Assembly (NCBI GenBank): GCA_025751475.1
Contig: JAOWLD010000004.1
Location: 62,001 to 126,000, forward strand
DNA length: 64,000 nucleotides
Reading direction: 5' to 3'
From: Rhodobacteraceae bacterium XHP0102
GTDB taxonomy: Bacteria; Pseudomonadota; Alphaproteobacteria; Rhodobacterales; Rhodobacteraceae
In this document: one piece after another, positions 1 to 64,000 of the stretch
How the letters are laid out: the number at the start of each line of letters is the position of its first letter
Position numbering within the stretch: position 1 is the stretch's first letter
Made by a program: the position numbers and the translations under genes
Notes under the pieces: model-generated
What the model saw: the letters and a program-made list of their open reading frames with translations, nothing else
Database searches by the model: none
Told to the model about the DNA's origin: nothing

Positions 1-78
1 GGATTTCATCTGCACAATCGTGCCATCGGTCATTTTGACATCGATGACGTGGTAATCGGGGTGAATATCTTTTTTCAT
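1..78 (-). CDS. rpmE: 50S ribosomal protein L31 (partial, N-terminus only)
   Basis: Reading from the ATG at 78 on the minus strand gives 26 residues starting [19 protein letters not shown], the typical N-terminus of bacterial L31. The gene runs off the left edge of the window. It lies 14 bases after rplS on the same strand and is probably the last visible gene of the ffh-rpsP-trmD-rplS operon. The visible part lacks the region where zinc-binding cysteines would sit, so the C+ or C- type of L31 cannot be decided. Confidence 0.9.
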
Positions 79-92
79 CGTCTCTGCCCTTC

Positions 93-479
93 TTACGCTT
101 CGGCGCTGTCGCTGGCGGCGCGATAGTTGGTTTTTTCTGCGATACGCGCAGATTTACCGCGGCGATCCCGCAAGTAATAAAGCTTCGCACGGCGCACACG
201 ACCGCGGCGGACCACTTCGATCGAGTCGATATTGGTGGAGTAGAGGGGGAATACGCGCTCTACGCCTTCACCAAAGGAAATTTTACGAACAGTGAACGAA
301 CCTGCGATCCCTTTGCCGTTTTTACGGCTGATGCAAACGCCTTCATACATCTGCACACGAGAACGCGACCCTTCGGTCACCTTAAAGCCAACGCGAATGG
401 TGTCGCCTGCTTTGAAATCGGGAATGGTTTTCCCGAGGGCGGCAATTTGTTCCGCCTCGATTTGTGCGATAAGATCCAT
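93..479 (-). CDS. rplS: 50S ribosomal protein L19
   Basis: This 128-residue protein matches L19 over its whole length. It has the conserved core [20 protein letters not shown] near residues 22-42 and the basic stretch [20 protein letters not shown] near 90-110. L19 sits at the 30S-50S interface. The start at 479 is preceded by a clear AAGGAGA ribosome binding site at normal spacing. About 270 bases separate it from trmD upstream. That leader may hold its own promoter, but no convincing terminator or conserved structure is visible there. The short Ala/Glu-rich tail is normal for the family. Confidence 0.97.
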
Positions 480-748
480 CGGATCTTCTCCTTTAAATGC
501 TCGCGGTTTTTTCCGCGAAGGTGTGGTCGCATCTGAGAGCTCTGGTCTTCGACCGGATCCACCGTCATCCCATTCGGGGGTGTCCGCCAGAGGTCACGCT
601 GACTTTCCTCATTGTATCCTTGGCTGATCTGCCTTGCGCCGAAGTTCCGCAAAAGCGCGGGGGGCTAACCCCAAGAAAAAACCAAAGAGGCCCGATCAGC
701 CGATTCCAGCTGCGGACGGATGGCGTATAGGCCGCAATCCCTGTGGGA

Positions 749-1573
749 TCAAGCCTTATCACGCCCTGATTTGGTCTGGTTGGCCAGATATGTGGCCCAT
801 AGATCGGGACGGCGCGCTTGGGTCAGCGTTTCGGCCTCAGCGCGGCGCCACGCGGCAACGCGCGCGTGATCGCCCGAGGTCAGCACCTCGGGGATGCTCA
901 GGCCGCGCCACGTGGCAGGGCGGGTGTAGTGAGGGTGCTCCAACAGGCCATTGGAAAAACTTTCCTCTTGGGTCGAGTCAAAATTACCCAAGACACCAGG
1001 GATGAGACGTAGGGTGGCATCGAGCACGGCTTGGGCGGCAATTTCGCCGCCCGTCAGAATGAAATCACCAAGCGAAATTTCTTCCATTTGGTAATGGTCT
1101 ATCACGCGCTGATCGACACCTTCGAACCGCCCACAAAGTAACGTGATCCCTTCACAGGCGGCAAACCGTGCTGCATCGGCCTGTGTAAAGGGACGCCCGC
1201 GTGGTGAAAGATAGACACGTGGCCAGCGCATAGGGTCGCTTGGCGTATTGTCTGCGGCCATATCCAACGCGCGCCCCAAGACATCAGGGCGCAGCACCAA
1301 ACCTGCGCCGCCGCCTGCGGGCGTATCATCGACATTGCGGTGCTTGCCTTCGCCAAAGGGCCGCAGGTCGATGGTGTCTAAGGCCCATAGGCCTGTCTGC
1401 AGCGCCTTCCCTGTCAGCGAGCCGCCCAATACGCCTGGAAACATATCGGGGAACAGCGTGATGACCTTTGCGCACCAGGCGCCTTTCAGGCGCTTTGGCC
1501 CCATGGCATCGCGTGGTGTAACATTGGCCGAGATGGATAGGCGGCCATGGCTGCGGGGTGGTTTACGCTCCAT
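749..1573 (-). CDS. trmD: tRNA (guanine-N1)-methyltransferase TrmD
   Basis: TrmD methylates G37 of tRNAs with a G36 and prevents frameshifting. The protein carries the trefoil-knot SPOUT signatures: [20 protein letters not shown] near residues 75-95, [13 protein letters not shown], and [13 protein letters not shown]. It has an N-terminal extension of about 33 residues before the usual start (around [13 protein letters not shown]); I recall similar extensions in Rhodobacterales. I start it at the ATG at 1573, which overlaps the end of rimM by 11 bases, so translation is probably coupled. The longer frame to 1600 would need a larger overlap and has no better start. Confidence 0.96.
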
Positions 1574-2087
1574 CGTCAAACAACCCTTCTGGTGGGTCAA
1601 TCACCAGGCGCTTTGCGGCCAGATCAACCGTTGGCACAATCGCCTGTGTGAAGGGCACCAAGACGCTGCCCTTATGATTGGGCACGCTGCGCAGCTCCAG
1701 AATATCGCCCGCACCGTGGTTGAGCACGGCTGCCACCTTGCCGCGCGCCGCACCGCCTGTGTCGACCACCTCAAGCCCCAACAGGTCGCTGTGGTAGAAT
1801 TCGTCATCAGGAAGGGCAGGCAAGGCCGCGCGCGGCGCAAAGAGGCGCGTGCCGCGCAACCCATCCGCAGCTTCCTTGGTCATCACACCCAAGATGCGTG
1901 CTGCAAAGCCCCCTTTCACCGCACGGGTGATCTTAAGCTCAAAGCTGCGCTCGCGTTTCTCAGAAAACAGGGGGGTATACTGGGCGATATCCTCAGGGTT
2001 GGCGCAAAAACTTTTGAGGCGCACTTCACCTCGCACGCCAAAGGAGCCTGCAATTGCACCGACACAAATCAGATCATCATCGCTCAT
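1563..2087 (-). CDS. rimM: 16S rRNA processing protein RimM
   Basis: RimM assists maturation of the 30S head and binds ribosomal protein S19. The 174-residue frame has the N-terminal beta-barrel motif [19 protein letters not shown] near residues 8-26. The C-terminal PRC-barrel region includes [15 protein letters not shown] and ends with [11 protein letters not shown]. The ATG at 2087 has a GAAGG site about 9 bases upstream. The longer frame begins with TTG at 2111 and is less likely. Its ATG overlaps the stop of the preceding 51-codon gene (ATGA), and its end overlaps trmD. Confidence 0.95.
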
Positions 2088-2239
2088 GGGGTGCGGCCTT
2101 CTTGTTGGCAAAAACCTTGGGCACTGTTCCAGCGCCCCGTTGAGGCAATACAGGCATCTTGCGCGTTGCGCCGTTCCTCAACCCGTCCGCCAATATAGGC
2201 GAAAAGGCAAAGGACGCAGATCAAAATCACGCGGCGCAT
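2084..2239 (-). CDS. small single-pass membrane or secreted peptide, 51 residues
   Basis: This small open frame starts at the ATG at 2239 and ends in a TGA that overlaps the rimM start codon (ATGA). It encodes [19 protein letters not shown], a short basic start followed by a hydrophobic segment (residues 4-18). A soluble part with two cysteines follows ([10 protein letters not shown] and GFCQQEG). The perfect stop/start coupling, the rpsP-rimM position and the signal-anchor character support a real gene. No clear ribosome binding site precedes it, so it may depend on translation from rpsP. I do not recognise a family. The cysteine pair would be suited to the periplasm. Confidence 0.65.
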
Positions 2240-2291
2240 TGGCGATACTCAGGCGATTGTTACAGATAGCCCTGAAAGGGGCCAGAAAGCT

Positions 2292-2321
2292 GCCTTGCCC
2301 CAAACAAAAGCGGGGCAAGGC
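2292..2321 (-). promoter_or_regulatory. intercistronic hairpin between rpsP and the rimM block
   Basis: A perfect 10-base inverted repeat, GCCTTGCCCC at 2292-2301 and GGGGCAAGGC at 2312-2321 with a 10-base loop, sits 10 bases downstream of the rpsP stop codon. It lacks a strong T-run, so it is more likely an attenuator or mRNA-stability element than a full terminator. In E. coli an mRNA structure at the same place lowers rimM output relative to rpsP; the same role here is an inference. Confidence 0.6.
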
Positions 2322-2331
2322 GAGATATTGA

Positions 2332-2814
2332 TTATTCGGCTTTGGCCTCTTCTTCCGCTGCAGGGGCTTCCTCTGCGGCGGGCGCATCCTCAATGGCGGC
2401 TGCTTCTTCGACCACGGCCTCCTCGGCGGGGGCTTCCTCTGCTGCGGGTGCAGGTGCGGCGGCTGCTTCTGCGGCCTCTGCGGCTTTCGCAGCTTTCTCC
2501 TCGGCGCGTTCTTGGGCCTTTTTACCTGGAACAGCCTTGTTCGGGTTGTTGCGGGTCTTGGCCGCCAAAACGCCTGCGGCCTCAAGGAAACGGCTGACGC
2601 GATCGGTGGGCTGTGCGCCCTGACCCAGCCAGTATTGCACGCGCTCCATGTTCATCTTGACGCGATCTTCGCTGTCTTTTGCCAGAAGCGGATTGTACGT
2701 GCCCAGTTTCTCAAGGAAACGGCCATCCCGTGGCATACGGCTGTCAGACGCCACGATGCTGTAGAATGGGCGCTTTTTGGAGCCACCACGGGCCAAACGG
2801 ATTTTCATTGCCAT
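2332..2814 (-). CDS. rpsP: 30S ribosomal protein S16 with long Ala/Glu tail
   Basis: The first 80 residues are ordinary S16: [19 protein letters not shown] and [14 protein letters not shown], then a region ending [16 protein letters not shown]16 is a 30S assembly protein. From about residue 100 the protein continues into a low-complexity tail of Ala, Glu and Pro, giving 160 residues against about 80-90 in E. coli. Such tails occur in other alphaproteobacteria. The start at 2814 has an AGGAGA site nine bases upstream. The gene follows chorismate mutase by 38 bases. Confidence 0.96.
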
Positions 2815-2852
2815 ATTAGTCTTCTCCTTCGGTATATATCTGGGCGTTGGAA

Positions 2853-3158
2853 TTATTGCCCGTTTTCGATGTGTTGTTCATGGTGTCGGATCACTTCCTG
2901 AATGATGAATTTCAGGAAAGTTTTGGCGAATTCAGGGTCGAGGTCTGCCTCCTCAGCGAGACGTTCAAGCCGCGCGATTTGCTTGGCTTCGCGCTCTGGG
3001 TCGGAGGGGGGTAAATCATGCTGCGCCTTTAGCGCACCGACCGCTTGGGTGTGCTTGAACCGCTCGCCAAGCGTATAGACAAGGATCGCATCCAGCCGAT
3101 CGATTGAGGCGCGATGCGATTTTAGGATTTCGGCTGCGCGAACTGCATCATCCTTCAT
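2853..3158 (-). CDS. chorismate mutase (AroQ class)
   Basis: The 101-residue all-helical protein has the AroQ pattern: [20 protein letters not shown] near residues 16-35 (helix 1 with the catalytic Arg), then [22 protein letters not shown] with the conserved Lys and Arg-Glu, and a last helix [15 protein letters not shown]. It converts chorismate to prephenate for Phe and Tyr synthesis. It is a stand-alone domain without prephenate dehydratase. Its ATG overlaps the stop of the upstream acetyltransferase by four bases. A chorismate mutase inside the ffh-rpsP operon is a layout I associate with Rhodobacterales. Confidence 0.9.
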
Positions 3159-3655
3159 GGCTGACTCTCTTTTTGGCGAAAGGTTATAATCTCAGGTCGG
3201 TCATTGGCCGTTTGCGGGTCATGCGCGAAATCCAGCTTTTCTGCGACACGGATCGAGGCGCGATTGTCGCGATGGACATTTGCGATCAGCTTGGGGCCTT
3301 CCCATACAGACAGCACGGCCTTCGCGGCCTCGGTCGCGATGCCTTGGCCTTCGTATTGGCCATTCCACAGCGTCCATGTCAGCTCCATTGGATCACAATC
3401 ATCTGCCTGCATCACACCAACATGGCCGATGCCCTTGCCCATATGGTCGATCGTGTAGCGGCCAAATCCGCGCAACGCCCATTGGCCCGCCATCGCAAGA
3501 AAGCGATCCACAACATAGGCACGCGGTTTTGGCCCACCAACGCCCCCCGTGCGTGGCCCTGTGTAGTAGGTGACGTAGGGCTCAAGGTCTGGCAACGCAG
3601 GTTGGCGCAACTGCAGCGACCCGATATTTATCGATAATGGCAGGAGGGGGGTCAT
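3155..3655 (-). CDS. GNAT family N-acetyltransferase (RimJ/RimL-like)
   Basis: This 166-residue protein has the GNAT fold features of the Acetyltransf_3 group. A beta-strand block is seen at DPMELTWTLWNGQYEGQGIA (around residues 86-105) with the acetyl-CoA loop QYEGQGIATEA, followed by PKLIANVHRDNRASIRVAEKL, the usual N..S/R..EKLGF-like end. The substrate cannot be told from sequence. It lies between a second GNAT gene and chorismate mutase with four-base overlaps on both sides. The pair probably arose by duplication. Confidence 0.85.
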   Translation of the reverse strand: MTPLLPLSINIGSLQLRQPALPDLEPYVTYYTGPRTGGVGGPKPRAYVVDRFLAMAGQWALRGFGRYTIDHMGKGIGHVGVMQADDCDPMELTWTLWNGQYEGQGIATEAAKAVLSVWEGPKLIANVHRDNRASIRVAEKLDFAHDPQTANDRPEIITFRQKESQP

Positions 3656-4164
3656 GACACCCTCCTATGATGGCGATAGACGAGATCCTCTGGGTCTTGT
3701 CTTTGAGCCGTTCGATCTTCCACCGCGCCAAGTCTGCGCGCCACCGCTTGAGACGCGCCATTACGCGGGTCGGTATAGCTCACAAGGCTCTCGACCGTCA
3801 GATTATCAAAGCCCCAGTCGCGCAGCGCCGCCGCGCCCTCCGTGGCGTAACCCTGGCCCTCATATCCTTCGTAAACGATCCAACCCAATTCGGTTTCAGG
3901 AAAAAGCGGGCCCGCATTGAGTCCAACCTGTCCCACGGTTTCGTTTGTGCCGTGCCGGTCCATCATCAGTGCACCATGGCCAAACAGCGCCCAACATCCA
4001 GCATCGTGGCAAAACAAGCCCCATGCTGCAGCTGTGTCATAGGGCCCGCCCATGTAGATCGAGCGCGTGCTAGCCATAAGCGCGGCATAGGCGAGAAAAT
4101 CGCCGTGGTGCATTGGGCGCAGCGTCAGCCGTTCTGTTTGAAGGGTCGGGGCAAGCGAGATCAT
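3652..4164 (-). CDS. GNAT family N-acetyltransferase (RimJ/RimL-like)
   Basis: The 170-residue protein begins with TERLTLRPMHHGDF, the classic start of RimJ/RimL-type acetyltransferases. It has the acetyl-CoA loop YEGYEGQGYATEGAAALRDW near residues 98-117 and ends DPRNGASQAVARRLGA. Its ATG overlaps the ffh stop by four bases and its stop overlaps the next GNAT gene. Known members acetylate protein N-termini or small amines; nothing here shows which. It is related to the neighbouring GNAT gene but more divergent in the N-terminal half. Confidence 0.87.
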   Translation of the reverse strand: MISLAPTLQTERLTLRPMHHGDFLAYAALMASTRSIYMGGPYDTAAAWGLFCHDAGCWALFGHGALMMDRHGTNETVGQVGLNAGPLFPETELGWIVYEGYEGQGYATEGAAALRDWGFDNLTVESLVSYTDPRNGASQAVARRLGAVEDRTAQRQDPEDLVYRHHRRVS

Positions 4165-5654
4165 TTCTTCTTTCCAAACCCCGTCAGGGGCGGCAGACCA
4201 CCGCCGCCACCCAAGCCACCAAGCCCCATCTTGCGGGCGGCTTCTTCCATAGCTTTGGGGTCCATGGCGGCAGGATCCATGCCCGCCAATTCCTTGGGCG
4301 TGCCTTTGCCCATCAAGGCACCAAGGCCCTGTTTGAGCATCCCGCCCTTACCCATTTTACCCAACTTCTTCATCGCATCTGCCATCTGGCGGTGCATTTT
4401 CAAAAGCTTGTTCAGGTCGGACACGTCTTGCCCTGCCCCTGCGGCAATGCGCTTTTTGCGGCTGGCTTGCAACAGCGCAGGGTTGGCGCGTTCTTTCTTG
4501 GTCATGGATTGGATCAGAGCGATTTGGCGCTTGATCACCCTGTCATCAAGGCCCGCGTCATCCAGTTGCTTTTGCATCTTGGCCATGCCCGGCATCATCG
4601 ACATCATGCCCTGCATCCCGCCCATTTTCAGCATCTGCTCCAACTGGCCTTTCAGGTCGTTCATGTTGAACTGACCTTTCTGAAAGCGCTTCATCATGCG
4701 CTCGGCCTGTTCGGCCTCAAGCGTTTCTTGTGCCTTTTCAACAAGGGCTACGATATCGCCCATGCCCAAGATGCGGCCAGCGACACGCTGCGCTTCAAAT
4801 GTCTCAAGCGCCTCAAGCTTTTCACCCAAACCCACAAAGCGGATCGGTTTGCCGGTGATGGCGCGCATCGAGAGTGCTGCGCCGCCACGGCCATCGCCAT
4901 CCATGCGGGTCAGGACAATTCCAGAAACACCGATTTTATCGTCAAATTCTTGGGCGACATTCACCGCATCTTGGCCGGTGAGGCCATCCACGACCAACAG
5001 CGTTTCGCGCGGGTTGGCAATGTCGCGCACAGCGGCGGCCTGTGCGATCAGGTCTTGGTCGATATGCAGGCGACCCGCGGTGTCGAGGATATACACATCA
5101 TAGCCGCCAAGCCCCGCTTGGGTTTTGGCGCGCTTTGCAATCGCCTCAGGGCTTTCGCCTTTGATGATCGGCAGGGTGTCCACACCGATTTGTTGGCCGA
5201 GGATAGCCAACTGTTCCATCGCGGCAGGGCGATTGGTGTCAAGCGATGCCATCAACACGCGCTTACCCTCGCGCTCGGACAGGCGTTTGGCCAGCTTTGC
5301 AGTGGTTGTGGTTTTTCCCGAACCTTGCAGACCGACCATCAAAATCGGTGCAGGTGGGTTGTCGATCTTCAGCGCGCCGACCTCACCCTCGCCCTGAAGC
5401 GTAGCGATCAATTCATCATGCACAATCTTGACGACCTGCTGACCAGGTGTCACCGATTTCGTAACTGCAGCGCCCGTGGCCTTTTTCTCGACTGCACGGA
5501 TGAAATCGCGCGCCACGGGCAAGGAAACATCCGCTTCCAACAGGGCAACGCGCACCTCGCGCAAGGCTGTTTTCACATCATCAGGAGACAAAGCACCTTG
5601 CTTTGTCAGCCCCTCAAAGACTGAGGAGAGGCGTTCTGAGAGCGTTTCAAACAT
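4161..5654 (-). CDS. ffh: signal recognition particle GTPase Ffh
   Basis: The 497-residue protein is Ffh, the SRP54 homologue that binds signal peptides and 4.5S RNA and hands ribosomes to FtsY. Domains in order are the N domain (1-90), the G domain with GLQGSGKTTTTAKLA near 107-121, DTNRPAA, DTAGRLHID and TRMDGDGRGGAAL, and the methionine-rich M domain from about residue 325 (QMLKMGGMQGMMSMMPGM). The C-terminus is Gly/Lys rich. It is the first gene of the operon. A candidate hairpin and about 200 bases of non-coding DNA separate it from the upstream exonuclease gene. Confidence 0.97.
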   Translation of the reverse strand: MFETLSERLSSVFEGLTKQGALSPDDVKTALREVRVALLEADVSLPVARDFIRAVEKKATGAAVTKSVTPGQQVVKIVHDELIATLQGEGEVGALKIDNPPAPILMVGLQGSGKTTTTAKLAKRLSEREGKRVLMASLDTNRPAAMEQLAILGQQIGVDTLPIIKGESPEAIAKRAKTQAGLGGYDVYILDTAGRLHIDQDLIAQAAAVRDIANPRETLLVVDGLTGQDAVNVAQEFDDKIGVSGIVLTRMDGDGRGGAALSMRAITGKPIRFVGLGEKLEALETFEAQRVAGRILGMGDIVALVEKAQETLEAEQAERMMKRFQKGQFNMNDLKGQLEQMLKMGGMQGMMSMMPGMAKMQKQLDDAGLDDRVIKRQIALIQSMTKKERANPALLQASRKKRIAAGAGQDVSDLNKLLKMHRQMADAMKKLGKMGKGGMLKQGLGALMGKGTPKELAGMDPAAMDPKAMEEAARKMGLGGLGGGGGLPPLTGFGKKK

Positions 5655-5727
5655 TGGCCAAGGCCCCTTTGTCGCGTCATCTGTTCGGTGAACTGGGAAT
5701 CAGATCACCCCATTGAAATGCACCAAG

Positions 5728-5759
5728 GCCCCCGTGGGCGAAACTCGCTGACGGGGGGC
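5728..5759 (-). terminator. candidate terminator or leader hairpin upstream of ffh
   Basis: GCCCCCGT at 5728-5735 can pair with ACGGGGGGC at 5751-5759 around a 15-base loop. It lies between the end of the sensor-exonuclease gene and the start of ffh on the same strand. No T-run follows on either strand, so it could be a Rho-assisted 3' end of the upstream transcript or part of the ffh leader. The rest of 5655-5853 shows no coding potential. Confidence 0.35.
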
Positions 5760-5853
5760 GATCTTGGACATATCCTAAGACCAGAAAGCCAAAGCTTGCT
5801 GGAAGTTGTGCCGCTCTTACGCGTGCGGGCAGGGCAATGTCAAGCCTTAGCCC

Positions 5854-7842
5854 TCAGTTGAGATGCCGCAAGAGGCGCGCGTGGCGGTCAAATGCCGCGA
5901 TCAACTGGCCCAAATTATGGATATCTGCCGCCTCAAGCATGGGTAACATTTTGACGAATGCCTGTGCGGTGCCGAAGGTGTCGCCAAGCGCGGTATGACG
6001 CGCGGTTTCGGGAATCGTAATGCTGAGGCGCGCGCAGAGCGCATCTAACGTATGTTCGGCAGATTGCCCAAAAAGAATGGCGGAACACAGCACGGTGTCC
6101 AATATCGGTTGATCAAAGCGCGCGCCAATCGCCCCTTCGCGGCGTTGGAGGAAGGCCATATCAAAAGGCGCATTATGGGCAATCAAAACGGCACCATCGG
6201 CAAAACGGTGAAAGCGGGTCAGCGCCTCCAAAACGCTTGGTGCGTCTTGAACCATGTCATTGGTGATATGATGCACCGCCGTGGAAGCCGCGGGGATATG
6301 GCGGGCAGGGTTCACCAATGTATCAAAGCGTTCGCTATCCACGATTTTTCCGTTCACAATGCGCAGCGCGGCAATCTGACAAATCTCATCCACTTGCGGG
6401 TTGAGGCCCGTTGTTTCGGTGTCAAACACCACAAATGAGAGATTTTTCAACGGGGCTTCTGACAATTCCGCAGGGATGGTGTTTTGCAGCAGGTCAAAAT
6501 CATATTGGATCAGGCGCGCGGCGGTCAGCGGCGCATCGGCGCAAGAGAGCATCAGGGTGATCTCTTGCCCATTGCCGCGAATCTCCGCGCCGTGACTGCG
6601 CAGCACATCCCCGCCTGAAAAGCCCGAAACCCCTGTGATAAGGGGCGCTTCCAACCATTGGGTTAGGCGGGTCGGGTTGGGGGCATCCGCATCTGCGCGC
6701 AGGGTGATCTGGGCGCGATCTGCGTCTGGCTTCGCGGTGAAGGACAGGTGGCTGGCCCCACTGCCTATCCATGACAGGCACAGCCTTTCCAACAGGCGGC
6801 TGAGGGCAAAACCATCAGCACGCAGGCGCAGATGAGGCAGATCGCCATAGGCGAGGGTGATGTCCTTCGCGGCCAAGCGGGTAGAAAGGGCGGTCGTGAT
6901 GTCGACCAATTCCAATGTTTCAAGCGGCCACCATTTTGTATCGGTCTGGGCTTTCTGTGTCTTTACCTTGTCCAGCTTTGCGGCAAGGACGTCCCGCGTT
7001 GGTGAAGGTTGCAAATCGGGCAGGGCGGCTTCCAGTGTCTCGATCAATTCTGCGAACAGTGCTTCGCGGGTGCCATGCAGCGCCAGATCAGCGGAGCGAT
7101 CTTGTAGACACAGCAGATAGGCGGGCTGGTGTGTTTCTTGTCCCTCAAGCCAGAACAAACGCATCCGCGCCTCAAACAGACGTCCCCCTGCGCGGGTCGT
7201 CACCAAAAGATCAGTGCCTTGATCGGTCTTTGCCTGCGCCAGTCGCGCATAGGCCTCGCGCAACGGCGCCATACGCAACAGTTGCCCGAGGGGACGGTTT
7301 AATCCCAACCCCTCATCCCCAGCGAACAGGTCCCGCATTTGTCCGTTGTAAAGCGCGATCTTATGGTCAGGTGTGCAGAAGATCACCCCATCGGGAATTT
7401 CCGCCAAAAGCGTTTCAAGCCGTTGTTTTTCAAGCCCGAGACGCGCGGTTTCGCGCCCCACCGCCAAGGCCATTGCGTTGCGTGTCTCGGTCAAATGCGC
7501 GGCGACCGCCGCCGCCGCTGGCGCCAAATCACCCAAATAGCGCGCATGAGCAGGGTTGATGGCCTCGTCCACATCCGCATGGGCGCGGGCACGCATATCT
7601 GCGGCCAAGGCCTCTAGCGGGCGGGCAACATATTCATCGAATTTGGTCCAGACCCATGCTGATAATCCGATGATTGCAAAGACGCCAACCGCCCCCGCCG
7701 TGATAAAGGCGGACAGGGCGTGATCCTCGCCCAAGCGAATATAACCAATCACAAGCCCTGCCGTCAGGAGTGCAGCACCACCAAGGGCCAAAAGCGCGAA
7801 AAACAAAAAAATGCGCAAACGCAAGCTAAGATGGGTCAACAT
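5854..7842 (-). CDS. membrane sensor (HAMP-PAS-like, degenerate kinase core) fused to DnaQ-type 3'-5' exonuclease
   Basis: The 662-residue protein starts with two membrane helices (about 9-31 and 43-64), a HAMP-like linker (YVARPLEALAADMRARA), a coiled segment, and a PAS-like region (TLLAEIPDGVIFCTPDHKIA near 144-163). The middle third resembles an ATP-binding kinase core but lacks recognisable N and G boxes. From about residue 465 comes an RNase T/DnaQ exonuclease with the DEDDh residues visible: DTETTGL, HNAPFD and RHTALGD. The ATG at 7842 has a GGAGGAGG upstream; the longer frame would start with TTG. It is not the replicative epsilon subunit. Its place downstream of actP/acs suggests a link to acetate metabolism, but its substrate is unknown. 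Confidence 0.85.
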   Translation of the reverse strand: MLTHLSLRLRIFLFFALLALGGAALLTAGLVIGYIRLGEDHALSAFITAGAVGVFAIIGLSAWVWTKFDEYVARPLEALAADMRARAHADVDEAINPAHARYLGDLAPAAAAVAAHLTETRNAMALAVGRETARLGLEKQRLETLLAEIPDGVIFCTPDHKIALYNGQMRDLFAGDEGLGLNRPLGQLLRMAPLREAYARLAQAKTDQGTDLLVTTRAGGRLFEARMRLFWLEGQETHQPAYLLCLQDRSADLALHGTREALFAELIETLEAALPDLQPSPTRDVLAAKLDKVKTQKAQTDTKWWPLETLELVDITTALSTRLAAKDITLAYGDLPHLRLRADGFALSRLLERLCLSWIGSGASHLSFTAKPDADRAQITLRADADAPNPTRLTQWLEAPLITGVSGFSGGDVLRSHGAEIRGNGQEITLMLSCADAPLTAARLIQYDFDLLQNTIPAELSEAPLKNLSFVVFDTETTGLNPQVDEICQIAALRIVNGKIVDSERFDTLVNPARHIPAASTAVHHITNDMVQDAPSVLEALTRFHRFADGAVLIAHNAPFDMAFLQRREGAIGARFDQPILDTVLCSAILFGQSAEHTLDALCARLSITIPETARHTALGDTFGTAQAFVKMLPMLEAADIHNLGQLIAAFDRHARLLRHLN

Positions 7843-7887
7843 GATCTTGCGGGCCTCCTCCTCCCGCAAAGAAAGTCACGGGCGGGG

Positions 7888-8421
7888 TTAGCCGCCCGTG
7901 CGCGCGCAGCTGACCGCAATCAGCGGATCATCTGCTGTGACGGTAAACCAAGTGGCGTTCTGCGCACGCCCTGCCGCGTCAAAGCGGGTATCTGGTAAGA
8001 TTTCTGCGCGGGCAGGCGCGTCACAATCGACCAAGACGGGCTTGATGATTGCAGGTTGCCAGCGTTCATGGATCAGTGTTTGGACCACCCATTGGCCCGA
8101 CCCATCCATAGTCTCAACAATATCAGCAGGATTCACAGCCACGAAACCTTTGACCCATGGTTTGACATAGGTCCAGGGTTGCCACGCGGCCTGTTGTTCA
8201 CGGGCGACCACCATGACCGTGCCTTCAGGCAAAGTTGCCATCACGCCGCGCGCCCATCCGTATTCAAGAGAAATCGTGGTCAGGATCATCGCCAGACCCG
8301 CGCCCGCAGGCACAAACCATTTTGGGATACGCTCCCCCAAGATGCGGCGCAGAGCATAGGCAATACCTGCCCCTGCAAAAGCAGAGGATAAAGCCGCGAT
8401 AAGGACGAGGAACATTTGCAT
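7888..8421 (-). CDS. conserved membrane-anchored protein of unknown function
   Basis: The 177-residue protein has two hydrophobic segments near the N-terminus (about residues 4-25 and 35-55). A soluble, probably periplasmic domain follows, containing WQPWTYVKPWVKGFVAVNPA and a late CARTGG end. I do not recognise a family. It lies 45 bases upstream of the sensor-exonuclease gene and 47 bases downstream of the CBS/DUF294 gene, all on one strand. Co-transcription with the acetate cluster is likely. The start is ambiguous between the ATGs at 8421 and 8415. Confidence 0.75.
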   Translation of the reverse strand: MQMFLVLIAALSSAFAGAGIAYALRRILGERIPKWFVPAGAGLAMILTTISLEYGWARGVMATLPEGTVMVVAREQQAAWQPWTYVKPWVKGFVAVNPADIVETMDGSGQWVVQTLIHERWQPAIIKPVLVDCDAPARAEILPDTRFDAAGRAQNATWFTVTADDPLIAVSCARTGG

Positions 8422-8468
8422 TTATTGTGGTCTTTCTCTTTATAGGCGCAAAGGATCAGCGCGAGGGA

Positions 8469-10283
8469 TTACAAAAATCCGCTGCGCTGCCCAATCGCCG
8501 ATTGCATGGTTTTTATCACAACGAAGGCATCGCGCAGATGACTTCGATCAAAATCGGAAAGATAAGCAGGCGACATGAAATTGTCTGGCGCTTTGCCATT
8601 GCGGATTTGGCGGGCCTGATGGGCAAGCCGTGCTTCAGCGATCATGTCATAGGCATCCAACAAATCGCGACCGCCCGATTGTGAAACGGTGCCCGTCTCA
8701 ATTGCGGCTTCCAAACGCGCGCGGGTGTTCACCTCGGTCAACTGGCCTTTCAGCGCATAGATGCGCCCCAAATCAACAACAGGCACAACACCGTTATGTT
8801 TGAGATCAATGCGGTCTTTATGCTCGCCAGAGCGCACTGTGGCAAAACCACGAAACAGACCCAAGGGTGGGGTATGTTTCAGGGAGTTGGAAATCATATG
8901 CGCCACGAAAATGGAATTTTCAGACGCTGCGGAAAGGGTGGATCTGTGCAGGTCTGCGAACAACTCAAACGCGCCGCCAATTGGCCTGAGATCAAACATG
9001 ACAGAGGCCAGCATCTGCGCCTCGTTGTCGGGCTTATTGATCCATTTTGAGAAATAGCTGCGCCATACGCGCAAGGGCTGTCGCCATCTTTGCGCGGTTG
9101 CCATCATATCGCCGGGACAGTAGAAATATCCCGCCTCATCCAAACCATCCGAGACAAATTTGGCCAGTGCCGCGAAATAGGCATCATCCTCGGGGCGCAT
9201 CGCATCGTCAATGATCAGACAATTGTCTTGGTCGGAAACGCCTGTTTGTTCTTGCCGTCCTTGGCTGCCACAGGCCAGCCAGAGGTAAGGCACGGGCGGC
9301 GGTCCGAGATGATCTTCGGCAAGTTTCAACAAACGCCGCGTGGCGGCATCGCCAATATCCGTGATCAGGCGGGTGACCACTTGATGGTCATTATGCGCGC
9401 CAACCAATTGCATCAACAAGGCGGGAATGCCCTTCACATATTGGGCAATGGCGGCGCTGTTTGGCGCCTGCGAGATATCCATGATGATCGAGGCAGAGCT
9501 TGTGGCCTGAAACCGCATCATATCTGTCTGGCTGAGGATGCCTTCCAATTTGCCGCGATCCATGATTGGCATATGGGTGAACCCATGCTCGACCATCAGG
9601 TGCAGCGCATCCGCGACAAGGGCCGTAGCAGGCAGGGTTTTGGGATCGGGTGTCATGATCTCGGCAACTTTATGCGCCGATGAAAGCCCTTCCGCCAATG
9701 CACGGTTGGTCAGGTCGCGCGTGGTCACAATCCCCTGTAACTCCCCCGCGGCTGTAGTGACCAAAAGACAGGAAATACGATGGTCGCGCATGGATTGCGC
9801 CGCACTGAGCAGGCTGTCATCTGCGCGGCAAGTCAGGGGGTTGCGCGTCATCAAATCACCCAAGGTCTGGGTCGAAAGCGCGCTGCGCCGCGCCCGTGCG
9901 GGGCGCGTGCGGTCGAAGAAATCCAGAAAGGTTGGATGATCTTTGACCAAACGATGAAACAACGGCGCGGAAATTTCCAGAAGTTCGGTTGGCTTTGCGG
10001 CGGTGGCCGTGACGGGGGCGATCCCATCGCGCATAAGGCCCCGTTCCCCAAAGGAATTCTTCGGCCCCAAGATCGAAACCAAATCGCCATTTGGCTCGGT
10101 GATATCAACTTGTCCCGACACAATCAGGTAGAGCGCTTCAAGCGGCGCGCCTGCGCGATAAATCACCGCCCCTGCCGCGGCCATGGAACGTGTGATTTGC
10201 TGTGACAGCTCTGTAAGCAGCTCAGGGGGCAGGCTGTCATATGGGTGCGTTTGCGAAAGGATTGTCCAGATTTCTTTGGGCAT
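8469..10283 (-). CDS. cyclic-nucleotide-binding / CBS / DUF294 nucleotidyltransferase-like protein
   Basis: The 604-residue protein has three parts: a cNMP-binding domain (about 15-130, with ILGPKNSFGERGLM), a pair of CBS domains (about 145-265, with VVTTRDLTNRALAEG and GILSQTDMMRF), and a DUF294 nucleotidyltransferase-like domain (about 290-440, with CGSQGRQEQTGVSDQDNCLI giving the GS...DxD signature) plus its helical C-terminal partner. This architecture often sits beside acs, actP and a DnaQ-like gene in proteobacteria, where it is thought to be regulatory. It is separated from actP by a strong terminator, so it probably has its own promoter between 10284 and 10330. Confidence 0.9.
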   Translation of the reverse strand: MPKEIWTILSQTHPYDSLPPELLTELSQQITRSMAAAGAVIYRAGAPLEALYLIVSGQVDITEPNGDLVSILGPKNSFGERGLMRDGIAPVTATAAKPTELLEISAPLFHRLVKDHPTFLDFFDRTRPARARRSALSTQTLGDLMTRNPLTCRADDSLLSAAQSMRDHRISCLLVTTAAGELQGIVTTRDLTNRALAEGLSSAHKVAEIMTPDPKTLPATALVADALHLMVEHGFTHMPIMDRGKLEGILSQTDMMRFQATSSASIIMDISQAPNSAAIAQYVKGIPALLMQLVGAHNDHQVVTRLITDIGDAATRRLLKLAEDHLGPPPVPYLWLACGSQGRQEQTGVSDQDNCLIIDDAMRPEDDAYFAALAKFVSDGLDEAGYFYCPGDMMATAQRWRQPLRVWRSYFSKWINKPDNEAQMLASVMFDLRPIGGAFELFADLHRSTLSAASENSIFVAHMISNSLKHTPPLGLFRGFATVRSGEHKDRIDLKHNGVVPVVDLGRIYALKGQLTEVNTRARLEAAIETGTVSQSGGRDLLDAYDMIAEARLAHQARQIRNGKAPDNFMSPAYLSDFDRSHLRDAFVVIKTMQSAIGQRSGFL

Positions 10284-10330
10284 GGGTCGTTTTTCGTTGC
10301 TAAGGCTTCGGCAATCCTAAGCTATTTATG

Positions 10331-10372
10331 AAAAAGGCGCATCCCGATTGATCGGAATGCGCCCATTTTTTT
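10331..10372. terminator. bidirectional intrinsic terminator after actP
   Basis: GGCGCATCCCGAT at 10336-10348 pairs with ATCGGAATGCGCC at 10351-10363 (13 pairs with one wobble). Read on the minus strand, the stem is followed by five T (10335-10331). Read on the plus strand, it is followed by CA and seven T (10366-10372). It lies about 40 bases past the actP stop and should end the acs-adk-DUF4212-actP transcript. Confidence 0.85.
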
Positions 10373-10401
10373 CAGGGTCAGCCCCTGAAGCGATCAAGCG
10401 A

Positions 10402-12171
10402 TCACTTGTTCATGGCTGCGCCTGCACCGCGTGGGATACGCACGGATTCCACGAGGTCTTGGATCTCCTTTGGAGGCTCCTTCGTCATGGAAGATACCGC
10501 GAATGCCACGGCGAAGTTCAGTGCCGCACCAATTGGCCCGAAGTGGGTTGGTGGGATACCGAACAGCCAGTTGTCTGCGTTGTTTGGCAGCATATTTGTG
10601 CCTGCAACGAAGAACCAGCCCAAGTAGGTGAACAGGTAGAGACAGGTCGCGATCAGACCCGCCAGCATACCAGCAATCGCGCCCTCGGCGTTCATGCGCT
10701 TGGAGAAGATACCCATCATCAGCACTGGGAACAGCGATGCTGCTGCCAGACCGAAGGCCAGCGCCACGGTTTGCGCCGCGAAGCCTGGAGGGTTCAGACC
10801 AAGGTATGTCGCCAAGAGAATCGCACCAGCCATCGAGATACGGGCGGCCAGAAGCTCGCCTTTTTCTGTGATGTTTGGATTGATCACCGACTTGATCAAG
10901 TCATGGCTGATGGCTGAGGAGATTGCCAGAAGCAGACCCGCCGCTGTGGACAGAGCTGCCGCCAGACCACCTGCGGCGATCAACGCGATAACCCAACCTG
11001 GAAGCTGCGCGATTTCTGGGTTTGCCAGAACGAGGATGTCACGGTTGAATGTCACAAGCTCGTTGCCCGCCCAACCACGCTCGGCCGCCATTTCTGCCAT
11101 GCCAGCGCCGTTTTCGTTGTAGTACTGGATCAGGCCATCGCCGTTCTTGTCTTCAACACCCAACAGGCCTGTGACCTGCCATGTGTTGAACCAATCAGGC
11201 AGATCTGCCTGTGCCACGGGCTCACCTTCAACGCCGTTTGGCCACATGGTGGTCATGATGTTCAGACGTGCCATAGCACCAACCGCAGGTGCGGTGAGGT
11301 AGAGCAGCGCGATGAACACCAAAGCCCAACCTGCGGACCAACGCGCGTCAGCCACTTTGGGAACGGTGAAGAAGCGGATGATCACGTGGGGCAGACCCGC
11401 AGTACCGATCATCAGCGACAAGGTGAACAACGCCATCAACCATGGGCTTGAGCCAGTGGTATAAGCGGTGAAGCCCAAGTCGGTCAGAAGACCGTCAAGT
11501 GTCACCAACAGCGGCTGGCCGGTTGCTGTGTGCTCGGAGAACAGACCCAAACCTGGGATTGGGTTGCCCGTGAGTTGCAGCGAGATGAACACGGCAGGGA
11601 TCGTGTAAGCAGTGATCAGAACGATATACTGCGCCACCTGTGTGTAGGTGATGCCTTTCATACCGCCCAAAACCGCGTAAACGAAAACCGTTGCCGATGC
11701 GATCCAGAGGCCAGTTGTGCTCGACACTTCGAGGAAGCGCGAGAACGCCACGCCTGCACCAGTCATCTGACCGATAACGTAGGTCACGGAGATCACGATA
11801 AGCGAGATAACCGCCACGATACGTGCTGTCTGGCTATAGAAACGGTCACCAACGAATTCAGGAACCGTGTATTTGCCGAACTTACGCAAGTAGGGCGCAA
11901 GAAGCATCGCCATAAGCACGTAACCACCCGTCCAGCCCATAAGGAAGGTCGAGTTGTTATAGCCAACGAACGCGATCAGACCTGCCATCGAAATGAAGGA
12001 GGCTGCCGACATCCAGTCAGCCGCAGTGGCCATACCGTTGACGACAGGGTTTACACCCTGACCTGCAGCATAGAATTCAGATGTGGAACCCGCACGGGCC
12101 CAAATCGCGATACCGAAGTAGAGCGCAAACGACAGCCCCACAACGATAATATTGAGTGTTGTTTGATCCAT
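10402..12171 (-). CDS. actP: sodium:solute symporter, acetate permease type
   Basis: The 589-residue protein belongs to the SSS family (SLC5), VC_2705/ActP subgroup, with about 13-14 membrane helices from LNIIVVGLSFALYFGIAIWA onward. It keeps SSS features such as AADWMSAASFISMAGLIAFVG near residues 50-70 and AAALSTAAGLLLAISSAISH near 400-420, the helix-8 sodium-site region. It differs from E. coli ActP by a large insert near 300-370. The gene is 15 bases after a DUF4212 gene, its usual small partner. With acs and adk on the same strand, import of acetate or another short acid is the likely role. Confidence 0.92.
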   Translation of the reverse strand: MDQTTLNIIVVGLSFALYFGIAIWARAGSTSEFYAAGQGVNPVVNGMATAADWMSAASFISMAGLIAFVGYNNSTFLMGWTGGYVLMAMLLAPYLRKFGKYTVPEFVGDRFYSQTARIVAVISLIVISVTYVIGQMTGAGVAFSRFLEVSSTTGLWIASATVFVYAVLGGMKGITYTQVAQYIVLITAYTIPAVFISLQLTGNPIPGLGLFSEHTATGQPLLVTLDGLLTDLGFTAYTTGSSPWLMALFTLSLMIGTAGLPHVIIRFFTVPKVADARWSAGWALVFIALLYLTAPAVGAMARLNIMTTMWPNGVEGEPVAQADLPDWFNTWQVTGLLGVEDKNGDGLIQYYNENGAGMAEMAAERGWAGNELVTFNRDILVLANPEIAQLPGWVIALIAAGGLAAALSTAAGLLLAISSAISHDLIKSVINPNITEKGELLAARISMAGAILLATYLGLNPPGFAAQTVALAFGLAAASLFPVLMMGIFSKRMNAEGAIAGMLAGLIATCLYLFTYLGWFFVAGTNMLPNNADNWLFGIPPTHFGPIGAALNFAVAFAVSSMTKEPPKEIQDLVESVRIPRGAGAAMNK

Positions 12172-12186
12172 AATCTGGCCCGTCCC

Positions 12187-12447
12187 TTATTCTTCGTCCA
12201 CGCCATATTCTTTGTCCAGCTTGTTCATACGCGCTGCGTAGAAGAAAATCAGGACAAGGAATACGAGGATTGAACCTTGCTGAGCGAACCAGAAGCCCAG
12301 ATCTGTGCCACCCACCGCGATGCCGCTAAGCATCGGGCGGAAAAGAATAGCGAGGCCATAGGAACAAAACGCCCAGATCACCAAGCAGATGGTGACCAAG
12401 CGAATATTCGCGGCCCAGTATTCAGAGTTTTTTGCCTTTTCGGCCAT
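12187..12447 (-). CDS. DUF4212 small partner subunit of SSS transporter
   Basis: The 86-residue protein has two membrane helices (about 15-35 and 50-73) and the conserved start EYWAANIRLVTICLVIWAF and end FFYAARMNKLDKEYGV that define DUF4212. These proteins nearly always precede an ActP-like symporter, as here. They are thought to be needed for its assembly or function. It lies 15 bases upstream of actP. Confidence 0.92.
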   Translation of the reverse strand: MAEKAKNSEYWAANIRLVTICLVIWAFCSYGLAILFRPMLSGIAVGGTDLGFWFAQQGSILVFLVLIFFYAARMNKLDKEYGVDEE

Positions 12448-12546
12448 TGATATCTCCCTTCGGTTTCTAACCAGTGAGGCTCTGCCTCAACGGTGATATC
12501 CGCCGCCACCTCCTCCTAAGGCGCCGACAGAATTCTTTTGCCCAAT

Positions 12547-13233
12547 TCAAGCCCCGGTGAGGCGGGACACGATATTCCCAAGTGCCTTGGCAATATCGTC
12601 AATGGCCCCCATCGCCGCGACTTTGCTAAGCGTGCCGCGGGCATTGTAATACTCGATAAGGGGGGCCGTTTGGGCATGATATGCCGACAGGCGCGTGCGC
12701 ACTGTTTCGGCATTATCATCAGGACGGCGCTTGAAATCACTGCCCTGACATTTGTCACAAACACCCGCTTTTGCGGGCTGTTTGAATTCGTCATGATACC
12801 CTTCGCCGCAGGTGGCGCAGGTGTAGCGGCCCGACACACGGGCCACCATCGCCTCATCATCAACTTCAAGGCTGATGACGGCATCAATTTGTTGATTGCG
12901 TGCGTTCAGTAGATGATCCAGCGCTTCGGCCTGCGCGGCTGTGCGCGGAAAACCATCCAAAATCGTGCCCGCAGCAACATCTGGCTGTTCGAGGCGCTCT
13001 TGCAAAACGGCGAGCACGATCTCATCCGAGACCAATTCGCCTTTTTCCATCACCGATTTTGCAGCCAATCCCGCAGGGGTTCCTGCATTGACCGCGCCGC
13101 GCAGCAAATCGCCCGTGGACAGCTGAACAAGTCCGAATGCTTCCTCTAGCATACGGGCCTGCGTCCCCTTCCCCGCACCCGGAGGGCCGAGAAGGATCAA
13201 GTTAACTGGTCGTGTCATTGTCTCTGCCATCAT
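12547..13233 (-). CDS. adk: adenylate kinase with zinc-type lid
   Basis: Adk interconverts AMP + ATP and 2 ADP. It has the P-loop LILLGPPGAGKGTQAR near residues 12-27, the AMP site TGDLLR, DGFPRTAAQA, and a lid with two CxxC pairs (CATCGEG and CDKCQG), so zinc binding is expected. At about 228 residues it is of the long, LID-containing type. Possible ATG starts are 13233, 13230 and 13218; the family usually starts close to the last. It lies only 15 bases after acs, which links removal of the AMP made by Acs to the same transcript. The neighbours in E. coli are quite different. Confidence 0.94.
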   Translation of the reverse strand: MMAETMTRPVNLILLGPPGAGKGTQARMLEEAFGLVQLSTGDLLRGAVNAGTPAGLAAKSVMEKGELVSDEIVLAVLQERLEQPDVAAGTILDGFPRTAAQAEALDHLLNARNQQIDAVISLEVDDEAMVARVSGRYTCATCGEGYHDEFKQPAKAGVCDKCQGSDFKRRPDDNAETVRTRLSAYHAQTAPLIEYYNARGTLSKVAAMGAIDDIAKALGNIVSRLTGA

Positions 13234-13248
13234 TTACCCATCTACGCT

Positions 13249-15189
13249 TTACTTGACGATGCGGTTGGCGATGAGATCATCGACCACGCTTGGATCAGCC
13301 AAAGTGGAGGTGTCACCAAGGCTGCCAAAGTCGTTCTCTGCAATCTTGCGCAAAATGCGGCGCATGATTTTGCCAGACCGTGTTTTGGGCAGGCCTGGCG
13401 CGAATTGAAGCGCGTCTGGCTTGGCAATCGGGCCGATTTCTTTGCGCACCCAATTGGTCAACTCTGCGCGCAATTCTTCGGTGGGTTCTTGGCCTGCCAT
13501 CAAGGTCACATAGCAATAAATGCCCTGACCCTTGAGGTCATGCGGGAAGCCCACAACGGCGGCCTCCGACACTTTTTCATGCGCCACAAGCGCCGATTCA
13601 ACCTCGGCTGTGCCCATGCGGTGGCCAGAGACGTTGATCACGTCATCCACACGGCCCGTGATCCAGTAATAGCCATCCTCATCGCGGCGACATCCGTCAC
13701 CAGTGAAATAATAGCCTTTGTAATCGCTGAAATAGGCCTGAACGAAGCGATCAGGATCCCCCCACAGCGTGCGCATCTGACCTGGCCAGCTGTCTTTGAT
13801 GCACAGCACGCCTTCTGCGGCGGTGTCGTGGATCTCCGCCCCCGTTGTGGGGTCAAGCAGCACCGGCTGCACGCCAAAGAACGGGGTGGTCGCGGAACCA
13901 GGCTTCAACGTGGTCGCCCCAGGCAATGGGGTGATCAAATGGCCGCCTGTTTCGGTTTGCCACCATGTATCGACAATGGGGCAATTCCCCTTGCCCACGA
14001 CCTCATTATACCAGTTCCATGCTTCGGGGTTGATAGGCTCGCCCACGGAGCCCAATAATTTCAGGCTAGAAAGGTCATATTTGGTGACGAATTCATTGCC
14101 CTGACCCATCAGTAAGCGGATTGCGGTGGGGGCTGTGTAGAATTGATTGACTTTGTGCTTTTCGCAAACGGCCCAAAACCGACCCGCATCTGGATAGGTC
14201 GGCACGCCTTCAAACATCAGGGTTGTCGCGCCATTCGCAAGCGGGCCGTACACAATATAGCTGTGGCCTGTGACCCAACCCACATCGGCGGTGCACCAGA
14301 ACACATCCCCATCGTGATAGTCGAATGTATATTGATGCGTCATCGCGGCATAGGTCAGATAGCCGCCCGATGTATGCACAACGCCCTTAGGCTTGCCCGT
14401 GGAGCCAGAGGTGTAAAGGATGAACAGCGGATCTTCGGCGTTCATTTCCTCGGCGGGGCAGGTGGTGGATTGACCAGCGGATGCCTCGTGATACCAGATG
14501 TCCCGACCTTCGGCCCAAGTCACCTCTTGGCCTGTGCGCTTGACCACCAGACATTTCACGTGGTCATCGCAATGCAACAGCGCCTTGTCCACGTTGGATT
14601 TAAGATCGGTCACGCGACCACCACGCGGTGCGCCGTCTGACGTGATGACCACCCGTGCTTCGGAGTCGTTGACGCGGTTTGCCAGCGCATCTGGCGAGAA
14701 ACCTGCGAAAACCACGGAATGGATCGCCCCAATGCGCGCACACGCCAGCATCGCATAGGCTGCTTCAGGGATCATGGGCAAATACAGCACGACACGATCG
14801 CCCCGCTTAACGCCCAAAGATTTTAGCGTATTTGCAAAACGGCCCACTTCATCGCCAAGCTGCGCATAGGTGATGTGCTGCGCGGCTTCATTGGGGTCGT
14901 CAGGCTCGAACAGGATCGCGGTCTGCGCGCCGCGGGTCGCCAAATGGCGATCAATGCAGTTCGCCGCAACATTCAATGTGCCGTCTTCGAACCAGCGGAT
15001 ATCCACATTGTCATAGGCAAAGGAGGTGTTTTTGACCTTTGTATACGGCTTTATCCAGTCAAGGCGCTTGCCTTGCTCGCCCCAAAACGTCTCTGGGTCT
15101 TTGATGGAAGCTTCGTACATTGTTGCATAATTCGCAGCAGTGATGTGCGCGCCAGCAAGCAGGTCGGGGAATTTCGTTTCAGTCGGCAA
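13249..15189 (-). CDS. acs: acetyl-CoA synthetase
   Basis: This 646-residue ANL-family enzyme activates acetate to acetyl-CoA using ATP and releasing AMP and PPi. Signatures are the P-loop [15 protein letters not shown] near 262-276, [11 protein letters not shown] near 408-418, [20 protein letters not shown] near 494-513, and the C-terminal [11 protein letters not shown] with the catalytic lysine that is acetylated in other species. The frame begins with TTG at 15189, preceded by GAGGGAG seven bases upstream. No in-frame ATG is available before residue 24, so a TTG start is likely. It heads the acs-adk-DUF4212-actP block. Confidence 0.96.
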
Positions 15190-15309
15190 TGTCAGTCTCC
15201 CTCAAAGAGTGGCGGCGCGGGTCTCTTGATAACAAAGGGTGCCGCGCCGCAGCTTGGGTGTTATTCTACCCCGACCCTTCATGAAAAAATGGCGGCTCAG
15301 GTCTGTTGT

Positions 15310-15323
15310 TCGTTTATAAACGA
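15310..15323. promoter_or_regulatory. 14-base palindrome upstream of acs
   Basis: TCGTTTATAAACGA is perfectly self-complementary and lies about 120 bases upstream of the acs start codon, a normal place for an operator. No regulator can be assigned from sequence. Confidence 0.45.
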
Positions 15324-15557
15324 CCCAAACGCAGCACATTGTGATGATAAAATGATCCTCCCCGATCCCCCGTTGCTTGCGCTGCGCCCCCTCCACAGAG
15401 CGCGATCCGCAAATTCGACAGCTTCCCCATCTGCGGCTTGTTTTCTGATCAAGCACGCCACCATCGATAACGAATAGTTTACATCAAGTTTCAGCCTTCA
15501 GAATATTATCATCCATATGGAACTGATTTCTGTGTAACAAATTTACATCGCAGTGCG

Positions 15558-15583
15558 GAATTTGTAAATATTTTTACAAATTC
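15558..15583. promoter_or_regulatory. 26-base inverted repeat in the acs upstream region
   Basis: Perfect arms GAATTTGTAAA (15558-15568) and TTTACAAATTC (15573-15583) flank a TATT spacer. It lies in an AT-rich island about 370 bases upstream of acs. The form fits a dimeric regulator site, and there is no T-run or GC-rich stem to suggest a terminator. The binding protein is unknown; the LysR protein just downstream and a ScfR-type regulator are two possibilities. Confidence 0.5.
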
Positions 15584-15750
15584 AGGGATTTTCATCAGAA
15601 AACATACATATTTTGCAAATGCCCTGCACGTTCATCTCGATTGCGGTCGCGCGGTTTGTGTATGTTAGCGCTACTTTCTGCGCCGCAGCGTGCATCGGGT
15701 GTTGAATGAGTCTCGCGGGTGGCTTGTGGCGCGCGCCATTTAGGGGCGAG

Positions 15751-16734
15751 TCACCCCATGGGTGAATGTGGCGGCAGCGTGCAAAATTCCGACCCCAGCC
15801 AAGGCATACGATCACGTGCGGGTGTGATAAAAAGTTTCTGCGCAAGATCGCGGATCAGACTGGCCATTTCATGGGGAATGGGGCCCGTCCAGTCATCGCT
15901 GCAATAGAGCATGATTTGGCGCGGCAGTGCAGGTTGGGGCAGGGGATAGGTGTCGATCCCATCGGCAAAGCGCTCCCCACGCATCAGGCTGAGGGGGGTG
16001 GTGATGGTGTATCCAAGTCCCGCTGCGACCAAAGCGGAAATGGATTGGTTCGAGTCAATCTCAAAGCGGCGACTGACTGTCACACCACTGCTTGCGAGAT
16101 AGTCATCAATGTGCCGCGCCATGACCTGCGCGGGATCGCGACCGAGAAAGGCGAGGCCTTGCAAATCCTCAAAATTGCCATCGAACGGATGGGATTTCGG
16201 AAGCGCGAGGATATAGGGGTCGCGCAAAATTGGATGTTCTATGACATCTGCAGGTGCGCTGTTGGGCGCGGCGCAAAGGATCATATCCAAATTGCGCTTG
16301 GCCAACATATTCAGCAAATTGTGACTGGCACCCGTTTGGAGACGAAACTTGCAGTCGCTCAGGGCTTCGGCCAAACGCGCCGCCAGTTTCGGGGTAAGGT
16401 CATTTTCGAAATCATCAATCACCCCGAGGCCAAGCGCAGAAATGCCAGAGAGGTTGAGGCGGTTTAGATCTTTTTGACCCAAACGCAGCGCATCAAGTGC
16501 GACCTCGACTCGCTTCAGGAACAATCGGCCCGCTGGGGTGAGGCCGACGGGGCGTCTGCGGGTGTCAATCAACTCCACGCCCAAAGCCAAGGATAGGTTG
16601 CGCAACTGTTGAGATGCGGCAGGAACGGATAACCCCATTTCCTCCGCGGCATCTGACAGGGAGCCAGTGCGGGCCATCACCTCGAAGGTCTCTAGGCTTT
16701 TTAGGCTGATCCCCTTGAGATCGGGTCGCGTCAT
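15751..16734 (-). CDS. LysR family transcriptional regulator
   Basis: The 327-residue protein has an N-terminal winged helix (LKSLETFEVMARTGSLSDAA near 11-30, then PAASQQLRNLSLALG) and a periplasmic-binding-like effector domain. Its ATG overlaps the stop of an Ldh-type dehydrogenase by four bases, so it follows that gene in an operon rather than facing it. This is less usual for LysR genes and suggests it controls the dehydrogenase or its substrate. The HTH differs from typical LysR in having LSVPAASQQLR. The ligand is not evident. Confidence 0.88.
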   Translation of the reverse strand: MTRPDLKGISLKSLETFEVMARTGSLSDAAEEMGLSVPAASQQLRNLSLALGVELIDTRRRPVGLTPAGRLFLKRVEVALDALRLGQKDLNRLNLSGISALGLGVIDDFENDLTPKLAARLAEALSDCKFRLQTGASHNLLNMLAKRNLDMILCAAPNSAPADVIEHPILRDPYILALPKSHPFDGNFEDLQGLAFLGRDPAQVMARHIDDYLASSGVTVSRRFEIDSNQSISALVAAGLGYTITTPLSLMRGERFADGIDTYPLPQPALPRQIMLYCSDDWTGPIPHEMASLIRDLAQKLFITPARDRMPWLGSEFCTLPPHSPMG

Positions 16735-17741
16735 GCGGCGATGATCCGTTCCAATAGCGCTTGGGGCACCAAAACGCCCTCTGCCAGCGCGGTTTCAAAT
16801 CTTTGCCTGCGCCTCAGCGCGTGCAGTTGTTCGGGCGCCTCCGTCACCAACCTTTGGATGAACTGGTCAAGCGCCCCACCTTGCCCGTATGATTGCGGCT
16901 TCAGGGCCAAAAGACAATGCCCGATCCGCATTGGCCCATCGCTTGGATCGCTTCGCTCCGCAATCTGCGCAGATGCCCCAGCGCCGAGGATGGCGAGGAC
17001 GTAGAGTTCGACCATTATCGCAAGCCCAAACCCATAGTCGCCACGAAGCGGCAAAAGGCTTCCGTCCAGCGCGGCGCGTGGATTTTGTGTCATCCGCCCT
17101 TGGTCATCAAGCGCGGCATCGGGCGGTAAGATCTTGCCCTGTTTGACCATATGTTCCACGTCTTCATAGGTTAGCAGGGTTTGACCTTGCTCAAAGATCA
17201 AAATGGACTGGCCCTGTTGATCTGGCACGGCCAAGGCCATCGGGTTGCGACCAAGGCTTGGGGCGGCCATTGGGGTCAGGCTGATGCAGGGATAATCGGT
17301 TGACATCGCCAAGGCCACAAAACCGCGTTTGGCCATATCTTCGGCCAATTGCGCCATGAACGCTGTGCTATGTCCATTGCACAGCCCAAGAAAGCCTGCG
17401 CCTTGTGCGTCAACAACATCGAGAAATCTCGGCAAGGCATGGTCGATGGCAGCGGGCAAAAACCCATGTGCAATATCGCAGCGCAAATGGACCCCATTTT
17501 GGTGCTGTAAAACAGGCAAGGCCGCCCCATCCACGCGGCCGAGGGTCAAATCCTCCAGACAGCGCAGAAGATACCGCATACCTGCGTTCTGGTCACCTTC
17601 GGCTTCGGCGCGCGCAATACGCCTTGCCAAGGGCTTCGCTTGGTGTGCTTGCGCCTGCAAACGCGTCAGACTGTCAAAGCACAGCGCCTCCAGATCGGCG
17701 ATGCTTAATCTTTGATGGGTCTTCTCGTTTTGCTCGTCCAT
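16731..17741 (-). CDS. malate/L-lactate dehydrogenase family oxidoreductase (Ldh_2)
   Basis: The roughly 336-residue protein is of the Ldh_2 NAD(P)-dependent family (malate, ureidoglycolate, sulfolactate and related 2-hydroxyacids). Seen features are the CNGHSTAF-like region near the middle, SLGRNPMALAVP near 190-200 (the conserved GTNP-like loop) and GDYGFGLAIMVELYVLAILG, a variant of the usual G-K-G-x-G-L-x-x-x-V-E-L motif. Its substrate cannot be named. The ATG at 17741 lies about 7 bases after AAAGGGCGG. The ATG at 17747 is too close to that site, and the longer frame to 17837 lacks one. Confidence 0.82.
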   Translation of the reverse strand: MDEQNEKTHQRLSIADLEALCFDSLTRLQAQAHQAKPLARRIARAEAEGDQNAGMRYLLRCLEDLTLGRVDGAALPVLQHQNGVHLRCDIAHGFLPAAIDHALPRFLDVVDAQGAGFLGLCNGHSTAFMAQLAEDMAKRGFVALAMSTDYPCISLTPMAAPSLGRNPMALAVPDQQGQSILIFEQGQTLLTYEDVEHMVKQGKILPPDAALDDQGRMTQNPRAALDGSLLPLRGDYGFGLAIMVELYVLAILGAGASAQIAERSDPSDGPMRIGHCLLALKPQSYGQGGALDQFIQRLVTEAPEQLHALRRRQRFETALAEGVLVPQALLERIIAA

Positions 17742-17914
17742 ACTCATCCGCCCTTTACGATCCTGCAAAACTGCCCTGCAAAACTGCAACGAAGGACGGT
17801 TATAGCAAATGCCGCCCCTGAAAAAGGAACCATCCAATGGGGTGGATTGTATCTTAGAAGAACGGCGTCAACGCGGCGCAAGCGCGGCAAAAGCGGTGCT
17901 ATACTGTGACCTGG

Positions 17915-18853
17915 TCAGCCTTCAAGGATCAATTCGGGCAATTTGCGGGCAAAGTCGCGAATGACATTGGCCAATTGTCGGTGGGCTGCTCCCGCGCCTG
18001 AGGTGCTGCGCCAGACCAACCCGATGGAGCGCGAAAAGCGCCGCCCCTTGAAAGGGCGCACAACCACATCTTGTGCGCGTCCCGTGATCTCTGAACGCAC
18101 GTAGAGCGCGGGCAGAAAGGTGGCCCCCATGCCCATCGCCACCATTTGGCGCAAAGCGTCTAGCGATGTTCCTTCATATTCGCGCGAGAGGGTGGCCCCT
18201 GTTTCGACACAAAGCGCAGAGATTTGACTGTGCAGCGCGTAATTGGGCGAAAGCGAAAGGATTGTCTCGGTGCTGAGGTCTTGCGGTTCAATGTGTTCCC
18301 GCTGCGCGAGGGGATGATCCGCCGAAATGGCAACAACCAGCGGTTCGCGAAACAATCGTTCAGTGATCAATGATGCGCCTGAAATAGGCAATTGTGTGAG
18401 GATTAAATCATGGCTGCCCTCTGTGATCTGGCGCGCCAGATCATGTGGGGCGGCTTCGCGCACATAGAGCCTAAGATCAGGGTGGGATCGGTGTAAATCT
18501 CCCACGATATGAGGCATCAAATAGGGGCCAAGCGTGCTTGATGTGCCAAGACGCAATGTGCCGCCAAGCCCTGATTGCAGCGTTGCAGAAAGGTCAACGA
18601 TTGCTTGGGTCGCGTCCAAGATATCCCGCGCGCGCGCCACAACTTCGCGTCCTGCAAGCGTCAATTGAACAGGCCCGCGTCCACGTTCGATCAGCGTAAG
18701 CGACAGCGCCTCCTCCAACGTTTTGATCTGAACCGAAAGGGAGGGCTGCGAAATCCCGCAGGCCTCGGCGGCCAAACGAAAATGTCCCGTTTCCTCAATC
18801 GCCACCAAGTAGCGCAGTTGACGGAGGGTCAGCGGAATTTTGGGAATAGGCAT
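17915..18853 (-). CDS. OxyR-like LysR regulator lacking the peroxidatic cysteine
   Basis: The 312-residue protein aligns along its length with OxyR: HTH FRLAAEACGISQPSLSVQIK near 25-44, and the C-terminal regions EGTSLDALRQMVAMGMGATF and LPALYV. In E. coli OxyR the reactive Cys199 lies in LEDGHCLRDQ; here the matching stretch is LSPNYALHSQ, with Ala206 in its place and Arg/Asp replaced by His/Ser. The position equivalent to Cys208 is kept (Cys215). It therefore probably cannot sense peroxide by the standard disulfide. It has no divergent katG or ahpC neighbour. A TTAG-N7-CTAT element lies just upstream of its start. Confidence 0.85.
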   Translation of the reverse strand: MPIPKIPLTLRQLRYLVAIEETGHFRLAAEACGISQPSLSVQIKTLEEALSLTLIERGRGPVQLTLAGREVVARARDILDATQAIVDLSATLQSGLGGTLRLGTSSTLGPYLMPHIVGDLHRSHPDLRLYVREAAPHDLARQITEGSHDLILTQLPISGASLITERLFREPLVVAISADHPLAQREHIEPQDLSTETILSLSPNYALHSQISALCVETGATLSREYEGTSLDALRQMVAMGMGATFLPALYVRSEITGRAQDVVVRPFKGRRFSRSIGLVWRSTSGAGAAHRQLANVIRDFARKLPELILEG

Positions 18854-19160
18854 CTTCGACCTTTGTTAGCTTTTTCCTATCGAAATATGTTGTAATGCAA
18901 TATTTTCTTTAAGCAAGGGCGAGGCTACATCTAAGTCATGATCAGGCATAAACCTGATTAGGCCAATGCGAAGGCACGCGCGCAAAGGCCATTTGACGCA
19001 AGGCCCGTGTCTCTGGTTGTTAGTCCCTTCCAGTGGTTTGAGATGGGCAAAGCGTTTCGGGTGTCCTGACGGGATCCTGCCGTCACCCCTGAGGGGCACC
19101 CGATTTCTCCTTCCTCGCGCGGGTCAATTGGTCAATCCAATTGATCCGCGTGTACCCCAT
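18854..19160. other. 307-base non-coding region upstream of the OxyR-like gene
   Basis: No gene is seen. The OxyR-proximal part contains TTAG-N7-CTAT at 18866-18880, similar to half of an OxyR site (ATAG-N7-CTAT), which could serve autoregulation. Further out are an inverted repeat ATCAGG/CCTGAT near 18940-18957 and a long hairpin next to the phosphatase gene, listed separately. Confidence 0.5.
19118..19150 (-). terminator. long hairpin after the phosphatase-like gene
   Basis: CGCGGGTCAATTGG (19118-19131) pairs with CCAATTGATCCGCG (19137-19150), 13 of 14 positions, around a 5-base loop. It begins 11 bases past the stop of the phosphatase-like gene. No T-run follows, so it may stabilise the 3' end or act with Rho. 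The position fits a terminator that insulates the OxyR-like gene. Confidence 0.5.
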
Positions 19161-19931
19161 TTAGGTTTGTAAAACGCTCAACTGACCTTCGGGCAGGATG
19201 GCCACTGCACTCAGCCGCCCCGTTTCATCCGCGCGGGTGTTCAGTGCAATATGTCCTTCGGCTTGGGTGACGGTTTCAACCCCCGAATGGCCATGTGCAA
19301 TCCATAACCCATCCTTGCGCAAGCGATAGGAAAATTCGGGATGACCCCAGATCAGGTTTCTTGGGCTTTGCTGATCAAGCGGGTGATGCGGGTCCGCACC
19401 CGCATGGGTGGCGGCCACGTTCCCCGATTGCCAAAAAAGCGGCAGGCGCTTGAGCCATTCAAGCCGCGCTGGCCCAAGCGCTTGGGAAAGCCCAGCCGTC
19501 AATTGATCTGCGGGTTGGTCTGGGTCAAGCGACACCTCGCGCAGAAATGTCTCGGCGCCTGAGCGCAACCAGCGTTGCAGGCGCACCGAAGGAGCCTCTA
19601 GGCTGTCCAACAAAAGCCGTTCCTGCGCCCCACAAAGGCAGATCACATTATCTGGAAATTCGCTGCATAAATCCATCAAACGATCGACCGTGGCGAGGCC
19701 TTGCCCGCCGCCATGCAGGTAATTTCCAACGAAAACAAGTTTTGGATTTTGCGCACCGCTGTTGCCGATATGGGCATCAATGCGGGCCAAAATACCCTCA
19801 AGAAGCAACGCGCAGCCCAATATATCGCCCACAATATAACAGGCCTGCTCGGGCAGCGGTGCGGTGCCATCCGCCGCTGATCGAGCGCTCAATCCCGCAG
19901 CGGTGGTTTTTCGCTTAAAGAGTTTCAGCAT
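19161..19931 (-). CDS. degenerate PPP-type metallophosphatase (probable pseudoenzyme)
   Basis: The 256-residue protein follows the layout of bacterial serine/threonine phosphatases (PrpE/ApaH group). Three of the metal and phosphate motifs are changed: GDxHG appears as GDILG (35-39), GDxxDRG as GNYLHGG (69-75), and GNHE as GAQE (101-104). Only THAG (175-178) and the late HGHS (213-216) are intact. At least three metal-coordinating side chains are therefore missing, and catalysis is unlikely. The frame is open with no nonsense codon, so it seems retained for a binding or structural role. It lies downstream of the ybbAP genes on the same strand. Confidence 0.8.
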   Translation of the reverse strand: MLKLFKRKTTAAGLSARSAADGTAPLPEQACYIVGDILGCALLLEGILARIDAHIGNSGAQNPKLVFVGNYLHGGGQGLATVDRLMDLCSEFPDNVICLCGAQERLLLDSLEAPSVRLQRWLRSGAETFLREVSLDPDQPADQLTAGLSQALGPARLEWLKRLPLFWQSGNVAATHAGADPHHPLDQQSPRNLIWGHPEFSYRLRKDGLWIAHGHSGVETVTQAEGHIALNTRADETGRLSAVAILPEGQLSVLQT

Positions 19932-19981
19932 GGTGCAACAGTTGCGCGCTTCTCAAGATTCACGCAAGCTCGAATTTCGCC

Positions 19982-22522
19982 TCAATCCTTTGCACGCAAA
20001 CGCCCCGCAGGCCGCATCCTCAATGGCCGCCAAGCATAGCCAAGGCCCGCCAAGAGGCTGACCAAAGCCCCGCCCCCGATGATTGAGACAGCAGAGATGA
20101 CATCAAAACGAAACGGGGCCTGCATAACGAATTCCATCACTGCAAACCCGCCGAGCGTGCCCGCCGCCAATGCCACCAAACCCGCCATCGCGCCCAGCAG
20201 GGCCGAGCGCAGGGCAAAGGATATCAAGATTTGTGCCCGCGTTGCGCCAAGGGTTTTTAAAAGTGCCGCCTCATAGCTGCGCGCGCGCTCCCCCGAGGCG
20301 GCGGCACCGATTAACACGACCAGTCCCGTGATCAGCGTAACCCCCGCCCCAAGCGCGGTTGCGGTGGCAATTGCGCCAAGCGCCTCTGCGACACGGTCGA
20401 GCGCATCGCGGATACGAATGGCGGTTATATTCGGCGCATTCCCTGCCAAATCCCGTAAAAGCTGTGCCTCGGCCTCTTCTTCGGCATAAACGGTGGCAAT
20501 GAATGTATGCGGCGCACCTGCCAATGCATTGGAGGACAGAGTAATGACGAACCCGATGCCCGCATTGGAAAAATCGACCTCGCGCAGCGCCGCGATGGTT
20601 GCGGTGATATCGCGTCCCAACACGTTGACTGTGATCTGGTCGCCCAGTCCCACGCCAAGTTCGGCCGCTTCTTCGGCGGCAAAGGCCATCAGCGGTGGAC
20701 CATCATAGCCCACGGGCCACCATGACCCCGCTACGATCTGCTCCGAAGGGGGGGCTTCATCCAAATAGGTTAGCCCGCGATCGCCCCGCACAACCCAATG
20801 GTCGCCTGCCACGTTGCGTGCATCCTGTCCATTGATCCCTGTAACAATGCCGCGCAGCATGGGCGCGGTCTCCACCCGCGAGACGGCGGGGTCCGTGGTG
20901 GTGCGGGTAAGAAAATCGTCAATCTGATTGGGTTGAATGTCCACGAAGAAATAGGAAGGCGCCACTTCGGGCAGATCGCGGTCAATCGCGCTTTGCAGGT
21001 TGGAGGATATTTGCCCAACCGCCGCTAAAACAGAAAGGCCCAAGCCAAGCGAGATCATCACGGCTGTTGCCTCGGATCGTGGTGCGGCAATGGCGGCAAG
21101 GGCCGCGCGCAACACCACGCGACCATGCAAGCTGCGCCCACGGGCGATTTTGCGCAACACCTGCCGTAATCCCCATGCCGCAAGCCACAGCAGGGCCAAG
21201 GCGGCTGCGATGCCCCCTGCCGCCCCAAGGGTCAGGATCGGCACACCAGAGCGCCACAATGCCAAGCCAAGCAAGGCGGCACACAGCCCCAAAAGTGCAG
21301 CAAGGTAGCGTGCGCGCGGCATAGCAATTGCGGGGCTTGCCGCATCCCGAAAAATCGCCGCGGCGCGCAAGCGTTCGGTTTGTGCTAATGGCAGCAAGGT
21401 AAAGATCAGCGCGGTCAATGCACCATAGCTGGCCGCTTCGATCAGCGCAGAAGGCGCAATTCCGATATCAAGATCAACGGGCATATGCGGGGCCAAAAAC
21501 GGTGCAGCCAAAAGCGGCAACAGCGCGCCGAGGGCCACCCCAAGCAAAACACCCAATCCTCCCAATATGACAATCTGTATGAAATAGGCCGCAAAGATGG
21601 TGCGTCCCTCCGCGCCGATGGTCTTTAGGATCGCGATGGTTGACAGGCGATTTTCGAGATAGGCGCGCACGGCTGCGGCAATACCGACCCCCCCCACGGC
21701 CAAACCAGCCAGTCCAACCAGCACCAAGAACGTGCCAATCCGATCCACGAAGCGTTCCACGCCTGGTGCGGCGCGGCGGCTATCCTGCCAACGAATGCCG
21801 CCCTCAGGAAAGGCTTCTTCCATTTGCAGGCGCAATCTATCGAAATCAGCCCCTTCGGGCAGTTTGAGGCGCACTTCCGTCTCATAAAGCGTGCCTGGTT
21901 GGATCAGACCCGAGGACGCGAGGCCATCAAGTGACACGATGCTGCGCGGGCCAAGGCCGAAGCCCCCCGCCGCACCATCGGGTTCCGTCTCCAATGCAGC
22001 GCGCAGTTCAAACTCGGCAGTGCCAATGGTGAAGACATCCCCGATACGCATCCCCAAGCGGTCAATCAAGACCTGCTGCATCACCGCCCCGTGACGGCCA
22101 TCACGCAGGGCAATCGCCTCTTGGATCGGCTGTGCAGGCACAAGGCCTGCCGTGCCATAAAGCGGATAGGCGGCATCCACTGCGCGCAGTTGCGTGAGCG
22201 CATAATCCATACCATCAGGCCCAGCAAACCCCGCCATGGATCGCAGTTCGATGGTTTCTGAAACTTCGGTCGAGATCGCCTCCATAAAGGCACGCTCTTG
22301 GACAGTCGGGCCGCGATAGGTGAATTCCATTTCGGCATCACCGCCGAGGATCACGGCCCCTTCGCGGGAGAGGCCATCGCTGATTGCGCTGCGCACCGTG
22401 CCAACCGTGCCAATGGCTGCGACCCCCAAGACCAGACAGGCAAGAAATATGCGAAACCCGCGTAATCCGCCCCGCCATTGCGCCCGCAATTCGCGCTGGG
22501 CAATCCGCCAAGCAACGCTCAT
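19982..22522 (-). CDS. ybbP: ABC transporter permease, YbbP/FtsX family
   Basis: The 846-residue protein has the MacB/FtsX-type topology doubled: one membrane helix at the N-terminus (about 20-42), a large periplasmic domain, three helices (about 255-375), a central linker with more helices (about 400-500), a second periplasmic part, and three C-terminal helices (about 715-835). This matches YbbP, whose partner YbbA lies upstream with a four-base overlap. In E. coli ybbAP is next to tesA, as here. The substrate is not known for certain; release of hydrophobic compounds has been proposed. Confidence 0.9.
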   Translation of the reverse strand: MSVAWRIAQRELRAQWRGGLRGFRIFLACLVLGVAAIGTVGTVRSAISDGLSREGAVILGGDAEMEFTYRGPTVQERAFMEAISTEVSETIELRSMAGFAGPDGMDYALTQLRAVDAAYPLYGTAGLVPAQPIQEAIALRDGRHGAVMQQVLIDRLGMRIGDVFTIGTAEFELRAALETEPDGAAGGFGLGPRSIVSLDGLASSGLIQPGTLYETEVRLKLPEGADFDRLRLQMEEAFPEGGIRWQDSRRAAPGVERFVDRIGTFLVLVGLAGLAVGGVGIAAAVRAYLENRLSTIAILKTIGAEGRTIFAAYFIQIVILGGLGVLLGVALGALLPLLAAPFLAPHMPVDLDIGIAPSALIEAASYGALTALIFTLLPLAQTERLRAAAIFRDAASPAIAMPRARYLAALLGLCAALLGLALWRSGVPILTLGAAGGIAAALALLWLAAWGLRQVLRKIARGRSLHGRVVLRAALAAIAAPRSEATAVMISLGLGLSVLAAVGQISSNLQSAIDRDLPEVAPSYFFVDIQPNQIDDFLTRTTTDPAVSRVETAPMLRGIVTGINGQDARNVAGDHWVVRGDRGLTYLDEAPPSEQIVAGSWWPVGYDGPPLMAFAAEEAAELGVGLGDQITVNVLGRDITATIAALREVDFSNAGIGFVITLSSNALAGAPHTFIATVYAEEEAEAQLLRDLAGNAPNITAIRIRDALDRVAEALGAIATATALGAGVTLITGLVVLIGAAASGERARSYEAALLKTLGATRAQILISFALRSALLGAMAGLVALAAGTLGGFAVMEFVMQAPFRFDVISAVSIIGGGALVSLLAGLGYAWRPLRMRPAGRLRAKD

Positions 22523-23220
22523 GGGCGCGGCCCTGTCCGTGAGGGCGTCTCAGACACCACACGGCCATCGCGCAAAGTGATCATGCGGTCACATTTGGCG
22601 GCCAATTCGGGCGAATGGGTCACAAGGATCAGCGTGGCGCCATCGCGACTTTGCAGACCCATCAGCAAATCCATGATCTGTGCGCCATTGGTCGCATCCA
22701 GATTGCCTGTCGGTTCATCCGCCAAAAGGATCGCGGGGCGTGGGGCCACAGCGCGGGCGAGGGCCACGCGCTGTTGCTCGCCGCCCGACATTTGCGCGGG
22801 ATAATGATCGGCACGATGGGCCAGACCCACGGCCTCCAACTCAGCCGCGGCGCGCTCAAAAGCATCGCGCACCCCTGCCAATTCCAACGGGGTAGCGACA
22901 TTTTCAATCGCTGTCATGGTTGGGATCAAGTGAAAGGACTGGAACACGACACCCATATGGCTGCGGCGAAAACGCGCCAGCGCGTCTTCATCCATGCGCC
23001 CCAAGTCATAGTCGAGGGCACGCACCGTGCCCGATGTTGGGCGCTCTAACCCGCCCATAAGCATCAAGAGAGAGGATTTCCCCGACCCTGAAGGACCAAC
23101 AAGGCTGACGCTTTCCCCTTTGCTTATCGTCAAAGACACCCCATTTAGGATATCAACGGGGCCAGCATTGCCCATCAAGGACAGGCCCGCGTCTTCGAGC
23201 GAAAGGATTGTTTCAGCCAT
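22519..23220 (-). CDS. ybbA: ABC transporter ATP-binding protein YbbA
   Basis: This is a LolD/MacB-type ATPase of about 233 residues. It has Walker A GPSGSGKSSLL near 38-48, signature MSGGEQQRVALARA near 140-153, Walker B ILLADEPTGNLD near 161-172, and the H-loop VTHSPELA. It powers the YbbP permease. The chosen ATG at 23220 overlaps the divergent tesA ATG by two bases, which leaves no room for separate promoters; at least one of the two starts may lie further inside its gene. The longer frame to 23280 would extend into tesA and is not supported by a ribosome site. Confidence 0.9.
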   Translation of the reverse strand: MAETILSLEDAGLSLMGNAGPVDILNGVSLTISKGESVSLVGPSGSGKSSLLMLMGGLERPTSGTVRALDYDLGRMDEDALARFRRSHMGVVFQSFHLIPTMTAIENVATPLELAGVRDAFERAAAELEAVGLAHRADHYPAQMSGGEQQRVALARAVAPRPAILLADEPTGNLDATNGAQIMDLLMGLQSRDGATLILVTHSPELAAKCDRMITLRDGRVVSETPSRTGPRP

Positions 23221-23941
23221 GGATGAAAACCCCGTGAATTTCTTTAATCTGTCATATGGGGTATTGCCGCGCTGCGGCAAGGGGCGGTTTTGGTCTGCGG
23301 CGGTAACGGCATTGACGCTTTCGTTTTTGCCGCAGGCTGTGATGGCGCAGATGCAGATCGTGGCATTGGGCGACAGCCTGACCCAAGGCTATGGCCTGCC
23401 GCAAGGCGAAGGATTTGTGCCGCAGCTGCAAAATTGGTTGACCGCACAGGGCCATGATGTGGAGGTTATCAATGCGGGTGTTTCTGGGGATACCACGGCA
23501 GGGGGACTGTCACGGATTGACTGGACGCTTACACCTGAGGTTGACGCCGTGATCGTGGCATTGGGTGGTAATGATCTGTTGCGCGGAATTCCCCCCGCCA
23601 CAAGCCGCGCCAATCTGGACGCGATTTTGCAAACAATAACGGCACGGGATTTGCCCGTTCTTTTGGTGGGCTTGCCTGCACCTAACAATTACGGCCCCGC
23701 GTTCAAGGCGGAGTTTGATGCGATCTACCCAGAGCTTGCCGCCACATATGACACAGGGCTTGTGCCTGACTTTCTTGGGCCAATTGCAGATGCCGCCGAG
23801 GCAGACCGCCAACAAGCACTGGCGGATTTGATGCAGGCCGATGGTATCCATCCCAACGCGCAGGGCGTTGCATTGATGGTCGCCGCCATCGGCCCCGAGG
23901 TTACGGCGTTGATCGCCCGCGCAGCAGAAGATACCCCGTGA
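23219..23941 (+). CDS. tesA: SGNH-type arylesterase / lysophospholipase TesA
   Basis: The product is an exported GDSL hydrolase. It has block I LGDSLTQGYGLPQGEGF, with the nucleophilic Ser, block II VINAGVSGDTTAGG, block III GGNDLLRG, and block V DGIHPNAQG with catalytic Asp and His. A signal peptide (AAVTALTLSFLPQAVMAQ) is cut after AMA-like VMA. The start is unsure: the ATG at 23219 overlaps the divergent ybbA ATG, while GTG at 23234 or later codons would give a more normal signal peptide n-region. It is followed with a four-base overlap by a nitrilase gene. Confidence 0.9.
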   Translation: MDENPVNFFNLSYGVLPRCGKGRFWSAAVTALTLSFLPQAVMAQMQIVALGDSLTQGYGLPQGEGFVPQLQNWLTAQGHDVEVINAGVSGDTTAGGLSRIDWTLTPEVDAVIVALGGNDLLRGIPPATSRANLDAILQTITARDLPVLLVGLPAPNNYGPAFKAEFDAIYPELAATYDTGLVPDFLGPIADAAEADRQQALADLMQADGIHPNAQGVALMVAAIGPEVTALIARAAEDTP

Positions 23942-24819
23942 CCGAAGTTCAGAATAACCTGCGCGTGGCGGTGGGGCAGATGTGTTCCGCTGCCCGTCAT
24001 GACCCAAATATTGCTGTGATGCAGGATTTTGCACGCAATGCAGCCGCAGGTGGCGCTGATCTGTTGTGTCTGCCCGAGGTTGCGGGGCTGATGTGTCGGG
24101 ACCGTGCGAAGGCCGATGCACAGGTCATCACGGCGCAGGCTGATCCGTTCATCGCCGCGGCACGGGTGGCAGCGGCAGAACAGCGGATTTGGATTCAAGC
24201 AGGCAGCACGCCAGTCCGCAAACAGGGCTGTGAGAAATTTCGCAATCACGCAGTTTTGATCGCGCCTGATGGGGATTTGGTCGCGGAATACGACAAAATT
24301 CACCTGTTTGACATCGCGCTCGAAGGGCAGGCCCCGATTGGTGAATCCAACCGATTTGAAGCAGGCGATCGGGCGGTTGTGGTTGACACCCCTTGGGGGC
24401 CTTGGGGCATGAGCATTTGCTATGACATCCGTTTTGGCCACCTTCTGCGCGACTATGCAAAGGCGGGTGCCCGCCTGATTTTTGCACCATCCGCATTTAC
24501 CGTCCCAACGGGCCAAGCCCATTGGGAGGTGCTGCTGCGCGCGCGCGCTATTGAAACGGGGTGTTTCATCGTTGCGGCCGCACAATCGGGCACTCATGAA
24601 GATGGGCGCAGCACATATGGTCATTCACTTGTTGTCTCTCCATGGGGCGAGGTTTTGTGTGATGCAGGTGCCGCGGCACCACAGCTGATCTTTTGTGATC
24701 TTGACCTGAGCCGTGCGGACCATGCGCGCGCGCAAATTCCGAACCTGTCCAACGAAAGACCGTATGAGCTATCGCGCATAGATGCCCGCACCAAAGCGCG
24801 GGCGTGCAACGAAAGATAG
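23938..24819 (+). CDS. carbon-nitrogen hydrolase (nitrilase superfamily, Nit1/NitFhit-like)
   Basis: The 293-residue protein has the Glu-Lys-Cys triad of the nitrilase fold: Glu in LLCLPEVAG near residue 46, Lys in YDKIHLFDI near 119, and Cys in SICYDIRFGHLLRDYA near 160. The motifs best fit the Nit (deaminated glutathione amidase) branch, which repairs an aminotransferase side product. The start is a GTG at 23938, overlapping the tesA stop (GTGA). In other Rhodobacterales this gene usually follows grxC. Here it follows tesA, so the context has changed. Confidence 0.87.
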   Translation: MTEVQNNLRVAVGQMCSAARHDPNIAVMQDFARNAAAGGADLLCLPEVAGLMCRDRAKADAQVITAQADPFIAAARVAAAEQRIWIQAGSTPVRKQGCEKFRNHAVLIAPDGDLVAEYDKIHLFDIALEGQAPIGESNRFEAGDRAVVVDTPWGPWGMSICYDIRFGHLLRDYAKAGARLIFAPSAFTVPTGQAHWEVLLRARAIETGCFIVAAAQSGTHEDGRSTYGHSLVVSPWGEVLCDAGAAAPQLIFCDLDLSRADHARAQIPNLSNERPYELSRIDARTKARACNER

Positions 24820-25052
24820 CGCAACCTACCGCTAAGATGATCCGCCGTGCCCTCGTCCTGCGCCGCAGTTGGGGATAGATTAACCATATCGAAAGCGCAT
24901 CGGGACTTGCCAAAGTTGAGGTGGTTTTCGTTTCGAGATGACGGATGATTGAGCGGTAGAGTTTTGGCGAGTGCCTGTCATCTTGGGTAGTGTTGTGAAC
25001 GAGTAATTTGTTTTCGCTCCGTTAACTGGTCACTTTGTGCTGATGGTGGCAT

Positions 25053-25082
25053 GGCGCGGGAGGTTTTCCTCTCGCGCCTTTT

Positions 25083-25084
<2 letters not shown>
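25053..25084 (+). terminator. strong intrinsic terminator downstream of the nitrilase gene
   Basis: GGCGCGGGAGG (25053-25063) and CCTCTCGCGCC (25068-25078) form an 11-pair stem with a TTTT loop, followed by six T (25079-25084). It works on the plus strand, 234 bases past the nitrilase stop, and overlaps the stop codon of the convergent repeat-protein gene. The region 24820-25052 has no coding potential. Confidence 0.88.
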
Positions 25085-25961
<877 letters not shown>

Positions 25962-26067
25962 GATCTGATCCTTTTTTGCAACTCGCCGTAACTTGGCATC
26001 GCATTTGCAAGTTCTGCGCCAGATGGGCCGAGGTCCGTGACATCCCCTTTGCGAAGGAGAAAATCAG

Positions 26068-26454
26068 ATGAGTAGCATTGCCGATCACATCGCCCCTTTT
26101 GCCGATGCTTTGACTTTGCGCGAGCGGCGCAATGGAATTTTGGCATCCAATATCGCCAATGCCGCAACCCCTGGTTACAAGGCGCGCGATTTTGACTTCG
26201 AGGCCGCCTATGCGGCGGAGCGTGGACTCGGCGCAGGGTTGCTTCGCAGTGATCCGCGGCATTTTGGGGCAGGCCAAGCAGGCCAAATGCAGCTTGGCTA
26301 TCGCGTGGCCGTTAATCCTTCGTTGGATGGCAACACCGTTGAGGCCTCTGTGGAGCAAATGGAATTTGCGGAAAACAGTCTGCGCTACCAGACCAGTTTG
26401 ATGTTTCTCAATCGCCGTATTTCAGGACTGATGACCGCGATGCGGGGGGAATAG
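26068..26454 (+). CDS. flgB: flagellar basal-body rod protein FlgB
   Basis: FlgB forms the proximal rod of the flagellum. The 128-residue protein has the conserved rod-protein N-terminus with [20 protein letters not shown] near 20-39. Its C-terminal heptad region [20 protein letters not shown] is typical. An AAGGAGA site precedes the ATG. It is the first of four flg genes on the plus strand in the order B-C-D-E. Confidence 0.94.
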
Positions 26455-26457
26455 GAT

Positions 26458-26871
26458 ATGGCGATCAACTCCGTTTTTGAGCTTGCCGCCCGCGCGATGA
26501 ATGCGCAGATGGTGCGGATCAACACAGTCGCCAGCAATTTGGCCAATGCTGATGCGGTCAGCGGCGATGCGCAAAACGCCTATCGCCCGATCCGCCCCGT
26601 GTTTGAAACGGTTTATCAAAACAGCGTCCGCAAGGACGGTTTGGCCAGTGTCAAGGTGGATCAGATTGTCACCCTTGATCGCGCGCCCGAGCGGGTCCAT
26701 GCGCCTGACCGCCCGATGGCAGATGCCGATGGCTATATCTATCGCGCGGCCGTCTCGCCCGAGGAAGAAATGGTCGAGATGATGGATGCCTCGCGCCAAT
26801 ACCAAAACACACTCGAAGTGGTGTCGACCATTCGCACCTTGATGGCGCGCACGATGTCTATGGGTCAGTAG
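26458..26871 (+). CDS. flgC: flagellar basal-body rod protein FlgC
   Basis: The 137-residue protein is FlgC, a rod component next to FlgB. It has the N-terminal ARAMNAQMVRINTVASNLAN near 11-30 and a C-terminus with EEMVEMMDASRQYQNTLEVV, both typical. Only three bases separate it from flgB and eleven from flgD, so the genes form one transcript. Confidence 0.94.
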   Translation: MAINSVFELAARAMNAQMVRINTVASNLANADAVSGDAQNAYRPIRPVFETVYQNSVRKDGLASVKVDQIVTLDRAPERVHAPDRPMADADGYIYRAAVSPEEEMVEMMDASRQYQNTLEVVSTIRTLMARTMSMGQ

Positions 26872-26882
26872 GGGGATTACGG

Positions 26883-27566
26883 ATGACTGAGCTTGCTTCA
26901 CCCGTCAACACTGCTGCACAACTGCGCCAATCACAGGCGTTGCAGCCGCAACGCCAGACCGGCACATCGGATTTGGGGCAGGATGATTTCCTGCGCTTGA
27001 TGACCACCCAACTCAAGAACCAAGACCCGTTTCAGCCAATGGAAAACGGCGAATTTCTTGCGCAGATGGCGCAATTTTCAACCGTATCGGGGCTGGATCG
27101 GGTCAACGAAACCTTGGGGGCAATTTCAGGGCAGATTTCGGCCTCGCGGATTGCAACGGGCTCATCCTTCCTGGGGCAGCAGGTTCTTGTTCCAGGGGCC
27201 GTTGCACGACCTGATGCGGAAGGGGCCATCACGGGTGTTGTGGACCTCCCACAATCCGCACAATCGGTCTTGGTGCGATATTTCGATCCGCAATCTGGCA
27301 CGGAATTGCACCGTCAAGAGTTGGGGGCGCAACCTGCGGGGCTGATGGGCTTTGGGTGGCATGACTTGCCCGCTGATCTGGCCGCCGCACGCGCCCCAGT
27401 CCGCATCACCATCACAGCGCAAAGCGAAGGCCAAAGCACTGATCTGGGCGCTTCGGTCTATGCGCGCGTGACAGGTGTAGAATTGGGGCAAGAGGCGGGC
27501 AGCCTTGCGCTGCGGGTTGAAGATTATGGCTTGCGCGACAGCCGCGAGATAACCGCGCTGCGCTGA
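26883..27566 (+). CDS. flgD: flagellar hook capping protein FlgD
   Basis: FlgD caps the growing hook. The 227-residue protein has the conserved N-terminal DFLRLMTTQLKNQDPFQPME near residues 37-56, followed by FLAQMAQFSTVSGLDRVNE, and the later FlgD Ig/tudor-like part (VLVRYFDPQSGTELHRQELG). It needs a functional FlgE hook protein to act on. The next gene, flgE, appears truncated, so this operon may be decaying. Confidence 0.92.
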   Translation: MTELASPVNTAAQLRQSQALQPQRQTGTSDLGQDDFLRLMTTQLKNQDPFQPMENGEFLAQMAQFSTVSGLDRVNETLGAISGQISASRIATGSSFLGQQVLVPGAVARPDAEGAITGVVDLPQSAQSVLVRYFDPQSGTELHRQELGAQPAGLMGFGWHDLPADLAAARAPVRITITAQSEGQSTDLGASVYARVTGVELGQEAGSLALRVEDYGLRDSREITALR

Positions 27567-27599
27567 TCTGCGTTGGCGCTTGAGAAGAAGGAAACCAGA

Positions 27600-28631
27600 A
27601 TGTCATTTTTCACAGCCCTGTCAGGCTTAAAGGCCGCGCAGACCGATATCTCTTCGACCTCCAACAACATCGCCAATGTGGCCACGCTGGGCTATCATGG
27701 CAGCCGTGTGGAGTTTTCAGATATCTACACCAGTTCCCCACAGGCGAACCCGCGCACTTCGGTTGGGTCAGGTGTGCAAATCTCGCGCATTTCGCGCAGT
27801 TTCGCACAAGGCTCTATGACCTCGACCCAGAACACATTGGATATGGCGATCCAAGGCGCGGGGTTCTTTCGCGTTGAAGCAGGCAAGGAGGGCGGCGCGG
27901 CTGTCTATACCCGCGCAGGGGCTTTCGGCATGGACAACGAAGGGTTCGTTGTGAACTCCAAAGGACAATATTTGACAGGCTACAAAACCGCGGCGGATGG
28001 ATCACCGCTTAATCTTGGGACCGCCGCGCCGTTGCAAGTGCCGCTCAAACAAGGCACGGCCAAGGCCACCGCCAATCTAAGCTTTGGCGCGTCCTTTCCC
28101 GTGGGTGTGATGGGTCAAGCGGGGCAAGCCACCGTGCCGCCCGCAGCCTTTGATCCAACAAATGCACAAAGCTATGCTTTTGCAACGCCGTTGAACCTGC
28201 TCGATCCTGAAGGTCAGCCAATGGACGCGGTCGGATATTTTGCCTTGGCAGACACGCCCGACCTTCTAGACCCTGCCACGCGCTATCAGTTTCACTTGGT
28301 GGTCAATGGTATCGAAGTTGCACCAGATGCGGCGGCAGCGGGGGAAACCTTGCTGGAGTTTGATGCCGATGGGTTCCTGGTCGGTGGCGGTGCGCCAGAA
28401 TTCACCTTCGAGGGGCGCCCCTTGGCCTTTGATCTGCGCCAATCACAATTGGATGCTGCCCGCAGTGCGATGCAGGTCAGCACGATGCAAGGCGATGGCG
28501 AGGTTGCGCGCAAATTGTCGATGATGGAATTGGACGGGGACGGCGTTCTTTGGGCCTCGATCAGCGGCTCGAGGCCGCGGTTCGGAAGGAACTCACGAAT
28601 GGCGGAATTGACCACAGAAATACAGCTGTAG
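27600..28631 (+). pseudogene. flgE: flagellar hook protein FlgE, 3'-truncated
   Basis: From the ATG at 27600 (site AAGGAA upstream) the frame has the hook-protein start FFTALSGLKAAQTDISSTSN, the AIQGAGFFRV motif, and the D1/D2 hook domains. Homology-like sequence ends around LDGDGVLWASIS, near 28565. The remaining about 20 codons are unrelated. The conserved C-terminal part of FlgE, including the helix that polymerises the hook (usually VDLA/EL..LI..Q..YQAN..), is absent. The total of 343 residues is short against roughly 420 in relatives. The tail overlaps a truncated kinase gene on the other strand. Loss of the C-terminal helix should prevent hook assembly. Confidence 0.8.
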
Positions 28632-28951
28632 AAAATGTCAAAGCGCAGTTTTGCAAAACGAAAACTATCAGATTCAATCTGGCCATTGCCTTGCTCTTGT
28701 GCCGCCTGATCGGCGCGTGTCAGCGCCAAAGCCAGCGCAAGGTAGTCGACCTCAATTTGGGACAGGATCCAGCCTTGGTTGTCGCTGTTTGCAGCGCGAA
28801 ACTCTTCGATCCGGCGCTCGAATTTCAATGCGGAGGCCAAAAGGCCCACGCAAGATACAAGCAACAGGATCAATAAGAAAAACCCAGTGCTGCGTCTCCC
28901 GCGGACCCCTTGATTGGCGCTTGACCGCTTTGTGGCGGCCGAGAAGATCAT
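28570..28951 (-). pseudogene. sensor histidine kinase, N-terminal fragment
   Basis: From the ATG at 28951, overlapping the oxidoreductase stop by four bases, the frame gives a membrane helix (TGFFLLILLLVSCVGLLASA, 22-41). A sensory segment follows, with FRAANSDNQGWILSQIEVDY and KLRFDIFYSCISVVNSAIRE up to about residue 120. This resembles the N-terminus of a roseobacter sensor kinase as I recall it. After that the frame runs antisense to flgE, with no HisKA or ATPase domain. The adjoining response regulator at 29831 has thus probably lost its partner. The exact break lies near 28565-28600. Confidence 0.7.
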
Positions 28952-29568
28952 TGCGCGGCGGCCTCGATTGCCACCAATTGCCAGATCGAGAAAGCGTAAA
29001 CCGTCTCAGTCCTAAGGTCTGGGCTGGAGTCATATGGGAACACCAACCAAAGCGGGCCTTTGTCACGGATCGAAAATGCTTCGCCATTTATGCGATTGGC
29101 AACGATTGGATAATCCGCGCTCATTGCGCTGCAAGGCATCTCAACTGCGTAATCATTCGCCGCAACCATTCGCAGGGAGGGGGCGGTGAGGGCTGTGTCT
29201 TCGGTCGCGTCCCCTAACCCGAAGAAACCCATCACCCGCGCGATCACGCCCGCGTCCTCGGCTTCGTCTGTCGATTGATCCGCAATACAAGGGTGATCAG
29301 CCCCAAACCCTGTTGCCGTCAACACATCAATCAAGGCAGGGCCAGAAAATTCCTGCGGGCCTTCCGTCCAGATTGTTGTGGTCGTAAATGTTTTTTGCGG
29401 CAATGCCAGAAGCGCTGCATCATCCAAGAGGGTCGCCTCTACAGCGGCATCTGGTGTGATGGTTAATTCTGCATCGGCGGCCAAAGCGCTTTGGCCATTT
29501 GCTGTAAGAATAGCGCCGCAAAGCATCACACTTGCTGCGCCGCGAAAGAATACGCGGTTCAAGGTCAT
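28948..29568 (-). CDS. exported molybdopterin-oxidoreductase-like domain protein
   Basis: The roughly 206-residue protein has a signal peptide (RVFFRGAASVMLCGAILTANGQSALA). Its body includes KTFTTTTIWTEGPQEFSGPALID and PLWLVFPYDSSPDLRTET, like the sulfite-oxidase-type molybdopterin fold often found beside a sensor kinase and LuxR regulator in Rhodobacteraceae. The usual cofactor Cys is not clearly seen, so it may be a sensory rather than catalytic protein. The ATG at 29568 is preferred because the longer frame would begin before the signal peptide. A truncated kinase gene follows. Confidence 0.7.
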   Translation of the reverse strand: MTLNRVFFRGAASVMLCGAILTANGQSALAADAELTITPDAAVEATLLDDAALLALPQKTFTTTTIWTEGPQEFSGPALIDVLTATGFGADHPCIADQSTDEAEDAGVIARVMGFFGLGDATEDTALTAPSLRMVAANDYAVEMPCSAMSADYPIVANRINGEAFSIRDKGPLWLVFPYDSSPDLRTETVYAFSIWQLVAIEAAAQ

Positions 29569-29830
29569 TTTTATCCATCCCAGTCTAGCTTGCAAAATAA
29601 TATACCATCCATGTTGTTTTTTTATGGTATCGAAAGATAGTTATACCTATCTATCGTTTATAATTTTCCGAGTAAGTATAGGGGTGCTGCCAAAGACTGG
29701 CACGAATTTTGAAATGATAGTCATATAGAATAACTCTATATGAAACTTGTGTATTTCGTATACAGAGTTGTCCACGTTGGACAGTGCCGCGCGATTTGGA
29801 AGATGTAGACGTATCTATTGGGAGATTAAA

Positions 29831-30469
29831 ATGTCCGATGAGACTGGAGGCGACACTGTCCTCAAAGTGTTGATCGCGGATGATCATCGCTTGTTGGGTG
29901 AAGCGGTCGCGAACCTTTTGAAGACGGGCGCAGGATATACTGTGCGCACAAGCGAAAGTTACGAAACCACCCTGACCGCCTTGAGCGAAGCACGGTTTGA
30001 CATTGTGCTGTTGGATTTAAAGATGCCCGGGATGGTGGGGCTGGCCTCGGTGCGGACTGTCATCGAGAAGGCAGTAAACGGCAAAGTGGTGTTGTTTACA
30101 GGGCAGGTTGATCGGCATTTTCTCAATTCGGCGCTGGAATTGGGCGTCAAAGGTCTGATCCCGAAAACCATGCCGTTGCAATCACTGGTCTCGGTGATCC
30201 AATTGATTCAATCGGGGCAGGTCTTTGTGCCCATGCATGATACGGTCGCGCCCATACCGCAGGCAGGACAAAGCGATGTTCCGCTGACAGAGAAAGAATT
30301 CTTCGTGCTGCGTTTGGCGGCGGATGGTCTCACCAACAAGGAAATCGCCCGTGACATGGGCACGACCGAAGTGACGGTGAAGATGCATATGCGGTCGGTC
30401 TGCAAGAAGCTTGGCGCGCGCAACCGCGCCCATGCGGCGATCATCAGCCGCGAGCGCGCCATTTTGTAG
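29831..30469 (+). CDS. LuxR/NarL-type response regulator
   Basis: The 212-residue protein has a receiver domain with the acidic pair in VLIADDHRLLGEAV, phospho-acceptor Asp in DIVLLDLKMPG, and conserved Lys in GLIPKTMP. A LuxR HTH follows (LTEKEFFVLRLAADGLTNKE and TTEVTVKMHMRSVCKKLGA). The ATG at 29831 has GGGAG just upstream. It is divergent from the exported oxidoreductase and its kinase, an arrangement in which all three would form one signalling unit. The kinase is truncated here, so the regulator may be orphaned or receive phosphate from another source. Confidence 0.9.
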   Translation: MSDETGGDTVLKVLIADDHRLLGEAVANLLKTGAGYTVRTSESYETTLTALSEARFDIVLLDLKMPGMVGLASVRTVIEKAVNGKVVLFTGQVDRHFLNSALELGVKGLIPKTMPLQSLVSVIQLIQSGQVFVPMHDTVAPIPQAGQSDVPLTEKEFFVLRLAADGLTNKEIARDMGTTEVTVKMHMRSVCKKLGARNRAHAAIISRERAIL

Positions 30470-30502
30470 CGTGGTTTTGGATGGCGGTTGGTCTGAGATA
30501 AT

Positions 30503-30577
30503 TGGCTGGGGTGGTAGGATTCGAACCTACGGTACGCGGTACCAAAAACCGTTGCCTTACCACTTGGCTACACCCCA
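30503..30577 (-). tRNA. tRNA-Gln (anticodon TTG)
   Basis: On the minus strand the sequence begins TGGGGTGTAGCCAAGTGGTA, has anticodon loop TTTTGGT with TTG, a T arm GGTTCGAATCC, and a 3' end pairing CACCCCA followed by G and an encoded CCA. All four arms fold and the length is 75 with CCA. Confidence 0.97.
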
Positions 30578-30657
30578 ACCGTGACGCGCTAGTTACTTTG
30601 CGCGTGGCGTAGGATCAAGACCCTAGTGCGAAAAATCTTCTGTTTATTTTTACAGGC

Positions 30658-32154
30658 TCAAATCGTCTGATCATAGGCCCCCACATCGGGTTCTGTGCGG
30701 ATAATTCTGTCGAGGTCATGAAAGATCGCGCGCATTTCCGCTTCGCTTTCGGGGCTTTCACAAACAACCACCAAATTCGGCGTGTTGGAGGAAGCACGCA
30801 CAAGGCCCCAGCCGCCATTCTCTAGCATCACCCGTGCGCCGTTGACGGTGACAACATCGACAATCTTCTGTCCGCCAAGTGCGCCGCCGTCAGAGTGCAG
30901 CTTGGTCAGCTTGGCGACCAGTCGCGCCAAGACGTCGTATTTCAGCGTGTCCGCGCAATAGGGTGACATGGTGGGCGTGGCATAGGTCTGCGGCAAGGCG
31001 CGGCGCAGGTCTGCCATCGACATTTCTGGGTTGCGATTCATCAATTTGCAAATTTCAACCGCGACCCGCATCCCGCAGTCATAGCCCCGCCCCAAGGGGG
31101 GCGCGAAGAAATAGTGGCCCGACTTCTCGAACCCCGCAAGCGCGCCCAATTCATGCACGCGGCGTTTCATGTGGCTGTGGCCCGTTTTCCAGTAATCCGC
31201 CCGCGCGCCCAAGGCGCGCAGTTCAGGGTCAGAGGCATACAGCCCCGTGGATTTTACATCCGCCACGAAAATCGCACCCTTGTGATGCTTGGCCAAATCA
31301 CGGGCGAGGATCACGCCCATCTTATCGGCAAAAATTTCTTCGCCTTCATTGTCCACCACGCCACAACGATCCCCATCGCCATCAAACCCAAGCGCAAAAT
31401 CGGCAGATGTCTGGCGCACCGTATCGGCCATGTCATGCAGCATTTCCAAGGCTTCTGGATTCGGGTTGTAATGGGGAAACGTGTAATCGAGTGTATTGTA
31501 AGAGGGGATCACCTCTACCCCCATCCGCGCGAATAATTCAGGCGCAAAGGCCGAGGCCGTGCCATTGCCCGTTGCGCAGACCACGCGCAGCTTGCGGGTC
31601 ATTTTGAAGTCGCCAACGAGGTCATCCAAATAAGCCTCTTTGACCCCATCGACAAATTCATACGCACCGCCCCCGCGCGAAACCCCTTCGCCGCCAAGCA
31701 CGATGTCACGCAGGCGCGCCATCTCTACAGGGCCATGGGTGAGGGGCTTTTCAAACCCCATCTTTACGCCCGTCCAGCCATTTGGATTATGGCTGGCTGT
31801 CACCATGGCCACGGCGGGTGCATCAAGGTGAAATTGCGCGAAATAGGCCATCGGGCTTAGGGCAGGGCCAATATCCCGCACTTTGATCCCCGCTTGCATC
31901 AAGCCCAAGATCAGCGCGTTTTTGACCGATAGAGAATAGTCGCGGTAGTCATTGGCGACCACGATTTCGGGTCGAATTCCCGCCTCATGCATCTGTGTGC
32001 CAAGCCCTAGACCCAAGGCTGTAACACCTGGCAGGTTGATTTCCTCGGGAAACCGCCAACGCGCGTCATATTCGCGAAACCCCGTTGGTTTGATCATCGG
32101 GTCGCGCAGGAATTCCCATGTGTTCGGCGTAACCTCGGCAAGGGGTTTCATCAT
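30658..32154 (-). CDS. phosphomannomutase / phosphoglucomutase
   Basis: The 498-residue enzyme of the alpha-D-phosphohexomutase family moves phosphate between C6 and C1 of mannose or glucose. It has the phosphoserine loop TASHNPNGWTG near residues 119-129, the magnesium loop GFDGDGDRCG near 255-264, and sugar and phosphate motifs GHSHMKRR and RASSNTPNLVV near the C-terminus. It lies at the end of the kpsT-kpsE-kdsA block on the same strand, so it probably supplies hexose-1-phosphate for capsule or LPS sugar nucleotides. Two adjacent ATGs (32154, 32151) are possible starts. Confidence 0.92.
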   Translation of the reverse strand: MMKPLAEVTPNTWEFLRDPMIKPTGFREYDARWRFPEEINLPGVTALGLGLGTQMHEAGIRPEIVVANDYRDYSLSVKNALILGLMQAGIKVRDIGPALSPMAYFAQFHLDAPAVAMVTASHNPNGWTGVKMGFEKPLTHGPVEMARLRDIVLGGEGVSRGGGAYEFVDGVKEAYLDDLVGDFKMTRKLRVVCATGNGTASAFAPELFARMGVEVIPSYNTLDYTFPHYNPNPEALEMLHDMADTVRQTSADFALGFDGDGDRCGVVDNEGEEIFADKMGVILARDLAKHHKGAIFVADVKSTGLYASDPELRALGARADYWKTGHSHMKRRVHELGALAGFEKSGHYFFAPPLGRGYDCGMRVAVEICKLMNRNPEMSMADLRRALPQTYATPTMSPYCADTLKYDVLARLVAKLTKLHSDGGALGGQKIVDVVTVNGARVMLENGGWGLVRASSNTPNLVVVCESPESEAEMRAIFHDLDRIIRTEPDVGAYDQTI

Positions 32155-32178
32155 GGCGGTGTCCTTTTTGGGGAGGGG

Positions 32179-33012
32179 TCAAAGACGAATTGGATTGGCC
32201 TTGGCCAGCCGATCAAGCTGCATCAGCATATCAATCAATGCGGGCATATCCGAGAGTTTGATCATATTTGGGCCATCGCAAGGGGCGTTATCAGGGTCTT
32301 GATGCGTCTCGGTAAAGACCGCCGCGACCCCGACCGCCACGGCCGCACGCGCCAACACAGGGGCGAATTCGCGCTGTCCGCCCGATGCGCCGCCCAAGCC
32401 CCCGGGTTGTGCGACAGCATGGGTCGCATCCATCACAACGGGACAGCCCGTTTTTGCCATTTCAGGCAAAGACTGCATATCCACCACGAGGCGGTTATAG
32501 CCGAAACTGACCCCACGCTCGGTCAGGAGGATACGGTCATTGCCCGTGCTTTCGATTTTAGCAACCACATTGGGAATATCCCAAGGGGCAAGAAACTGCC
32601 CCTTCTTCACATTGATCACGGCGCCCGTTTTGCCCGCCGCCAGCAAAAGCGCGGTTTGGCGGCAGAGAAAGGCGGGGATTTGCAGAACGTCCACCACCTC
32701 GGCCACAGGCGCGCATTGTTCTTTTTCGTGAATGTCCGTCAGAACAGGCACCCCAAGCGCAGATTTGACGGATGCCAAAACCGCAAGCCCCTTGTCCAAC
32801 CCCAAGGGCGGTGCGGCATTCAGCGAGGTGCGATTGGCCTTATCAAAGCTACCCTTGAAAATATATTGCGCGCCTGCCTTGTCGCAGGCCTCTTTCAGGA
32901 CACCCGCAATCATCTGCGCGTGATCTGCGCTTTCCAATTGGCAAGGCCCCGCAATAAGGGTGAGTGGACGGTCATTGCCGACCGTCAGATTTCCGATTTG
33001 CACGTCTCTCAT
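32179..33012 (-). CDS. kdsA: 3-deoxy-8-phosphooctulonate (Kdo-8-P) synthase
   Basis: KdsA condenses arabinose-5-phosphate and PEP to Kdo-8-phosphate. The 277-residue protein has LIAGPCQLESADHAQ near 19-33, YIFKGSFDKANRTSLN, LTDIHEKEQC, and a metal or substrate region MDATHAVAQPGGLGGASGG. The residue at the start of YIFKGSFDKANR and the DIHE context fit the common form; metal dependence is not judged. Being four bases after kpsE, it is probably dedicated to Kdo for a capsule linker, though it may also serve lipid A. Confidence 0.94.
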   Translation of the reverse strand: MRDVQIGNLTVGNDRPLTLIAGPCQLESADHAQMIAGVLKEACDKAGAQYIFKGSFDKANRTSLNAAPPLGLDKGLAVLASVKSALGVPVLTDIHEKEQCAPVAEVVDVLQIPAFLCRQTALLLAAGKTGAVINVKKGQFLAPWDIPNVVAKIESTGNDRILLTERGVSFGYNRLVVDMQSLPEMAKTGCPVVMDATHAVAQPGGLGGASGGQREFAPVLARAAVAVGVAAVFTETHQDPDNAPCDGPNMIKLSDMPALIDMLMQLDRLAKANPIRL

Positions 33013-33016
33013 GGGT

Positions 33017-34660
33017 TTATGCCGATACCTGTTCGCGAAGAATGGATGCTGTCATCGATATCAACAGGTAGATGCCCGAAAAGACAAGGAAGGCAAGCAA
33101 GGTATTTTCAAAACTGCGCGGATAGGCCGCCTCGTCAGGGGCGACAGGAAAGACCCCGATAGACAGGTAAAGGGTTTGGCGGTTGGCTTCGATCCGCGCG
33201 CTTTCCATCTGCTGCAAGGCCTGACTGAGCATCTGCTGGCGGGTTTCGAGGTCCGTTTCAGCGACCATCAATTCCGATTGCACCCGCGCAAGCGAGGTTG
33301 CACCCGTATCTGTATCGGTCAAACCGCTGCGCAAGCTTGTGATGAGTTCCTCAAGGCTTGCGATATTGCGCTCGGCCACTTCGACACGGGTGGCATTCGG
33401 GCGTGGGTTTGATTGCAATTCGGCAAGGCGCAGACGCTCTTCTTGCAGTTGCAGCTCGAAATTTGAGATTTGTTGGAAAACGGTTGCCACTTCGCGATCT
33501 GCGGAAAGAATGCCGCGCCGCTCTTGCAGCTCAATCACCCGCTGTCGGGCGGACATCATATTCACCTCCGCTTCCTCATAACTTTCGCGGGCGCCGCGCA
33601 TTTGGTCCTCGCGCAGGCGTTGGCTCATTTGATCCACGCGTTCCTCCGCATAGGTGATCAATGCGGTTGAAAAATTCTGTGAGGTTTCAGGATCGGCCGC
33701 CCGCACCTCCATTTTGATCAAGCCTTCAGTCGGGTCGTATCCGATGGTCAAATGGCGCAGATAGGTGTCATACAGCGCCTCGGCGCTTGCATCGGGTGCC
33801 AACCGCGTCAGCGGGTCCAGTTGTGGATTGCTGAAATGTTCTCGTAGACCCATTTCCGCGTCCAGCCTTAACATCGCCTCGCGGCTTGTCAGATAGCTTT
33901 GCACGGTGATGCTTTCTTGCACGGTTGCAAAACTTGACCCGCCCAAAAGACCACCAATGCCCGAACCGCCTGTTTGCGCCTCCGCTTTTTGGATGATGAA
34001 CTCCGTGTTGGTTGCATACATCGGTGTGGCGATCATGAAAAAATACCAACCCACCAGAATTGTCGGCAGCATGACAAAGAATGACAAACGCGCGCCCAGA
34101 AGCAGAAGCTTCCGCTTGCGTCTTGCGGCAATCTCTTGCTGCACGTGACGGATTTCCGCCATACGGGCGGCCTCATCCATGGGTGCAGGTGCGGCGGTTG
34201 CGGGCAGGGTGCCTTGTGTGACCCGCGCGGGAAGGTTCTGGCCGCCACTGTTTTCGCTGTCGGCGCTGCCTGAAAAAAGATTGACCATTGGGGTGCGGGC
34301 AAAAGGATCAAGCCCCTTCAGCCGCAACAAGCGCACGGCATCAAAATCTGACGCAGGCTCAAGCCCGTGTTTCATCGCCAAGCGCCGCGCCATCCGCAAT
34401 TGGCGCCCTGTCAGCCCTTCACGGCGGATTTCGGCCAGTGCCGATTCAATCGCCTGCGCTTCGCTTTGTGCCTGAGGCAGGCGTGTTTTGCCTGCCGCAT
34501 GGGCCGCCGAACCAGGGAAAACTCGTTCGCCAAACCCGTCATCCCGATTGTCGAATGGCGCATCCTGCGGATCGATGGTTGGGGCCGATGTGCCCGAAGA
34601 CGTGCCCCCGGATATGCCTGAGCCGAAACGGAATTTGCGGGCCTTAGGTGGAGTAGTCAT
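33017..34660 (-). CDS. kpsE: capsule polysaccharide export inner-membrane protein KpsE-like
   Basis: The 547-residue protein is a polysaccharide co-polymerase type protein. It has a long cytoplasmic N-terminal region (1-180) rich in basic residues, a first membrane helix near 186-211 (FFVMLPTILVGWYFFMI), and a periplasmic domain starting ATPMYATNTEFIIQKAEAQT. A coiled-coil part follows (VNMMSARQRVIELQERRGIL to about 440), and a second helix lies near 515-540. KpsE links the KpsMT exporter to the outer-membrane channel. The ATG at 34660 overlaps the end of kpsT by 17 bases. The N-terminal extension is longer than in E. coli KpsE. Confidence 0.87.
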   Translation of the reverse strand: MTTPPKARKFRFGSGISGGTSSGTSAPTIDPQDAPFDNRDDGFGERVFPGSAAHAAGKTRLPQAQSEAQAIESALAEIRREGLTGRQLRMARRLAMKHGLEPASDFDAVRLLRLKGLDPFARTPMVNLFSGSADSENSGGQNLPARVTQGTLPATAAPAPMDEAARMAEIRHVQQEIAARRKRKLLLLGARLSFFVMLPTILVGWYFFMIATPMYATNTEFIIQKAEAQTGGSGIGGLLGGSSFATVQESITVQSYLTSREAMLRLDAEMGLREHFSNPQLDPLTRLAPDASAEALYDTYLRHLTIGYDPTEGLIKMEVRAADPETSQNFSTALITYAEERVDQMSQRLREDQMRGARESYEEAEVNMMSARQRVIELQERRGILSADREVATVFQQISNFELQLQEERLRLAELQSNPRPNATRVEVAERNIASLEELITSLRSGLTDTDTGATSLARVQSELMVAETDLETRQQMLSQALQQMESARIEANRQTLYLSIGVFPVAPDEAAYPRSFENTLLAFLVFSGIYLLISMTASILREQVSA

Positions 34661-35297
34661 AAAGCGCCTTTGCCTCCTCCAAGTTATTGAAACGGTAGAG
34701 CGCGCCATCCCGCAAAACTGCGGCTTTCTGTGCGAAGCGCTCCACTGTTTGCATTTGGTGTGATACGATAACGACCGTTGCCGATTTCAGGCGATCCGCA
34801 AGGATCGAGCCTGCACGGCGATTGAATTCTGCATCGGTTGAGGAGGGCATCCCCTCATCAATCAGGTATATGTCAAATTCCAGCGCGAGCATGAGGGAGA
34901 AGGAAAACCGCGCCCGCATCCCTGAAGAATAGGTGCCAATCGGATTGTCAAAATACTCCCCAAGATCACAGACCCAGCGACAGAAGGCTTGCACATAATC
35001 CGCGTCCAATCCGTAAAGATGCGCGATGTAGCGTGCATTCTCGCTTGCAGAAAGGCGAGCGACCACGCCGCCCATAAAGCCCAAAGGAAAAGAAATACGG
35101 CAGCCGCGATAGATCTCGCCCTCATCGGGTTTCTCAAGACCCGCCATCATATTGATGAGCGTGGTTTTGCCCGTTCCGTTGGGGGCCAAAATCCCCAGAG
35201 ACTGCCCCAGCTCCACCCGAAACGAGGCGCGGTCTAGGATCACCTTGCGTTGGGTGCCCGTCCAAAAAGATTTGGAAACATTCACAAATTCGAGCAT
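34644..35297 (-). CDS. kpsT: capsule polysaccharide ABC transporter ATP-binding protein KpsT-like
   Basis: The 217-residue ATPase has Walker A LGILAPNGTGKTTL near 34-47, a shortened signature YSSGMRARFSFSLML near 134-148, Walker B FDIYLIDEGMPSSTD, and VIVSHQMQTV. This matches KpsT of group 2-type capsule exporters. The permease KpsM is expected beside it but is not in this window; the DNA upstream carries a divergent gene. The ATG at 35297 fits the family start MLEFVNVSKSF. The region to 35563 is AT-rich and probably holds divergent promoters. Confidence 0.88.
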   Translation of the reverse strand: MLEFVNVSKSFWTGTQRKVILDRASFRVELGQSLGILAPNGTGKTTLINMMAGLEKPDEGEIYRGCRISFPLGFMGGVVARLSASENARYIAHLYGLDADYVQAFCRWVCDLGEYFDNPIGTYSSGMRARFSFSLMLALEFDIYLIDEGMPSSTDAEFNRRAGSILADRLKSATVVIVSHQMQTVERFAQKAAVLRDGALYRFNNLEEAKALYDYST

Positions 35298-35563
35298 TCT
35301 CAGCCCTATACCGCCTGCAATTGTGCCAATGTTCTGGCTGTTTTTTGCATATATGCCATTTATACATGGTTTGTGTCTATGAATTATATGTTGAGATGGG
35401 GCTTTGGCCCTCAAATGTCTCCCCCAGTTTTTCCAAAATCATCAACCAGACTTGCGTCATCGCTGTTGGCACAATACGGCTTGGCGGGAGATGAATTCTG
35501 TGCGGTTGGTCCGATGTGATCCGATCATCCGTGCTGATGGGCATAAGACAGGAGGCCCCGATT

Positions 35564-36376
35564 GTGACCGCTTCAAGCGATTCCATAGCTCTCACGCCGT
35601 TGGATCAGGCATCCGTTCAGATGCAGGCGGCAGAGCACGCCGAAGCGGCGCGATTGCGGTTTTATGATCGGCTCTTGTCGGCTGAATTGTTCGTCCTGCT
35701 CAACACCCCCGCACAGGCGCAAGATGGAAAAATTGATCCCAAAATCCTGTCTTCGGAGGGAACGGATTTTGTTTTGGCCTTCGATACGGAGGAGCGGCTT
35801 TCGCAGTTTGTCGAAGGGACTGAGGCCCCATATGCCGCACTGACAGGGCGTGCGTTGGCGGGGATGTTGGCCCCGCTCAATATTGGATTGGGTCTGAACC
35901 TTGGGGTCGCGCCGAGTGAAACCCTTTTGGATGGGGCGGCGATGGTGTGGCTGCATGAGATCGGCGTGGGGGCACCGACCGCCCTAGATGCGCGGCCTGT
36001 GTCGGTTATGGCCCCGCGCGCATTGCCCCAAGATTTGCTGCTTGCCCTAGATGGCAAGTTGGCGGGTCTGGAGGGGCTGGCCTCCAGTGCCTATCTCGCC
36101 TTGGTGGACTATCAAGATGGGAGCAGAAACCATATTTTGTGCTTTGTGGATGCAGCGCCAGAGGCGCATGACGCGCTGGCGCGGGCTGTGTCGCAATCGC
36201 TGCATCTGTCTGGCGTTGAAGCCGCCGTCCTTGACGTGGCGTTCTTGCCTGCGTCTGATCCCTTTGTGGCCAAACTTGCAAAGCACGGTTTGCGCTTTGA
36301 TCTGCCGCAGCCCCAAAAGCCCCAAGTCCGCCCCGCTCCAGGAACGGATCCCGATAACCCGCCAAAGCTACGCTAA
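35564..36376 (+). CDS. SseB-family protein
   Basis: The roughly 270-residue protein has an SseB N-terminal domain: LRFYDRLLSAELFVLLNTPA near 30-50, then DFVLAFDTEERLSQFV and LTGRALAGMLAP. A SseB-type C-terminal part includes SSAYLALVDYQDGSRNHILC. Its biochemical role is unknown. A GTG start at 35564 is chosen because AGGAGG lies eight bases upstream. The ATG at 35537 and the longer frame have no such site. It is divergent from kpsT and followed by a MAPEG gene 29 bases on. Confidence 0.82.
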   Translation: MTASSDSIALTPLDQASVQMQAAEHAEAARLRFYDRLLSAELFVLLNTPAQAQDGKIDPKILSSEGTDFVLAFDTEERLSQFVEGTEAPYAALTGRALAGMLAPLNIGLGLNLGVAPSETLLDGAAMVWLHEIGVGAPTALDARPVSVMAPRALPQDLLLALDGKLAGLEGLASSAYLALVDYQDGSRNHILCFVDAAPEAHDALARAVSQSLHLSGVEAAVLDVAFLPASDPFVAKLAKHGLRFDLPQPQKPQVRPAPGTDPDNPPKLR

Positions 36377-36405
36377 TCTGGCATCTGCAAAAGAAAGGTT
36401 CCACC

Positions 36406-36807
36406 ATGCAAGTTGAAATGACGACCGAGCTTTATATCCTCGCGCTTGCCTTCTTTTTGCAGGTGGTTCAGCTGATGCTTTACGGGGTGGTTGCCAATTT
36501 ACAGGTGGGCAAGGCCTATTCAATGGGCGCGCGGGACGAGCCGAAAACTTTGTCTGGCGTGGCGGGACGTCTACAGCGTGCGCTCAACAATCATTTCGAG
36601 GCTCTGATCCTTTTTGCCATTGCTGTTGGACTGGTCACCGCGCTTGATGCCTCTAATGCCTTCACCGCGTTTTGCGCCCATGCCTATCTCGTGGCGCGGA
36701 TATTATATGTGCCCGCCTATGCCCAAGGGCTGAATCCATGGCGCTCCATCATCTGGGCGATTGGGTTTTTCGCGACAATCGCAATGGTTGTGATCGCAGT
36801 GTTTTAA
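36406..36807 (+). CDS. MAPEG family membrane protein
   Basis: The 133-residue protein has four membrane helices and the MAPEG pattern: QRALNNHFEALILFAIAVGL near 58-77 with the N-H-x-E motif, then ARILYVPAYAQGLNPWRSII near 97-116. Relatives are glutathione-linked membrane enzymes, though bacterial members are mostly uncharacterised. In Rhodobacterales a gene of this type sits between sucB and lpd. Here the MAPEG-lpd pair remains without sucAB. Its stop codon overlaps a palindrome shared with the GntR gene. Confidence 0.85.
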   Translation: MQVEMTTELYILALAFFLQVVQLMLYGVVANLQVGKAYSMGARDEPKTLSGVAGRLQRALNNHFEALILFAIAVGLVTALDASNAFTAFCAHAYLVARILYVPAYAQGLNPWRSIIWAIGFFATIAMVVIAVF

Positions 36808-36822
36808 TTTGTGATCACAAAT
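36807..36822. promoter_or_regulatory. candidate GntR operator upstream of lpd
   Basis: ATTTGTGATCACAAAT is a perfect 16-base palindrome that begins in the last base of the MAPEG stop codon and lies about 150 bases before the lpd start. A 12-base core of it recurs immediately upstream of the GntR gene at 39204, which makes that regulator the best candidate to bind it. Confidence 0.55.
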
Positions 36823-36971
36823 CCGCGATGCAGCTCCCAAACCCCTCGAATTCGTCTGATTTCGAGGGCTGACAAGGTGAAAATCCTTGTTTCGCGCGCG
36901 ATGTTTTCTTATGCGCTTGGCCAATTCCGCTGTGAGTGCGGCACAGACCACGCGCCAAGGAGGCGAAAATT

Positions 36972-38360
36972 ATGGCAGATTATGATGTTATTGTGATTGG
37001 CGCAGGGCCAGGTGGATATGTTTGCGCGATCCGCTGTGCGCAGCTTGGACTGAAAACCGCTTGCGTCGAGGCGCGTGATACATTGGGCGGAACCTGCCTC
37101 AATATTGGCTGCATCCCATCCAAGGCGCTGCTGCACGCCAGCCATGCGCTGCATGAGGCGGAGCATAACTTCGCCAAGATGGGCCTCAAAGGCGCAGCAC
37201 CGAAAATCGATTGGAAGGGAATGCTGGCCTATAAGGATGATGTCATCGGCCAGAACACCAAAGGGATCGAATTCCTGTTCAAGAAAAACAAAGTCGATTG
37301 GCTCAAGGGTTTTGGGTCGATCCCCGCTGCAGGGCAGGTCAAAGTGGGTGACGCGGTGCATAATGCCAAGTCGATCATCATCGCGTCTGGTTCTGTGCCA
37401 TCAACCTTGCCAAGCATTGAGGTGGACGAGAAAATTGTCGTGACATCTGAAGGTGCGCTTGCTTTGGCAAAGTTGCCGAAGAAAATGGTTGTGATCGGCG
37501 CTGGCGTGATCGGGCTTGAGCTTGGCTCCGTTTATGCCCGCCTTGGCGCTGAGGTCGAGGTGATTGAATATCTCGACCACATCACCCCGGGTATGGACAG
37601 TGAAGTGGCCAAGAATTTCCAGAAAATCCTGACCAAGCAGGGCTTGAAATTCACCCTTGGTGCGGCGGTTCAAGGGGTCGAGACCACGAAGACCAAGGCC
37701 ACCGTCAGCTATAAGCTGAAAAAAGATGACAGCGCCCATCAGGTTGAGGCGGATGTGATTTTGGTGGCCACGGGTCGTAAACCTTATACCGAGGGGCTTG
37801 GGCTTGATGCGCTGGGTGTTGAGATGACCGAGCGTGGGCAGATCAAGACCGATGGCCATTGGCAGACCAATATCAAGGGCGTCTATGCGATTGGTGATTG
37901 CATCGCAGGACCAATGTTGGCCCATAAAGCCGAAGATGAGGGCATGGCCGTTGCCGAAGTGGTGGCTGGCAAACATGGCCATGTGAATTATGGCGTGATC
38001 CCTGGTGTGGTCTATACCAATCCCGAAGTGGCTTCTGTCGGTGCAACAGAAGAAATGCTGAAGCAAGACGGGCGCGCCTACAAGGTTGGTAAATTTTCCT
38101 TCATGGGCAATGGCCGTGCAAAAGCGAATTTTATGGGCGATGGCTTTGTGAAAATTCTTGCGGACAAAGAAACCGACCGCATTTTGGGGGCGCATATCAT
38201 CGGCCCCGCAGCGGGGGATTTGATCCACGAGGTCTGTGTGGCGATGGAATTCGGCGCAAGTGCCCAGGATCTTGCGCTCACCTGCCATGCGCACCCCACC
38301 TTCTCTGAGGCGGTGCGCGAGGCGGCTTTGGCCTGTGGTGATGGGGCGATCCACGCCTAG
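36972..38360 (+). CDS. lpd: dihydrolipoyl dehydrogenase (E3)
   Basis: E3 reoxidises the lipoyl arms of 2-oxoacid dehydrogenase complexes using FAD and NAD+. The 462-residue protein has the FAD site [20 protein letters not shown] near 4-23, the redox-active disulfide [16 protein letters not shown] near 38-53, the NAD site [20 protein letters not shown], and the C-terminal [15 protein letters not shown] with the catalytic His-Glu. The ATG at 36972 has an AGGAGG site 8-9 bases upstream. A hairpin follows the stop. The partner E1/E2 genes are not in the window. Confidence 0.96.
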
Positions 38361-38378
38361 CGGAAGATTGCAAATAAA

Positions 38379-38409
38379 GATGCCGAATGCAGGGGTCGCA
38401 TTCGGCATC
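38379..38409 (+). terminator. hairpin after lpd
   Basis: GATGCCGAATGC (38379-38390) and GCATTCGGCATC (38398-38409) form a perfect 12-base-pair stem with a 7-base loop, 18 bases past the lpd stop. There is no T-run, so it may stabilise the 3' end or work with Rho. It also lies between convergent genes, lpd and the GntR gene. Confidence 0.6.
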
Positions 38410-38541
38410 GGTCTTCAGGGGTTGCTTGCACAATGGTCGGGGAACCCTTTGGTGCAAGTCTTGGGCGGTTTATTCTTGGGGGACTGCAAACCGCACAAGC
38501 ACCTTGGAATGATTCGCCTTAAGTAATGGTTAATGCACCGT

Positions 38542-39204
38542 TCAGGTCGCCAGCAGCCGCAACCCATGGGTCACATCAGCACGGACGGCCAAACGCAGCC
38601 CAGGTTCATCCCCCGCCTTGAGTGCAGCAAGAATTGAGCGGTGATGCTGCGGCGCATCCGTTCGGTTCAATCGCCCATAGAGGGCGCGCATGGTCGGCCC
38701 CAATTGAAGCCAAACGGTCTCCGCAAGCGCCAACATAGCGGGCGCTTGGGCGCGCAAATACAGCGTGCGGTGAAATTCAAGATTGAGGCGAATATAGGCA
38801 ATAGCGTCACCATTGTGGATGACACCCGCGATGGCGCTGTTGGTGCTTTCCATCCGTTCAATCAACGCCATATGCGCCCGCGGCAAGGCGCGTGCGGCCA
38901 ATTCAGGCTCCAGCAGCGCGCGCAGCGCGGCCAATTCCTCAATCCGCTCATTGGTCAATTCTGGTGTTGAAACCCGCCCCGAAGCCGAAAGAAACAACGC
39001 TCCCTCGCTGACCAGACGGCGCACAGCTTCACGCGCAGGGGTCATAGATACCTGAAATTCTCGACCTATTCCGCGCAGTGTCATCGCACGCCCTGGTAGA
39101 ATCTCCCCATGCATGATCCGCGAGCGCAGCGCCCGATAGACCCGTTCATGGGCAACAAGGGTGGCTTGGTCATTTGGGCGTGGGTTGATCAACATAGGCT
39201 TCAT
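38542..39204 (-). CDS. GntR family transcriptional regulator (FCD type)
   Basis: The roughly 220-residue protein has a winged helix (RVYRALRSRIMHGEILPGRA near 22-41, then REFQVSMTPAREAVRRLVSE) and an FCD effector domain (ERIEELAALRALLEPELAAR; LNLEFHRTLYLRAQAPAMLA), which has metal-binding histidines in relatives. Ligands are usually organic acids. It begins at the ATG at 39204 or 39195; the longer frame to 39267 would overlap the ygjP-like gene. A TGTGATCACA palindrome sits directly at its start, in keeping with autoregulation, and the same site precedes lpd. Confidence 0.88.
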   Translation of the reverse strand: MKPMLINPRPNDQATLVAHERVYRALRSRIMHGEILPGRAMTLRGIGREFQVSMTPAREAVRRLVSEGALFLSASGRVSTPELTNERIEELAALRALLEPELAARALPRAHMALIERMESTNSAIAGVIHNGDAIAYIRLNLEFHRTLYLRAQAPAMLALAETVWLQLGPTMRALYGRLNRTDAPQHHRSILAALKAGDEPGLRLAVRADVTHGLRLLAT

Positions 39205-39217
39205 GTGATCACAAAAT
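39202..39217. promoter_or_regulatory. candidate operator at the start of the GntR gene
   Basis: TGTGATCACA at 39204-39213, in the longer minus-strand form TTTTGTGATCACAT, overlaps the stop codon of the ygjP-like gene and abuts the GntR start. It shares a 12-base core (TTTGTGATCACA) with the palindrome at 36807-36822. I found no other copy of the 10-base core in the window. Confidence 0.5.
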
Positions 39218-39949
39218 ATCATCCTTTGGCAAGGACACAAAACGCCAAGCCAATATCTCACGGCCATGCGTTTTCAGCCACTTGCGGTGGGTTTGATAGT
39301 CTGGGCAAAGGGCCGCACAATGCGCCCAAAATTTTGGCCCATGATTCATTTCCACCAAATGGGCCACTTCATGGGCGGCGACATAATCCAGAACCGCAGG
39401 CGGCGCCATGATCAGCCGCCAAGAATACATCAAATGCCCTTGTGCCGAACAACTGCCCCATCGGCTTTTGGTGTCCCGCAATGACAGCTTTGAAAAGCTG
39501 CGCCCCAAGCGTGCGGCATATTTTTCCGATGCGGCGCGCAATTCGCACTGTGCCATCGCTTTCAGCAAGGTTGCAACCCGCACGGGCAAGCGCGCGTCAT
39601 CGGCCACATATAGCCGTCCATCCACGATATGTGCGGCGCGCGACCCTGTCGTTTCGGGGCTTTTACAAATTTCATGAGGCTGCCCTGCAATGGGAATCAC
39701 CCCCCCGATCGCGGGCCGCTGTAGGGCGGGCCGATTTTGGAGATGGCCCGCCAACCATGCGCGGCGTGATTGCAGAAAATCCAAAGCCTCGCGTTCAGGC
39801 GCCCAATTGGGCATGGTCAAGCTGACCGTTCCATCCAGATTAGACACCCGCAAAGAAAACCGTTTGGCGCGCGCGGAGGTCTTGATCAGAACATCAACGG
39901 GCTGTGGCCCGTCCAAGTGGTAAATCCACGATGATGGTTTGCACCGCAT
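39209..39949 (-). CDS. YgjP-like metallopeptidase (DUF45, M48-type motif)
   Basis: The roughly 246-residue protein has the SprT/YgjP zinc motif AAHEVAHLVEMNHGPKFW near residues 190-207 (HEVAH plus a third His). Just before it comes the typical LRDTKSRWGSCSAQGHLMYSW block. The N-terminal part (VDVLIKTSARAKRFSLRVSN) is the usual DUF45 beta region. The cellular substrate is unknown. The ATG at 39949 is preferred to the GTG at 39958. It lies upstream of and overlaps the control region of the GntR gene. Confidence 0.88.
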   Translation of the reverse strand: MRCKPSSWIYHLDGPQPVDVLIKTSARAKRFSLRVSNLDGTVSLTMPNWAPEREALDFLQSRRAWLAGHLQNRPALQRPAIGGVIPIAGQPHEICKSPETTGSRAAHIVDGRLYVADDARLPVRVATLLKAMAQCELRAASEKYAARLGRSFSKLSLRDTKSRWGSCSAQGHLMYSWRLIMAPPAVLDYVAAHEVAHLVEMNHGPKFWAHCAALCPDYQTHRKWLKTHGREILAWRFVSLPKDDIL

Positions 39950-40081
39950 TACAAACACGCCTTTGTCTTCACAGTTTCAAACGCGGCCTGCGCGCAGAAG
40001 TTCTCGGAAAGCCTTTACACCCTATCCACATTGTGGCAGGGGATCGCAATTCTCTCGATAGCGTTCATTGAAGGGGGTGTC

Positions 40082-40417
40082 ATGCCCAAAGAGGAATGGG
40101 GTGTTAAACGCGTCTGCCCAACCACAGGCAAGCGTTTCTACGACCTAAACAACGATCCAATCATCAGCCCATACACGGGCGAGGTGGTGACATTGGACAC
40201 TGGGAAAGGCAGCCGCAGTTTGGTTGCCGAAAAACCATCTGCGGCATCTGCGGCCAAGGCAAAATCCACCATCGATGATGATGTGGTCTTGGATGATGAT
40301 GAAGATCTCGTCTTGGATGACGATTCTGATCTTGAAGATGATCTTCTCGAAGATGACGACGACGACAATGTGTCGTTGGATGACATTGCCGATGTCAGCT
40401 CGGATGATGATGAATAG
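40082..40417 (+). CDS. FYDLN-type acidic protein (TIGR02300)
   Basis: The 111-residue protein begins PKEEWGVKRVCPTTGKRFYD, the conserved N-terminal FYDLN segment of TIGR02300. It ends in a long run of Asp/Glu (about residue 62 onward). The family is common in alphaproteobacteria, often next to a tRNA-Ala gene as here, and its function is unknown. The Cys-Pro and Thr-Gly-Lys of the conserved part suggest a nucleic-acid or metal-binding knuckle, but only one Cys is present. The shorter start at 40082 is favoured over the frame from 40031. Confidence 0.9.
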   Translation: MPKEEWGVKRVCPTTGKRFYDLNNDPIISPYTGEVVTLDTGKGSRSLVAEKPSAASAAKAKSTIDDDVVLDDDEDLVLDDDSDLEDDLLEDDDDDNVSLDDIADVSSDDDE

Positions 40418-40439
40418 GTCACCGATGTGACCTGTCCCT

Positions 40440-40471
40440 GCGAGGCAGATTTTTCGCTTGATCTGCCTCGC
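40440..40471 (+). terminator. hairpin after the FYDLN gene
   Basis: GCGAGGCAGAT (40440-40450) and ATCTGCCTCGC (40461-40471) form a perfect 11-pair stem, 22 bases past the stop codon. A smaller 7-pair hairpin, AGGTCAC/GTGACCT, overlaps the stop itself (40416-40433). There is no T-run. Both lie before the tRNA-Ala gene. Confidence 0.55.
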
Positions 40472-40518
40472 GCGACACCCTAAACGGCAGTGCGCAGCGG
40501 GTGTTGCATGATTTAAAT

Positions 40519-40594
<76 letters not shown>

Positions 40595-40739
40595 AATCCT
40601 CATAAAATGTTGGCTTTTCAGATGGGCGCTCGGGCTGCGCTGCATCTGGTTTGGGAAATGCCCTTTTCAAGGCTCAGGGCTAAAGTGCGACCGCACTGTG
40701 ACGTTATCTTAGGAACATCTGATCCAAAGGATATGTCCC

Positions 40740-42185
40740 ATGAATGCAGAGCCGATCGACCAATTCGCCGCAAGGCAAGTTGCGCCTGATGATGTTCACG
40801 CGCAAGAGCAGAAAGATACAATCAAAGGCATTGCGCGGCGGGTTGGAAATTTATCTGTGGCAATCGCCCAGGTCACGGGGGACGTGCAGGACGTTTCCGC
40901 CCTTGCGGATCAACAGCGTGATCGCTTTCACATTATTCGCGAGCGGATGCGCGAGATGGCGCAACGTGGCAATGACGTGATGACCGCCGCAACGCAGGCC
41001 TTTGACAGTTCCAACGCAGCGGGGCAGCAAATTTCAGAAACCACGCAAAGCATCGCGCAGATGATGGACAGCGTGACCGCACTGACCGATCAAGTGAATG
41101 ATATCGCCACCCATTTGGCGCGAGTGGCGACATCCTTGGATCGCGTTGGCAAGGTCTCTCATCACGTCAGTGGCATTGCCCGCCAGACCAATCTTTTGTC
41201 GCTGAACGCTTCGATTGAGGCCGCGCGGGCAGGGGCGCATGGGCGTGGTTTCATGGTCGTCGCAGGCGAGGTAAAGCAGCTTTCCAACCAAGCGGGCCTT
41301 GCCACCGCCGAGATCGGTGAGACGGTCGAGGAACTGAGCCAAGAAATGCAGGTGGTGATCACCCAAGCCAGCCAAGCCAGCGAATTGGCGCAACTGATCC
41401 GCGCGCACACAGGCAGTGTTGGCGGTGATGTGCAGTCTTTGCCAGAAACCTTGACCCAAATGCGCCAGACTCAGGAGCATATCGTGCGCGCCGCACGCGC
41501 AATTGACGAAGATATCAGCGAGACTCAAAGCGATATTGACCAAATGACCCAAGGCGTGGACACACAGGCAGCCACCCTCGCCAAGGCCAGCACATCCTTG
41601 CTGACCGTCACCGATAACTCAGAGGCCCTCACGGGCATTTCGGCGCGGCTTGGGGTTGAGACGGTCGATACCCCTTACATTAATGCCGTAAAACAAGTTG
41701 CTTTGGCTGTTTCGCAGATTTTTGAGCGGGCGGTGGCCGAGCGCAAGATTTCACAAGCTGAGCTGTTTGATGAAGCCTATGTGGAAATCCCGCAATCGGA
41801 TCCAAAGCAGCATATGACCAAATTCGTGTCTTTTACGGACATGGTTTTGCCTTCGGTGCAGGAACCCATGTTGAGCTTGTCCCAAAATGTGGTTTTCTGC
41901 GCTGCAATTGACCGAAACGGCTTTATCCCCACGCATAATTTGAAATTCAGCCAGCCGCAGAAATTTGGGGACCCGCAATGGAATGCGAAACATTGCCGAA
42001 ACCGGCGCATCTTTGATGATCGGGTCGGTCTTGCCGCTGGTCGCAGTGAGCGACCCTTCCTGTTGCAGGCCTATCGCCGCGACATGGGCAACGGTGAGTT
42101 CAAAATGATGAAGGATGTCTCGGCGCCGATTTGGGTCAATGGGCGTCATTGGGGCGGTATTCGTCTGGCCTATCTGATTGATTAG
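40740..42185 (+). CDS. soluble methyl-accepting chemotaxis-type receptor
   Basis: The 481-residue protein has no membrane helix or signal peptide. A helical coiled-coil signalling domain contains the conserved hairpin tip [20 protein letters not shown] near 146-165 followed by [17 protein letters not shown]. The C-terminal 160 residues form an extra domain, including [20 protein letters not shown] and a late [20 protein letters not shown], that is PAS-like and often attached to alphaproteobacterial receptors. Cytoplasmic receptors may sense metabolic or redox state. A clear terminator follows. Confidence 0.88.
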
Positions 42186-42192
42186 GCGCATT

Positions 42193-42219
42193 GGGGCCAA
42201 GCCACGCTTGGCCCCTTTT
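42193..42219 (+). terminator. intrinsic terminator after the chemoreceptor gene
   Basis: GGGGCCAAGC (42193-42202) and GCTTGGCCCC (42206-42215) form a perfect 10-pair stem with a 3-base loop followed by TTTT. It ends the chemoreceptor transcript before the convergent aminotransferase gene, whose stop lies at 42227. Confidence 0.85.
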
Positions 42220-42226
42220 GGTGTTG

Positions 42227-43597
42227 TTACCCCAGCACGTCTTTGATGGCATCGGCGGTGATGCTGACCACGGTATCTGCCTCCTCGCGGTTCAGGCAAA
42301 GTGGTGGCGCATAGCCAATGATATCGCCTTGTGGCATCGCCCGTGCAATCACGCCGCGCCGCGCCATGGCCGCGACAATCTGGGGCGTGATCTTTTTCGT
42401 AGGATCAAAGAAGCGGCGGGTGTCGCGATCCTCGACCAATTCAACCGCGCAAAGCATCCCATCCCCGCGCACTTCGCCCACATGAGGGTGATCGCTGATG
42501 GCTGCCCGCATCGCTTGGTTGAAATAAGCGCCCGTGTTGCGGGCATTTTCGACCAAGTTCAGGCTGTCCAAGAGTTTGAGATTGGCCACCCCTGCGGCCG
42601 CGCCAATCGGATGGGCCGAATATGTCCAACCGTGACCCAACGGCCCGAATTCATCGGTGCCTTCCTCGAGCACCTTCCAGACCTTATCAGAGAGGATTGA
42701 ACCTGACAGCGGCGCATAGGCCGAGGTTAGGCCTTTGGCGATGGTCATGATATCAGGCGTGATCCCATAATGGGGTGAGCCAAACATCGACCCCATACGG
42801 CCAAAGCCCGTAACCACCTCATCGGCAATCAGCAGGATGTCATGTTTGTGCAAAATAGGTTGGATTGCGTCCCAGTATCCTGCGGGTGGCGGCACGATCC
42901 CGCCTGTGCCCAATAAAGGTTCTGCGATGAAGGCAGCGATGGTATCTGCCCCTTCGCGGGCAATCAATTCTTCAAGATCAGCGGCACATTTGGCTGAGAA
43001 TTCCGCCTCTGACAGGCTCAGGTCATCACGGCGGAAATAATACGGGCTGGTTGTGTGCAGAACCGTGTCAAAGGGCAGATCAAATTTCTGATGGAACAGC
43101 GAAAGGCCAGTCAGCGAACCCGACATCAGACCCGAGCCGTGATAGCCGCGCCAGCGTGAAATGATCTTTTTCTTCTGCGGCAGGCCGCGGATGTTGTTGT
43201 AATACCAGACCAACTTGATGTTGGTCTCATTCGCATCCGAGCCACCAAGCCCGAAATATACCTTGGACATATGATCAGGCGCACGATCCATGACCATTTG
43301 CGCAAGCGTGATTGAGGCCTCTGTGCCATGGCCCACATAGGCGTGGTAATAGGCCAACTCGCGGGCCTGATCCGCAATGGCTTCGGCCACTTCTTGGCGA
43401 CCATAGCCGATATTCACGCAATAAAGACCCGCAAAAGCATCCAAGAACCGATTCCCATCGCGGTCGGTGATGTGGCAGCCGCTTGCGGTTTGCACGATCC
43501 GATTGGGGCTTTCGCCGCGCGCGTGTTGGGCCAAATGGGTGGACGGGTGCATAAAGCTGTCGCGATCCCACTTGGACAGCTGGTCATTGGTCAGCAT
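42227..43597 (-). CDS. doeD: class III aminotransferase, probably diaminobutyrate transaminase of ectoine breakdown
   Basis: The 456-residue PLP enzyme has the class III pattern with LLIADEVVTGFGRMG near 260-274 and a lysine in PDIMTIAKGLTSAYAPLSG near 288-306. Family alone would allow taurine, beta-alanine or other omega-amine substrates. The divergent doeA-doeB genes make 2,4-diaminobutyrate the best guess, giving aspartate semialdehyde. No aspartate-semialdehyde dehydrogenase (doeC) lies nearby. The 223-base spacer to doeA holds repeats such as GTCAC but no clear operator. Confidence 0.75.
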   Translation of the reverse strand: MLTNDQLSKWDRDSFMHPSTHLAQHARGESPNRIVQTASGCHITDRDGNRFLDAFAGLYCVNIGYGRQEVAEAIADQARELAYYHAYVGHGTEASITLAQMVMDRAPDHMSKVYFGLGGSDANETNIKLVWYYNNIRGLPQKKKIISRWRGYHGSGLMSGSLTGLSLFHQKFDLPFDTVLHTTSPYYFRRDDLSLSEAEFSAKCAADLEELIAREGADTIAAFIAEPLLGTGGIVPPPAGYWDAIQPILHKHDILLIADEVVTGFGRMGSMFGSPHYGITPDIMTIAKGLTSAYAPLSGSILSDKVWKVLEEGTDEFGPLGHGWTYSAHPIGAAAGVANLKLLDSLNLVENARNTGAYFNQAMRAAISDHPHVGEVRGDGMLCAVELVEDRDTRRFFDPTKKITPQIVAAMARRGVIARAMPQGDIIGYAPPLCLNREEADTVVSITADAIKDVLG

Positions 43598-43820
43598 CGG
43601 CTTGATCCTTTGTCACATTTACAGTGTCACCTTTGACGGTGGGTTTGGCGCAAGATTAGGCGAAAACCTGTTCGGTTTCCATGCCCTGCAAAAGCGGCTG
43701 AGATCACAGACCCGACCCTCCGCGCAGCGCAAGCGACGTTTTTGGCGCAAGCAGTGACGCGAAGTGTGAAGCGCATCTGAAAAAACTACAGAAAACTCGG
43801 TCCATTCAAAGGAGACACAG

Positions 43821-44999
43821 ATGGTTTCACGCATCCACAATTTCCCGACAGAAGAATACCACGCGCGTATCGCACGGACCCGCGCCGAGATGCAGGCGCG
43901 AGACTTGGATTTTATCATTGTCACCGACCCTTCCAATATGGCTTGGCTGACGGGTTATGATGGCTGGTCGTTTTATGTGCATCAGGCGGTTCTACTCGGC
44001 CACCACGGCGAACCTTTATGGTGGGGGCGCGCGATGGATGGTCTGGGCGCGCTGCGCACGGTCTGGATGTCCGATGATGCGGTGATTGGTTATGATGATA
44101 CCTATGTGCAAAACCCCGCGAAACATCCGCATGAAACGCTGGCCGCGCTGATCCATGACCATGGCGGCGTGCGGGCGCGCATCGGCGTGGAAATGGATAA
44201 TTATTACTTCTCTGCTTCGGCCTATGCGGCACTTGTCAAAGGCCTTCCTGATGCGGAATTTGTCGATAGCACGGGCCTTGTGAATTGGCAGCGCGCGGTG
44301 AAATCCGAGCAAGAAATCACCTATATGCGCCGCGCCGCCAAAATCGTGGAGCGGATGCACGAGGTGATTTTGGAGACGGCTGAACCCGGAATGCCGAAAA
44401 ACGCGCTGGTGGCCGAGATCAGCCGCGCAGGCATTTTGGGTGCGGATGGGCATTGGGGCGATTATCCCGCGATTGTGCCTTTAACCCCTTCTGGCGTGGA
44501 TGCCACCGCCCCTCATTTGACATGGGATGACAAGCCCATGGCGGCGGGTGAAGCCACATTTTTCGAGATAGCGGGCTGTTATCGCCGCTATCACTGCCCA
44601 CAATCGCGCACGTTGTTCTTGGGTGAGCCGCCCGAGAAATATCGCCGCGCTGAAGCGGCGGTCATAGAGGCCATTCATGCGGGGCTTGAGCAGGCCAAGC
44701 CTGGAAATTATTGTGAAGACATCGCCAATGCCTTCAACAAAAAGCTTAATGATATGGGGTTTGAGAAAGACAGCCGTTGTGGATATGCCATTGGTCTGAG
44801 CTATCCGCCCGATTGGGGTGAGCGCACGATGAGCTTTCGGCGCGGGGATCGTTCGGTGTTGAAACCCGGAATGACCTTCCATTTCATGCCCGCTTTGTGG
44901 TTGGATGATGGCGGGCTTGAGATCACCGAGCCGATCCTGATCACCGAGACAGGCGTGGAATGTCTGTCCAACCTGCCGCGCGAGGTATTTGTGAAATGA
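43821..44999 (+). CDS. doeA: ectoine hydrolase DoeA (EutD)
   Basis: DoeA opens the ring of ectoine or hydroxyectoine to N-acetyl-diaminobutyrate. The 392-residue protein is of the M24 'pita-bread' family. It has an N-terminal creatinase-like domain (SNMAWLTGYDGWSFYVHQAV near 33-52) and the C-terminal domain (PHLTWDDKPMAAGEATFFEI, GCYRRYHCPQSRTLFLG, GYAIGLSYPPDWGERT). The full five-residue metal set of classic M24 peptidases is not all kept, as expected for this group. The AAAGGAGA site precedes the ATG by 8 bases. Its end overlaps doeB by four bases. Confidence 0.9.
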   Translation: MVSRIHNFPTEEYHARIARTRAEMQARDLDFIIVTDPSNMAWLTGYDGWSFYVHQAVLLGHHGEPLWWGRAMDGLGALRTVWMSDDAVIGYDDTYVQNPAKHPHETLAALIHDHGGVRARIGVEMDNYYFSASAYAALVKGLPDAEFVDSTGLVNWQRAVKSEQEITYMRRAAKIVERMHEVILETAEPGMPKNALVAEISRAGILGADGHWGDYPAIVPLTPSGVDATAPHLTWDDKPMAAGEATFFEIAGCYRRYHCPQSRTLFLGEPPEKYRRAEAAVIEAIHAGLEQAKPGNYCEDIANAFNKKLNDMGFEKDSRCGYAIGLSYPPDWGERTMSFRRGDRSVLKPGMTFHFMPALWLDDGGLEITEPILITETGVECLSNLPREVFVK

Positions 45000-45979
45000 C
45001 CCCCACCATTGCCCTCGATGGCATGGGAAAGGCGCATGGTTTCTTGCGCCTACCTCACAGCCGCGATGACAGCGCTTGGGGCCATGTGATGATCCCGATC
45101 TGCGTGATTGCCAATGGCGAAGGGCCGACTGTGTTGTTGACAGGCGGCAATCACGGGGATGAATATGAGGGGCCAATTGCCCTACATGATTTAGCCTATA
45201 GGCTAGAGGCAACTGATGTTGCGGGGCGGGTTATTATCCTGCCGCAAATGAATACGCCCGCGTTTTTGGCGGCAAGCCGCACCTCGCCGATTGATGGCGG
45301 CAATATGAACCGCGCCTTTCCGGGTGATCCGCGCGGGACGGTCACGCAAAAAATCGCCGCGTATCTTACTGAAGAAATCCTGCCAGTGGTGGATGCGGTT
45401 TTAGATTTTCACTCGGGCGGCAAGACACTGGATTTCCTGCCCTTCGCCGCCAGTCATGTCTTGCCAGATGCAGCCCAAGATCAGGCTTGTGCGCAGGCCG
45501 CCCGTGCGTTTGGCGCGCCCTTTACCGTGAAGATGCTGGAAATTGATGATACAGGAATGTTTGACGGGGCGGTGGAACGCGCGGGAAAAACCTTTGTCAC
45601 GACCGAACTTGGTGGTGCAGGGATGGCGCGCGCTGAGACCGTGGCCATCGCCAAGCGTGGCGTTCGCAATCTGTTGACCCACCTCGGCGTTTTGCACGGT
45701 TCGGTCGAAACAAGCGCAAGCCGCCTTTTGGATATGCCCGATGGGGATTGCTTCACCTTTGCGGAAACCAATGGGATTTATGAACCAATGGTTGATTTGG
45801 GCGCGCCTCTGCACGCGGGGCAGGCAGTGGCCCGTATTTGGCCTGTTCAGGCCACGGGCCAAGCCCCGCTCGACCTTGTTGCAAAGCGCGATGGTCTGCT
45901 GGTGGCCCGCCACGCCCCAGGTTTGATAAAATCAGGCGATTGCGCGGCGGTTGTGGCCGTGGATTTGGGTTTGGCTTAA
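44996..45979 (+). CDS. doeB: N-acetyl-diaminobutyrate deacetylase DoeB
   Basis: DoeB removes acetate from N-alpha-acetyl-2,4-diaminobutyrate. The 327-residue enzyme belongs to the succinylglutamate desuccinylase/aspartoacylase (AstE/AspA) zinc family. It has zinc ligands in LLTGGNHGDEYEGP (HxxE) near 48-61 and a third His in LDFHSGG, plus catalytic Glu in FVTTELGGAG. The ATG at 44996 lies in the doeA stop overlap (ATGA); the frame from 44960 has no better start. Acetate released here would feed acs. Confidence 0.9.
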   Translation: MTPTIALDGMGKAHGFLRLPHSRDDSAWGHVMIPICVIANGEGPTVLLTGGNHGDEYEGPIALHDLAYRLEATDVAGRVIILPQMNTPAFLAASRTSPIDGGNMNRAFPGDPRGTVTQKIAAYLTEEILPVVDAVLDFHSGGKTLDFLPFAASHVLPDAAQDQACAQAARAFGAPFTVKMLEIDDTGMFDGAVERAGKTFVTTELGGAGMARAETVAIAKRGVRNLLTHLGVLHGSVETSASRLLDMPDGDCFTFAETNGIYEPMVDLGAPLHAGQAVARIWPVQATGQAPLDLVAKRDGLLVARHAPGLIKSGDCAAVVAVDLGLA

Positions 45980-46287
45980 TCCGCGTCTCTGGGGCGGACC
46001 AAATCGGCAAGCCGCACAGGGTCGATGCCACGCTTGGTCAGCTCATAGGCGCTGTAGGACAGCCAGAGGGCAAATTCCCGCCCCTTGCGGATATCGTGGC
46101 GGTTTTCGCCATCCTTGAAGGTTTTTCCGATAACTTCGCAGGCTTTTAGCACCACGCCAATCAGGTCTGATACCCGAACCTCGGGCCAGGTTTCAGCCAA
46201 TTTCTTGGCATCCTCGGTGAATTCTGGTGTGGCGCGCATCAACGCCTCCATCACCGCTTCGAGCAATTCTTCATTTTCCATCGACAT
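45976..46287 (-). CDS. small acidic helical protein, unknown
   Basis: The roughly 103-residue protein (MSMENEELLEAVMEALMRAT...) is mostly helical and has no signal or membrane helix. The C-terminal half includes ENRHDIRKGREFALWLSYSA and TKRGIDPVRLADLV. Two close ATGs (46287, 46281) are possible; the ATG at 46335 would add 16 basic residues. It is convergent with doeB, overlapping by four bases, and divergent from the RecD-like helicase gene. I do not recognise the family. It may be conserved in Rhodobacterales. Confidence 0.65.
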   Translation of the reverse strand: MSMENEELLEAVMEALMRATPEFTEDAKKLAETWPEVRVSDLIGVVLKACEVIGKTFKDGENRHDIRKGREFALWLSYSAYELTKRGIDPVRLADLVRPRDAD

Positions 46288-46500
46288 TTTGGGGTTCCCC
46301 GCGCCATGAGATTTTGGTCGGATTCTCCGAGCCATCCCTTCCAAGGTGTCCTTGAAAGCGCTTTGGTGTGTGCAAATGCCGTGCCGCCCTTCGGAACAAA
46401 AGAGCGCAATTTGAAAAATACTTTCCACGTATTTTGGTTAACTTTGCCGCAAAGGCATTTTGCCGTGGCAGCGTTTAAAACAGGGCGCTAGGGTGCGCTT

Positions 46501-48042
46501 ATGTCTGCGCTGACCTTCTCCTCTGATCAGGCCGAAGCCTTTGATAGTGTCGCTGCCATGCTGGCGGGGCACGGGGTAGATATCGAGGCCGAAACAATCA
46601 CCCCGATCAGCGATGGGACATCAGGTGTGCTTGCCATCACAGGCAAAGCGGGCTCGGGCAAAACGATGTTGCTCTCTGCTTTGGTCAAAGCGCTTGATGC
46701 GGCGGGGGTTGATTTGATTACGGGCGATTTCGAGCCACGCCGCCGCAAAGGTCGCCGGTCTGCGGCCATTCTCGCGCCCACCAACAAGGCCGCCAGCGTG
46801 TTGCGACTGCGGGGTGTGCCCGCGACCACGATCCACCGCATCCTATACACACCTGTCTATGATCCTGAATTCGAAAAGGTTGCGGAGTGGCTGACAGGGC
46901 AGGGAGAAAAGCCAAAGATCGAAGCGCTCACCGATGCGGCGCTGGAGCGTGCAAAAGCCACCTATGACACACATAAATCCGTGCCCGCGGCCTTGGCCGC
47001 TGCTGGGTTGCGCGGGTCGGATTTCATCACAGGGTGGAAACGCCGAGAGGAGCCTTTGGACATCGGCCTTGTGGATGAGGCCAGTATGTTGGACGATAAG
47101 CAGTTCGCGGATCTGCGCGAGATTTTCCCCGCGCTCGTTCTGTTTGGCGATCCCGCACAATTGGCGCCCGTTGGTCAATCGGGCAAGATGGTCTTTGAAC
47201 AAATCAATCAAAAGGCGGTCTTTTCGCTTGGTCGCATTCACCGTCAAGATGCGGATAATCCAATCTTGGATTTGGCCCATGCTTTGGGTGACCCTGCATT
47301 GGGGTTTGAGCAGTTTGAACGGATGATCGAGCAGGCGGCTGCGCGCGATGAGCGTGTGGTGATCTCGCCGCGTGCCGATAGCGACCTGATGGCGCGAAGT
47401 CCCGTTCTGGTCTGGCGCAATGCCACGCGGGTGCGGTTGATTACAGGGTTTCGGTCCGTGCATTCCGCCCCCGCGGATGCGCTATTGCCGGGCGAGCCGT
47501 TGATTTGTGATGGGATTGAACTGCCCCTCAAGCACCGCAAGAAACGGATTGATCTGGAGGCCCGCGGCCTCATCAAAGGGGCGCAGGTGGTCTATATTGG
47601 CGCGGGCTCAAAGCCTGGATTTTCGCGGCTTCATGTGGTGGGGGCCGAGGCGCCGCGCCTGTCTGCGGCCTCTATTGTGAAAATTGAATTGCCCGATGAG
47701 GAAGAACCCTTCATTCCTTATGCTGCTCATATGGGGGCCGCATTTTTGCACGGGGCAGCGGTGACCATCCACAAGGCGCAAGGCAGCCAATGGCCTGATG
47801 TTCAGGTGTTCGCCCCTGATCTTTATGCCGCCGCACGCATGGGCCGCATGGAGGCAGGGCAGGCCTTGTGGAAACGTCTGGCTTATGTGGCCATAACCCG
47901 CGCCGAGAACCGCCTGATTTGGATCACGCGCTATATGCTCTCGAAACCGAAAACCCCGCTTGGTATCGCAGATCTCGAGGCACCTGCCACGCCCTTGGTG
48001 TTGGAGGGGGTATCAGGCGCGGATCATGCGGAACAGGGCTGA
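46501..48042 (+). CDS. RecD-like / UvrD-type superfamily 1 helicase
   Basis: The 513-residue protein is an SF1B-like helicase. Walker A is in LAITGKAGSGKTMLLSALVK near 45-64, motif Ia AAILAPTNKAAS, motif II IGLVDEASML near 187-196, motif III LFGDPAQLAPVG, and the late VTIHKAQGSQWPDV and YVAITRAENRLIW typical of UvrD_C_2 domains. It lacks RecBC partners here. Such stand-alone RecD-like proteins are poorly described and could act in repair or RNA:DNA handling. The 3' end overlaps the convergent TIGR02186 gene by 30 bases. Confidence 0.88.
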   Translation: MSALTFSSDQAEAFDSVAAMLAGHGVDIEAETITPISDGTSGVLAITGKAGSGKTMLLSALVKALDAAGVDLITGDFEPRRRKGRRSAAILAPTNKAASVLRLRGVPATTIHRILYTPVYDPEFEKVAEWLTGQGEKPKIEALTDAALERAKATYDTHKSVPAALAAAGLRGSDFITGWKRREEPLDIGLVDEASMLDDKQFADLREIFPALVLFGDPAQLAPVGQSGKMVFEQINQKAVFSLGRIHRQDADNPILDLAHALGDPALGFEQFERMIEQAAARDERVVISPRADSDLMARSPVLVWRNATRVRLITGFRSVHSAPADALLPGEPLICDGIELPLKHRKKRIDLEARGLIKGAQVVYIGAGSKPGFSRLHVVGAEAPRLSAASIVKIELPDEEEPFIPYAAHMGAAFLHGAAVTIHKAQGSQWPDVQVFAPDLYAAARMGRMEAGQALWKRLAYVAITRAENRLIWITRYMLSKPKTPLGIADLEAPATPLVLEGVSGADHAEQG

Positions 48043-48777
48043 GACGAGCCACCCGACAGAAACCGCAACAATCAGCGCCAATAGCCCGTATAAAAGCGGC
48101 TGTTCATGTGCCAAACGAAATGCGGCGCGTTCAATGCCAACTTTGCGCACCGCAATCGTGCTTTCATGGACGTTGATGACCCGACCTGCACGGGTCAGGA
48201 ATATTCGCACTTTGTAATCGCCTTCGATCAAATTCGCAGGCAGGGCAATGGCGGTTGAAAAGAGGGTATCCTCGCGCAGTTCAACGGTATTTTCTTTGAT
48301 TTGATAAAGACCATCTTCCATGCGCAATCGCCTTAAGGCCTCAAGGAAGCTGCTGGCCTGTGCGGCATCGCCCTGCACGTTGCGAAAGGCGCGCGGCAAT
48401 GAGATGCTATAAAGAACGTCTGACACACTGCTGACCGCATCGCGATAGGGGGCGCTGGTGGCCACCGCGTAAAACGTAGGGGCGGCTTCGATCTGGGCCG
48501 CGGCACGGTTGATCCAGATACCTGCAACGCGCTCTTTGCGCCGCATCGTCACGGGGCGGCTTGGTCCCGCCACGGTCACCACCACCGCCAAGGGATTATC
48601 CTGCGCAATTGGCGCTTCGCGGCGCACTGCGCCATAGATCAGGATTTCCGATCCTGAGAAATTGGTCGTGATCGAGATGGTGTCTTGGCTAAAGCCTGCA
48701 ACCACCTGTTCTGCACGGGCGGATAGGGTGGTCAGGGTGCTGCAACAGCAGATCAGGAGGGCGATCAGGTTTCTCAT
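48013..48777 (-). CDS. TIGR02186 family exported/membrane protein
   Basis: The 254-residue protein has a signal peptide (LIALLICCCSTLTTLSARA) and a periplasmic domain, AEQVVAGFSQDTISITTNFS onward. One C-terminal membrane helix follows near 228-248 (PLLYGLLALIVAVSVGWLVS). The family is defined only by co-occurrence with TSUP anion exporters; here the TSUP gene lies directly upstream with a four-base overlap. A role as accessory subunit is the simplest reading. Confidence 0.85.
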   Translation of the reverse strand: MRNLIALLICCCSTLTTLSARAEQVVAGFSQDTISITTNFSGSEILIYGAVRREAPIAQDNPLAVVVTVAGPSRPVTMRRKERVAGIWINRAAAQIEAAPTFYAVATSAPYRDAVSSVSDVLYSISLPRAFRNVQGDAAQASSFLEALRRLRMEDGLYQIKENTVELREDTLFSTAIALPANLIEGDYKVRIFLTRAGRVINVHESTIAVRKVGIERAAFRLAHEQPLLYGLLALIVAVSVGWLVSALFRMIRA

Positions 48778-49697
48778 TGGCCTGCCCCTCCCGCGCTGTA
48801 GGAGATGGAGTAAAGTTCCGAAGGCTCAACCAACAAATCGAACGCCAGTTTCAAACAGACCGCCAGAACAAGGCTGGCAAGCAGAATACGTAATTGCTCC
48901 GCTCTTAGCTTTGTGCCGATCTGGGTCCCGATTTGCGCACCAATGGCACCGCCCACCAACAGCACAATGGCCAAGACAATGTCGACCGTTTGGTTTGTGA
49001 CAGCGTGCATGACCGTGGCAAAACCTGTTACGAAAATGATTTGAAACAGGGATGTGCCAACCACCACCTTGGTGGGCATTCCAAGAAGATAGATCATCAC
49101 GGGCACCATGATGAAGCCCCCGCCAACCCCCATGATCGCAGCCAAAAGCCCAACCAAAACCCCCGCCACCAAGGGCGGGATCACGGAAATATACAGCCCC
49201 GATACGCGAAATTTCATTTTAAAAGGCAGGGCGTGCACCCAATTGTGCCTGCGCCGTGCGGGCGGTGCACCGCGATTGGTTTTGCGCAAGGCGCGCAAGC
49301 TTTCGACAAACATGATGCTGCCGATAATCCCAAGGAAAAGAACATAGGCGAGCTGCACCACAAGGTCGACTTGTCCCATGGCGCGCAGGACTGCAAAAAT
49401 CTGCACCCCAGCCCCCGCGCCAATCAGACCACCGATCAGCAAGACGACACCCATCCGAAGGTCCACGGTCCGCCGCTTGAGATGGGCCATCACGCCAGAA
49501 ACGGAGGAGGCCACCACTTGGCTGGCGGATGTCGCCACCGCGACCGCAGGTGGGATACCTATGAAAAACAGCAAAGGTGTGATCAAGAAGCCGCCGCCCA
49601 CACCAAACATTCCTGACAGAATACCGACCAGACCACCGATGCCGAATATGGCAAAAGCGTCTACACTGACTTCGGCAATGGGCAGGTAAATTTGCAT
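48774..49697 (-). CDS. TSUP (TauE/SafE) family anion permease
   Basis: The 307-residue protein has eight membrane helices in two halves with the repeated motif G-x-G-G-G-F: LVGILSGMFGVGGGFLITPL near 23-42 and GLLAAIMGVGGGFIMVPVMI near 183-202. Members export or import sulfite, sulfonates or related anions. The accessory TIGR02186 gene follows. The anion cannot be named from sequence. Confidence 0.9.
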   Translation of the reverse strand: MQIYLPIAEVSVDAFAIFGIGGLVGILSGMFGVGGGFLITPLLFFIGIPPAVAVATSASQVVASSVSGVMAHLKRRTVDLRMGVVLLIGGLIGAGAGVQIFAVLRAMGQVDLVVQLAYVLFLGIIGSIMFVESLRALRKTNRGAPPARRRHNWVHALPFKMKFRVSGLYISVIPPLVAGVLVGLLAAIMGVGGGFIMVPVMIYLLGMPTKVVVGTSLFQIIFVTGFATVMHAVTNQTVDIVLAIVLLVGGAIGAQIGTQIGTKLRAEQLRILLASLVLAVCLKLAFDLLVEPSELYSISYSAGGAGQ

Positions 49698-49756
49698 AGA
49701 ACAGGGCCGCTTGTCGCTTATACCCCGTTACAGCATAGCCAGACCGCGGGGAAAAG

Positions 49757-50569
49757 TTAAATTTCTTTGACGCTTTTGAGGGCCTGCCGCAAGATTGCCT
49801 CAAATTTCTGTGCCCCAATCGGGGCCATGGCCTTGGTGTGCTCGTGGCTGATTGCTTCGTCCGAGAGGCCCGCAGCCATATTCGTGACGATTGAAATGGC
49901 GGCCACCTCCAATCCCAAAAAACGACAAAGGATCACTTCTGGCACGGTGGACATTCCCACCGCATCGGCGCCAAGAACCTGTGCTGCGCGGATCTCGGCA
50001 GGGGTTTCAAAAGACGGGCCAGAAAACCACGCATAAACCCCCTCGGGCAGTGCAATGCCCAAGGTTTCCGCGCACTTGCGCAATCCGCGCCGCAAGTTGG
50101 GATTATACGCATCTACCATCGACACAAAGCGCGTATCATCTGAAATGCCAATTAAGGGGTTTTGGCCTGAAAAATTGATATGATCGCGGATCAACATCAG
50201 GTCTCCAGGCTTGCAATCAGGCGAAAGCGAGCCTGCGGCATTGGTCAGCAAGACGCGCGTGCCACCCAGCGCTTTGAACAGCGACAAAGGCAGGCGCATC
50301 GCATCGGCTTGGCCCGTTTCGTAATAATGGCTGCGCGCGCCAAAGATCAGAACGCGGCGACCCTCAAGCAGTCCCAGCGCCAGATAGGGCGCATGGCCCG
50401 ACACGCCTGCATCGGGGAAACCCGCCAAGTCAGCATAGGGAATTTTGATCCCATCAACCAGATCGACCAGATGGCCAAGGCCAGACCCCAGAACAAGTCC
50501 CAGTTCGGGCGGGGTCACTCCCGCCACGGATTGAACCTGTGCGGTCAGGGCCTCGATCTGTTCTTCCAT
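49757..50569 (-). CDS. punA: purine nucleoside phosphorylase (PNP-II, trimeric type)
   Basis: The enzyme cleaves purine nucleosides with phosphate. It has LGLVLGSGLGHLVDLVD near 24-40, the phosphate site RSHYYETG, LTNAAGSLSPDCKPGDLMLI and the base-binding GPSFETPAEIRAAQVLGADA. A late region contains SIVTNMAAGLS. The ATG at 50569 (MEEQIEALTAQ) has GGAG ten bases upstream; the longer frame would need a TTG at 50587. It stands alone between TSUP and rimI. Confidence 0.93.
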   Translation of the reverse strand: MEEQIEALTAQVQSVAGVTPPELGLVLGSGLGHLVDLVDGIKIPYADLAGFPDAGVSGHAPYLALGLLEGRRVLIFGARSHYYETGQADAMRLPLSLFKALGGTRVLLTNAAGSLSPDCKPGDLMLIRDHINFSGQNPLIGISDDTRFVSMVDAYNPNLRRGLRKCAETLGIALPEGVYAWFSGPSFETPAEIRAAQVLGADAVGMSTVPEVILCRFLGLEVAAISIVTNMAAGLSDEAISHEHTKAMAPIGAQKFEAILRQALKSVKEI

Positions 50570-50645
50570 TTTCAAAGGCTCCGTCAAAAGGCAGACCCGA
50601 CCCGCGCGGTGCGTGACTGGGGCAGATTATAGGCTGGATAGTGGT

Positions 50646-51068
50646 TCAATAAAACAATGTCTTGGCCAGAAGGATCGCATCACCATAGCCACCCGTGTTG
50701 TAACGGTAATAGTTTTTGCGCAATCCTGTCTCGTCAAACCCTGCCGCTGCATATAGGGCGCGTGCGGCGTGATTATTGCTGTCCACTTCCAAGAAAATAT
50801 CCTCGACCCTCGCGCTGCGCGCTTGTGCAAGCACCGCATCGAGAAGCGCCCGACCATGGCCTTTACCCTGCATTTCAGGTGCAATTGCGATGGTCAAAAT
50901 TTCCGCCTCAGGTGCGACAATCCGAAGGACCGCAAAACCATACGGATGGTCACAGATCACCATGTTGCGCGTCTCAAGCAGGTCTTGGAAATCGCTGAGC
51001 GACCACGCACCGCCTTGAGCAAATGCACGGGCGTGAAGGGCGGCCATCTGCGCGGCATCACGGCTCAC
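50646..51068 (-). CDS. rimI: ribosomal protein alanine N-acetyltransferase RimI
   Basis: RimI acetylates the N-terminus of S18. The 140-residue GNAT protein has IAPEMQGKGHGRALLDAVLA near 81-100 (acetyl-CoA loop) and EVDSNNHAARALYAAAGFDE near 115-134. The start is a GTG at 51068 overlapping the tsaB stop (GTGA). A tsaB-rimI pair is a common arrangement, which supports the name. Confidence 0.9.
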   Translation of the reverse strand: MSRDAAQMAALHARAFAQGGAWSLSDFQDLLETRNMVICDHPYGFAVLRIVAPEAEILTIAIAPEMQGKGHGRALLDAVLAQARSARVEDIFLEVDSNNHAARALYAAAGFDETGLRKNYYRYNTGGYGDAILLAKTLFY

Positions 51069-51709
51069 AGCAGGGGTGGCCCGTAGTCGCGCGCCGGCGC
51101 AGCATCCGCGCCGCGTATGTAAAGCGGGGCGGGGCGGGGCAGATCAGCGCCACTGGCCAGTTTTTCCTCTGCGACACGGGCAATCGCCTCGGCGATCATA
51201 ACGGTCTCGGGAACGGGTTCTGCGTGCCATAATGCGGCGGCCTCTGCGCGAAGGTTGCCCGTAACACGCGCAATGCCTGACAGATCGCAAAGCCTGTCCC
51301 AAGGCATCAGGCGCGGTGGTGCAATTGGCCCATCGGTATCGAATTGCTGGAGATAGACGTCACCGCGGCGGGCATCCTCGATCACGGTCAGGGGGCGTTC
51401 CAAGCCATAGCTGCGGGCTTCAAAAATCGTGACGCCAATGGCAGGTTTTCCAAGGGCCAAGGCCAAGCCACGCGCGGTGGATACGGCGATGCGCAGGCCT
51501 GTGAAATTGCCAGGGCCAATACCAACGCCGATCAGATCAAGATCAGAGGCAGTTTTGCCTGCCTCGTGCAGCAGTGCATCCACCAAGGGCATTAGGTGCT
51601 CTGCTTGGCCTTTCGCCATAGGCTCAAGGCGCGCGGCCAGCGTGCGATCCCCCTCGACCAAAGCGGCCGCGCAATGCGCGGCCGATGTATCTATGCCAAG
51701 GCACAGCAC
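51065..51709 (-). CDS. tsaB: tRNA threonylcarbamoyladenosine protein TsaB
   Basis: TsaB is the partner of TsaD in making t6A at position 37 of tRNAs that read ANN codons. The 214-residue protein has the ASKHA-like start LCLGIDTSAAHCAAALVEGD near 2-21, HLMPLVDALLHEAG, and GVGIGPGNFTGLRIAVSTAR near 62-81. It starts with GTG at 51709, six bases after the NifU-like gene. It lacks the full ATPase and metal site, normal for TsaB. Confidence 0.92.
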   Translation of the reverse strand: MLCLGIDTSAAHCAAALVEGDRTLAARLEPMAKGQAEHLMPLVDALLHEAGKTASDLDLIGVGIGPGNFTGLRIAVSTARGLALALGKPAIGVTIFEARSYGLERPLTVIEDARRGDVYLQQFDTDGPIAPPRLMPWDRLCDLSGIARVTGNLRAEAAALWHAEPVPETVMIAEAIARVAEEKLASGADLPRPAPLYIRGADAAPARDYGPPLL

Positions 51710-51715
51710 GGGCGG

Positions 51716-52279
51716 TCAGACCGTTACAGGGCGCACTTCGACCACTTCGGGAATGTAATGGCGCAACAGATTTTCAATGCCCATCTTCAGCGTCAAAGTC
51801 GATGAGGGGCAACCTGCACAGGCGCCTTGCATATGCAGATAGACCACGCCGCGATCAAAGCCGTGAAACGTGATGTCACCGCCATCTTGTGCCACGGCAG
51901 GACGCACGCGCGTGTCGAGCAATTCCTTAATTTGGCCAACAATCTCGGCATCGGCACCGCTGTGTTCGGCATGGCCGCCTGTCGCGATTGCTTCTTCGCC
52001 CATGACAGGCGCGCCTGATTGGAAATGCTCCATAATCGCACCAAGAAGGGCGGGTTTGATATGGTCCCATTCAACCGTATCGGCCTTTGTTACGGTGACG
52101 AAATCGGTGCCAAAAAACACCGCCGTAACGCCCTCAACCCCAAAAATGCGGGCGGCGAGGGGTGATTTATCGGCGGTTTCGCGCGATGGGAAATCAGCCG
52201 TGCCCATATCCAAAACCGTCAAGCCTGGCAAAAACTTGAGTGTGGCTGGGTTTGGTGTCGATTCCGTTTGAATGAACAT
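51716..52279 (-). CDS. NifU-type Fe-S scaffold protein (NfuA-like)
   Basis: The 187-residue protein has an N-terminal Nfu_N domain (FIQTESTPNPATLKFLPG, 2-19) and a C-terminal NifU domain (about 115-180) with the cluster-binding CAGCPSSTLTLKMGIENLL (C-x-x-C). It carries or transfers Fe-S clusters. An Irr-type box lies 60 bases upstream, a sign of iron control. It is followed by tsaB and rimI, so all three genes may be under that box. Confidence 0.92.
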   Translation of the reverse strand: MFIQTESTPNPATLKFLPGLTVLDMGTADFPSRETADKSPLAARIFGVEGVTAVFFGTDFVTVTKADTVEWDHIKPALLGAIMEHFQSGAPVMGEEAIATGGHAEHSGADAEIVGQIKELLDTRVRPAVAQDGGDITFHGFDRGVVYLHMQGACAGCPSSTLTLKMGIENLLRHYIPEVVEVRPVTV

Positions 52280-52340
52280 AAGGCGTCTCTCCTGCGCGCG
52301 ATCCTTGGCTAAGATATGCGTTGCACAAGGGCAGAAGTCA

Positions 52341-52363
52341 AGTTTTAGAACAATTCTAAAACT
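52341..52363. promoter_or_regulatory. candidate Irr box (ICE motif) upstream of the NifU-like gene
   Basis: A perfect inverted repeat with arms AGTTTTAGAA (52341-52350) and TTCTAAAACT (52354-52363) around CAA contains TTTAGAACAATTCTAAA, which fits the Irr control element consensus TTTAGAA-N3-TTCTAAA known in alphaproteobacteria. It lies about 60 bases before the NifU-like start codon, between usp and that gene. The stem is AT-rich, so a terminator is unlikely. Confidence 0.72.
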
Positions 52364-52368
52364 GAAGG

Positions 52369-52824
52369 TTATGTGATCTGCTCAAGCTGTTCTTTTGTCA
52401 ATTCGCCTGGCACGATTGTGATTGGCGCGGGTAAGCTGCCCGCCTGTTTGCTTAATTGTGTCACCAGCGGGCCAGGCCCGCCTTTGTCTGATCCTGCCCC
52501 AAGCACCAAGACACCGATTTCTGGATCGGCATGAATATGGGCAAGGATTTCCTGAACAGGTTCACCTTCACGAATCGCAAGGCTGGGATCAATGCCTTGC
52601 CGGTCGCGCATCCATTTCGCGAAAACCTCGAAATGTGCTTCGATGCGTTCTCGGGCTTCGGCCCGCATCAAATCGCCTATGCCAATCCAATGCTGAAATT
52701 CCTCGGGCGGGATAATCGAGAGGATCTCAACCGCGCCGCCAGTATTTGCGGCGCGCATCGCTGCAAAGCGCATGGCATTGAGACATTCGCGCGTATCATC
52801 AAGGACAACCAGAAATTTCCGCAT
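52369..52824 (-). CDS. universal stress protein (UspA family)
   Basis: The 151-residue protein begins RKFLVVLDDTRECLNAMRFA, the first beta-strand and helix of the UspA fold. It has GVLVLGAGSDKGGPGPLVTQ near 111-130, a variant of the ATP-binding G-2x-G-9x-G-S/T motif. The expected final serine or threonine region fits only loosely, so nucleotide binding is not certain. The ATG at 52824 is preceded by GGGAG at good spacing. Confidence 0.87.
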   Translation of the reverse strand: MRKFLVVLDDTRECLNAMRFAAMRAANTGGAVEILSIIPPEEFQHWIGIGDLMRAEARERIEAHFEVFAKWMRDRQGIDPSLAIREGEPVQEILAHIHADPEIGVLVLGAGSDKGGPGPLVTQLSKQAGSLPAPITIVPGELTKEQLEQIT

Positions 52825-52897
52825 ATCCCGCTCCCTTATCACCGCCAAGAAGGATGCGCATTCGCGCCGCTTATTTCAACAAGAAAGCACGTGCGGC

Positions 52898-53767
52898 TTA
52901 GGCGGCCTCCGCACTTTGCGCCCATTCCCAGTAGAGCGCACGGGCCTTTTCGCTGATCGGTCCGATCTGGTATCGGACCTCATCAAAGGCGCTGACAGGC
53001 GTGATTTTCTGTAAATTGCCCGTTAGGAACACCTCATCGGCGCGGCGGAAATCATCAAAACTCAGCACTGTCTCGACAACATCAATGCCTGCGGTGCGCA
53101 AATTCTTGATGTGGCGCGCCCGTGTGATGCCTGCCAAAAACGTGCCGTTGGGAATGGGTGTAAACACCACGCCATCGCGCACCATAAATACATTGGCTGT
53201 GGCGGTTTCGGCCACATTCCCCATGGCATCTGCAACCAATGCATTATCAAATCCCTTGGACTTTGCTTCCAAAAGCATCCGTGCGTTATTGGGATACAGG
53301 CACCCCGCTTTTGCATTGACCACATTATCCGCCAAGACAGGGCGGCGAAAGCTGGTGGTGGTCAGGCGCACGGTTTTCGCAGGGTCTGGCATGGGTATTT
53401 CTTCGAGACTTATGGCAAAGCCTGTTGTGCCCGCTTTCGGCAAAATGCCCAATTCACCGCCATCGAGCGCCCAATACATCGGGCGGATATAGACGGCAGC
53501 ATCGGTGGGATACCGCGCCAACCCATCCCAAATGATCTCAAACATTGCTTCGGGACTGTGGTTTGGCGTGATCATCAACGCCTCTGCCGAGCGATTGAGC
53601 CGCGCGCAATGGGCCATCAGGTCAGGGGCGATCCCGTCCACAAATCGCGCGCCGTCAAATACGCTTGAACCAAGCCATGCGCCGTGATCGGCAGCGCGGA
53701 TGACGGGAATATCCGCATCATGCCACGCACCTTCAAAATAGGTTTTAATATTGCTGCCAGTTGCCAT
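52898..53767 (-). CDS. ilvE: branched-chain amino acid aminotransferase (class IV)
   Basis: The 289-residue PLP enzyme of fold type IV has GSSVFDGARFVDGIAPDLMA near 33-52, YIRPMYWAL, the PLP lysine in LADNVVNAKAGCLYPNNARM near 146-165, and the phosphate loop GNVAETATANVFMV near 182-195. It probably makes Val, Leu and Ile from their 2-oxoacids. D-amino-acid aminotransferase and 4-amino-4-deoxychorismate lyase are other members, but the motif set favours IlvE. Confidence 0.88.
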   Translation of the reverse strand: MATGSNIKTYFEGAWHDADIPVIRAADHGAWLGSSVFDGARFVDGIAPDLMAHCARLNRSAEALMITPNHSPEAMFEIIWDGLARYPTDAAVYIRPMYWALDGGELGILPKAGTTGFAISLEEIPMPDPAKTVRLTTTSFRRPVLADNVVNAKAGCLYPNNARMLLEAKSKGFDNALVADAMGNVAETATANVFMVRDGVVFTPIPNGTFLAGITRARHIKNLRTAGIDVVETVLSFDDFRRADEVFLTGNLQKITPVSAFDEVRYQIGPISEKARALYWEWAQSAEAA

Positions 53768-53801
53768 GAGAGATCCTCCTCATGGCAAGCTATAGGCGGC
53801 T

Positions 53802-53957
53802 TCAGCCCGTTGGGCCAGTCGCAAAGCCCAGTTGATATTCCATGGCCGAGGATGCGGGTTTATCCGCCCCCTTTGGGGTCGTGTCTGCGGAGGCGGGTTT
53901 TGCGCCTGCACTGGTCGTAGGCCCTTTGGGGTGTGTTTTCTTTGGTGTCGTCGTCAT
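53802..53957 (-). CDS. small Ala/Pro/Lys-rich protein, 51 residues
   Basis: The ATG at 53957 follows a full CGGAGG ribosome site seven bases upstream. The product, TTTPKKTHPKGPTTSAGAKP onward, is low-complexity with Lys, Pro, Thr and Ala, ending MEYQLGFATGPTG. The frame extends to 54002 but the strong site decides the start. There is no membrane helix. It lies 35 bases from ilvE and may be a small basic, possibly nucleic-acid-binding, protein. I do not recognise a family. Confidence 0.6.
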   Translation of the reverse strand: MTTTPKKTHPKGPTTSAGAKPASADTTPKGADKPASSAMEYQLGFATGPTG

Positions 53958-54148
53958 TTTGAACCTCCGTTTCAACATCATCCGTCGACCGCATTCAGCC
54001 AACGAAGGTTATAGGCAACAGGCAACCCGTGTGCAGGATGCCCACAATTCTCTACAACGGCGTGACAAATAAAATGTTAACTGAAGACCTGTTAACGCGC
54101 AGCATCTATGCCGCATATGCACATTTATACGCTGCGCTGCAGAAAAAG

Positions 54149-54631
54149 TCAAGCCTCGGCCAGCAAAGCATCCAAATCCAATGGGGCGTTGATCATGCGC
54201 AATTGGCCCGCTGCGTCACGCGGCCAATCAGCAGGCTTTCGGTCCCGATACAATTCAATGCCATTCCCATCAGGGTCCGAGAAATACAGCGCCTCGGAGA
54301 CGCCATGATCTGCGGCGCCTTCAAGCTGCACATCATGGGCAATCACCTGCGCCAAGGCCCGTGCGAGGCTGCTACGGTCGGGATAAAGAAAGGCCACATG
54401 ATATAATCCTGCAGCACGTTTGGGGGCGGGACCTGCCCCTGCGCTTTCCCATGTATTGAGACCTAAGTGGTGGTGGTATCCACCCGCCGACAAAAAAGCG
54501 GCTTGTGATCCATAGCGCTGTTGCAGCTCAAGCCCCAAAACATCGCGATAAAACGATATAGCGCGTTCAAGGTCGGTCACCTTGAGATGGACATGACCGA
54601 TGACCAAATCATCGGGTGCGGTATATGTCAT
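54149..54631 (-). CDS. VOC family dioxygenase/glyoxalase-like protein
   Basis: The 160-residue protein is a paired beta-alpha-beta-beta-beta VOC domain. It has IGHVHLKVTDLERAISFYRD near 11-30, LYHVAFLYPDRSSLARALAQ near 76-95, and FSDPDGNGIELYRDR near 118-132. The residues His, His and Glu of a metal site are visible. Relatives include glyoxalase, catechol-2,3-dioxygenase (CatE) and fosfomycin resistance proteins; the closest motif set is CatE-like. Its substrate is unknown. Confidence 0.87.
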   Translation of the reverse strand: MTYTAPDDLVIGHVHLKVTDLERAISFYRDVLGLELQQRYGSQAAFLSAGGYHHHLGLNTWESAGAGPAPKRAAGLYHVAFLYPDRSSLARALAQVIAHDVQLEGAADHGVSEALYFSDPDGNGIELYRDRKPADWPRDAAGQLRMINAPLDLDALLAEA

Positions 54632-54727
54632 TATATGCTCTCCTTTGAGGGTCTATCTGCCCTCAAGGCACGCAGACATAAACGGGCCATTGCGCAAGGT
54701 GTCTGTGCAAAAATGCGAGAGGCGCGC

Positions 54728-55750
54728 TTAGCTGCGCACCATCCCCACAATATCATAAGCCTGTGCGAGAATGGGTGTTGCAAGCGCCCGCGCGCGCTCG
54801 GCGCCGCGGCCAAGGATGCGGTCAATCTCAGCCTGATCTTGCATCAGACGCGCCATCTCGGTGGAAATCGGGGCGAGTTTTGCAACAGCCAAATCCGAAA
54901 GCGCCATTTTGAAATGGCCAAACAGCGCGCCCTGATGTTGGTCAAGCACGGCTTGAGGTGTGATTTCCGCCAAGGCGGCATAGATATTGACCAGATTGCG
55001 CGCCTCAGGCCTTGTGTCCAACTCCGTCAGGCTGTCGGGCAAGGGATCAGGATCGGTTTTGGCCTTGCGGATTTTCTTGGAAATCGCATCTGCATCATCG
55101 GTCATATTGATCCGACTTGCCTCTGCAGGGTCAGATTTCGACATTTTTTTCGTGCCGTCTTTCAGGCTCATCACCCGTGTTGCGGCGCCTTCGATTACAG
55201 GCTCTGCGATGGGAAAGAATTCTACCCCAAAATCATGGTTGAACTTGGCGGCGATATCGCGGGTCAGTTCCAGATGTTGTTTTTGGTCTTCGCCGACGGG
55301 CACATGGGTGGCATGGTAGACCAAGATATCCGCCGCCATCAGCGCAGGATAGGCGAACAGACCGAGCGAGGCATTCTCTGCGTTTTTGCCTGCCTTGTCC
55401 TTCCATTGCGTCATGCGTCCCATCCAGCCCATGCGCGCCACGCAATTGAACAACCAGCCCAGTTGCGCGTGTTCGGGCACTTGGCTTTGATTGAAGAGAA
55501 TGGATTTTTCTGGATCAATCCCTGCCGCAATGAACCCTGCGCACAGCTCACGGGTGTTTTTCTTGAGATCGTTTGGATTTTGCCAAACAGTGATCGCGTG
55601 CAGATCGACCATGCAATAGATGGTCTCAAAACCGCCTGCATTCTGCATATCCACAAAGCGCTTCATAGCGCCCAAATAATTCCCAAGGGTCAGTCCGCCC
55701 GATGGTTGGATGCCCGAGAAGACGCGCGGTGTGAATTTTGTGTCCGCCAT
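54728..55750 (-). CDS. trpS: tryptophanyl-tRNA synthetase
   Basis: TrpS charges tRNA-Trp. The 340-residue protein has the class I HIGH-type motif [18 protein letters not shown] near 12-29 (TLGN) and the KMSKS sequence [20 protein letters not shown] near 189-208. The ATG at 55750 ([13 protein letters not shown]) fits the family; the longer frame adds 20 unrelated residues. It is divergent from the rhomboid-like gene. Confidence 0.96.
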
Positions 55751-55866
55751 GGTGCGACCTATTGTTTGCGTGATTTTCCGCCAGAAGAAAATCCTGTGAT
55801 ATGCTGGCATTTATATCGCGTATCGCTTACCCACGGGGGGCAATAACGTCAACCAAAGGTGCTGAA

Positions 55867-56550
55867 ATGGATCCCGAGAATAACAGCCTGTTTAATGACC
55901 TGCATCCCGTGGTGATGGGATTGGCTGTGGTGATCTTCGGGCTTGAGGTGATGTTTCAACTCGCAACCGCAGGAATGTTGGGTGGCTCAGGCGGGGTGGG
56001 GTGGCGCATGGCCGCCATCCGCGATTATGGTGTCTTTCACGAAATTGCGGCTTGGATGCTGTCCAATCGCAGCTATCCCTCCAGCGATCTGTTCCGCCTT
56101 TTCACCTATCCGCTGATCCACGGCGGATTTATCCATGCGTTGTTTGTGAGTGTCTTTATCCTTGCCATTGGCAAGATGGTGTCTCAGGTTTTTTCTGGCG
56201 CTGCGGTCTTGGTTTTGTTTTTTGCAGGCTCGCTTGTTGGTGCGCTGGCCTTTGTTGGGCTTCTCAACAGCCCTTACCCGCTGATTGGCGGCTATCCTGG
56301 GGTCTATGCGCTGATCGGCGCATTTACCTTCATTCTTTGGGCGAACATGGGCCAGACGGGCGACAATCCGATGCGGGCATTTTCTTTGATTGCCATGCTT
56401 TTGGGCATTCAGATCCTATTTGCCTTTTTACAAGGGGATTGGGGCAGTGTCGTGTCCGACCTCACGGGGTTTGTGACAGGATTTGCCCTGTCATTTGTTT
56501 TGATCCCAGGGGGCTGGGCCCTGCTTCTGCAACGCCTTCGCAAACGCTAA
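55867..56550 (+). CDS. rhomboid-family protein lacking catalytic residues
   Basis: The 227-residue protein has six membrane helices and the rhomboid pattern LFRLFTYPLIHGGFIHALF near 75-93. The serine-protease motif GxSG in helix 4 is here GGYPG (141-145), with Pro144 in place of the nucleophile. The helix-6 catalytic His is replaced by Asp198 (VVSDLTGFVTGF). The oxyanion Asn after HxxF is also missing (HALFVSV). Proteolysis is thus not expected; such inactive rhomboids may bind or hold membrane partners. The ATG at 55867 has a GGTG-type site. Confidence 0.8.
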   Translation: MDPENNSLFNDLHPVVMGLAVVIFGLEVMFQLATAGMLGGSGGVGWRMAAIRDYGVFHEIAAWMLSNRSYPSSDLFRLFTYPLIHGGFIHALFVSVFILAIGKMVSQVFSGAAVLVLFFAGSLVGALAFVGLLNSPYPLIGGYPGVYALIGAFTFILWANMGQTGDNPMRAFSLIAMLLGIQILFAFLQGDWGSVVSDLTGFVTGFALSFVLIPGGWALLLQRLRKR

Positions 56551-56673
56551 TTTAGCGGGCGGCAGCCACGAATAATGGCTCAATCGGGGATGTGGTCACC
56601 ACCGCTTGAGGGGTGTTTGTGGCCATGGCCAATATCGCCAAGCCAAAAATCGCCACAAGCGGCGCGTGAAGGA

Positions 56674-57555
56674 TCAACCCGCGAGAAATGCTGTCACCTC
56701 ATGCGATTGTGCCTCAAGGGATTTGCGCATCTTGGCAAATGCAGCAGCCTCCAACTGGCGGACACGTTCCTTGGAAAGGCCCAATTCTTCACCGAGTGAT
56801 TCCAACGTGCGTGGCTCGTCCCGCAATTTGCGTTCGCGCACAATGAAGCGCTCGCGCTCATTCAAGGCGGACAGAGCATTCAACAGCCATTCGCGCAGCT
56901 GCGCGCGATCCCGTGACTGTTCGACCAACTCAGCGGCCTGTTCGCTATCATCTTCGAGCGTGTCAATCCATTCACGCCCTTCATCCTCGACCGATTGGGT
57001 GGCATTCAGAGAATAGTCTGATCCCGCAAGCCGGCCCTCCATCATTTCCACATCATGCAAGGGCACGCCCACTTCGGTGGCGATCATTTGCAAAAGCTGA
57101 TGTTTGTCGAGGGTTTCGCCTGCTGCCATTGCCTCGCGCTCAAGGCGCGTTTGCACACGGCGCATATTGAAAAACAGAGATTTCTGACTGGAGGTGGACC
57201 CTGTGCGCACCATGGACCAGTTGCGCATCACGTAATCTTGGATCGAGGCCTTGATCCACCACACCGCGTAGGTTGAAAAGCGCACACCACGATCAGGGTC
57301 AAATTTATCGGCCGCTTTCATCAGGCCCAGACCCGCTTCTTGGATCAGATCATTCATAGGCGCGCCGTAACGTCTAAACTTCGCAGCCATGGAAATGGCC
57401 AATCGCATATAAGCGGTCACCAGACGATGCAGAGCCTGCTCGTCACGGTGATCCCGCCAAGCGTAAGCCAGCTGCAATTCCGTTTCTGCGTCTAACAGTT
57501 CCGCTTTCATCGCACGGCGCGAAAGCGCTTTCTCTCCACCCATGTCCAAAGCCAT
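56674..57555 (-). CDS. rpoH: RNA polymerase sigma factor RpoH (RpoH-II type)
   Basis: The 293-residue group 3 sigma factor has region 2 (LIQEAGLGLMKAADKFDPDR near 70-89, then FSTYAVWWIKASIQDYVMRN), the RpoH box QKSLFFNMRR near 123-132, and region 4 with RTLESLGEELGLSKERVRQL near 251-270. Rhodobacterales carry two RpoH copies; the sequence fits RpoH-II, which answers oxidative and heat stress. Its C-terminus is close to the convergent rhomboid-like gene. Stress control is not visible in sequence. Confidence 0.93.
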   Translation of the reverse strand: MALDMGGEKALSRRAMKAELLDAETELQLAYAWRDHRDEQALHRLVTAYMRLAISMAAKFRRYGAPMNDLIQEAGLGLMKAADKFDPDRGVRFSTYAVWWIKASIQDYVMRNWSMVRTGSTSSQKSLFFNMRRVQTRLEREAMAAGETLDKHQLLQMIATEVGVPLHDVEMMEGRLAGSDYSLNATQSVEDEGREWIDTLEDDSEQAAELVEQSRDRAQLREWLLNALSALNERERFIVRERKLRDEPRTLESLGEELGLSKERVRQLEAAAFAKMRKSLEAQSHEVTAFLAG

Positions 57556-57672
57556 AACGCACCCCCTGTTGGCGTATCATTCGTGGCAGTGATCTTGTTC
57601 CGCATCATTTGCGGTTCTATGGGTGTTACGTGGCGGTATGACGAATGGATCACTTTTGGTGAGGAATTTCTT

Positions 57673-58215
57673 TTGACGGGTCTATCAGGTTTGAGCTTGG
57701 TTTTTGGGGGTGCCGCCTCTGGGAAGTCGCGGTTTGGCGAGGACTTGGTGCTGAATTCAGGTCTGTCGCCCGTCTATCTTGCCACCGCCGAGGCCTATGA
57801 TGATGAAATGGCCGCAAAAATTGCCAAGCATAAATCCGCGCGTGCGGCGGCGCAGTGGCGCACAATTGAGGTGCCGATGGACATCACCGCGACCCTTGGC
57901 ACGATTTCACGGGGGGAGGCGGTATTGATCGATTGCGCTACGCTTTGGCTGTCAAATTTGAGCGTGGCGGGGCGGGACTGGCGGGTGGAATGGGCCGCGC
58001 TTGCCGAGGCGATTTCGCGCTGCAATGGTCCTGTGGTTATCATTTCTAATGAGTTGGGCATGGGGATTGTGCCTGACCATCCCCTGTCACGCAGCTTTCG
58101 GCAGAACCAAGGCGAGCTGAACCAAGCGATCGCTGCCGCCGCTGATCTTGTGGTGATGGTCGCCGCTGGTTTGCCGCTTACCCTCAAAGGACAATTGCCA
58201 AAGGGGCAGGGGTGA
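57673..58215 (+). CDS. cobU: adenosylcobinamide kinase / guanylyltransferase CobU
   Basis: CobU phosphorylates adenosylcobinamide and transfers GMP in cobalamin nucleotide-loop assembly. It has P-loop LVFGGAASGKSRFGEDLV near 9-26 and the conserved VLIDCATLWLSNL near 84-96, NELGMGIVPDHPLSRSFR near 150-167. A TTG start at 57673 is suggested, six bases after GAGGAA. The longer frames from 57583 or 57619 add unrelated residues. Its end overlaps a CobC-like phosphatase gene. Confidence 0.85.
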   Translation: MTGLSGLSLVFGGAASGKSRFGEDLVLNSGLSPVYLATAEAYDDEMAAKIAKHKSARAAAQWRTIEVPMDITATLGTISRGEAVLIDCATLWLSNLSVAGRDWRVEWAALAEAISRCNGPVVIISNELGMGIVPDHPLSRSFRQNQGELNQAIAAAADLVVMVAAGLPLTLKGQLPKGQG

Positions 58216-58793
58216 TGCGCCGCGCCTTTTGGCTGCGCCACGGTCCGACCCATGCCACGGTGATCACAGGCTGGCGTGATGTTCCCGCTGATCTGAGCGA
58301 TCATGCGCAAATCGCGCGGCTTGATGCTTATCTGCCAAAAGGGGCTTTGGTGATTTCGTCTGACTTAATCCGTGCGGTCGAAACGGCGGATTGCTTGTCG
58401 CATAGCCGCAGCCGATTGCCCCATGACGCCGATCTGAGGGAATTCCATTTCGGCGACTGGGAGGGGCAGGGGTTTGATGCGGTCAGCCTATCCCATCCTG
58501 ATCTTTCCCGCACCTTTTGGGAGGGGGGGGAAGACACCCGCCCGCCCAACGGGGAAAGTTGGGCCATGGTCATGGCGCGGGTGAGCGGCGCGGCGGATCG
58601 CGCGCTGGCACAACACCCTGACCAAGATGTGATCTTCACCTGCCATTTTGGCGCAATCTTAACGCAAATCGCACGTCACGCAGGGCTAAGCGCATATCAG
58701 GCCTATGCCCATACCATTCCGCCCCTATCGATAACGGAATTTCACGAGACAGCGGGCGTATGGTCTATTGTGAGAATCGGATATTGCCCCTAG
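58215..58793 (+). CDS. histidine phosphatase, probably alpha-ribazole-5'-phosphate phosphatase
   Basis: The roughly 192-residue protein is of the histidine-phosphatase family. The phospho-His motif FWLRHGPTHA lies near 4-13, a second catalytic His is in FTCHFGAIL, and Glu in LREFHFGDWEG. Directly following cobU with an overlapping start (TGATG), it may be CobC, the phosphatase of cobalamin synthesis. Without that context it would be only a phosphoglycerate mutase-like protein. Confidence 0.78.
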   Translation: MRRAFWLRHGPTHATVITGWRDVPADLSDHAQIARLDAYLPKGALVISSDLIRAVETADCLSHSRSRLPHDADLREFHFGDWEGQGFDAVSLSHPDLSRTFWEGGEDTRPPNGESWAMVMARVSGAADRALAQHPDQDVIFTCHFGAILTQIARHAGLSAYQAYAHTIPPLSITEFHETAGVWSIVRIGYCP

Positions 58794-58826
58794 CACTGAT
58801 GTCATTGGCACAGGCTGGGGTGGGGC

Positions 58827-59510
58827 ATGGCGTATAGGCTTTTGATCGGACAACGATCCTATTCCAGTTGGTCACTTCGGGGCTATCTTTGCTTTGCGCT
58901 CTTCGATATCCCCGTAACCCTTGAAGAGGCCGTGATTTACAGCCCCGAATTTGCTGCACAGGTCAGTGCATTTGGCGGTGGATCAAGCGTGCCCGCTGTG
59001 GCTACGGAAGATGGCATTATCTTGCGCGACAGCCTGTCGATTGCGTGGCATCTGAGCGAAGCCTTCCCAAGACATGGTCTGTTGCCCCAAGCAGTTGCTG
59101 CGCGGGCTGAGGCGCAAAATCTTATTTCTGAAATGCATTCAGGCTTTGGCGCATTACGCAGTGCGTGCCCCATGAATCTGCGCACAGCTTGGGTTGATTT
59201 CATTCCCAGTGATGCGGTTATGGCCGATCTTGCAGGCTTGGAGGCACGCTTGGGCGCGGCGCTGGAAAAATCGGGTGGGCCATTCTTATTTGGCGCGCCG
59301 ACAGTGGCGGATGCGTTTTATGCGCCTGTCGCCATTCGTATCGCAGGCTATGGTCTGCCCGTCAGCGCGCGTCTGCGGGCCTATGTCAACGCGACCCTAG
59401 CGCTGCCCGTGATCCAAGATTGGCGCGAGCGGGGCCTTGCACAGGATGCAGAAGTGTCTGTTTATGACATGGCCCCGCTTGAGCGGCGACCCTTTCCACA
59501 GCAGATTTGA
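58827..59510 (+). CDS. glutathione S-transferase family protein
   Basis: The 227-residue protein has an N-terminal thioredoxin-like domain (RLLIGQRSYSSWSLRGYLCF near 4-23 with the Ser-rich catalytic turn; SVPAVATEDGIILRDSLSIA near 52-71 with the glutathione-binding SDS-like motif as RDS). A helical C-terminal domain follows (FLFGAPTVADAFYAPVAIRI near 152-171). The class resembles bacterial zeta/nu-type GSTs, but the substrate is unknown. It precedes comM. Confidence 0.85.
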   Translation: MAYRLLIGQRSYSSWSLRGYLCFALFDIPVTLEEAVIYSPEFAAQVSAFGGGSSVPAVATEDGIILRDSLSIAWHLSEAFPRHGLLPQAVAARAEAQNLISEMHSGFGALRSACPMNLRTAWVDFIPSDAVMADLAGLEARLGAALEKSGGPFLFGAPTVADAFYAPVAIRIAGYGLPVSARLRAYVNATLALPVIQDWRERGLAQDAEVSVYDMAPLERRPFPQQI

Positions 59511-59511
59511 A

Positions 59512-59527
59512 TTAACCACTCGCTAAC
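59512..59527 (+). promoter_or_regulatory. possible CtrA-like half-site pair before comM
   Basis: TTAACCACTCGCTAAC reads as TTAA-N7-CTAAC, one base away from the CtrA consensus TTAA-N7-TTAAC. It lies about 25-40 bases before the comM start candidates. The consensus is short and chance hits are common. Confidence 0.25.
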
Positions 59528-59551
59528 CATGTGCCGCCTATGCTGCGGCCC

Positions 59552-61093
59552 ATGTTTGACGCGCCCAACCCATCTTCGCTTGCCACTGTCCACACCGTCA
59601 GCTTTGAGGGGTTGGAGGCGCGCCGCGTTGAGGTGCAATGTGCCGTCACCCCAGGTAGCCCGCAATTCACAATTGTCGGCCTGCCCGACAAAGCTGTGAC
59701 CGAGGCGAAGGAGCGGGTGCGCACCGCCTTGACCCATATGGCCATCGCCTTGCCCGCGCGGCGCATAACCATCAACCTTTGCCCCGCGGATCACCCCAAA
59801 GAGGGCGCACATTACGATCTGCCGATTGCGCTCGCGCTTTTGGCCGCACTTGGTGTCATCCCCAAAGATCGCAGCGAGGAGGCGCTGGCCTTGGGTGAAC
59901 TCTCTTTGGACGGGCGGCTTTTGCCCGTTTTGGGCAGTCTGCCCGCCGCCTTGGCCGCCGGCGAGGACGGGCGCGTGTTGCTGTGCCCCGCCGCTTGTGG
60001 GGCAGAGGCGGCATGGGTTGGCGCAACCGCCGTGTTTGCCGCGCGCGATTTGGCGCAGATGATTGCACATCTCAATGTCAAGCGCCCTTTGCTGCCCGCT
60101 GAACCTGGTGAGGTGCGCGGGGGCGACTACGCCACCTGCTTTTCCGAGGTGCGTGGACAAGAACGGGCCAAGCGCGCGCTTGAGATTGCCGCCGCAGGCC
60201 GCCACCATGTGTTGATGATCGGCCCGCCTGGATCGGGCAAGTCCATGTTGGCCAGTCGGATGCCCACAATCCTTCCGCAATTAACCCCCGCGGAGGCGCT
60301 GGAAACCTCGATGATCCATTCCATTGCGGGACTGTTGGATGAGGGTGGGATTTCTCGCGACCGTCCTTTTCGCGCCCCCCATCACACGGCGTCCATGGCC
60401 GCCCTTGTGGGCGGCGGACGTCATGCGAAACCAGGCGAGATCAGTTTGGCGCATAATGGCGTTTTGTTCTTGGATGAGTTTCCCGAATATCCGCGGCCCG
60501 TGCTCGAGACCTTGCGCCAACCGATTGAGACAGGCGATGTCCATGTGGCCCGCGCAAATGCCCATGTCAGCTACCCGTGCAGGTTCCTTTTGATCGCGGC
60601 TGCAAACCCTTGCCGCTGTGGGCAGCTCTATGATGCCAATGCCGCCTGTTCGCGCGCGCCCAACTGCGGTGCGGATTATATGGGGCGCATCTCTGGCCCA
60701 TTGATGGATCGGTTCGACATTCGGCTGGAGGTGTCGGCCGTGGCCTTCGGTGATCTTGAGCGCCCTTCTGGCGGGGACGCATCGACCACCATTGCCGCGC
60801 GGGTGGCTGCGGCGCGCGCCCGTCAAAGCGCACGATTCGAGGCGATTGGGGTCGAGGCGCGGGTGAACGCGGATGCCACGGGCAAATTGTTGGAGGACAT
60901 CGCGGAGATCACGCCCGCCGCGCGCGCCCTCATGACACGGGCGGCGGAGCGGTTTGGCCTTTCGGCGCGCGGATATCACCGTGTGCTGCGCCTTGGCCGA
61001 ACCATCGCGGATTTGGCCAATTCCGACCAAACCGAGGAGGCACATATCCTTGAGGCGGTCGGCTATCGCATCACGCAAAGCCGCGAAGGTTAG
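59552..61093 (+). CDS. comM: YifB/ComM family Mg-chelatase-like ATPase
   Basis: ComM is a hexameric helicase that drives branch migration in transformation. The roughly 513-residue protein has the N-terminal LON-type domain ([20 protein letters not shown]), the AAA+ P-loop [20 protein letters not shown] near 226-245, Walker [31 protein letters not shown], and the zinc-type CRCGQ...C...C sequence near 360-378. ATG choices are 59552 and 59540; a GTG at 59531 would be longest. A GTG or ATG without a clear ribosome site leaves the start uncertain. It is convergent with gshB, overlapping by four bases. Confidence 0.9.
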
Positions 61094-62034
61094 ACGCCGC
61101 GCCGTGCCTCGATGGCCTGCCAAATGATTTCGGCGACATTGACCCCGTCAAAGCGTTCTAATTCTTGAATGCCCGTAGGCGAGGTCACATTGATTTCGGT
61201 CAGGTAATCCCCGATCACGTCAATGCCTACGAAAATTTGGCCCTTCTCGCGCAGCAGCGGGCCGATTTTCGCGCATATCTCATGTTCGCGGGCGGTCAGC
61301 CCAATTTTCTCAGCGCGTCCACCAACGTGCATATTTGACCGCGTCTCGCCTTCAGCAGGCACGCGGTTGATCGCCCCCACGGGTTCCCCATCAATCAAGA
61401 TGATCCGCTTGTCGCCCTTGGTGACATCTGCCAAGAATTTCTGCGCTATCAAAGGCTCGCGGCTCATGGATGTGAACATTTCATGCAGCGAATTGAGGTT
61501 GCGGTCCGAAGGCTCCAAGCGAAACACGCCCGCGCCGCCATTGCCGTAAAGCGGCTTTATGATGATGTCGCCGTGGCGCGCCCGAAAAGCACGCAATGCA
61601 CCGATGTCGCGGGCAATCATCGTGGGCGGGGTAAGATCAGGGAAATCCAGAACCAACAGTTTTTCAGGATAGTTGCGCACCCAAAACGGGTCGTTCACAA
61701 CCAGCGTTTCTGGATGAATCCGTTCCAACAGATGGGTGGTGGTGATGTAGCCCATGTCAAAGGGCGGGTCTTGGCGCAGCAGCACCACATCCCAATCGCC
61801 CAAATCAATGGTTTGTTCCGTGCCCAAAGTGAAATGGTTGCCCTTCTCACGGCGCAAGCTCAGTGGCCATCCCCGTGCGCAGACACGCCCTTCATCGAGA
61901 AACAGGCGATCTGGCGTGTAATAAAACAGCTCATGCCCGCGGGCTTGGGCTTCAAGGCCCACGCGAAAGGTGCTGTCTGCATCAATATTGATCGGCCCGA
62001 TCGGGTCCATCTGAATTGCGACTTTGAGCGCCAT
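61090..62034 (-). CDS. gshB: glutathione synthase
   Basis: GshB joins gamma-glutamylcysteine and glycine using ATP. The 314-residue ATP-grasp protein has the typical [20 protein letters not shown] near 7-26, [40 protein letters not shown] near 159-178, and [20 protein letters not shown] near 265-284. It ends at the comM stop. Rhodobacterales make glutathione for redox and GST use, and a GST gene lies nearby. Confidence 0.96.
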
Positions 62035-62112
62035 GGTTCACCCTTTACATTGCTTGCCCCTTTCATGGCCTTTGAGGCAGGGGGACGCAATGGTCAAAAC
62101 GTGACAGTCGTC

Positions 62113-62466
62113 TCATTCCAGAAAGGCGTTCTCGACAATGTGAATGCGTCCAACCTGATCCACCGCTGCAATATCATAGCGGCAGGGGGTGGCCAGACCC
62201 GATGGGAATTGGCCTAAATATTCATCACCTGTTTGCAGAATGCGCGCCCGCTGCGCGCGACCCACGCGCGTCAATGCCGTCTCAACACTGCGTGATTTTT
62301 TCACTTCCACAAAGATCACGTCTTGGTCCTTGGAGAATACCAGATCGATTTCACCCGCCCGTCCGCGCCACCGCTGCGCGCGAATCTTATAACCGTGTTC
62401 CTGATAATGGCGGCAGACCTGTGCCTCGGCGGAAAGACCCGCAAGATAGGCGCTTTGCCCTTTCAT
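62113..62466 (-). CDS. yraN: YraN family (UPF0102) endonuclease-like protein
   Basis: The 117-residue protein has the restriction-endonuclease-like core of YraN: AEAQVCRHYQEHGYKIRAQR near 10-29, then RGRAGEIDLVFSKDQDVIFV with the Glu-x-Asp and VEVKKSRSVET. Its cellular role is not settled. Its start overlaps the rsmI stop by four bases. The lpoA-rsmI-yraN neighbourhood is conserved in many proteobacteria. Confidence 0.92.
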   Translation of the reverse strand: MKGQSAYLAGLSAEAQVCRHYQEHGYKIRAQRWRGRAGEIDLVFSKDQDVIFVEVKKSRSVETALTRVGRAQRARILQTGDEYLGQFPSGLATPCRYDIAAVDQVGRIHIVENAFLE

Positions 62467-63359
62467 TCTGAGCTGTCCAAAGACAGGCCCAATTGATACA
62501 CATCGCGCTTGGGCAAGCTCAGTTCCGCGGCCACTTGCGCGGCAGCAGATTTCAGCCGCTCCGATTTGAGTCGTTCGCGCAAGAGAGCGATCACTGCGGC
62601 CTCATCTGCGACTTGCTTTTCGGCGCGGTCAATCACAAGCACAATTTCGCCTTTCAAGCTTCGCTCGGAAACAGCCGCGATGACTTCGGCCAGCGATCCC
62701 CGAATGATTTCTTCAAACTTTTTCGTCAATTCGCGGCACAATGCGATTTGGCGGTCATGGCTCCAAATTTCGGCCATTTCGTTTAACAATTTATGAATCC
62801 TTTTGGGGCTTTCATACAGGATCACCGTGGCGGGCGTTGTGTCCAATTCGGCAAGAAATTTTTGGCGCTCCCCTGCTTTGGGTGGGGGGAAGCCCGCGAA
62901 GAGAAAGCGATCACTGGGCAAGCCCGATACGGTGAGCGCCGCCAATGAGGCCGATGGACCGGGGGCTGTGGTAACAAGGTGGCCTTGCGCAATTGCAGCG
63001 CGCCCCAAGGCAAAGCCTGGATCAGCCACCAGTGGCGTGCCTGCCTCGGATGCATAGGCCACGGATTTCCCCGCCGCCAATAATGCCATGATCTTGGGGC
63101 GCATCTCCGCCCCGTTGTGGTCGTGATAGGGCAGCACCTGCCGCCCGTTTAAAGCCACGCCATGAATATCCAACAAATGACGCAAGCTGCGGGTATCTTC
63201 GGCGGCGATCACATCGCAATTGGCCAAAATATCCAAACCGCGCAAGGTGATGTCGCGCGCGCTGCCGATCGGGGTGGCGATGAAATACAGCCCCGCAGCC
63301 AGCTTGGCCGTGCGGGGGGCGTATGAGAATTCGCGCCCGTTTTCTGTGTTGTTTTGCAT
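62463..63359 (-). CDS. rsmI: 16S rRNA (cytidine-2'-O)-methyltransferase RsmI
   Basis: RsmI methylates C1402 of 16S rRNA. The 298-residue protein of the SUMT-like fold has AAGLYFIATPIGSARDITLR near 21-40, CDVIAAEDTRSLRHLLDIHG near 49-68, YHDHNGAEM, and VTTAPGPSASLAALTVSGLP near 137-156. It is divergent from the LpoA-type gene, with 103 bases between. Confidence 0.95.
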   Translation of the reverse strand: MQNNTENGREFSYAPRTAKLAAGLYFIATPIGSARDITLRGLDILANCDVIAAEDTRSLRHLLDIHGVALNGRQVLPYHDHNGAEMRPKIMALLAAGKSVAYASEAGTPLVADPGFALGRAAIAQGHLVTTAPGPSASLAALTVSGLPSDRFLFAGFPPPKAGERQKFLAELDTTPATVILYESPKRIHKLLNEMAEIWSHDRQIALCRELTKKFEEIIRGSLAEVIAAVSERSLKGEIVLVIDRAEKQVADEAAVIALLRERLKSERLKSAAAQVAAELSLPKRDVYQLGLSLDSSE

Positions 63360-63462
63360 CTGATCCGTTGTTTATCTGTCGGCCCGTGCCATTGCGAGCG
63401 TTTACTTGGCGGGCAGGACTGGCTAGGGTTTGCGCAAATTGGCCCCACTGGGAGAGATCGCT

Positions 63463-64000
63463 ATGATCCCTGCTTTGAGAAAATTTCGCAAGTTCTTGCG
63501 GTTAAGTTTGGTTCTGTTCGCAGGCGCGGCTTTGTCTGCCTGTCAGGCTGGCCTCGGATCAGGCACGCAGGTTGGACAAACTGTGCGTGTGGCGATGCTG
63601 CTGCCTTACGGCTCTCCCAATGCGGGGGATGATCTTTTGGCGACAAGCCTCGAGAATGCGGCGCGCCTTGCCGCCGCTGAGGCGATTGGAACCGAGATCG
63701 AATTGGTCGTCTATCCAACCCAAGCCGATGCGGGCACGGCTGCTGCTGTCGCGCAGCAGGCGGTTTCTGAAGGGGCCGATGTGATCTTGGGGCCCTTGCG
63801 CTCGGATGCGGCGGCGGCGGTGGGGGTTGCTGTGGCAAATTCCAACGTCTCGGTCCTAAGCTTTTCCAACAACGCCAGCATCGCAGGGCGCAATCTGTTC
63901 GTTCTGGGCCTGACCTTTGACAATGCGGCACAGCGTATGGTGGCCTATGCTGCGGCCAACGGCCGTGACAGGATCATGGTGGTTCATGCGCGCAATTTGG
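63463..64000 (+). CDS. LpoA/LppC-type penicillin-binding protein activator lipoprotein (partial)
   Basis: The frame opens at the ATG at 63463 and runs off the right edge without a stop. It has a signal peptide with lipobox LSAC (the Cys near residue 27) and then the LppC fold start VRVAMLLPYGSPNAGDDLLA. GADVILGPLRSDAAAAVGVA follows. This is a periplasmic-binding-like outer-membrane lipoprotein that stimulates penicillin-binding protein 1a in enterics. Its place divergent from rsmI-yraN is the classical one. Only about 179 codons are visible. Confidence 0.85.
   Translation, partial: MIPALRKFRKFLRLSLVLFAGAALSACQAGLGSGTQVGQTVRVAMLLPYGSPNAGDDLLATSLENAARLAAAEAIGTEIELVVYPTQADAGTAAAVAQQAVSEGADVILGPLRSDAAAAVGVAVANSNVSVLSFSNNASIAGRNLFVLGLTFDNAAQRMVAYAAANGRDRIMVVHARNL

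Follow-up and report, generated by a model that had tools for sequence, protein, structure and literature searches.

Truncated flgE and sensor kinase genes meet at a probable deletion scar in the remnant of a second flagellar gene cluster of Rhodobacteraceae bacterium XHP0102

Results

The DNA analysed here, called the window throughout, is a stretch of 64,000 nucleotides (G000:C4:62001-126000) from a genome of 2.68 Mb in nine contigs that is estimated to be 99.98% complete. Between a nitrilase-like and a phosphomannomutase-like gene it carries flgB, flgC and flgD, the 5' part of flgE, the 5' part of a hybrid sensor kinase gene, a small partner gene of the kinase and a gene for a LuxR-type response regulator (Table 1). 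The truncated flgE on the plus strand and the truncated kinase gene on the minus strand meet tail to tail, and the two open reading frames together span positions 27600-28951.

Table 1. Positions of the genes and features at the flgE/kinase locus in the window
Feature	Position	Strand	Remarks
Nitrilase/amidase-like gene, left flank	23938..24819	+	named by eye; aligned in 3/3 sister genomes
Acidic, proline-rich ORF	25083..25961	-	divergent from flgB
flgB	26068..26454	+	intact frame
flgC	26458..26871	+	intact frame
flgD	26883..27566	+	intact frame
5' part of flgE	27600..28568	+	~323 codons, without PF06429; open to 28631 on foreign sequence; Pfam, alignment to relatives
Junction interval of the probable deletion scar	28560..28600	.	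homology ends of flgE and kinase gene
5' part of hybrid sensor kinase gene	28598..28951	-	118 codons by best match (109-123 over eight relatives); open to 28292
Kinase partner gene	28948..29595	-	intact frame; relatives match PF00174 (molybdopterin oxidoreductase domain)
LuxR-type response regulator	29831..30469	+	PF00072 and PF00196; intact, no complete kinase adjoining
tRNA-Gln(ttg), right edge	30503..30577	-	alignment of sister genome G002 resumes at 30500
Phosphomannomutase-like gene, right flank	30658..32154	-	named by eye; protein 92-96% identical in G001-G003

The flgE frame starts with an ATG, and its homology to relatives ends at about residue 323, in agreement with the initial annotation, which had the FlgE-like sequence stop near 28565. 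The last ~20 residues of the frame are antisense to the kinase gene. Pfam detected PF00460 (N-terminal rod domain), PF22692 and PF07559 (FlgE_D2) in the window FlgE, the first and the last of these being expected of a hook protein. The C-terminal PF06429 was not found, so that the earlier description of a FlgE without its C-terminus was correct; all four domains are present in the FlgE of a relative (G030), to whose cluster the window FlgE is 46% identical over its length. All eight aligned FlgE relatives extend 97-98 residues past window residue 323, and flgF follows flgE in each of the nine gene-mapped stretches having flgE.

The kinase gene likewise starts with an ATG. The point at which it loses homology varies among eight relatives from residue 109 to residue 123 (28625 to 28583). 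The gene is cut after about residue 109-127, which bears out the initial placement of the kinase N-terminus up to about 28570-28600, and beyond the end of homology its frame runs antisense to flgE. The ORFs of the eight relatives are 831-892 aa long, and the one relative scanned with Pfam (G264) has PAS, HisKA, HATPase and receiver domains. The 127-aa remnant gave no Pfam match, and the HisKA, HATPase_c and receiver domains of a hybrid histidine kinase are all missing from it. Since relatives of both genes continue well past the cuts, the view that two truncated genes meet here holds.

A 20-nt inverted repeat flanks the junction (28487-28506 in flgE, 28675-28694 in the kinase gene); the arms are 17/20 complementary and 168 nt apart. 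This strength was reached by 3 of 300 dinucleotide shuffles and, among 105 tiles of the window, only in the tile holding the repeat itself. As evidence the repeat is weak; it was sought after the fact. The longest direct repeat within 28300-28900 measures 12 nt. Among the loci compared, none outside the window's own genome contained the 61-base junction sequence.

The acidic ORF upstream of flgB contains a perfect tandem repeat of the hexamer CTCTGG (25392-25519, 21.3 copies), which encodes (Glu-Pro)n and is likely a length-variable stretch. An ORF of like make-up, as judged by eye, stands divergent from flgB in all seven relatives read.

The N-terminal part of the kinase gave 15 matches in 12 genomes, from which 12 loci were taken, one per genome. 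In 11 of these loci, one of them that of the window, a relative of the partner gene adjoins the kinase; nine of the 12 have a luxR gene near it within the short flanks examined. PF00174 was detected in seven of eight proteins of the partner type, three of them above the curated cut-off; the eighth, without any Pfam match, is the window's own. The window LuxR combines a receiver with a GerE helix-turn-helix domain, as expected of the LuxR/NarL type. No complete kinase adjoins its gene, in line with the earlier claim that the regulator has been deprived of its kinase. The kinase, the PF00174-like protein and the LuxR regulator may form a sensory module, part of which would have a molybdopterin fold.

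We searched the window's genome for the end of FlgE, the kinase core, FlgI of the window type and FliD. Neither of the two parts that the initial annotation had regarded as missing was found. For the FlgE end, only stretches of 32% (E 3e-13) and 25% (E 7e-4) identity inside a flagellar cluster on contig C2 and one at E 0.145 were obtained, and for the kinase core the best of 16 kinase matches was 32% identical and belonged to a separate 613-aa kinase. FlgI was represented by a single copy, 42% identical, in the C2 cluster, and FliD was absent from all four genomes of the genus in a search that was positive in 3 of 14 controls. We rejected a displacement of the kinase core to C2:314890-316050; judged by eye, the 613-aa protein there is a separate hybrid kinase that has its own N-terminus and lies among other genes. 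A second weak match to the N-terminal part of the kinase lies at C2:306725 (E 0.03).

The flagellar set on C2 (about 96-119 kb), which appears to be fla1-like, includes FlgE and FlgK with PF06429, an FlgI and the sole FlhA of the genome; a complete cluster, in the sense of FlhA together with an FlgI of the same type, was not found for the window genes. This second FlgE (C2:117527-118825) carries PF00460, FlgE_D2 and the C-terminal PF06429, and the window FlgE is at most 39% identical to the C2 stretches. The original proposal that DNA was deleted or inverted stands in part. DNA is missing, and a simple inversion is less favoured than loss, given that the searches of the remaining genome yielded no FlgE end, kinase core, FlgI of the window type or FliD.

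The flanks of the locus are syntenic with three sister genomes, in which blastn left window positions 24,897-29,363 (G003), 25,139-30,038 (G001) and 24,838-30,500 (G002) unmatched; the stretch from flgB to the truncated flgE is missing from all three at this locus. In G003, LuxR is complete and the PF00174-like protein is represented by its residues 10-86; the N-terminal part of the kinase gave no match there. G001 retains part of LuxR and a weak piece corresponding to the C-terminus of the divergent ORF (33%, E 1e-4), whereas G002 gave no match to the divergent ORF, the PF00174-like protein or LuxR. The window FlgE had no match in G001 or G002. The locus has thus been eroded in all three sister genomes, each time between other end points, and the leftovers in G001 and G003 keep the window's order. 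G001 is a 69%-complete metagenome bin in which the nitrilase-like and a kdsA-like frame also look broken, and from it we therefore used only the N-terminal luxR loss. It follows from these leftovers that at least G000, G001 and G003 share an ancestor with the locus at the same site; a gain by the window strain alone is rejected, as G001 and G003 keep other pieces of the locus. Among 80 phosphomannomutase-like loci in named genomes, some of them shortened by contig ends, a nitrilase-like match was found nearby only in two congeners.

The initial annotation had treated misassembly as an equal alternative: the contig would wrongly join two true gene parts, and the DNA between them would exist in the cell, having been dropped or placed elsewhere. 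Such an error would fit a genome in nine contigs and a junction sequence that, among the loci compared, is found only in the window's own genome. However, the missing parts sought lie on no contig of a genome estimated to be nearly complete, the synteny of the flanks extends to three sister genomes in which the middle is absent as well and two of which keep other leftovers of the same locus, and no direct repeat around the junction exceeds the 12 nt given above. The missing parts together with the synteny of the flanks argue for a true loss, and we consider misassembly very unlikely.

The flgE and kinase genes had been called unrelated, a claim that did not survive the comparison of gene neighbourhoods. 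The whole trio of kinase, PF00174-like and luxR genes lies within ~10 kb in 7 of 14 relative stretches with flgBCDE, a count not to be read as a rate, because the stretches were chosen from FlgD matches and several of them since the small protein was known nearby. In a further stretch (G066), only a 30% identical LuxR was found, ~15 kb away. In all seven relatives with trio and flgBCDE, the trio is found on the upstream side of flgB and never downstream of flgE; it is codirectional with flgB in four of them (G188, G394, G131, G078) and divergent in three (G377, G144, G264). Given these two orientations, it seems that the trio flips or gets re-inserted beside this type of flagellar cluster. In the window, unlike in all seven relatives, it lies on the flgE side; the gene order must therefore have been permuted at some time, and one simple deletion from the layouts compared is insufficient.

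A rearrangement beyond plain deletion, in which a tandem duplication, circularisation or fold-back inversion joined flgE to the kinase gene and flanking copies were then lost, would account for this permuted order, and the inverted repeat with one arm in each gene would suit it. The junction, though, falls between the repeat arms rather than within one, and the window order of the leftovers in G001 and G003 suggests that the permutation predates the deletion in the window strain. We regard this course of events, which is compatible with a deletion scar, as possible but rather doubtful.

Evolution of the surviving frames was assessed in a tree of FlgB, FlgC, FlgD and the N-terminal part of FlgE (16 taxa, 757 columns). 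The window branch measured 0.497 compared with 0.098-0.506 for the others, and 5 of 135 otherwise invariant sites were changed in the window proteins, compared with 1-7 of 131-137 in the others. Neither branch lengths nor invariant sites gave a sign of relaxed evolution; either the loss therefore happened recently or the genes remain under constraint. LuxR is 87% identical between G000 and G003, with a dN/dS of 0.041 at a dS of 2.1, a saturation that limits the comparison, and six flanking genes compared between the same genomes gave dN/dS values of 0.024-0.165.

These observations raise the question of whether the remnants are still used, with flgB, flgC, flgD or the FlgE fragment serving the other flagellum or another purpose and LuxR acting with another kinase. 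The intact, not faster evolving flgB, flgC and flgD frames would agree with such a use, as would the conservation of LuxR in G003, in which the kinase N-terminal part is unmatched. Yet the conservation may predate the losses, synonymous sites being saturated, and the stretch from flgB to the truncated flgE has disappeared from the three sister genomes, two of which lack any match to FlgE. Continued use, which is compatible with a deletion, is in our judgement improbable.

The single match to the window FlgE in G003 (L062:9796-11304, C1) shares 95% identity with the C2 FlgE of G000 (L057:7528-8826) over residues 1-401 of 432. It is cut 31 residues before its end, continues into unrelated sequence and is without PF06429, and the DNA likeness of G003 to the C2 region ends at the same place. 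FlhA was found neither in G003 nor in G002. It seems that the other, C2-like flagellar cluster was lost in G003, also with a break inside flgE.

Discussion

Our findings are very probably explained by the decay of a second flagellar gene cluster, in which the junction is the scar of a deletion. In the ancestor of the genus, the interval from the nitrilase-like to the phosphomannomutase-like gene would have contained a flagellar cluster, probably of the fla3 type (the FliD/sigma-54 kind), together with the three-gene sensory module of hybrid kinase, PF00174-like protein and LuxR regulator. A loss in the window strain that broke flgE after codon ~323 and the kinase gene after codon ~109-127 would have taken the remainder of both genes and, judging from relatives, flgF to flgL, the other flagellum genes sought having gone in the same or further events. 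The leftover flgB, flgC, flgD and part of flgE should be unable to build a hook, and the cell would rely on the flagellar cluster it retains elsewhere, while the break points of the erosion at this site would differ in the sister genomes. A single deletion is at odds with the trio lying on the flgB side in all seven relatives, which requires an earlier or additional rearrangement, and visible decay is at odds with surviving flgB, flgC, flgD and flgE frames without excess divergence.

Both 3'-truncated flgE copies, in G000 and G003, stand at a deletion edge with their sequence conserved. Loss of flagella seems to have stopped twice inside flgE, in the fla3-like cluster of G000 and the other cluster of G003. 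One reading is that the N-terminal part of FlgE, or the LuxR that both G000 and G003 keep as an orphan, was retained for use outside the flagellum. We think such a use highly improbable, and two such breaks are too few for a pattern.

As a scar of gene decay, the junction reflects ordinary genome decay, but caught midway and with sister species losing the same cluster too. The disappearance of a complex machine can be followed in stages within one genus, from one flagellar cluster plus the remnant of a second (G000), through a single truncated flgE with luxR (G003), to no match to the window FlgE and no FlhA (G002). This account concerns one strain, with flanking genes named by eye and, among its sisters, an incomplete genome with frame errors (G001). 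The LuxR regulator outlasts its own kinase and the adjoining flagellar genes, which makes the role of the trio testable.

Besides flgBCDEFGHI, flgK and flgL, the clusters of relatives include a transglycosylase and a sigma-54 activator, and some have FliD and FliS next to them. By this gene content and the nomenclature, the window remnant is probably of the fla3 type; a fla2-like label was dropped since the nomenclature and the FliD/sigma-54 content of the relatives point to fla3. We take the fla3 cluster of Cereibacter sphaeroides to be that of the R. sphaeroides Fla1 flagellum. The reference cluster of this type is that of strain 2.4.1 (RSP_0032-0083), as described in passages of PMC11974857 and PMC7277832. 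In their sigma-54 activator and, in some, FliD and FliS, the relatives' clusters resemble the Fla1 system with FleQ, FleT and FliD, as far as it is outlined in those parts of PMC7277832, whereas the window, compared by gene content, keeps only flgBCD and part of flgE.

A longer cluster of the relatives' type is borne on plasmid pOA238_118 of Octadecabacter arcticus 238 (NC_020909.1), where a divergent hypothetical ORF is followed by flgB, C, D, E, an F-like gene, G, H, I, a gene for a rod-binding protein, K and L, with fliD nearby. Its FlgE is 38% identical to the window FlgE N-terminal part over 247 aa, but the gene at the flgE position measures 4233 bases and, unlike in the window, no gene of the trio is named in the stretch read.

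The occurrence of fla1 and fla3 together in one genome is given for 14 strains in the relevant part of PMC11974857, where independent losses of fla1 in several Rhodobacterales clades are also proposed. The flgE/kinase scar is probably a further case of this already known loss of flagellar clusters; compared with the fla1 losses set out in that part of the source, the leftovers here are fla3-like and, together with those of the other cluster in a sister genome, can still be read.
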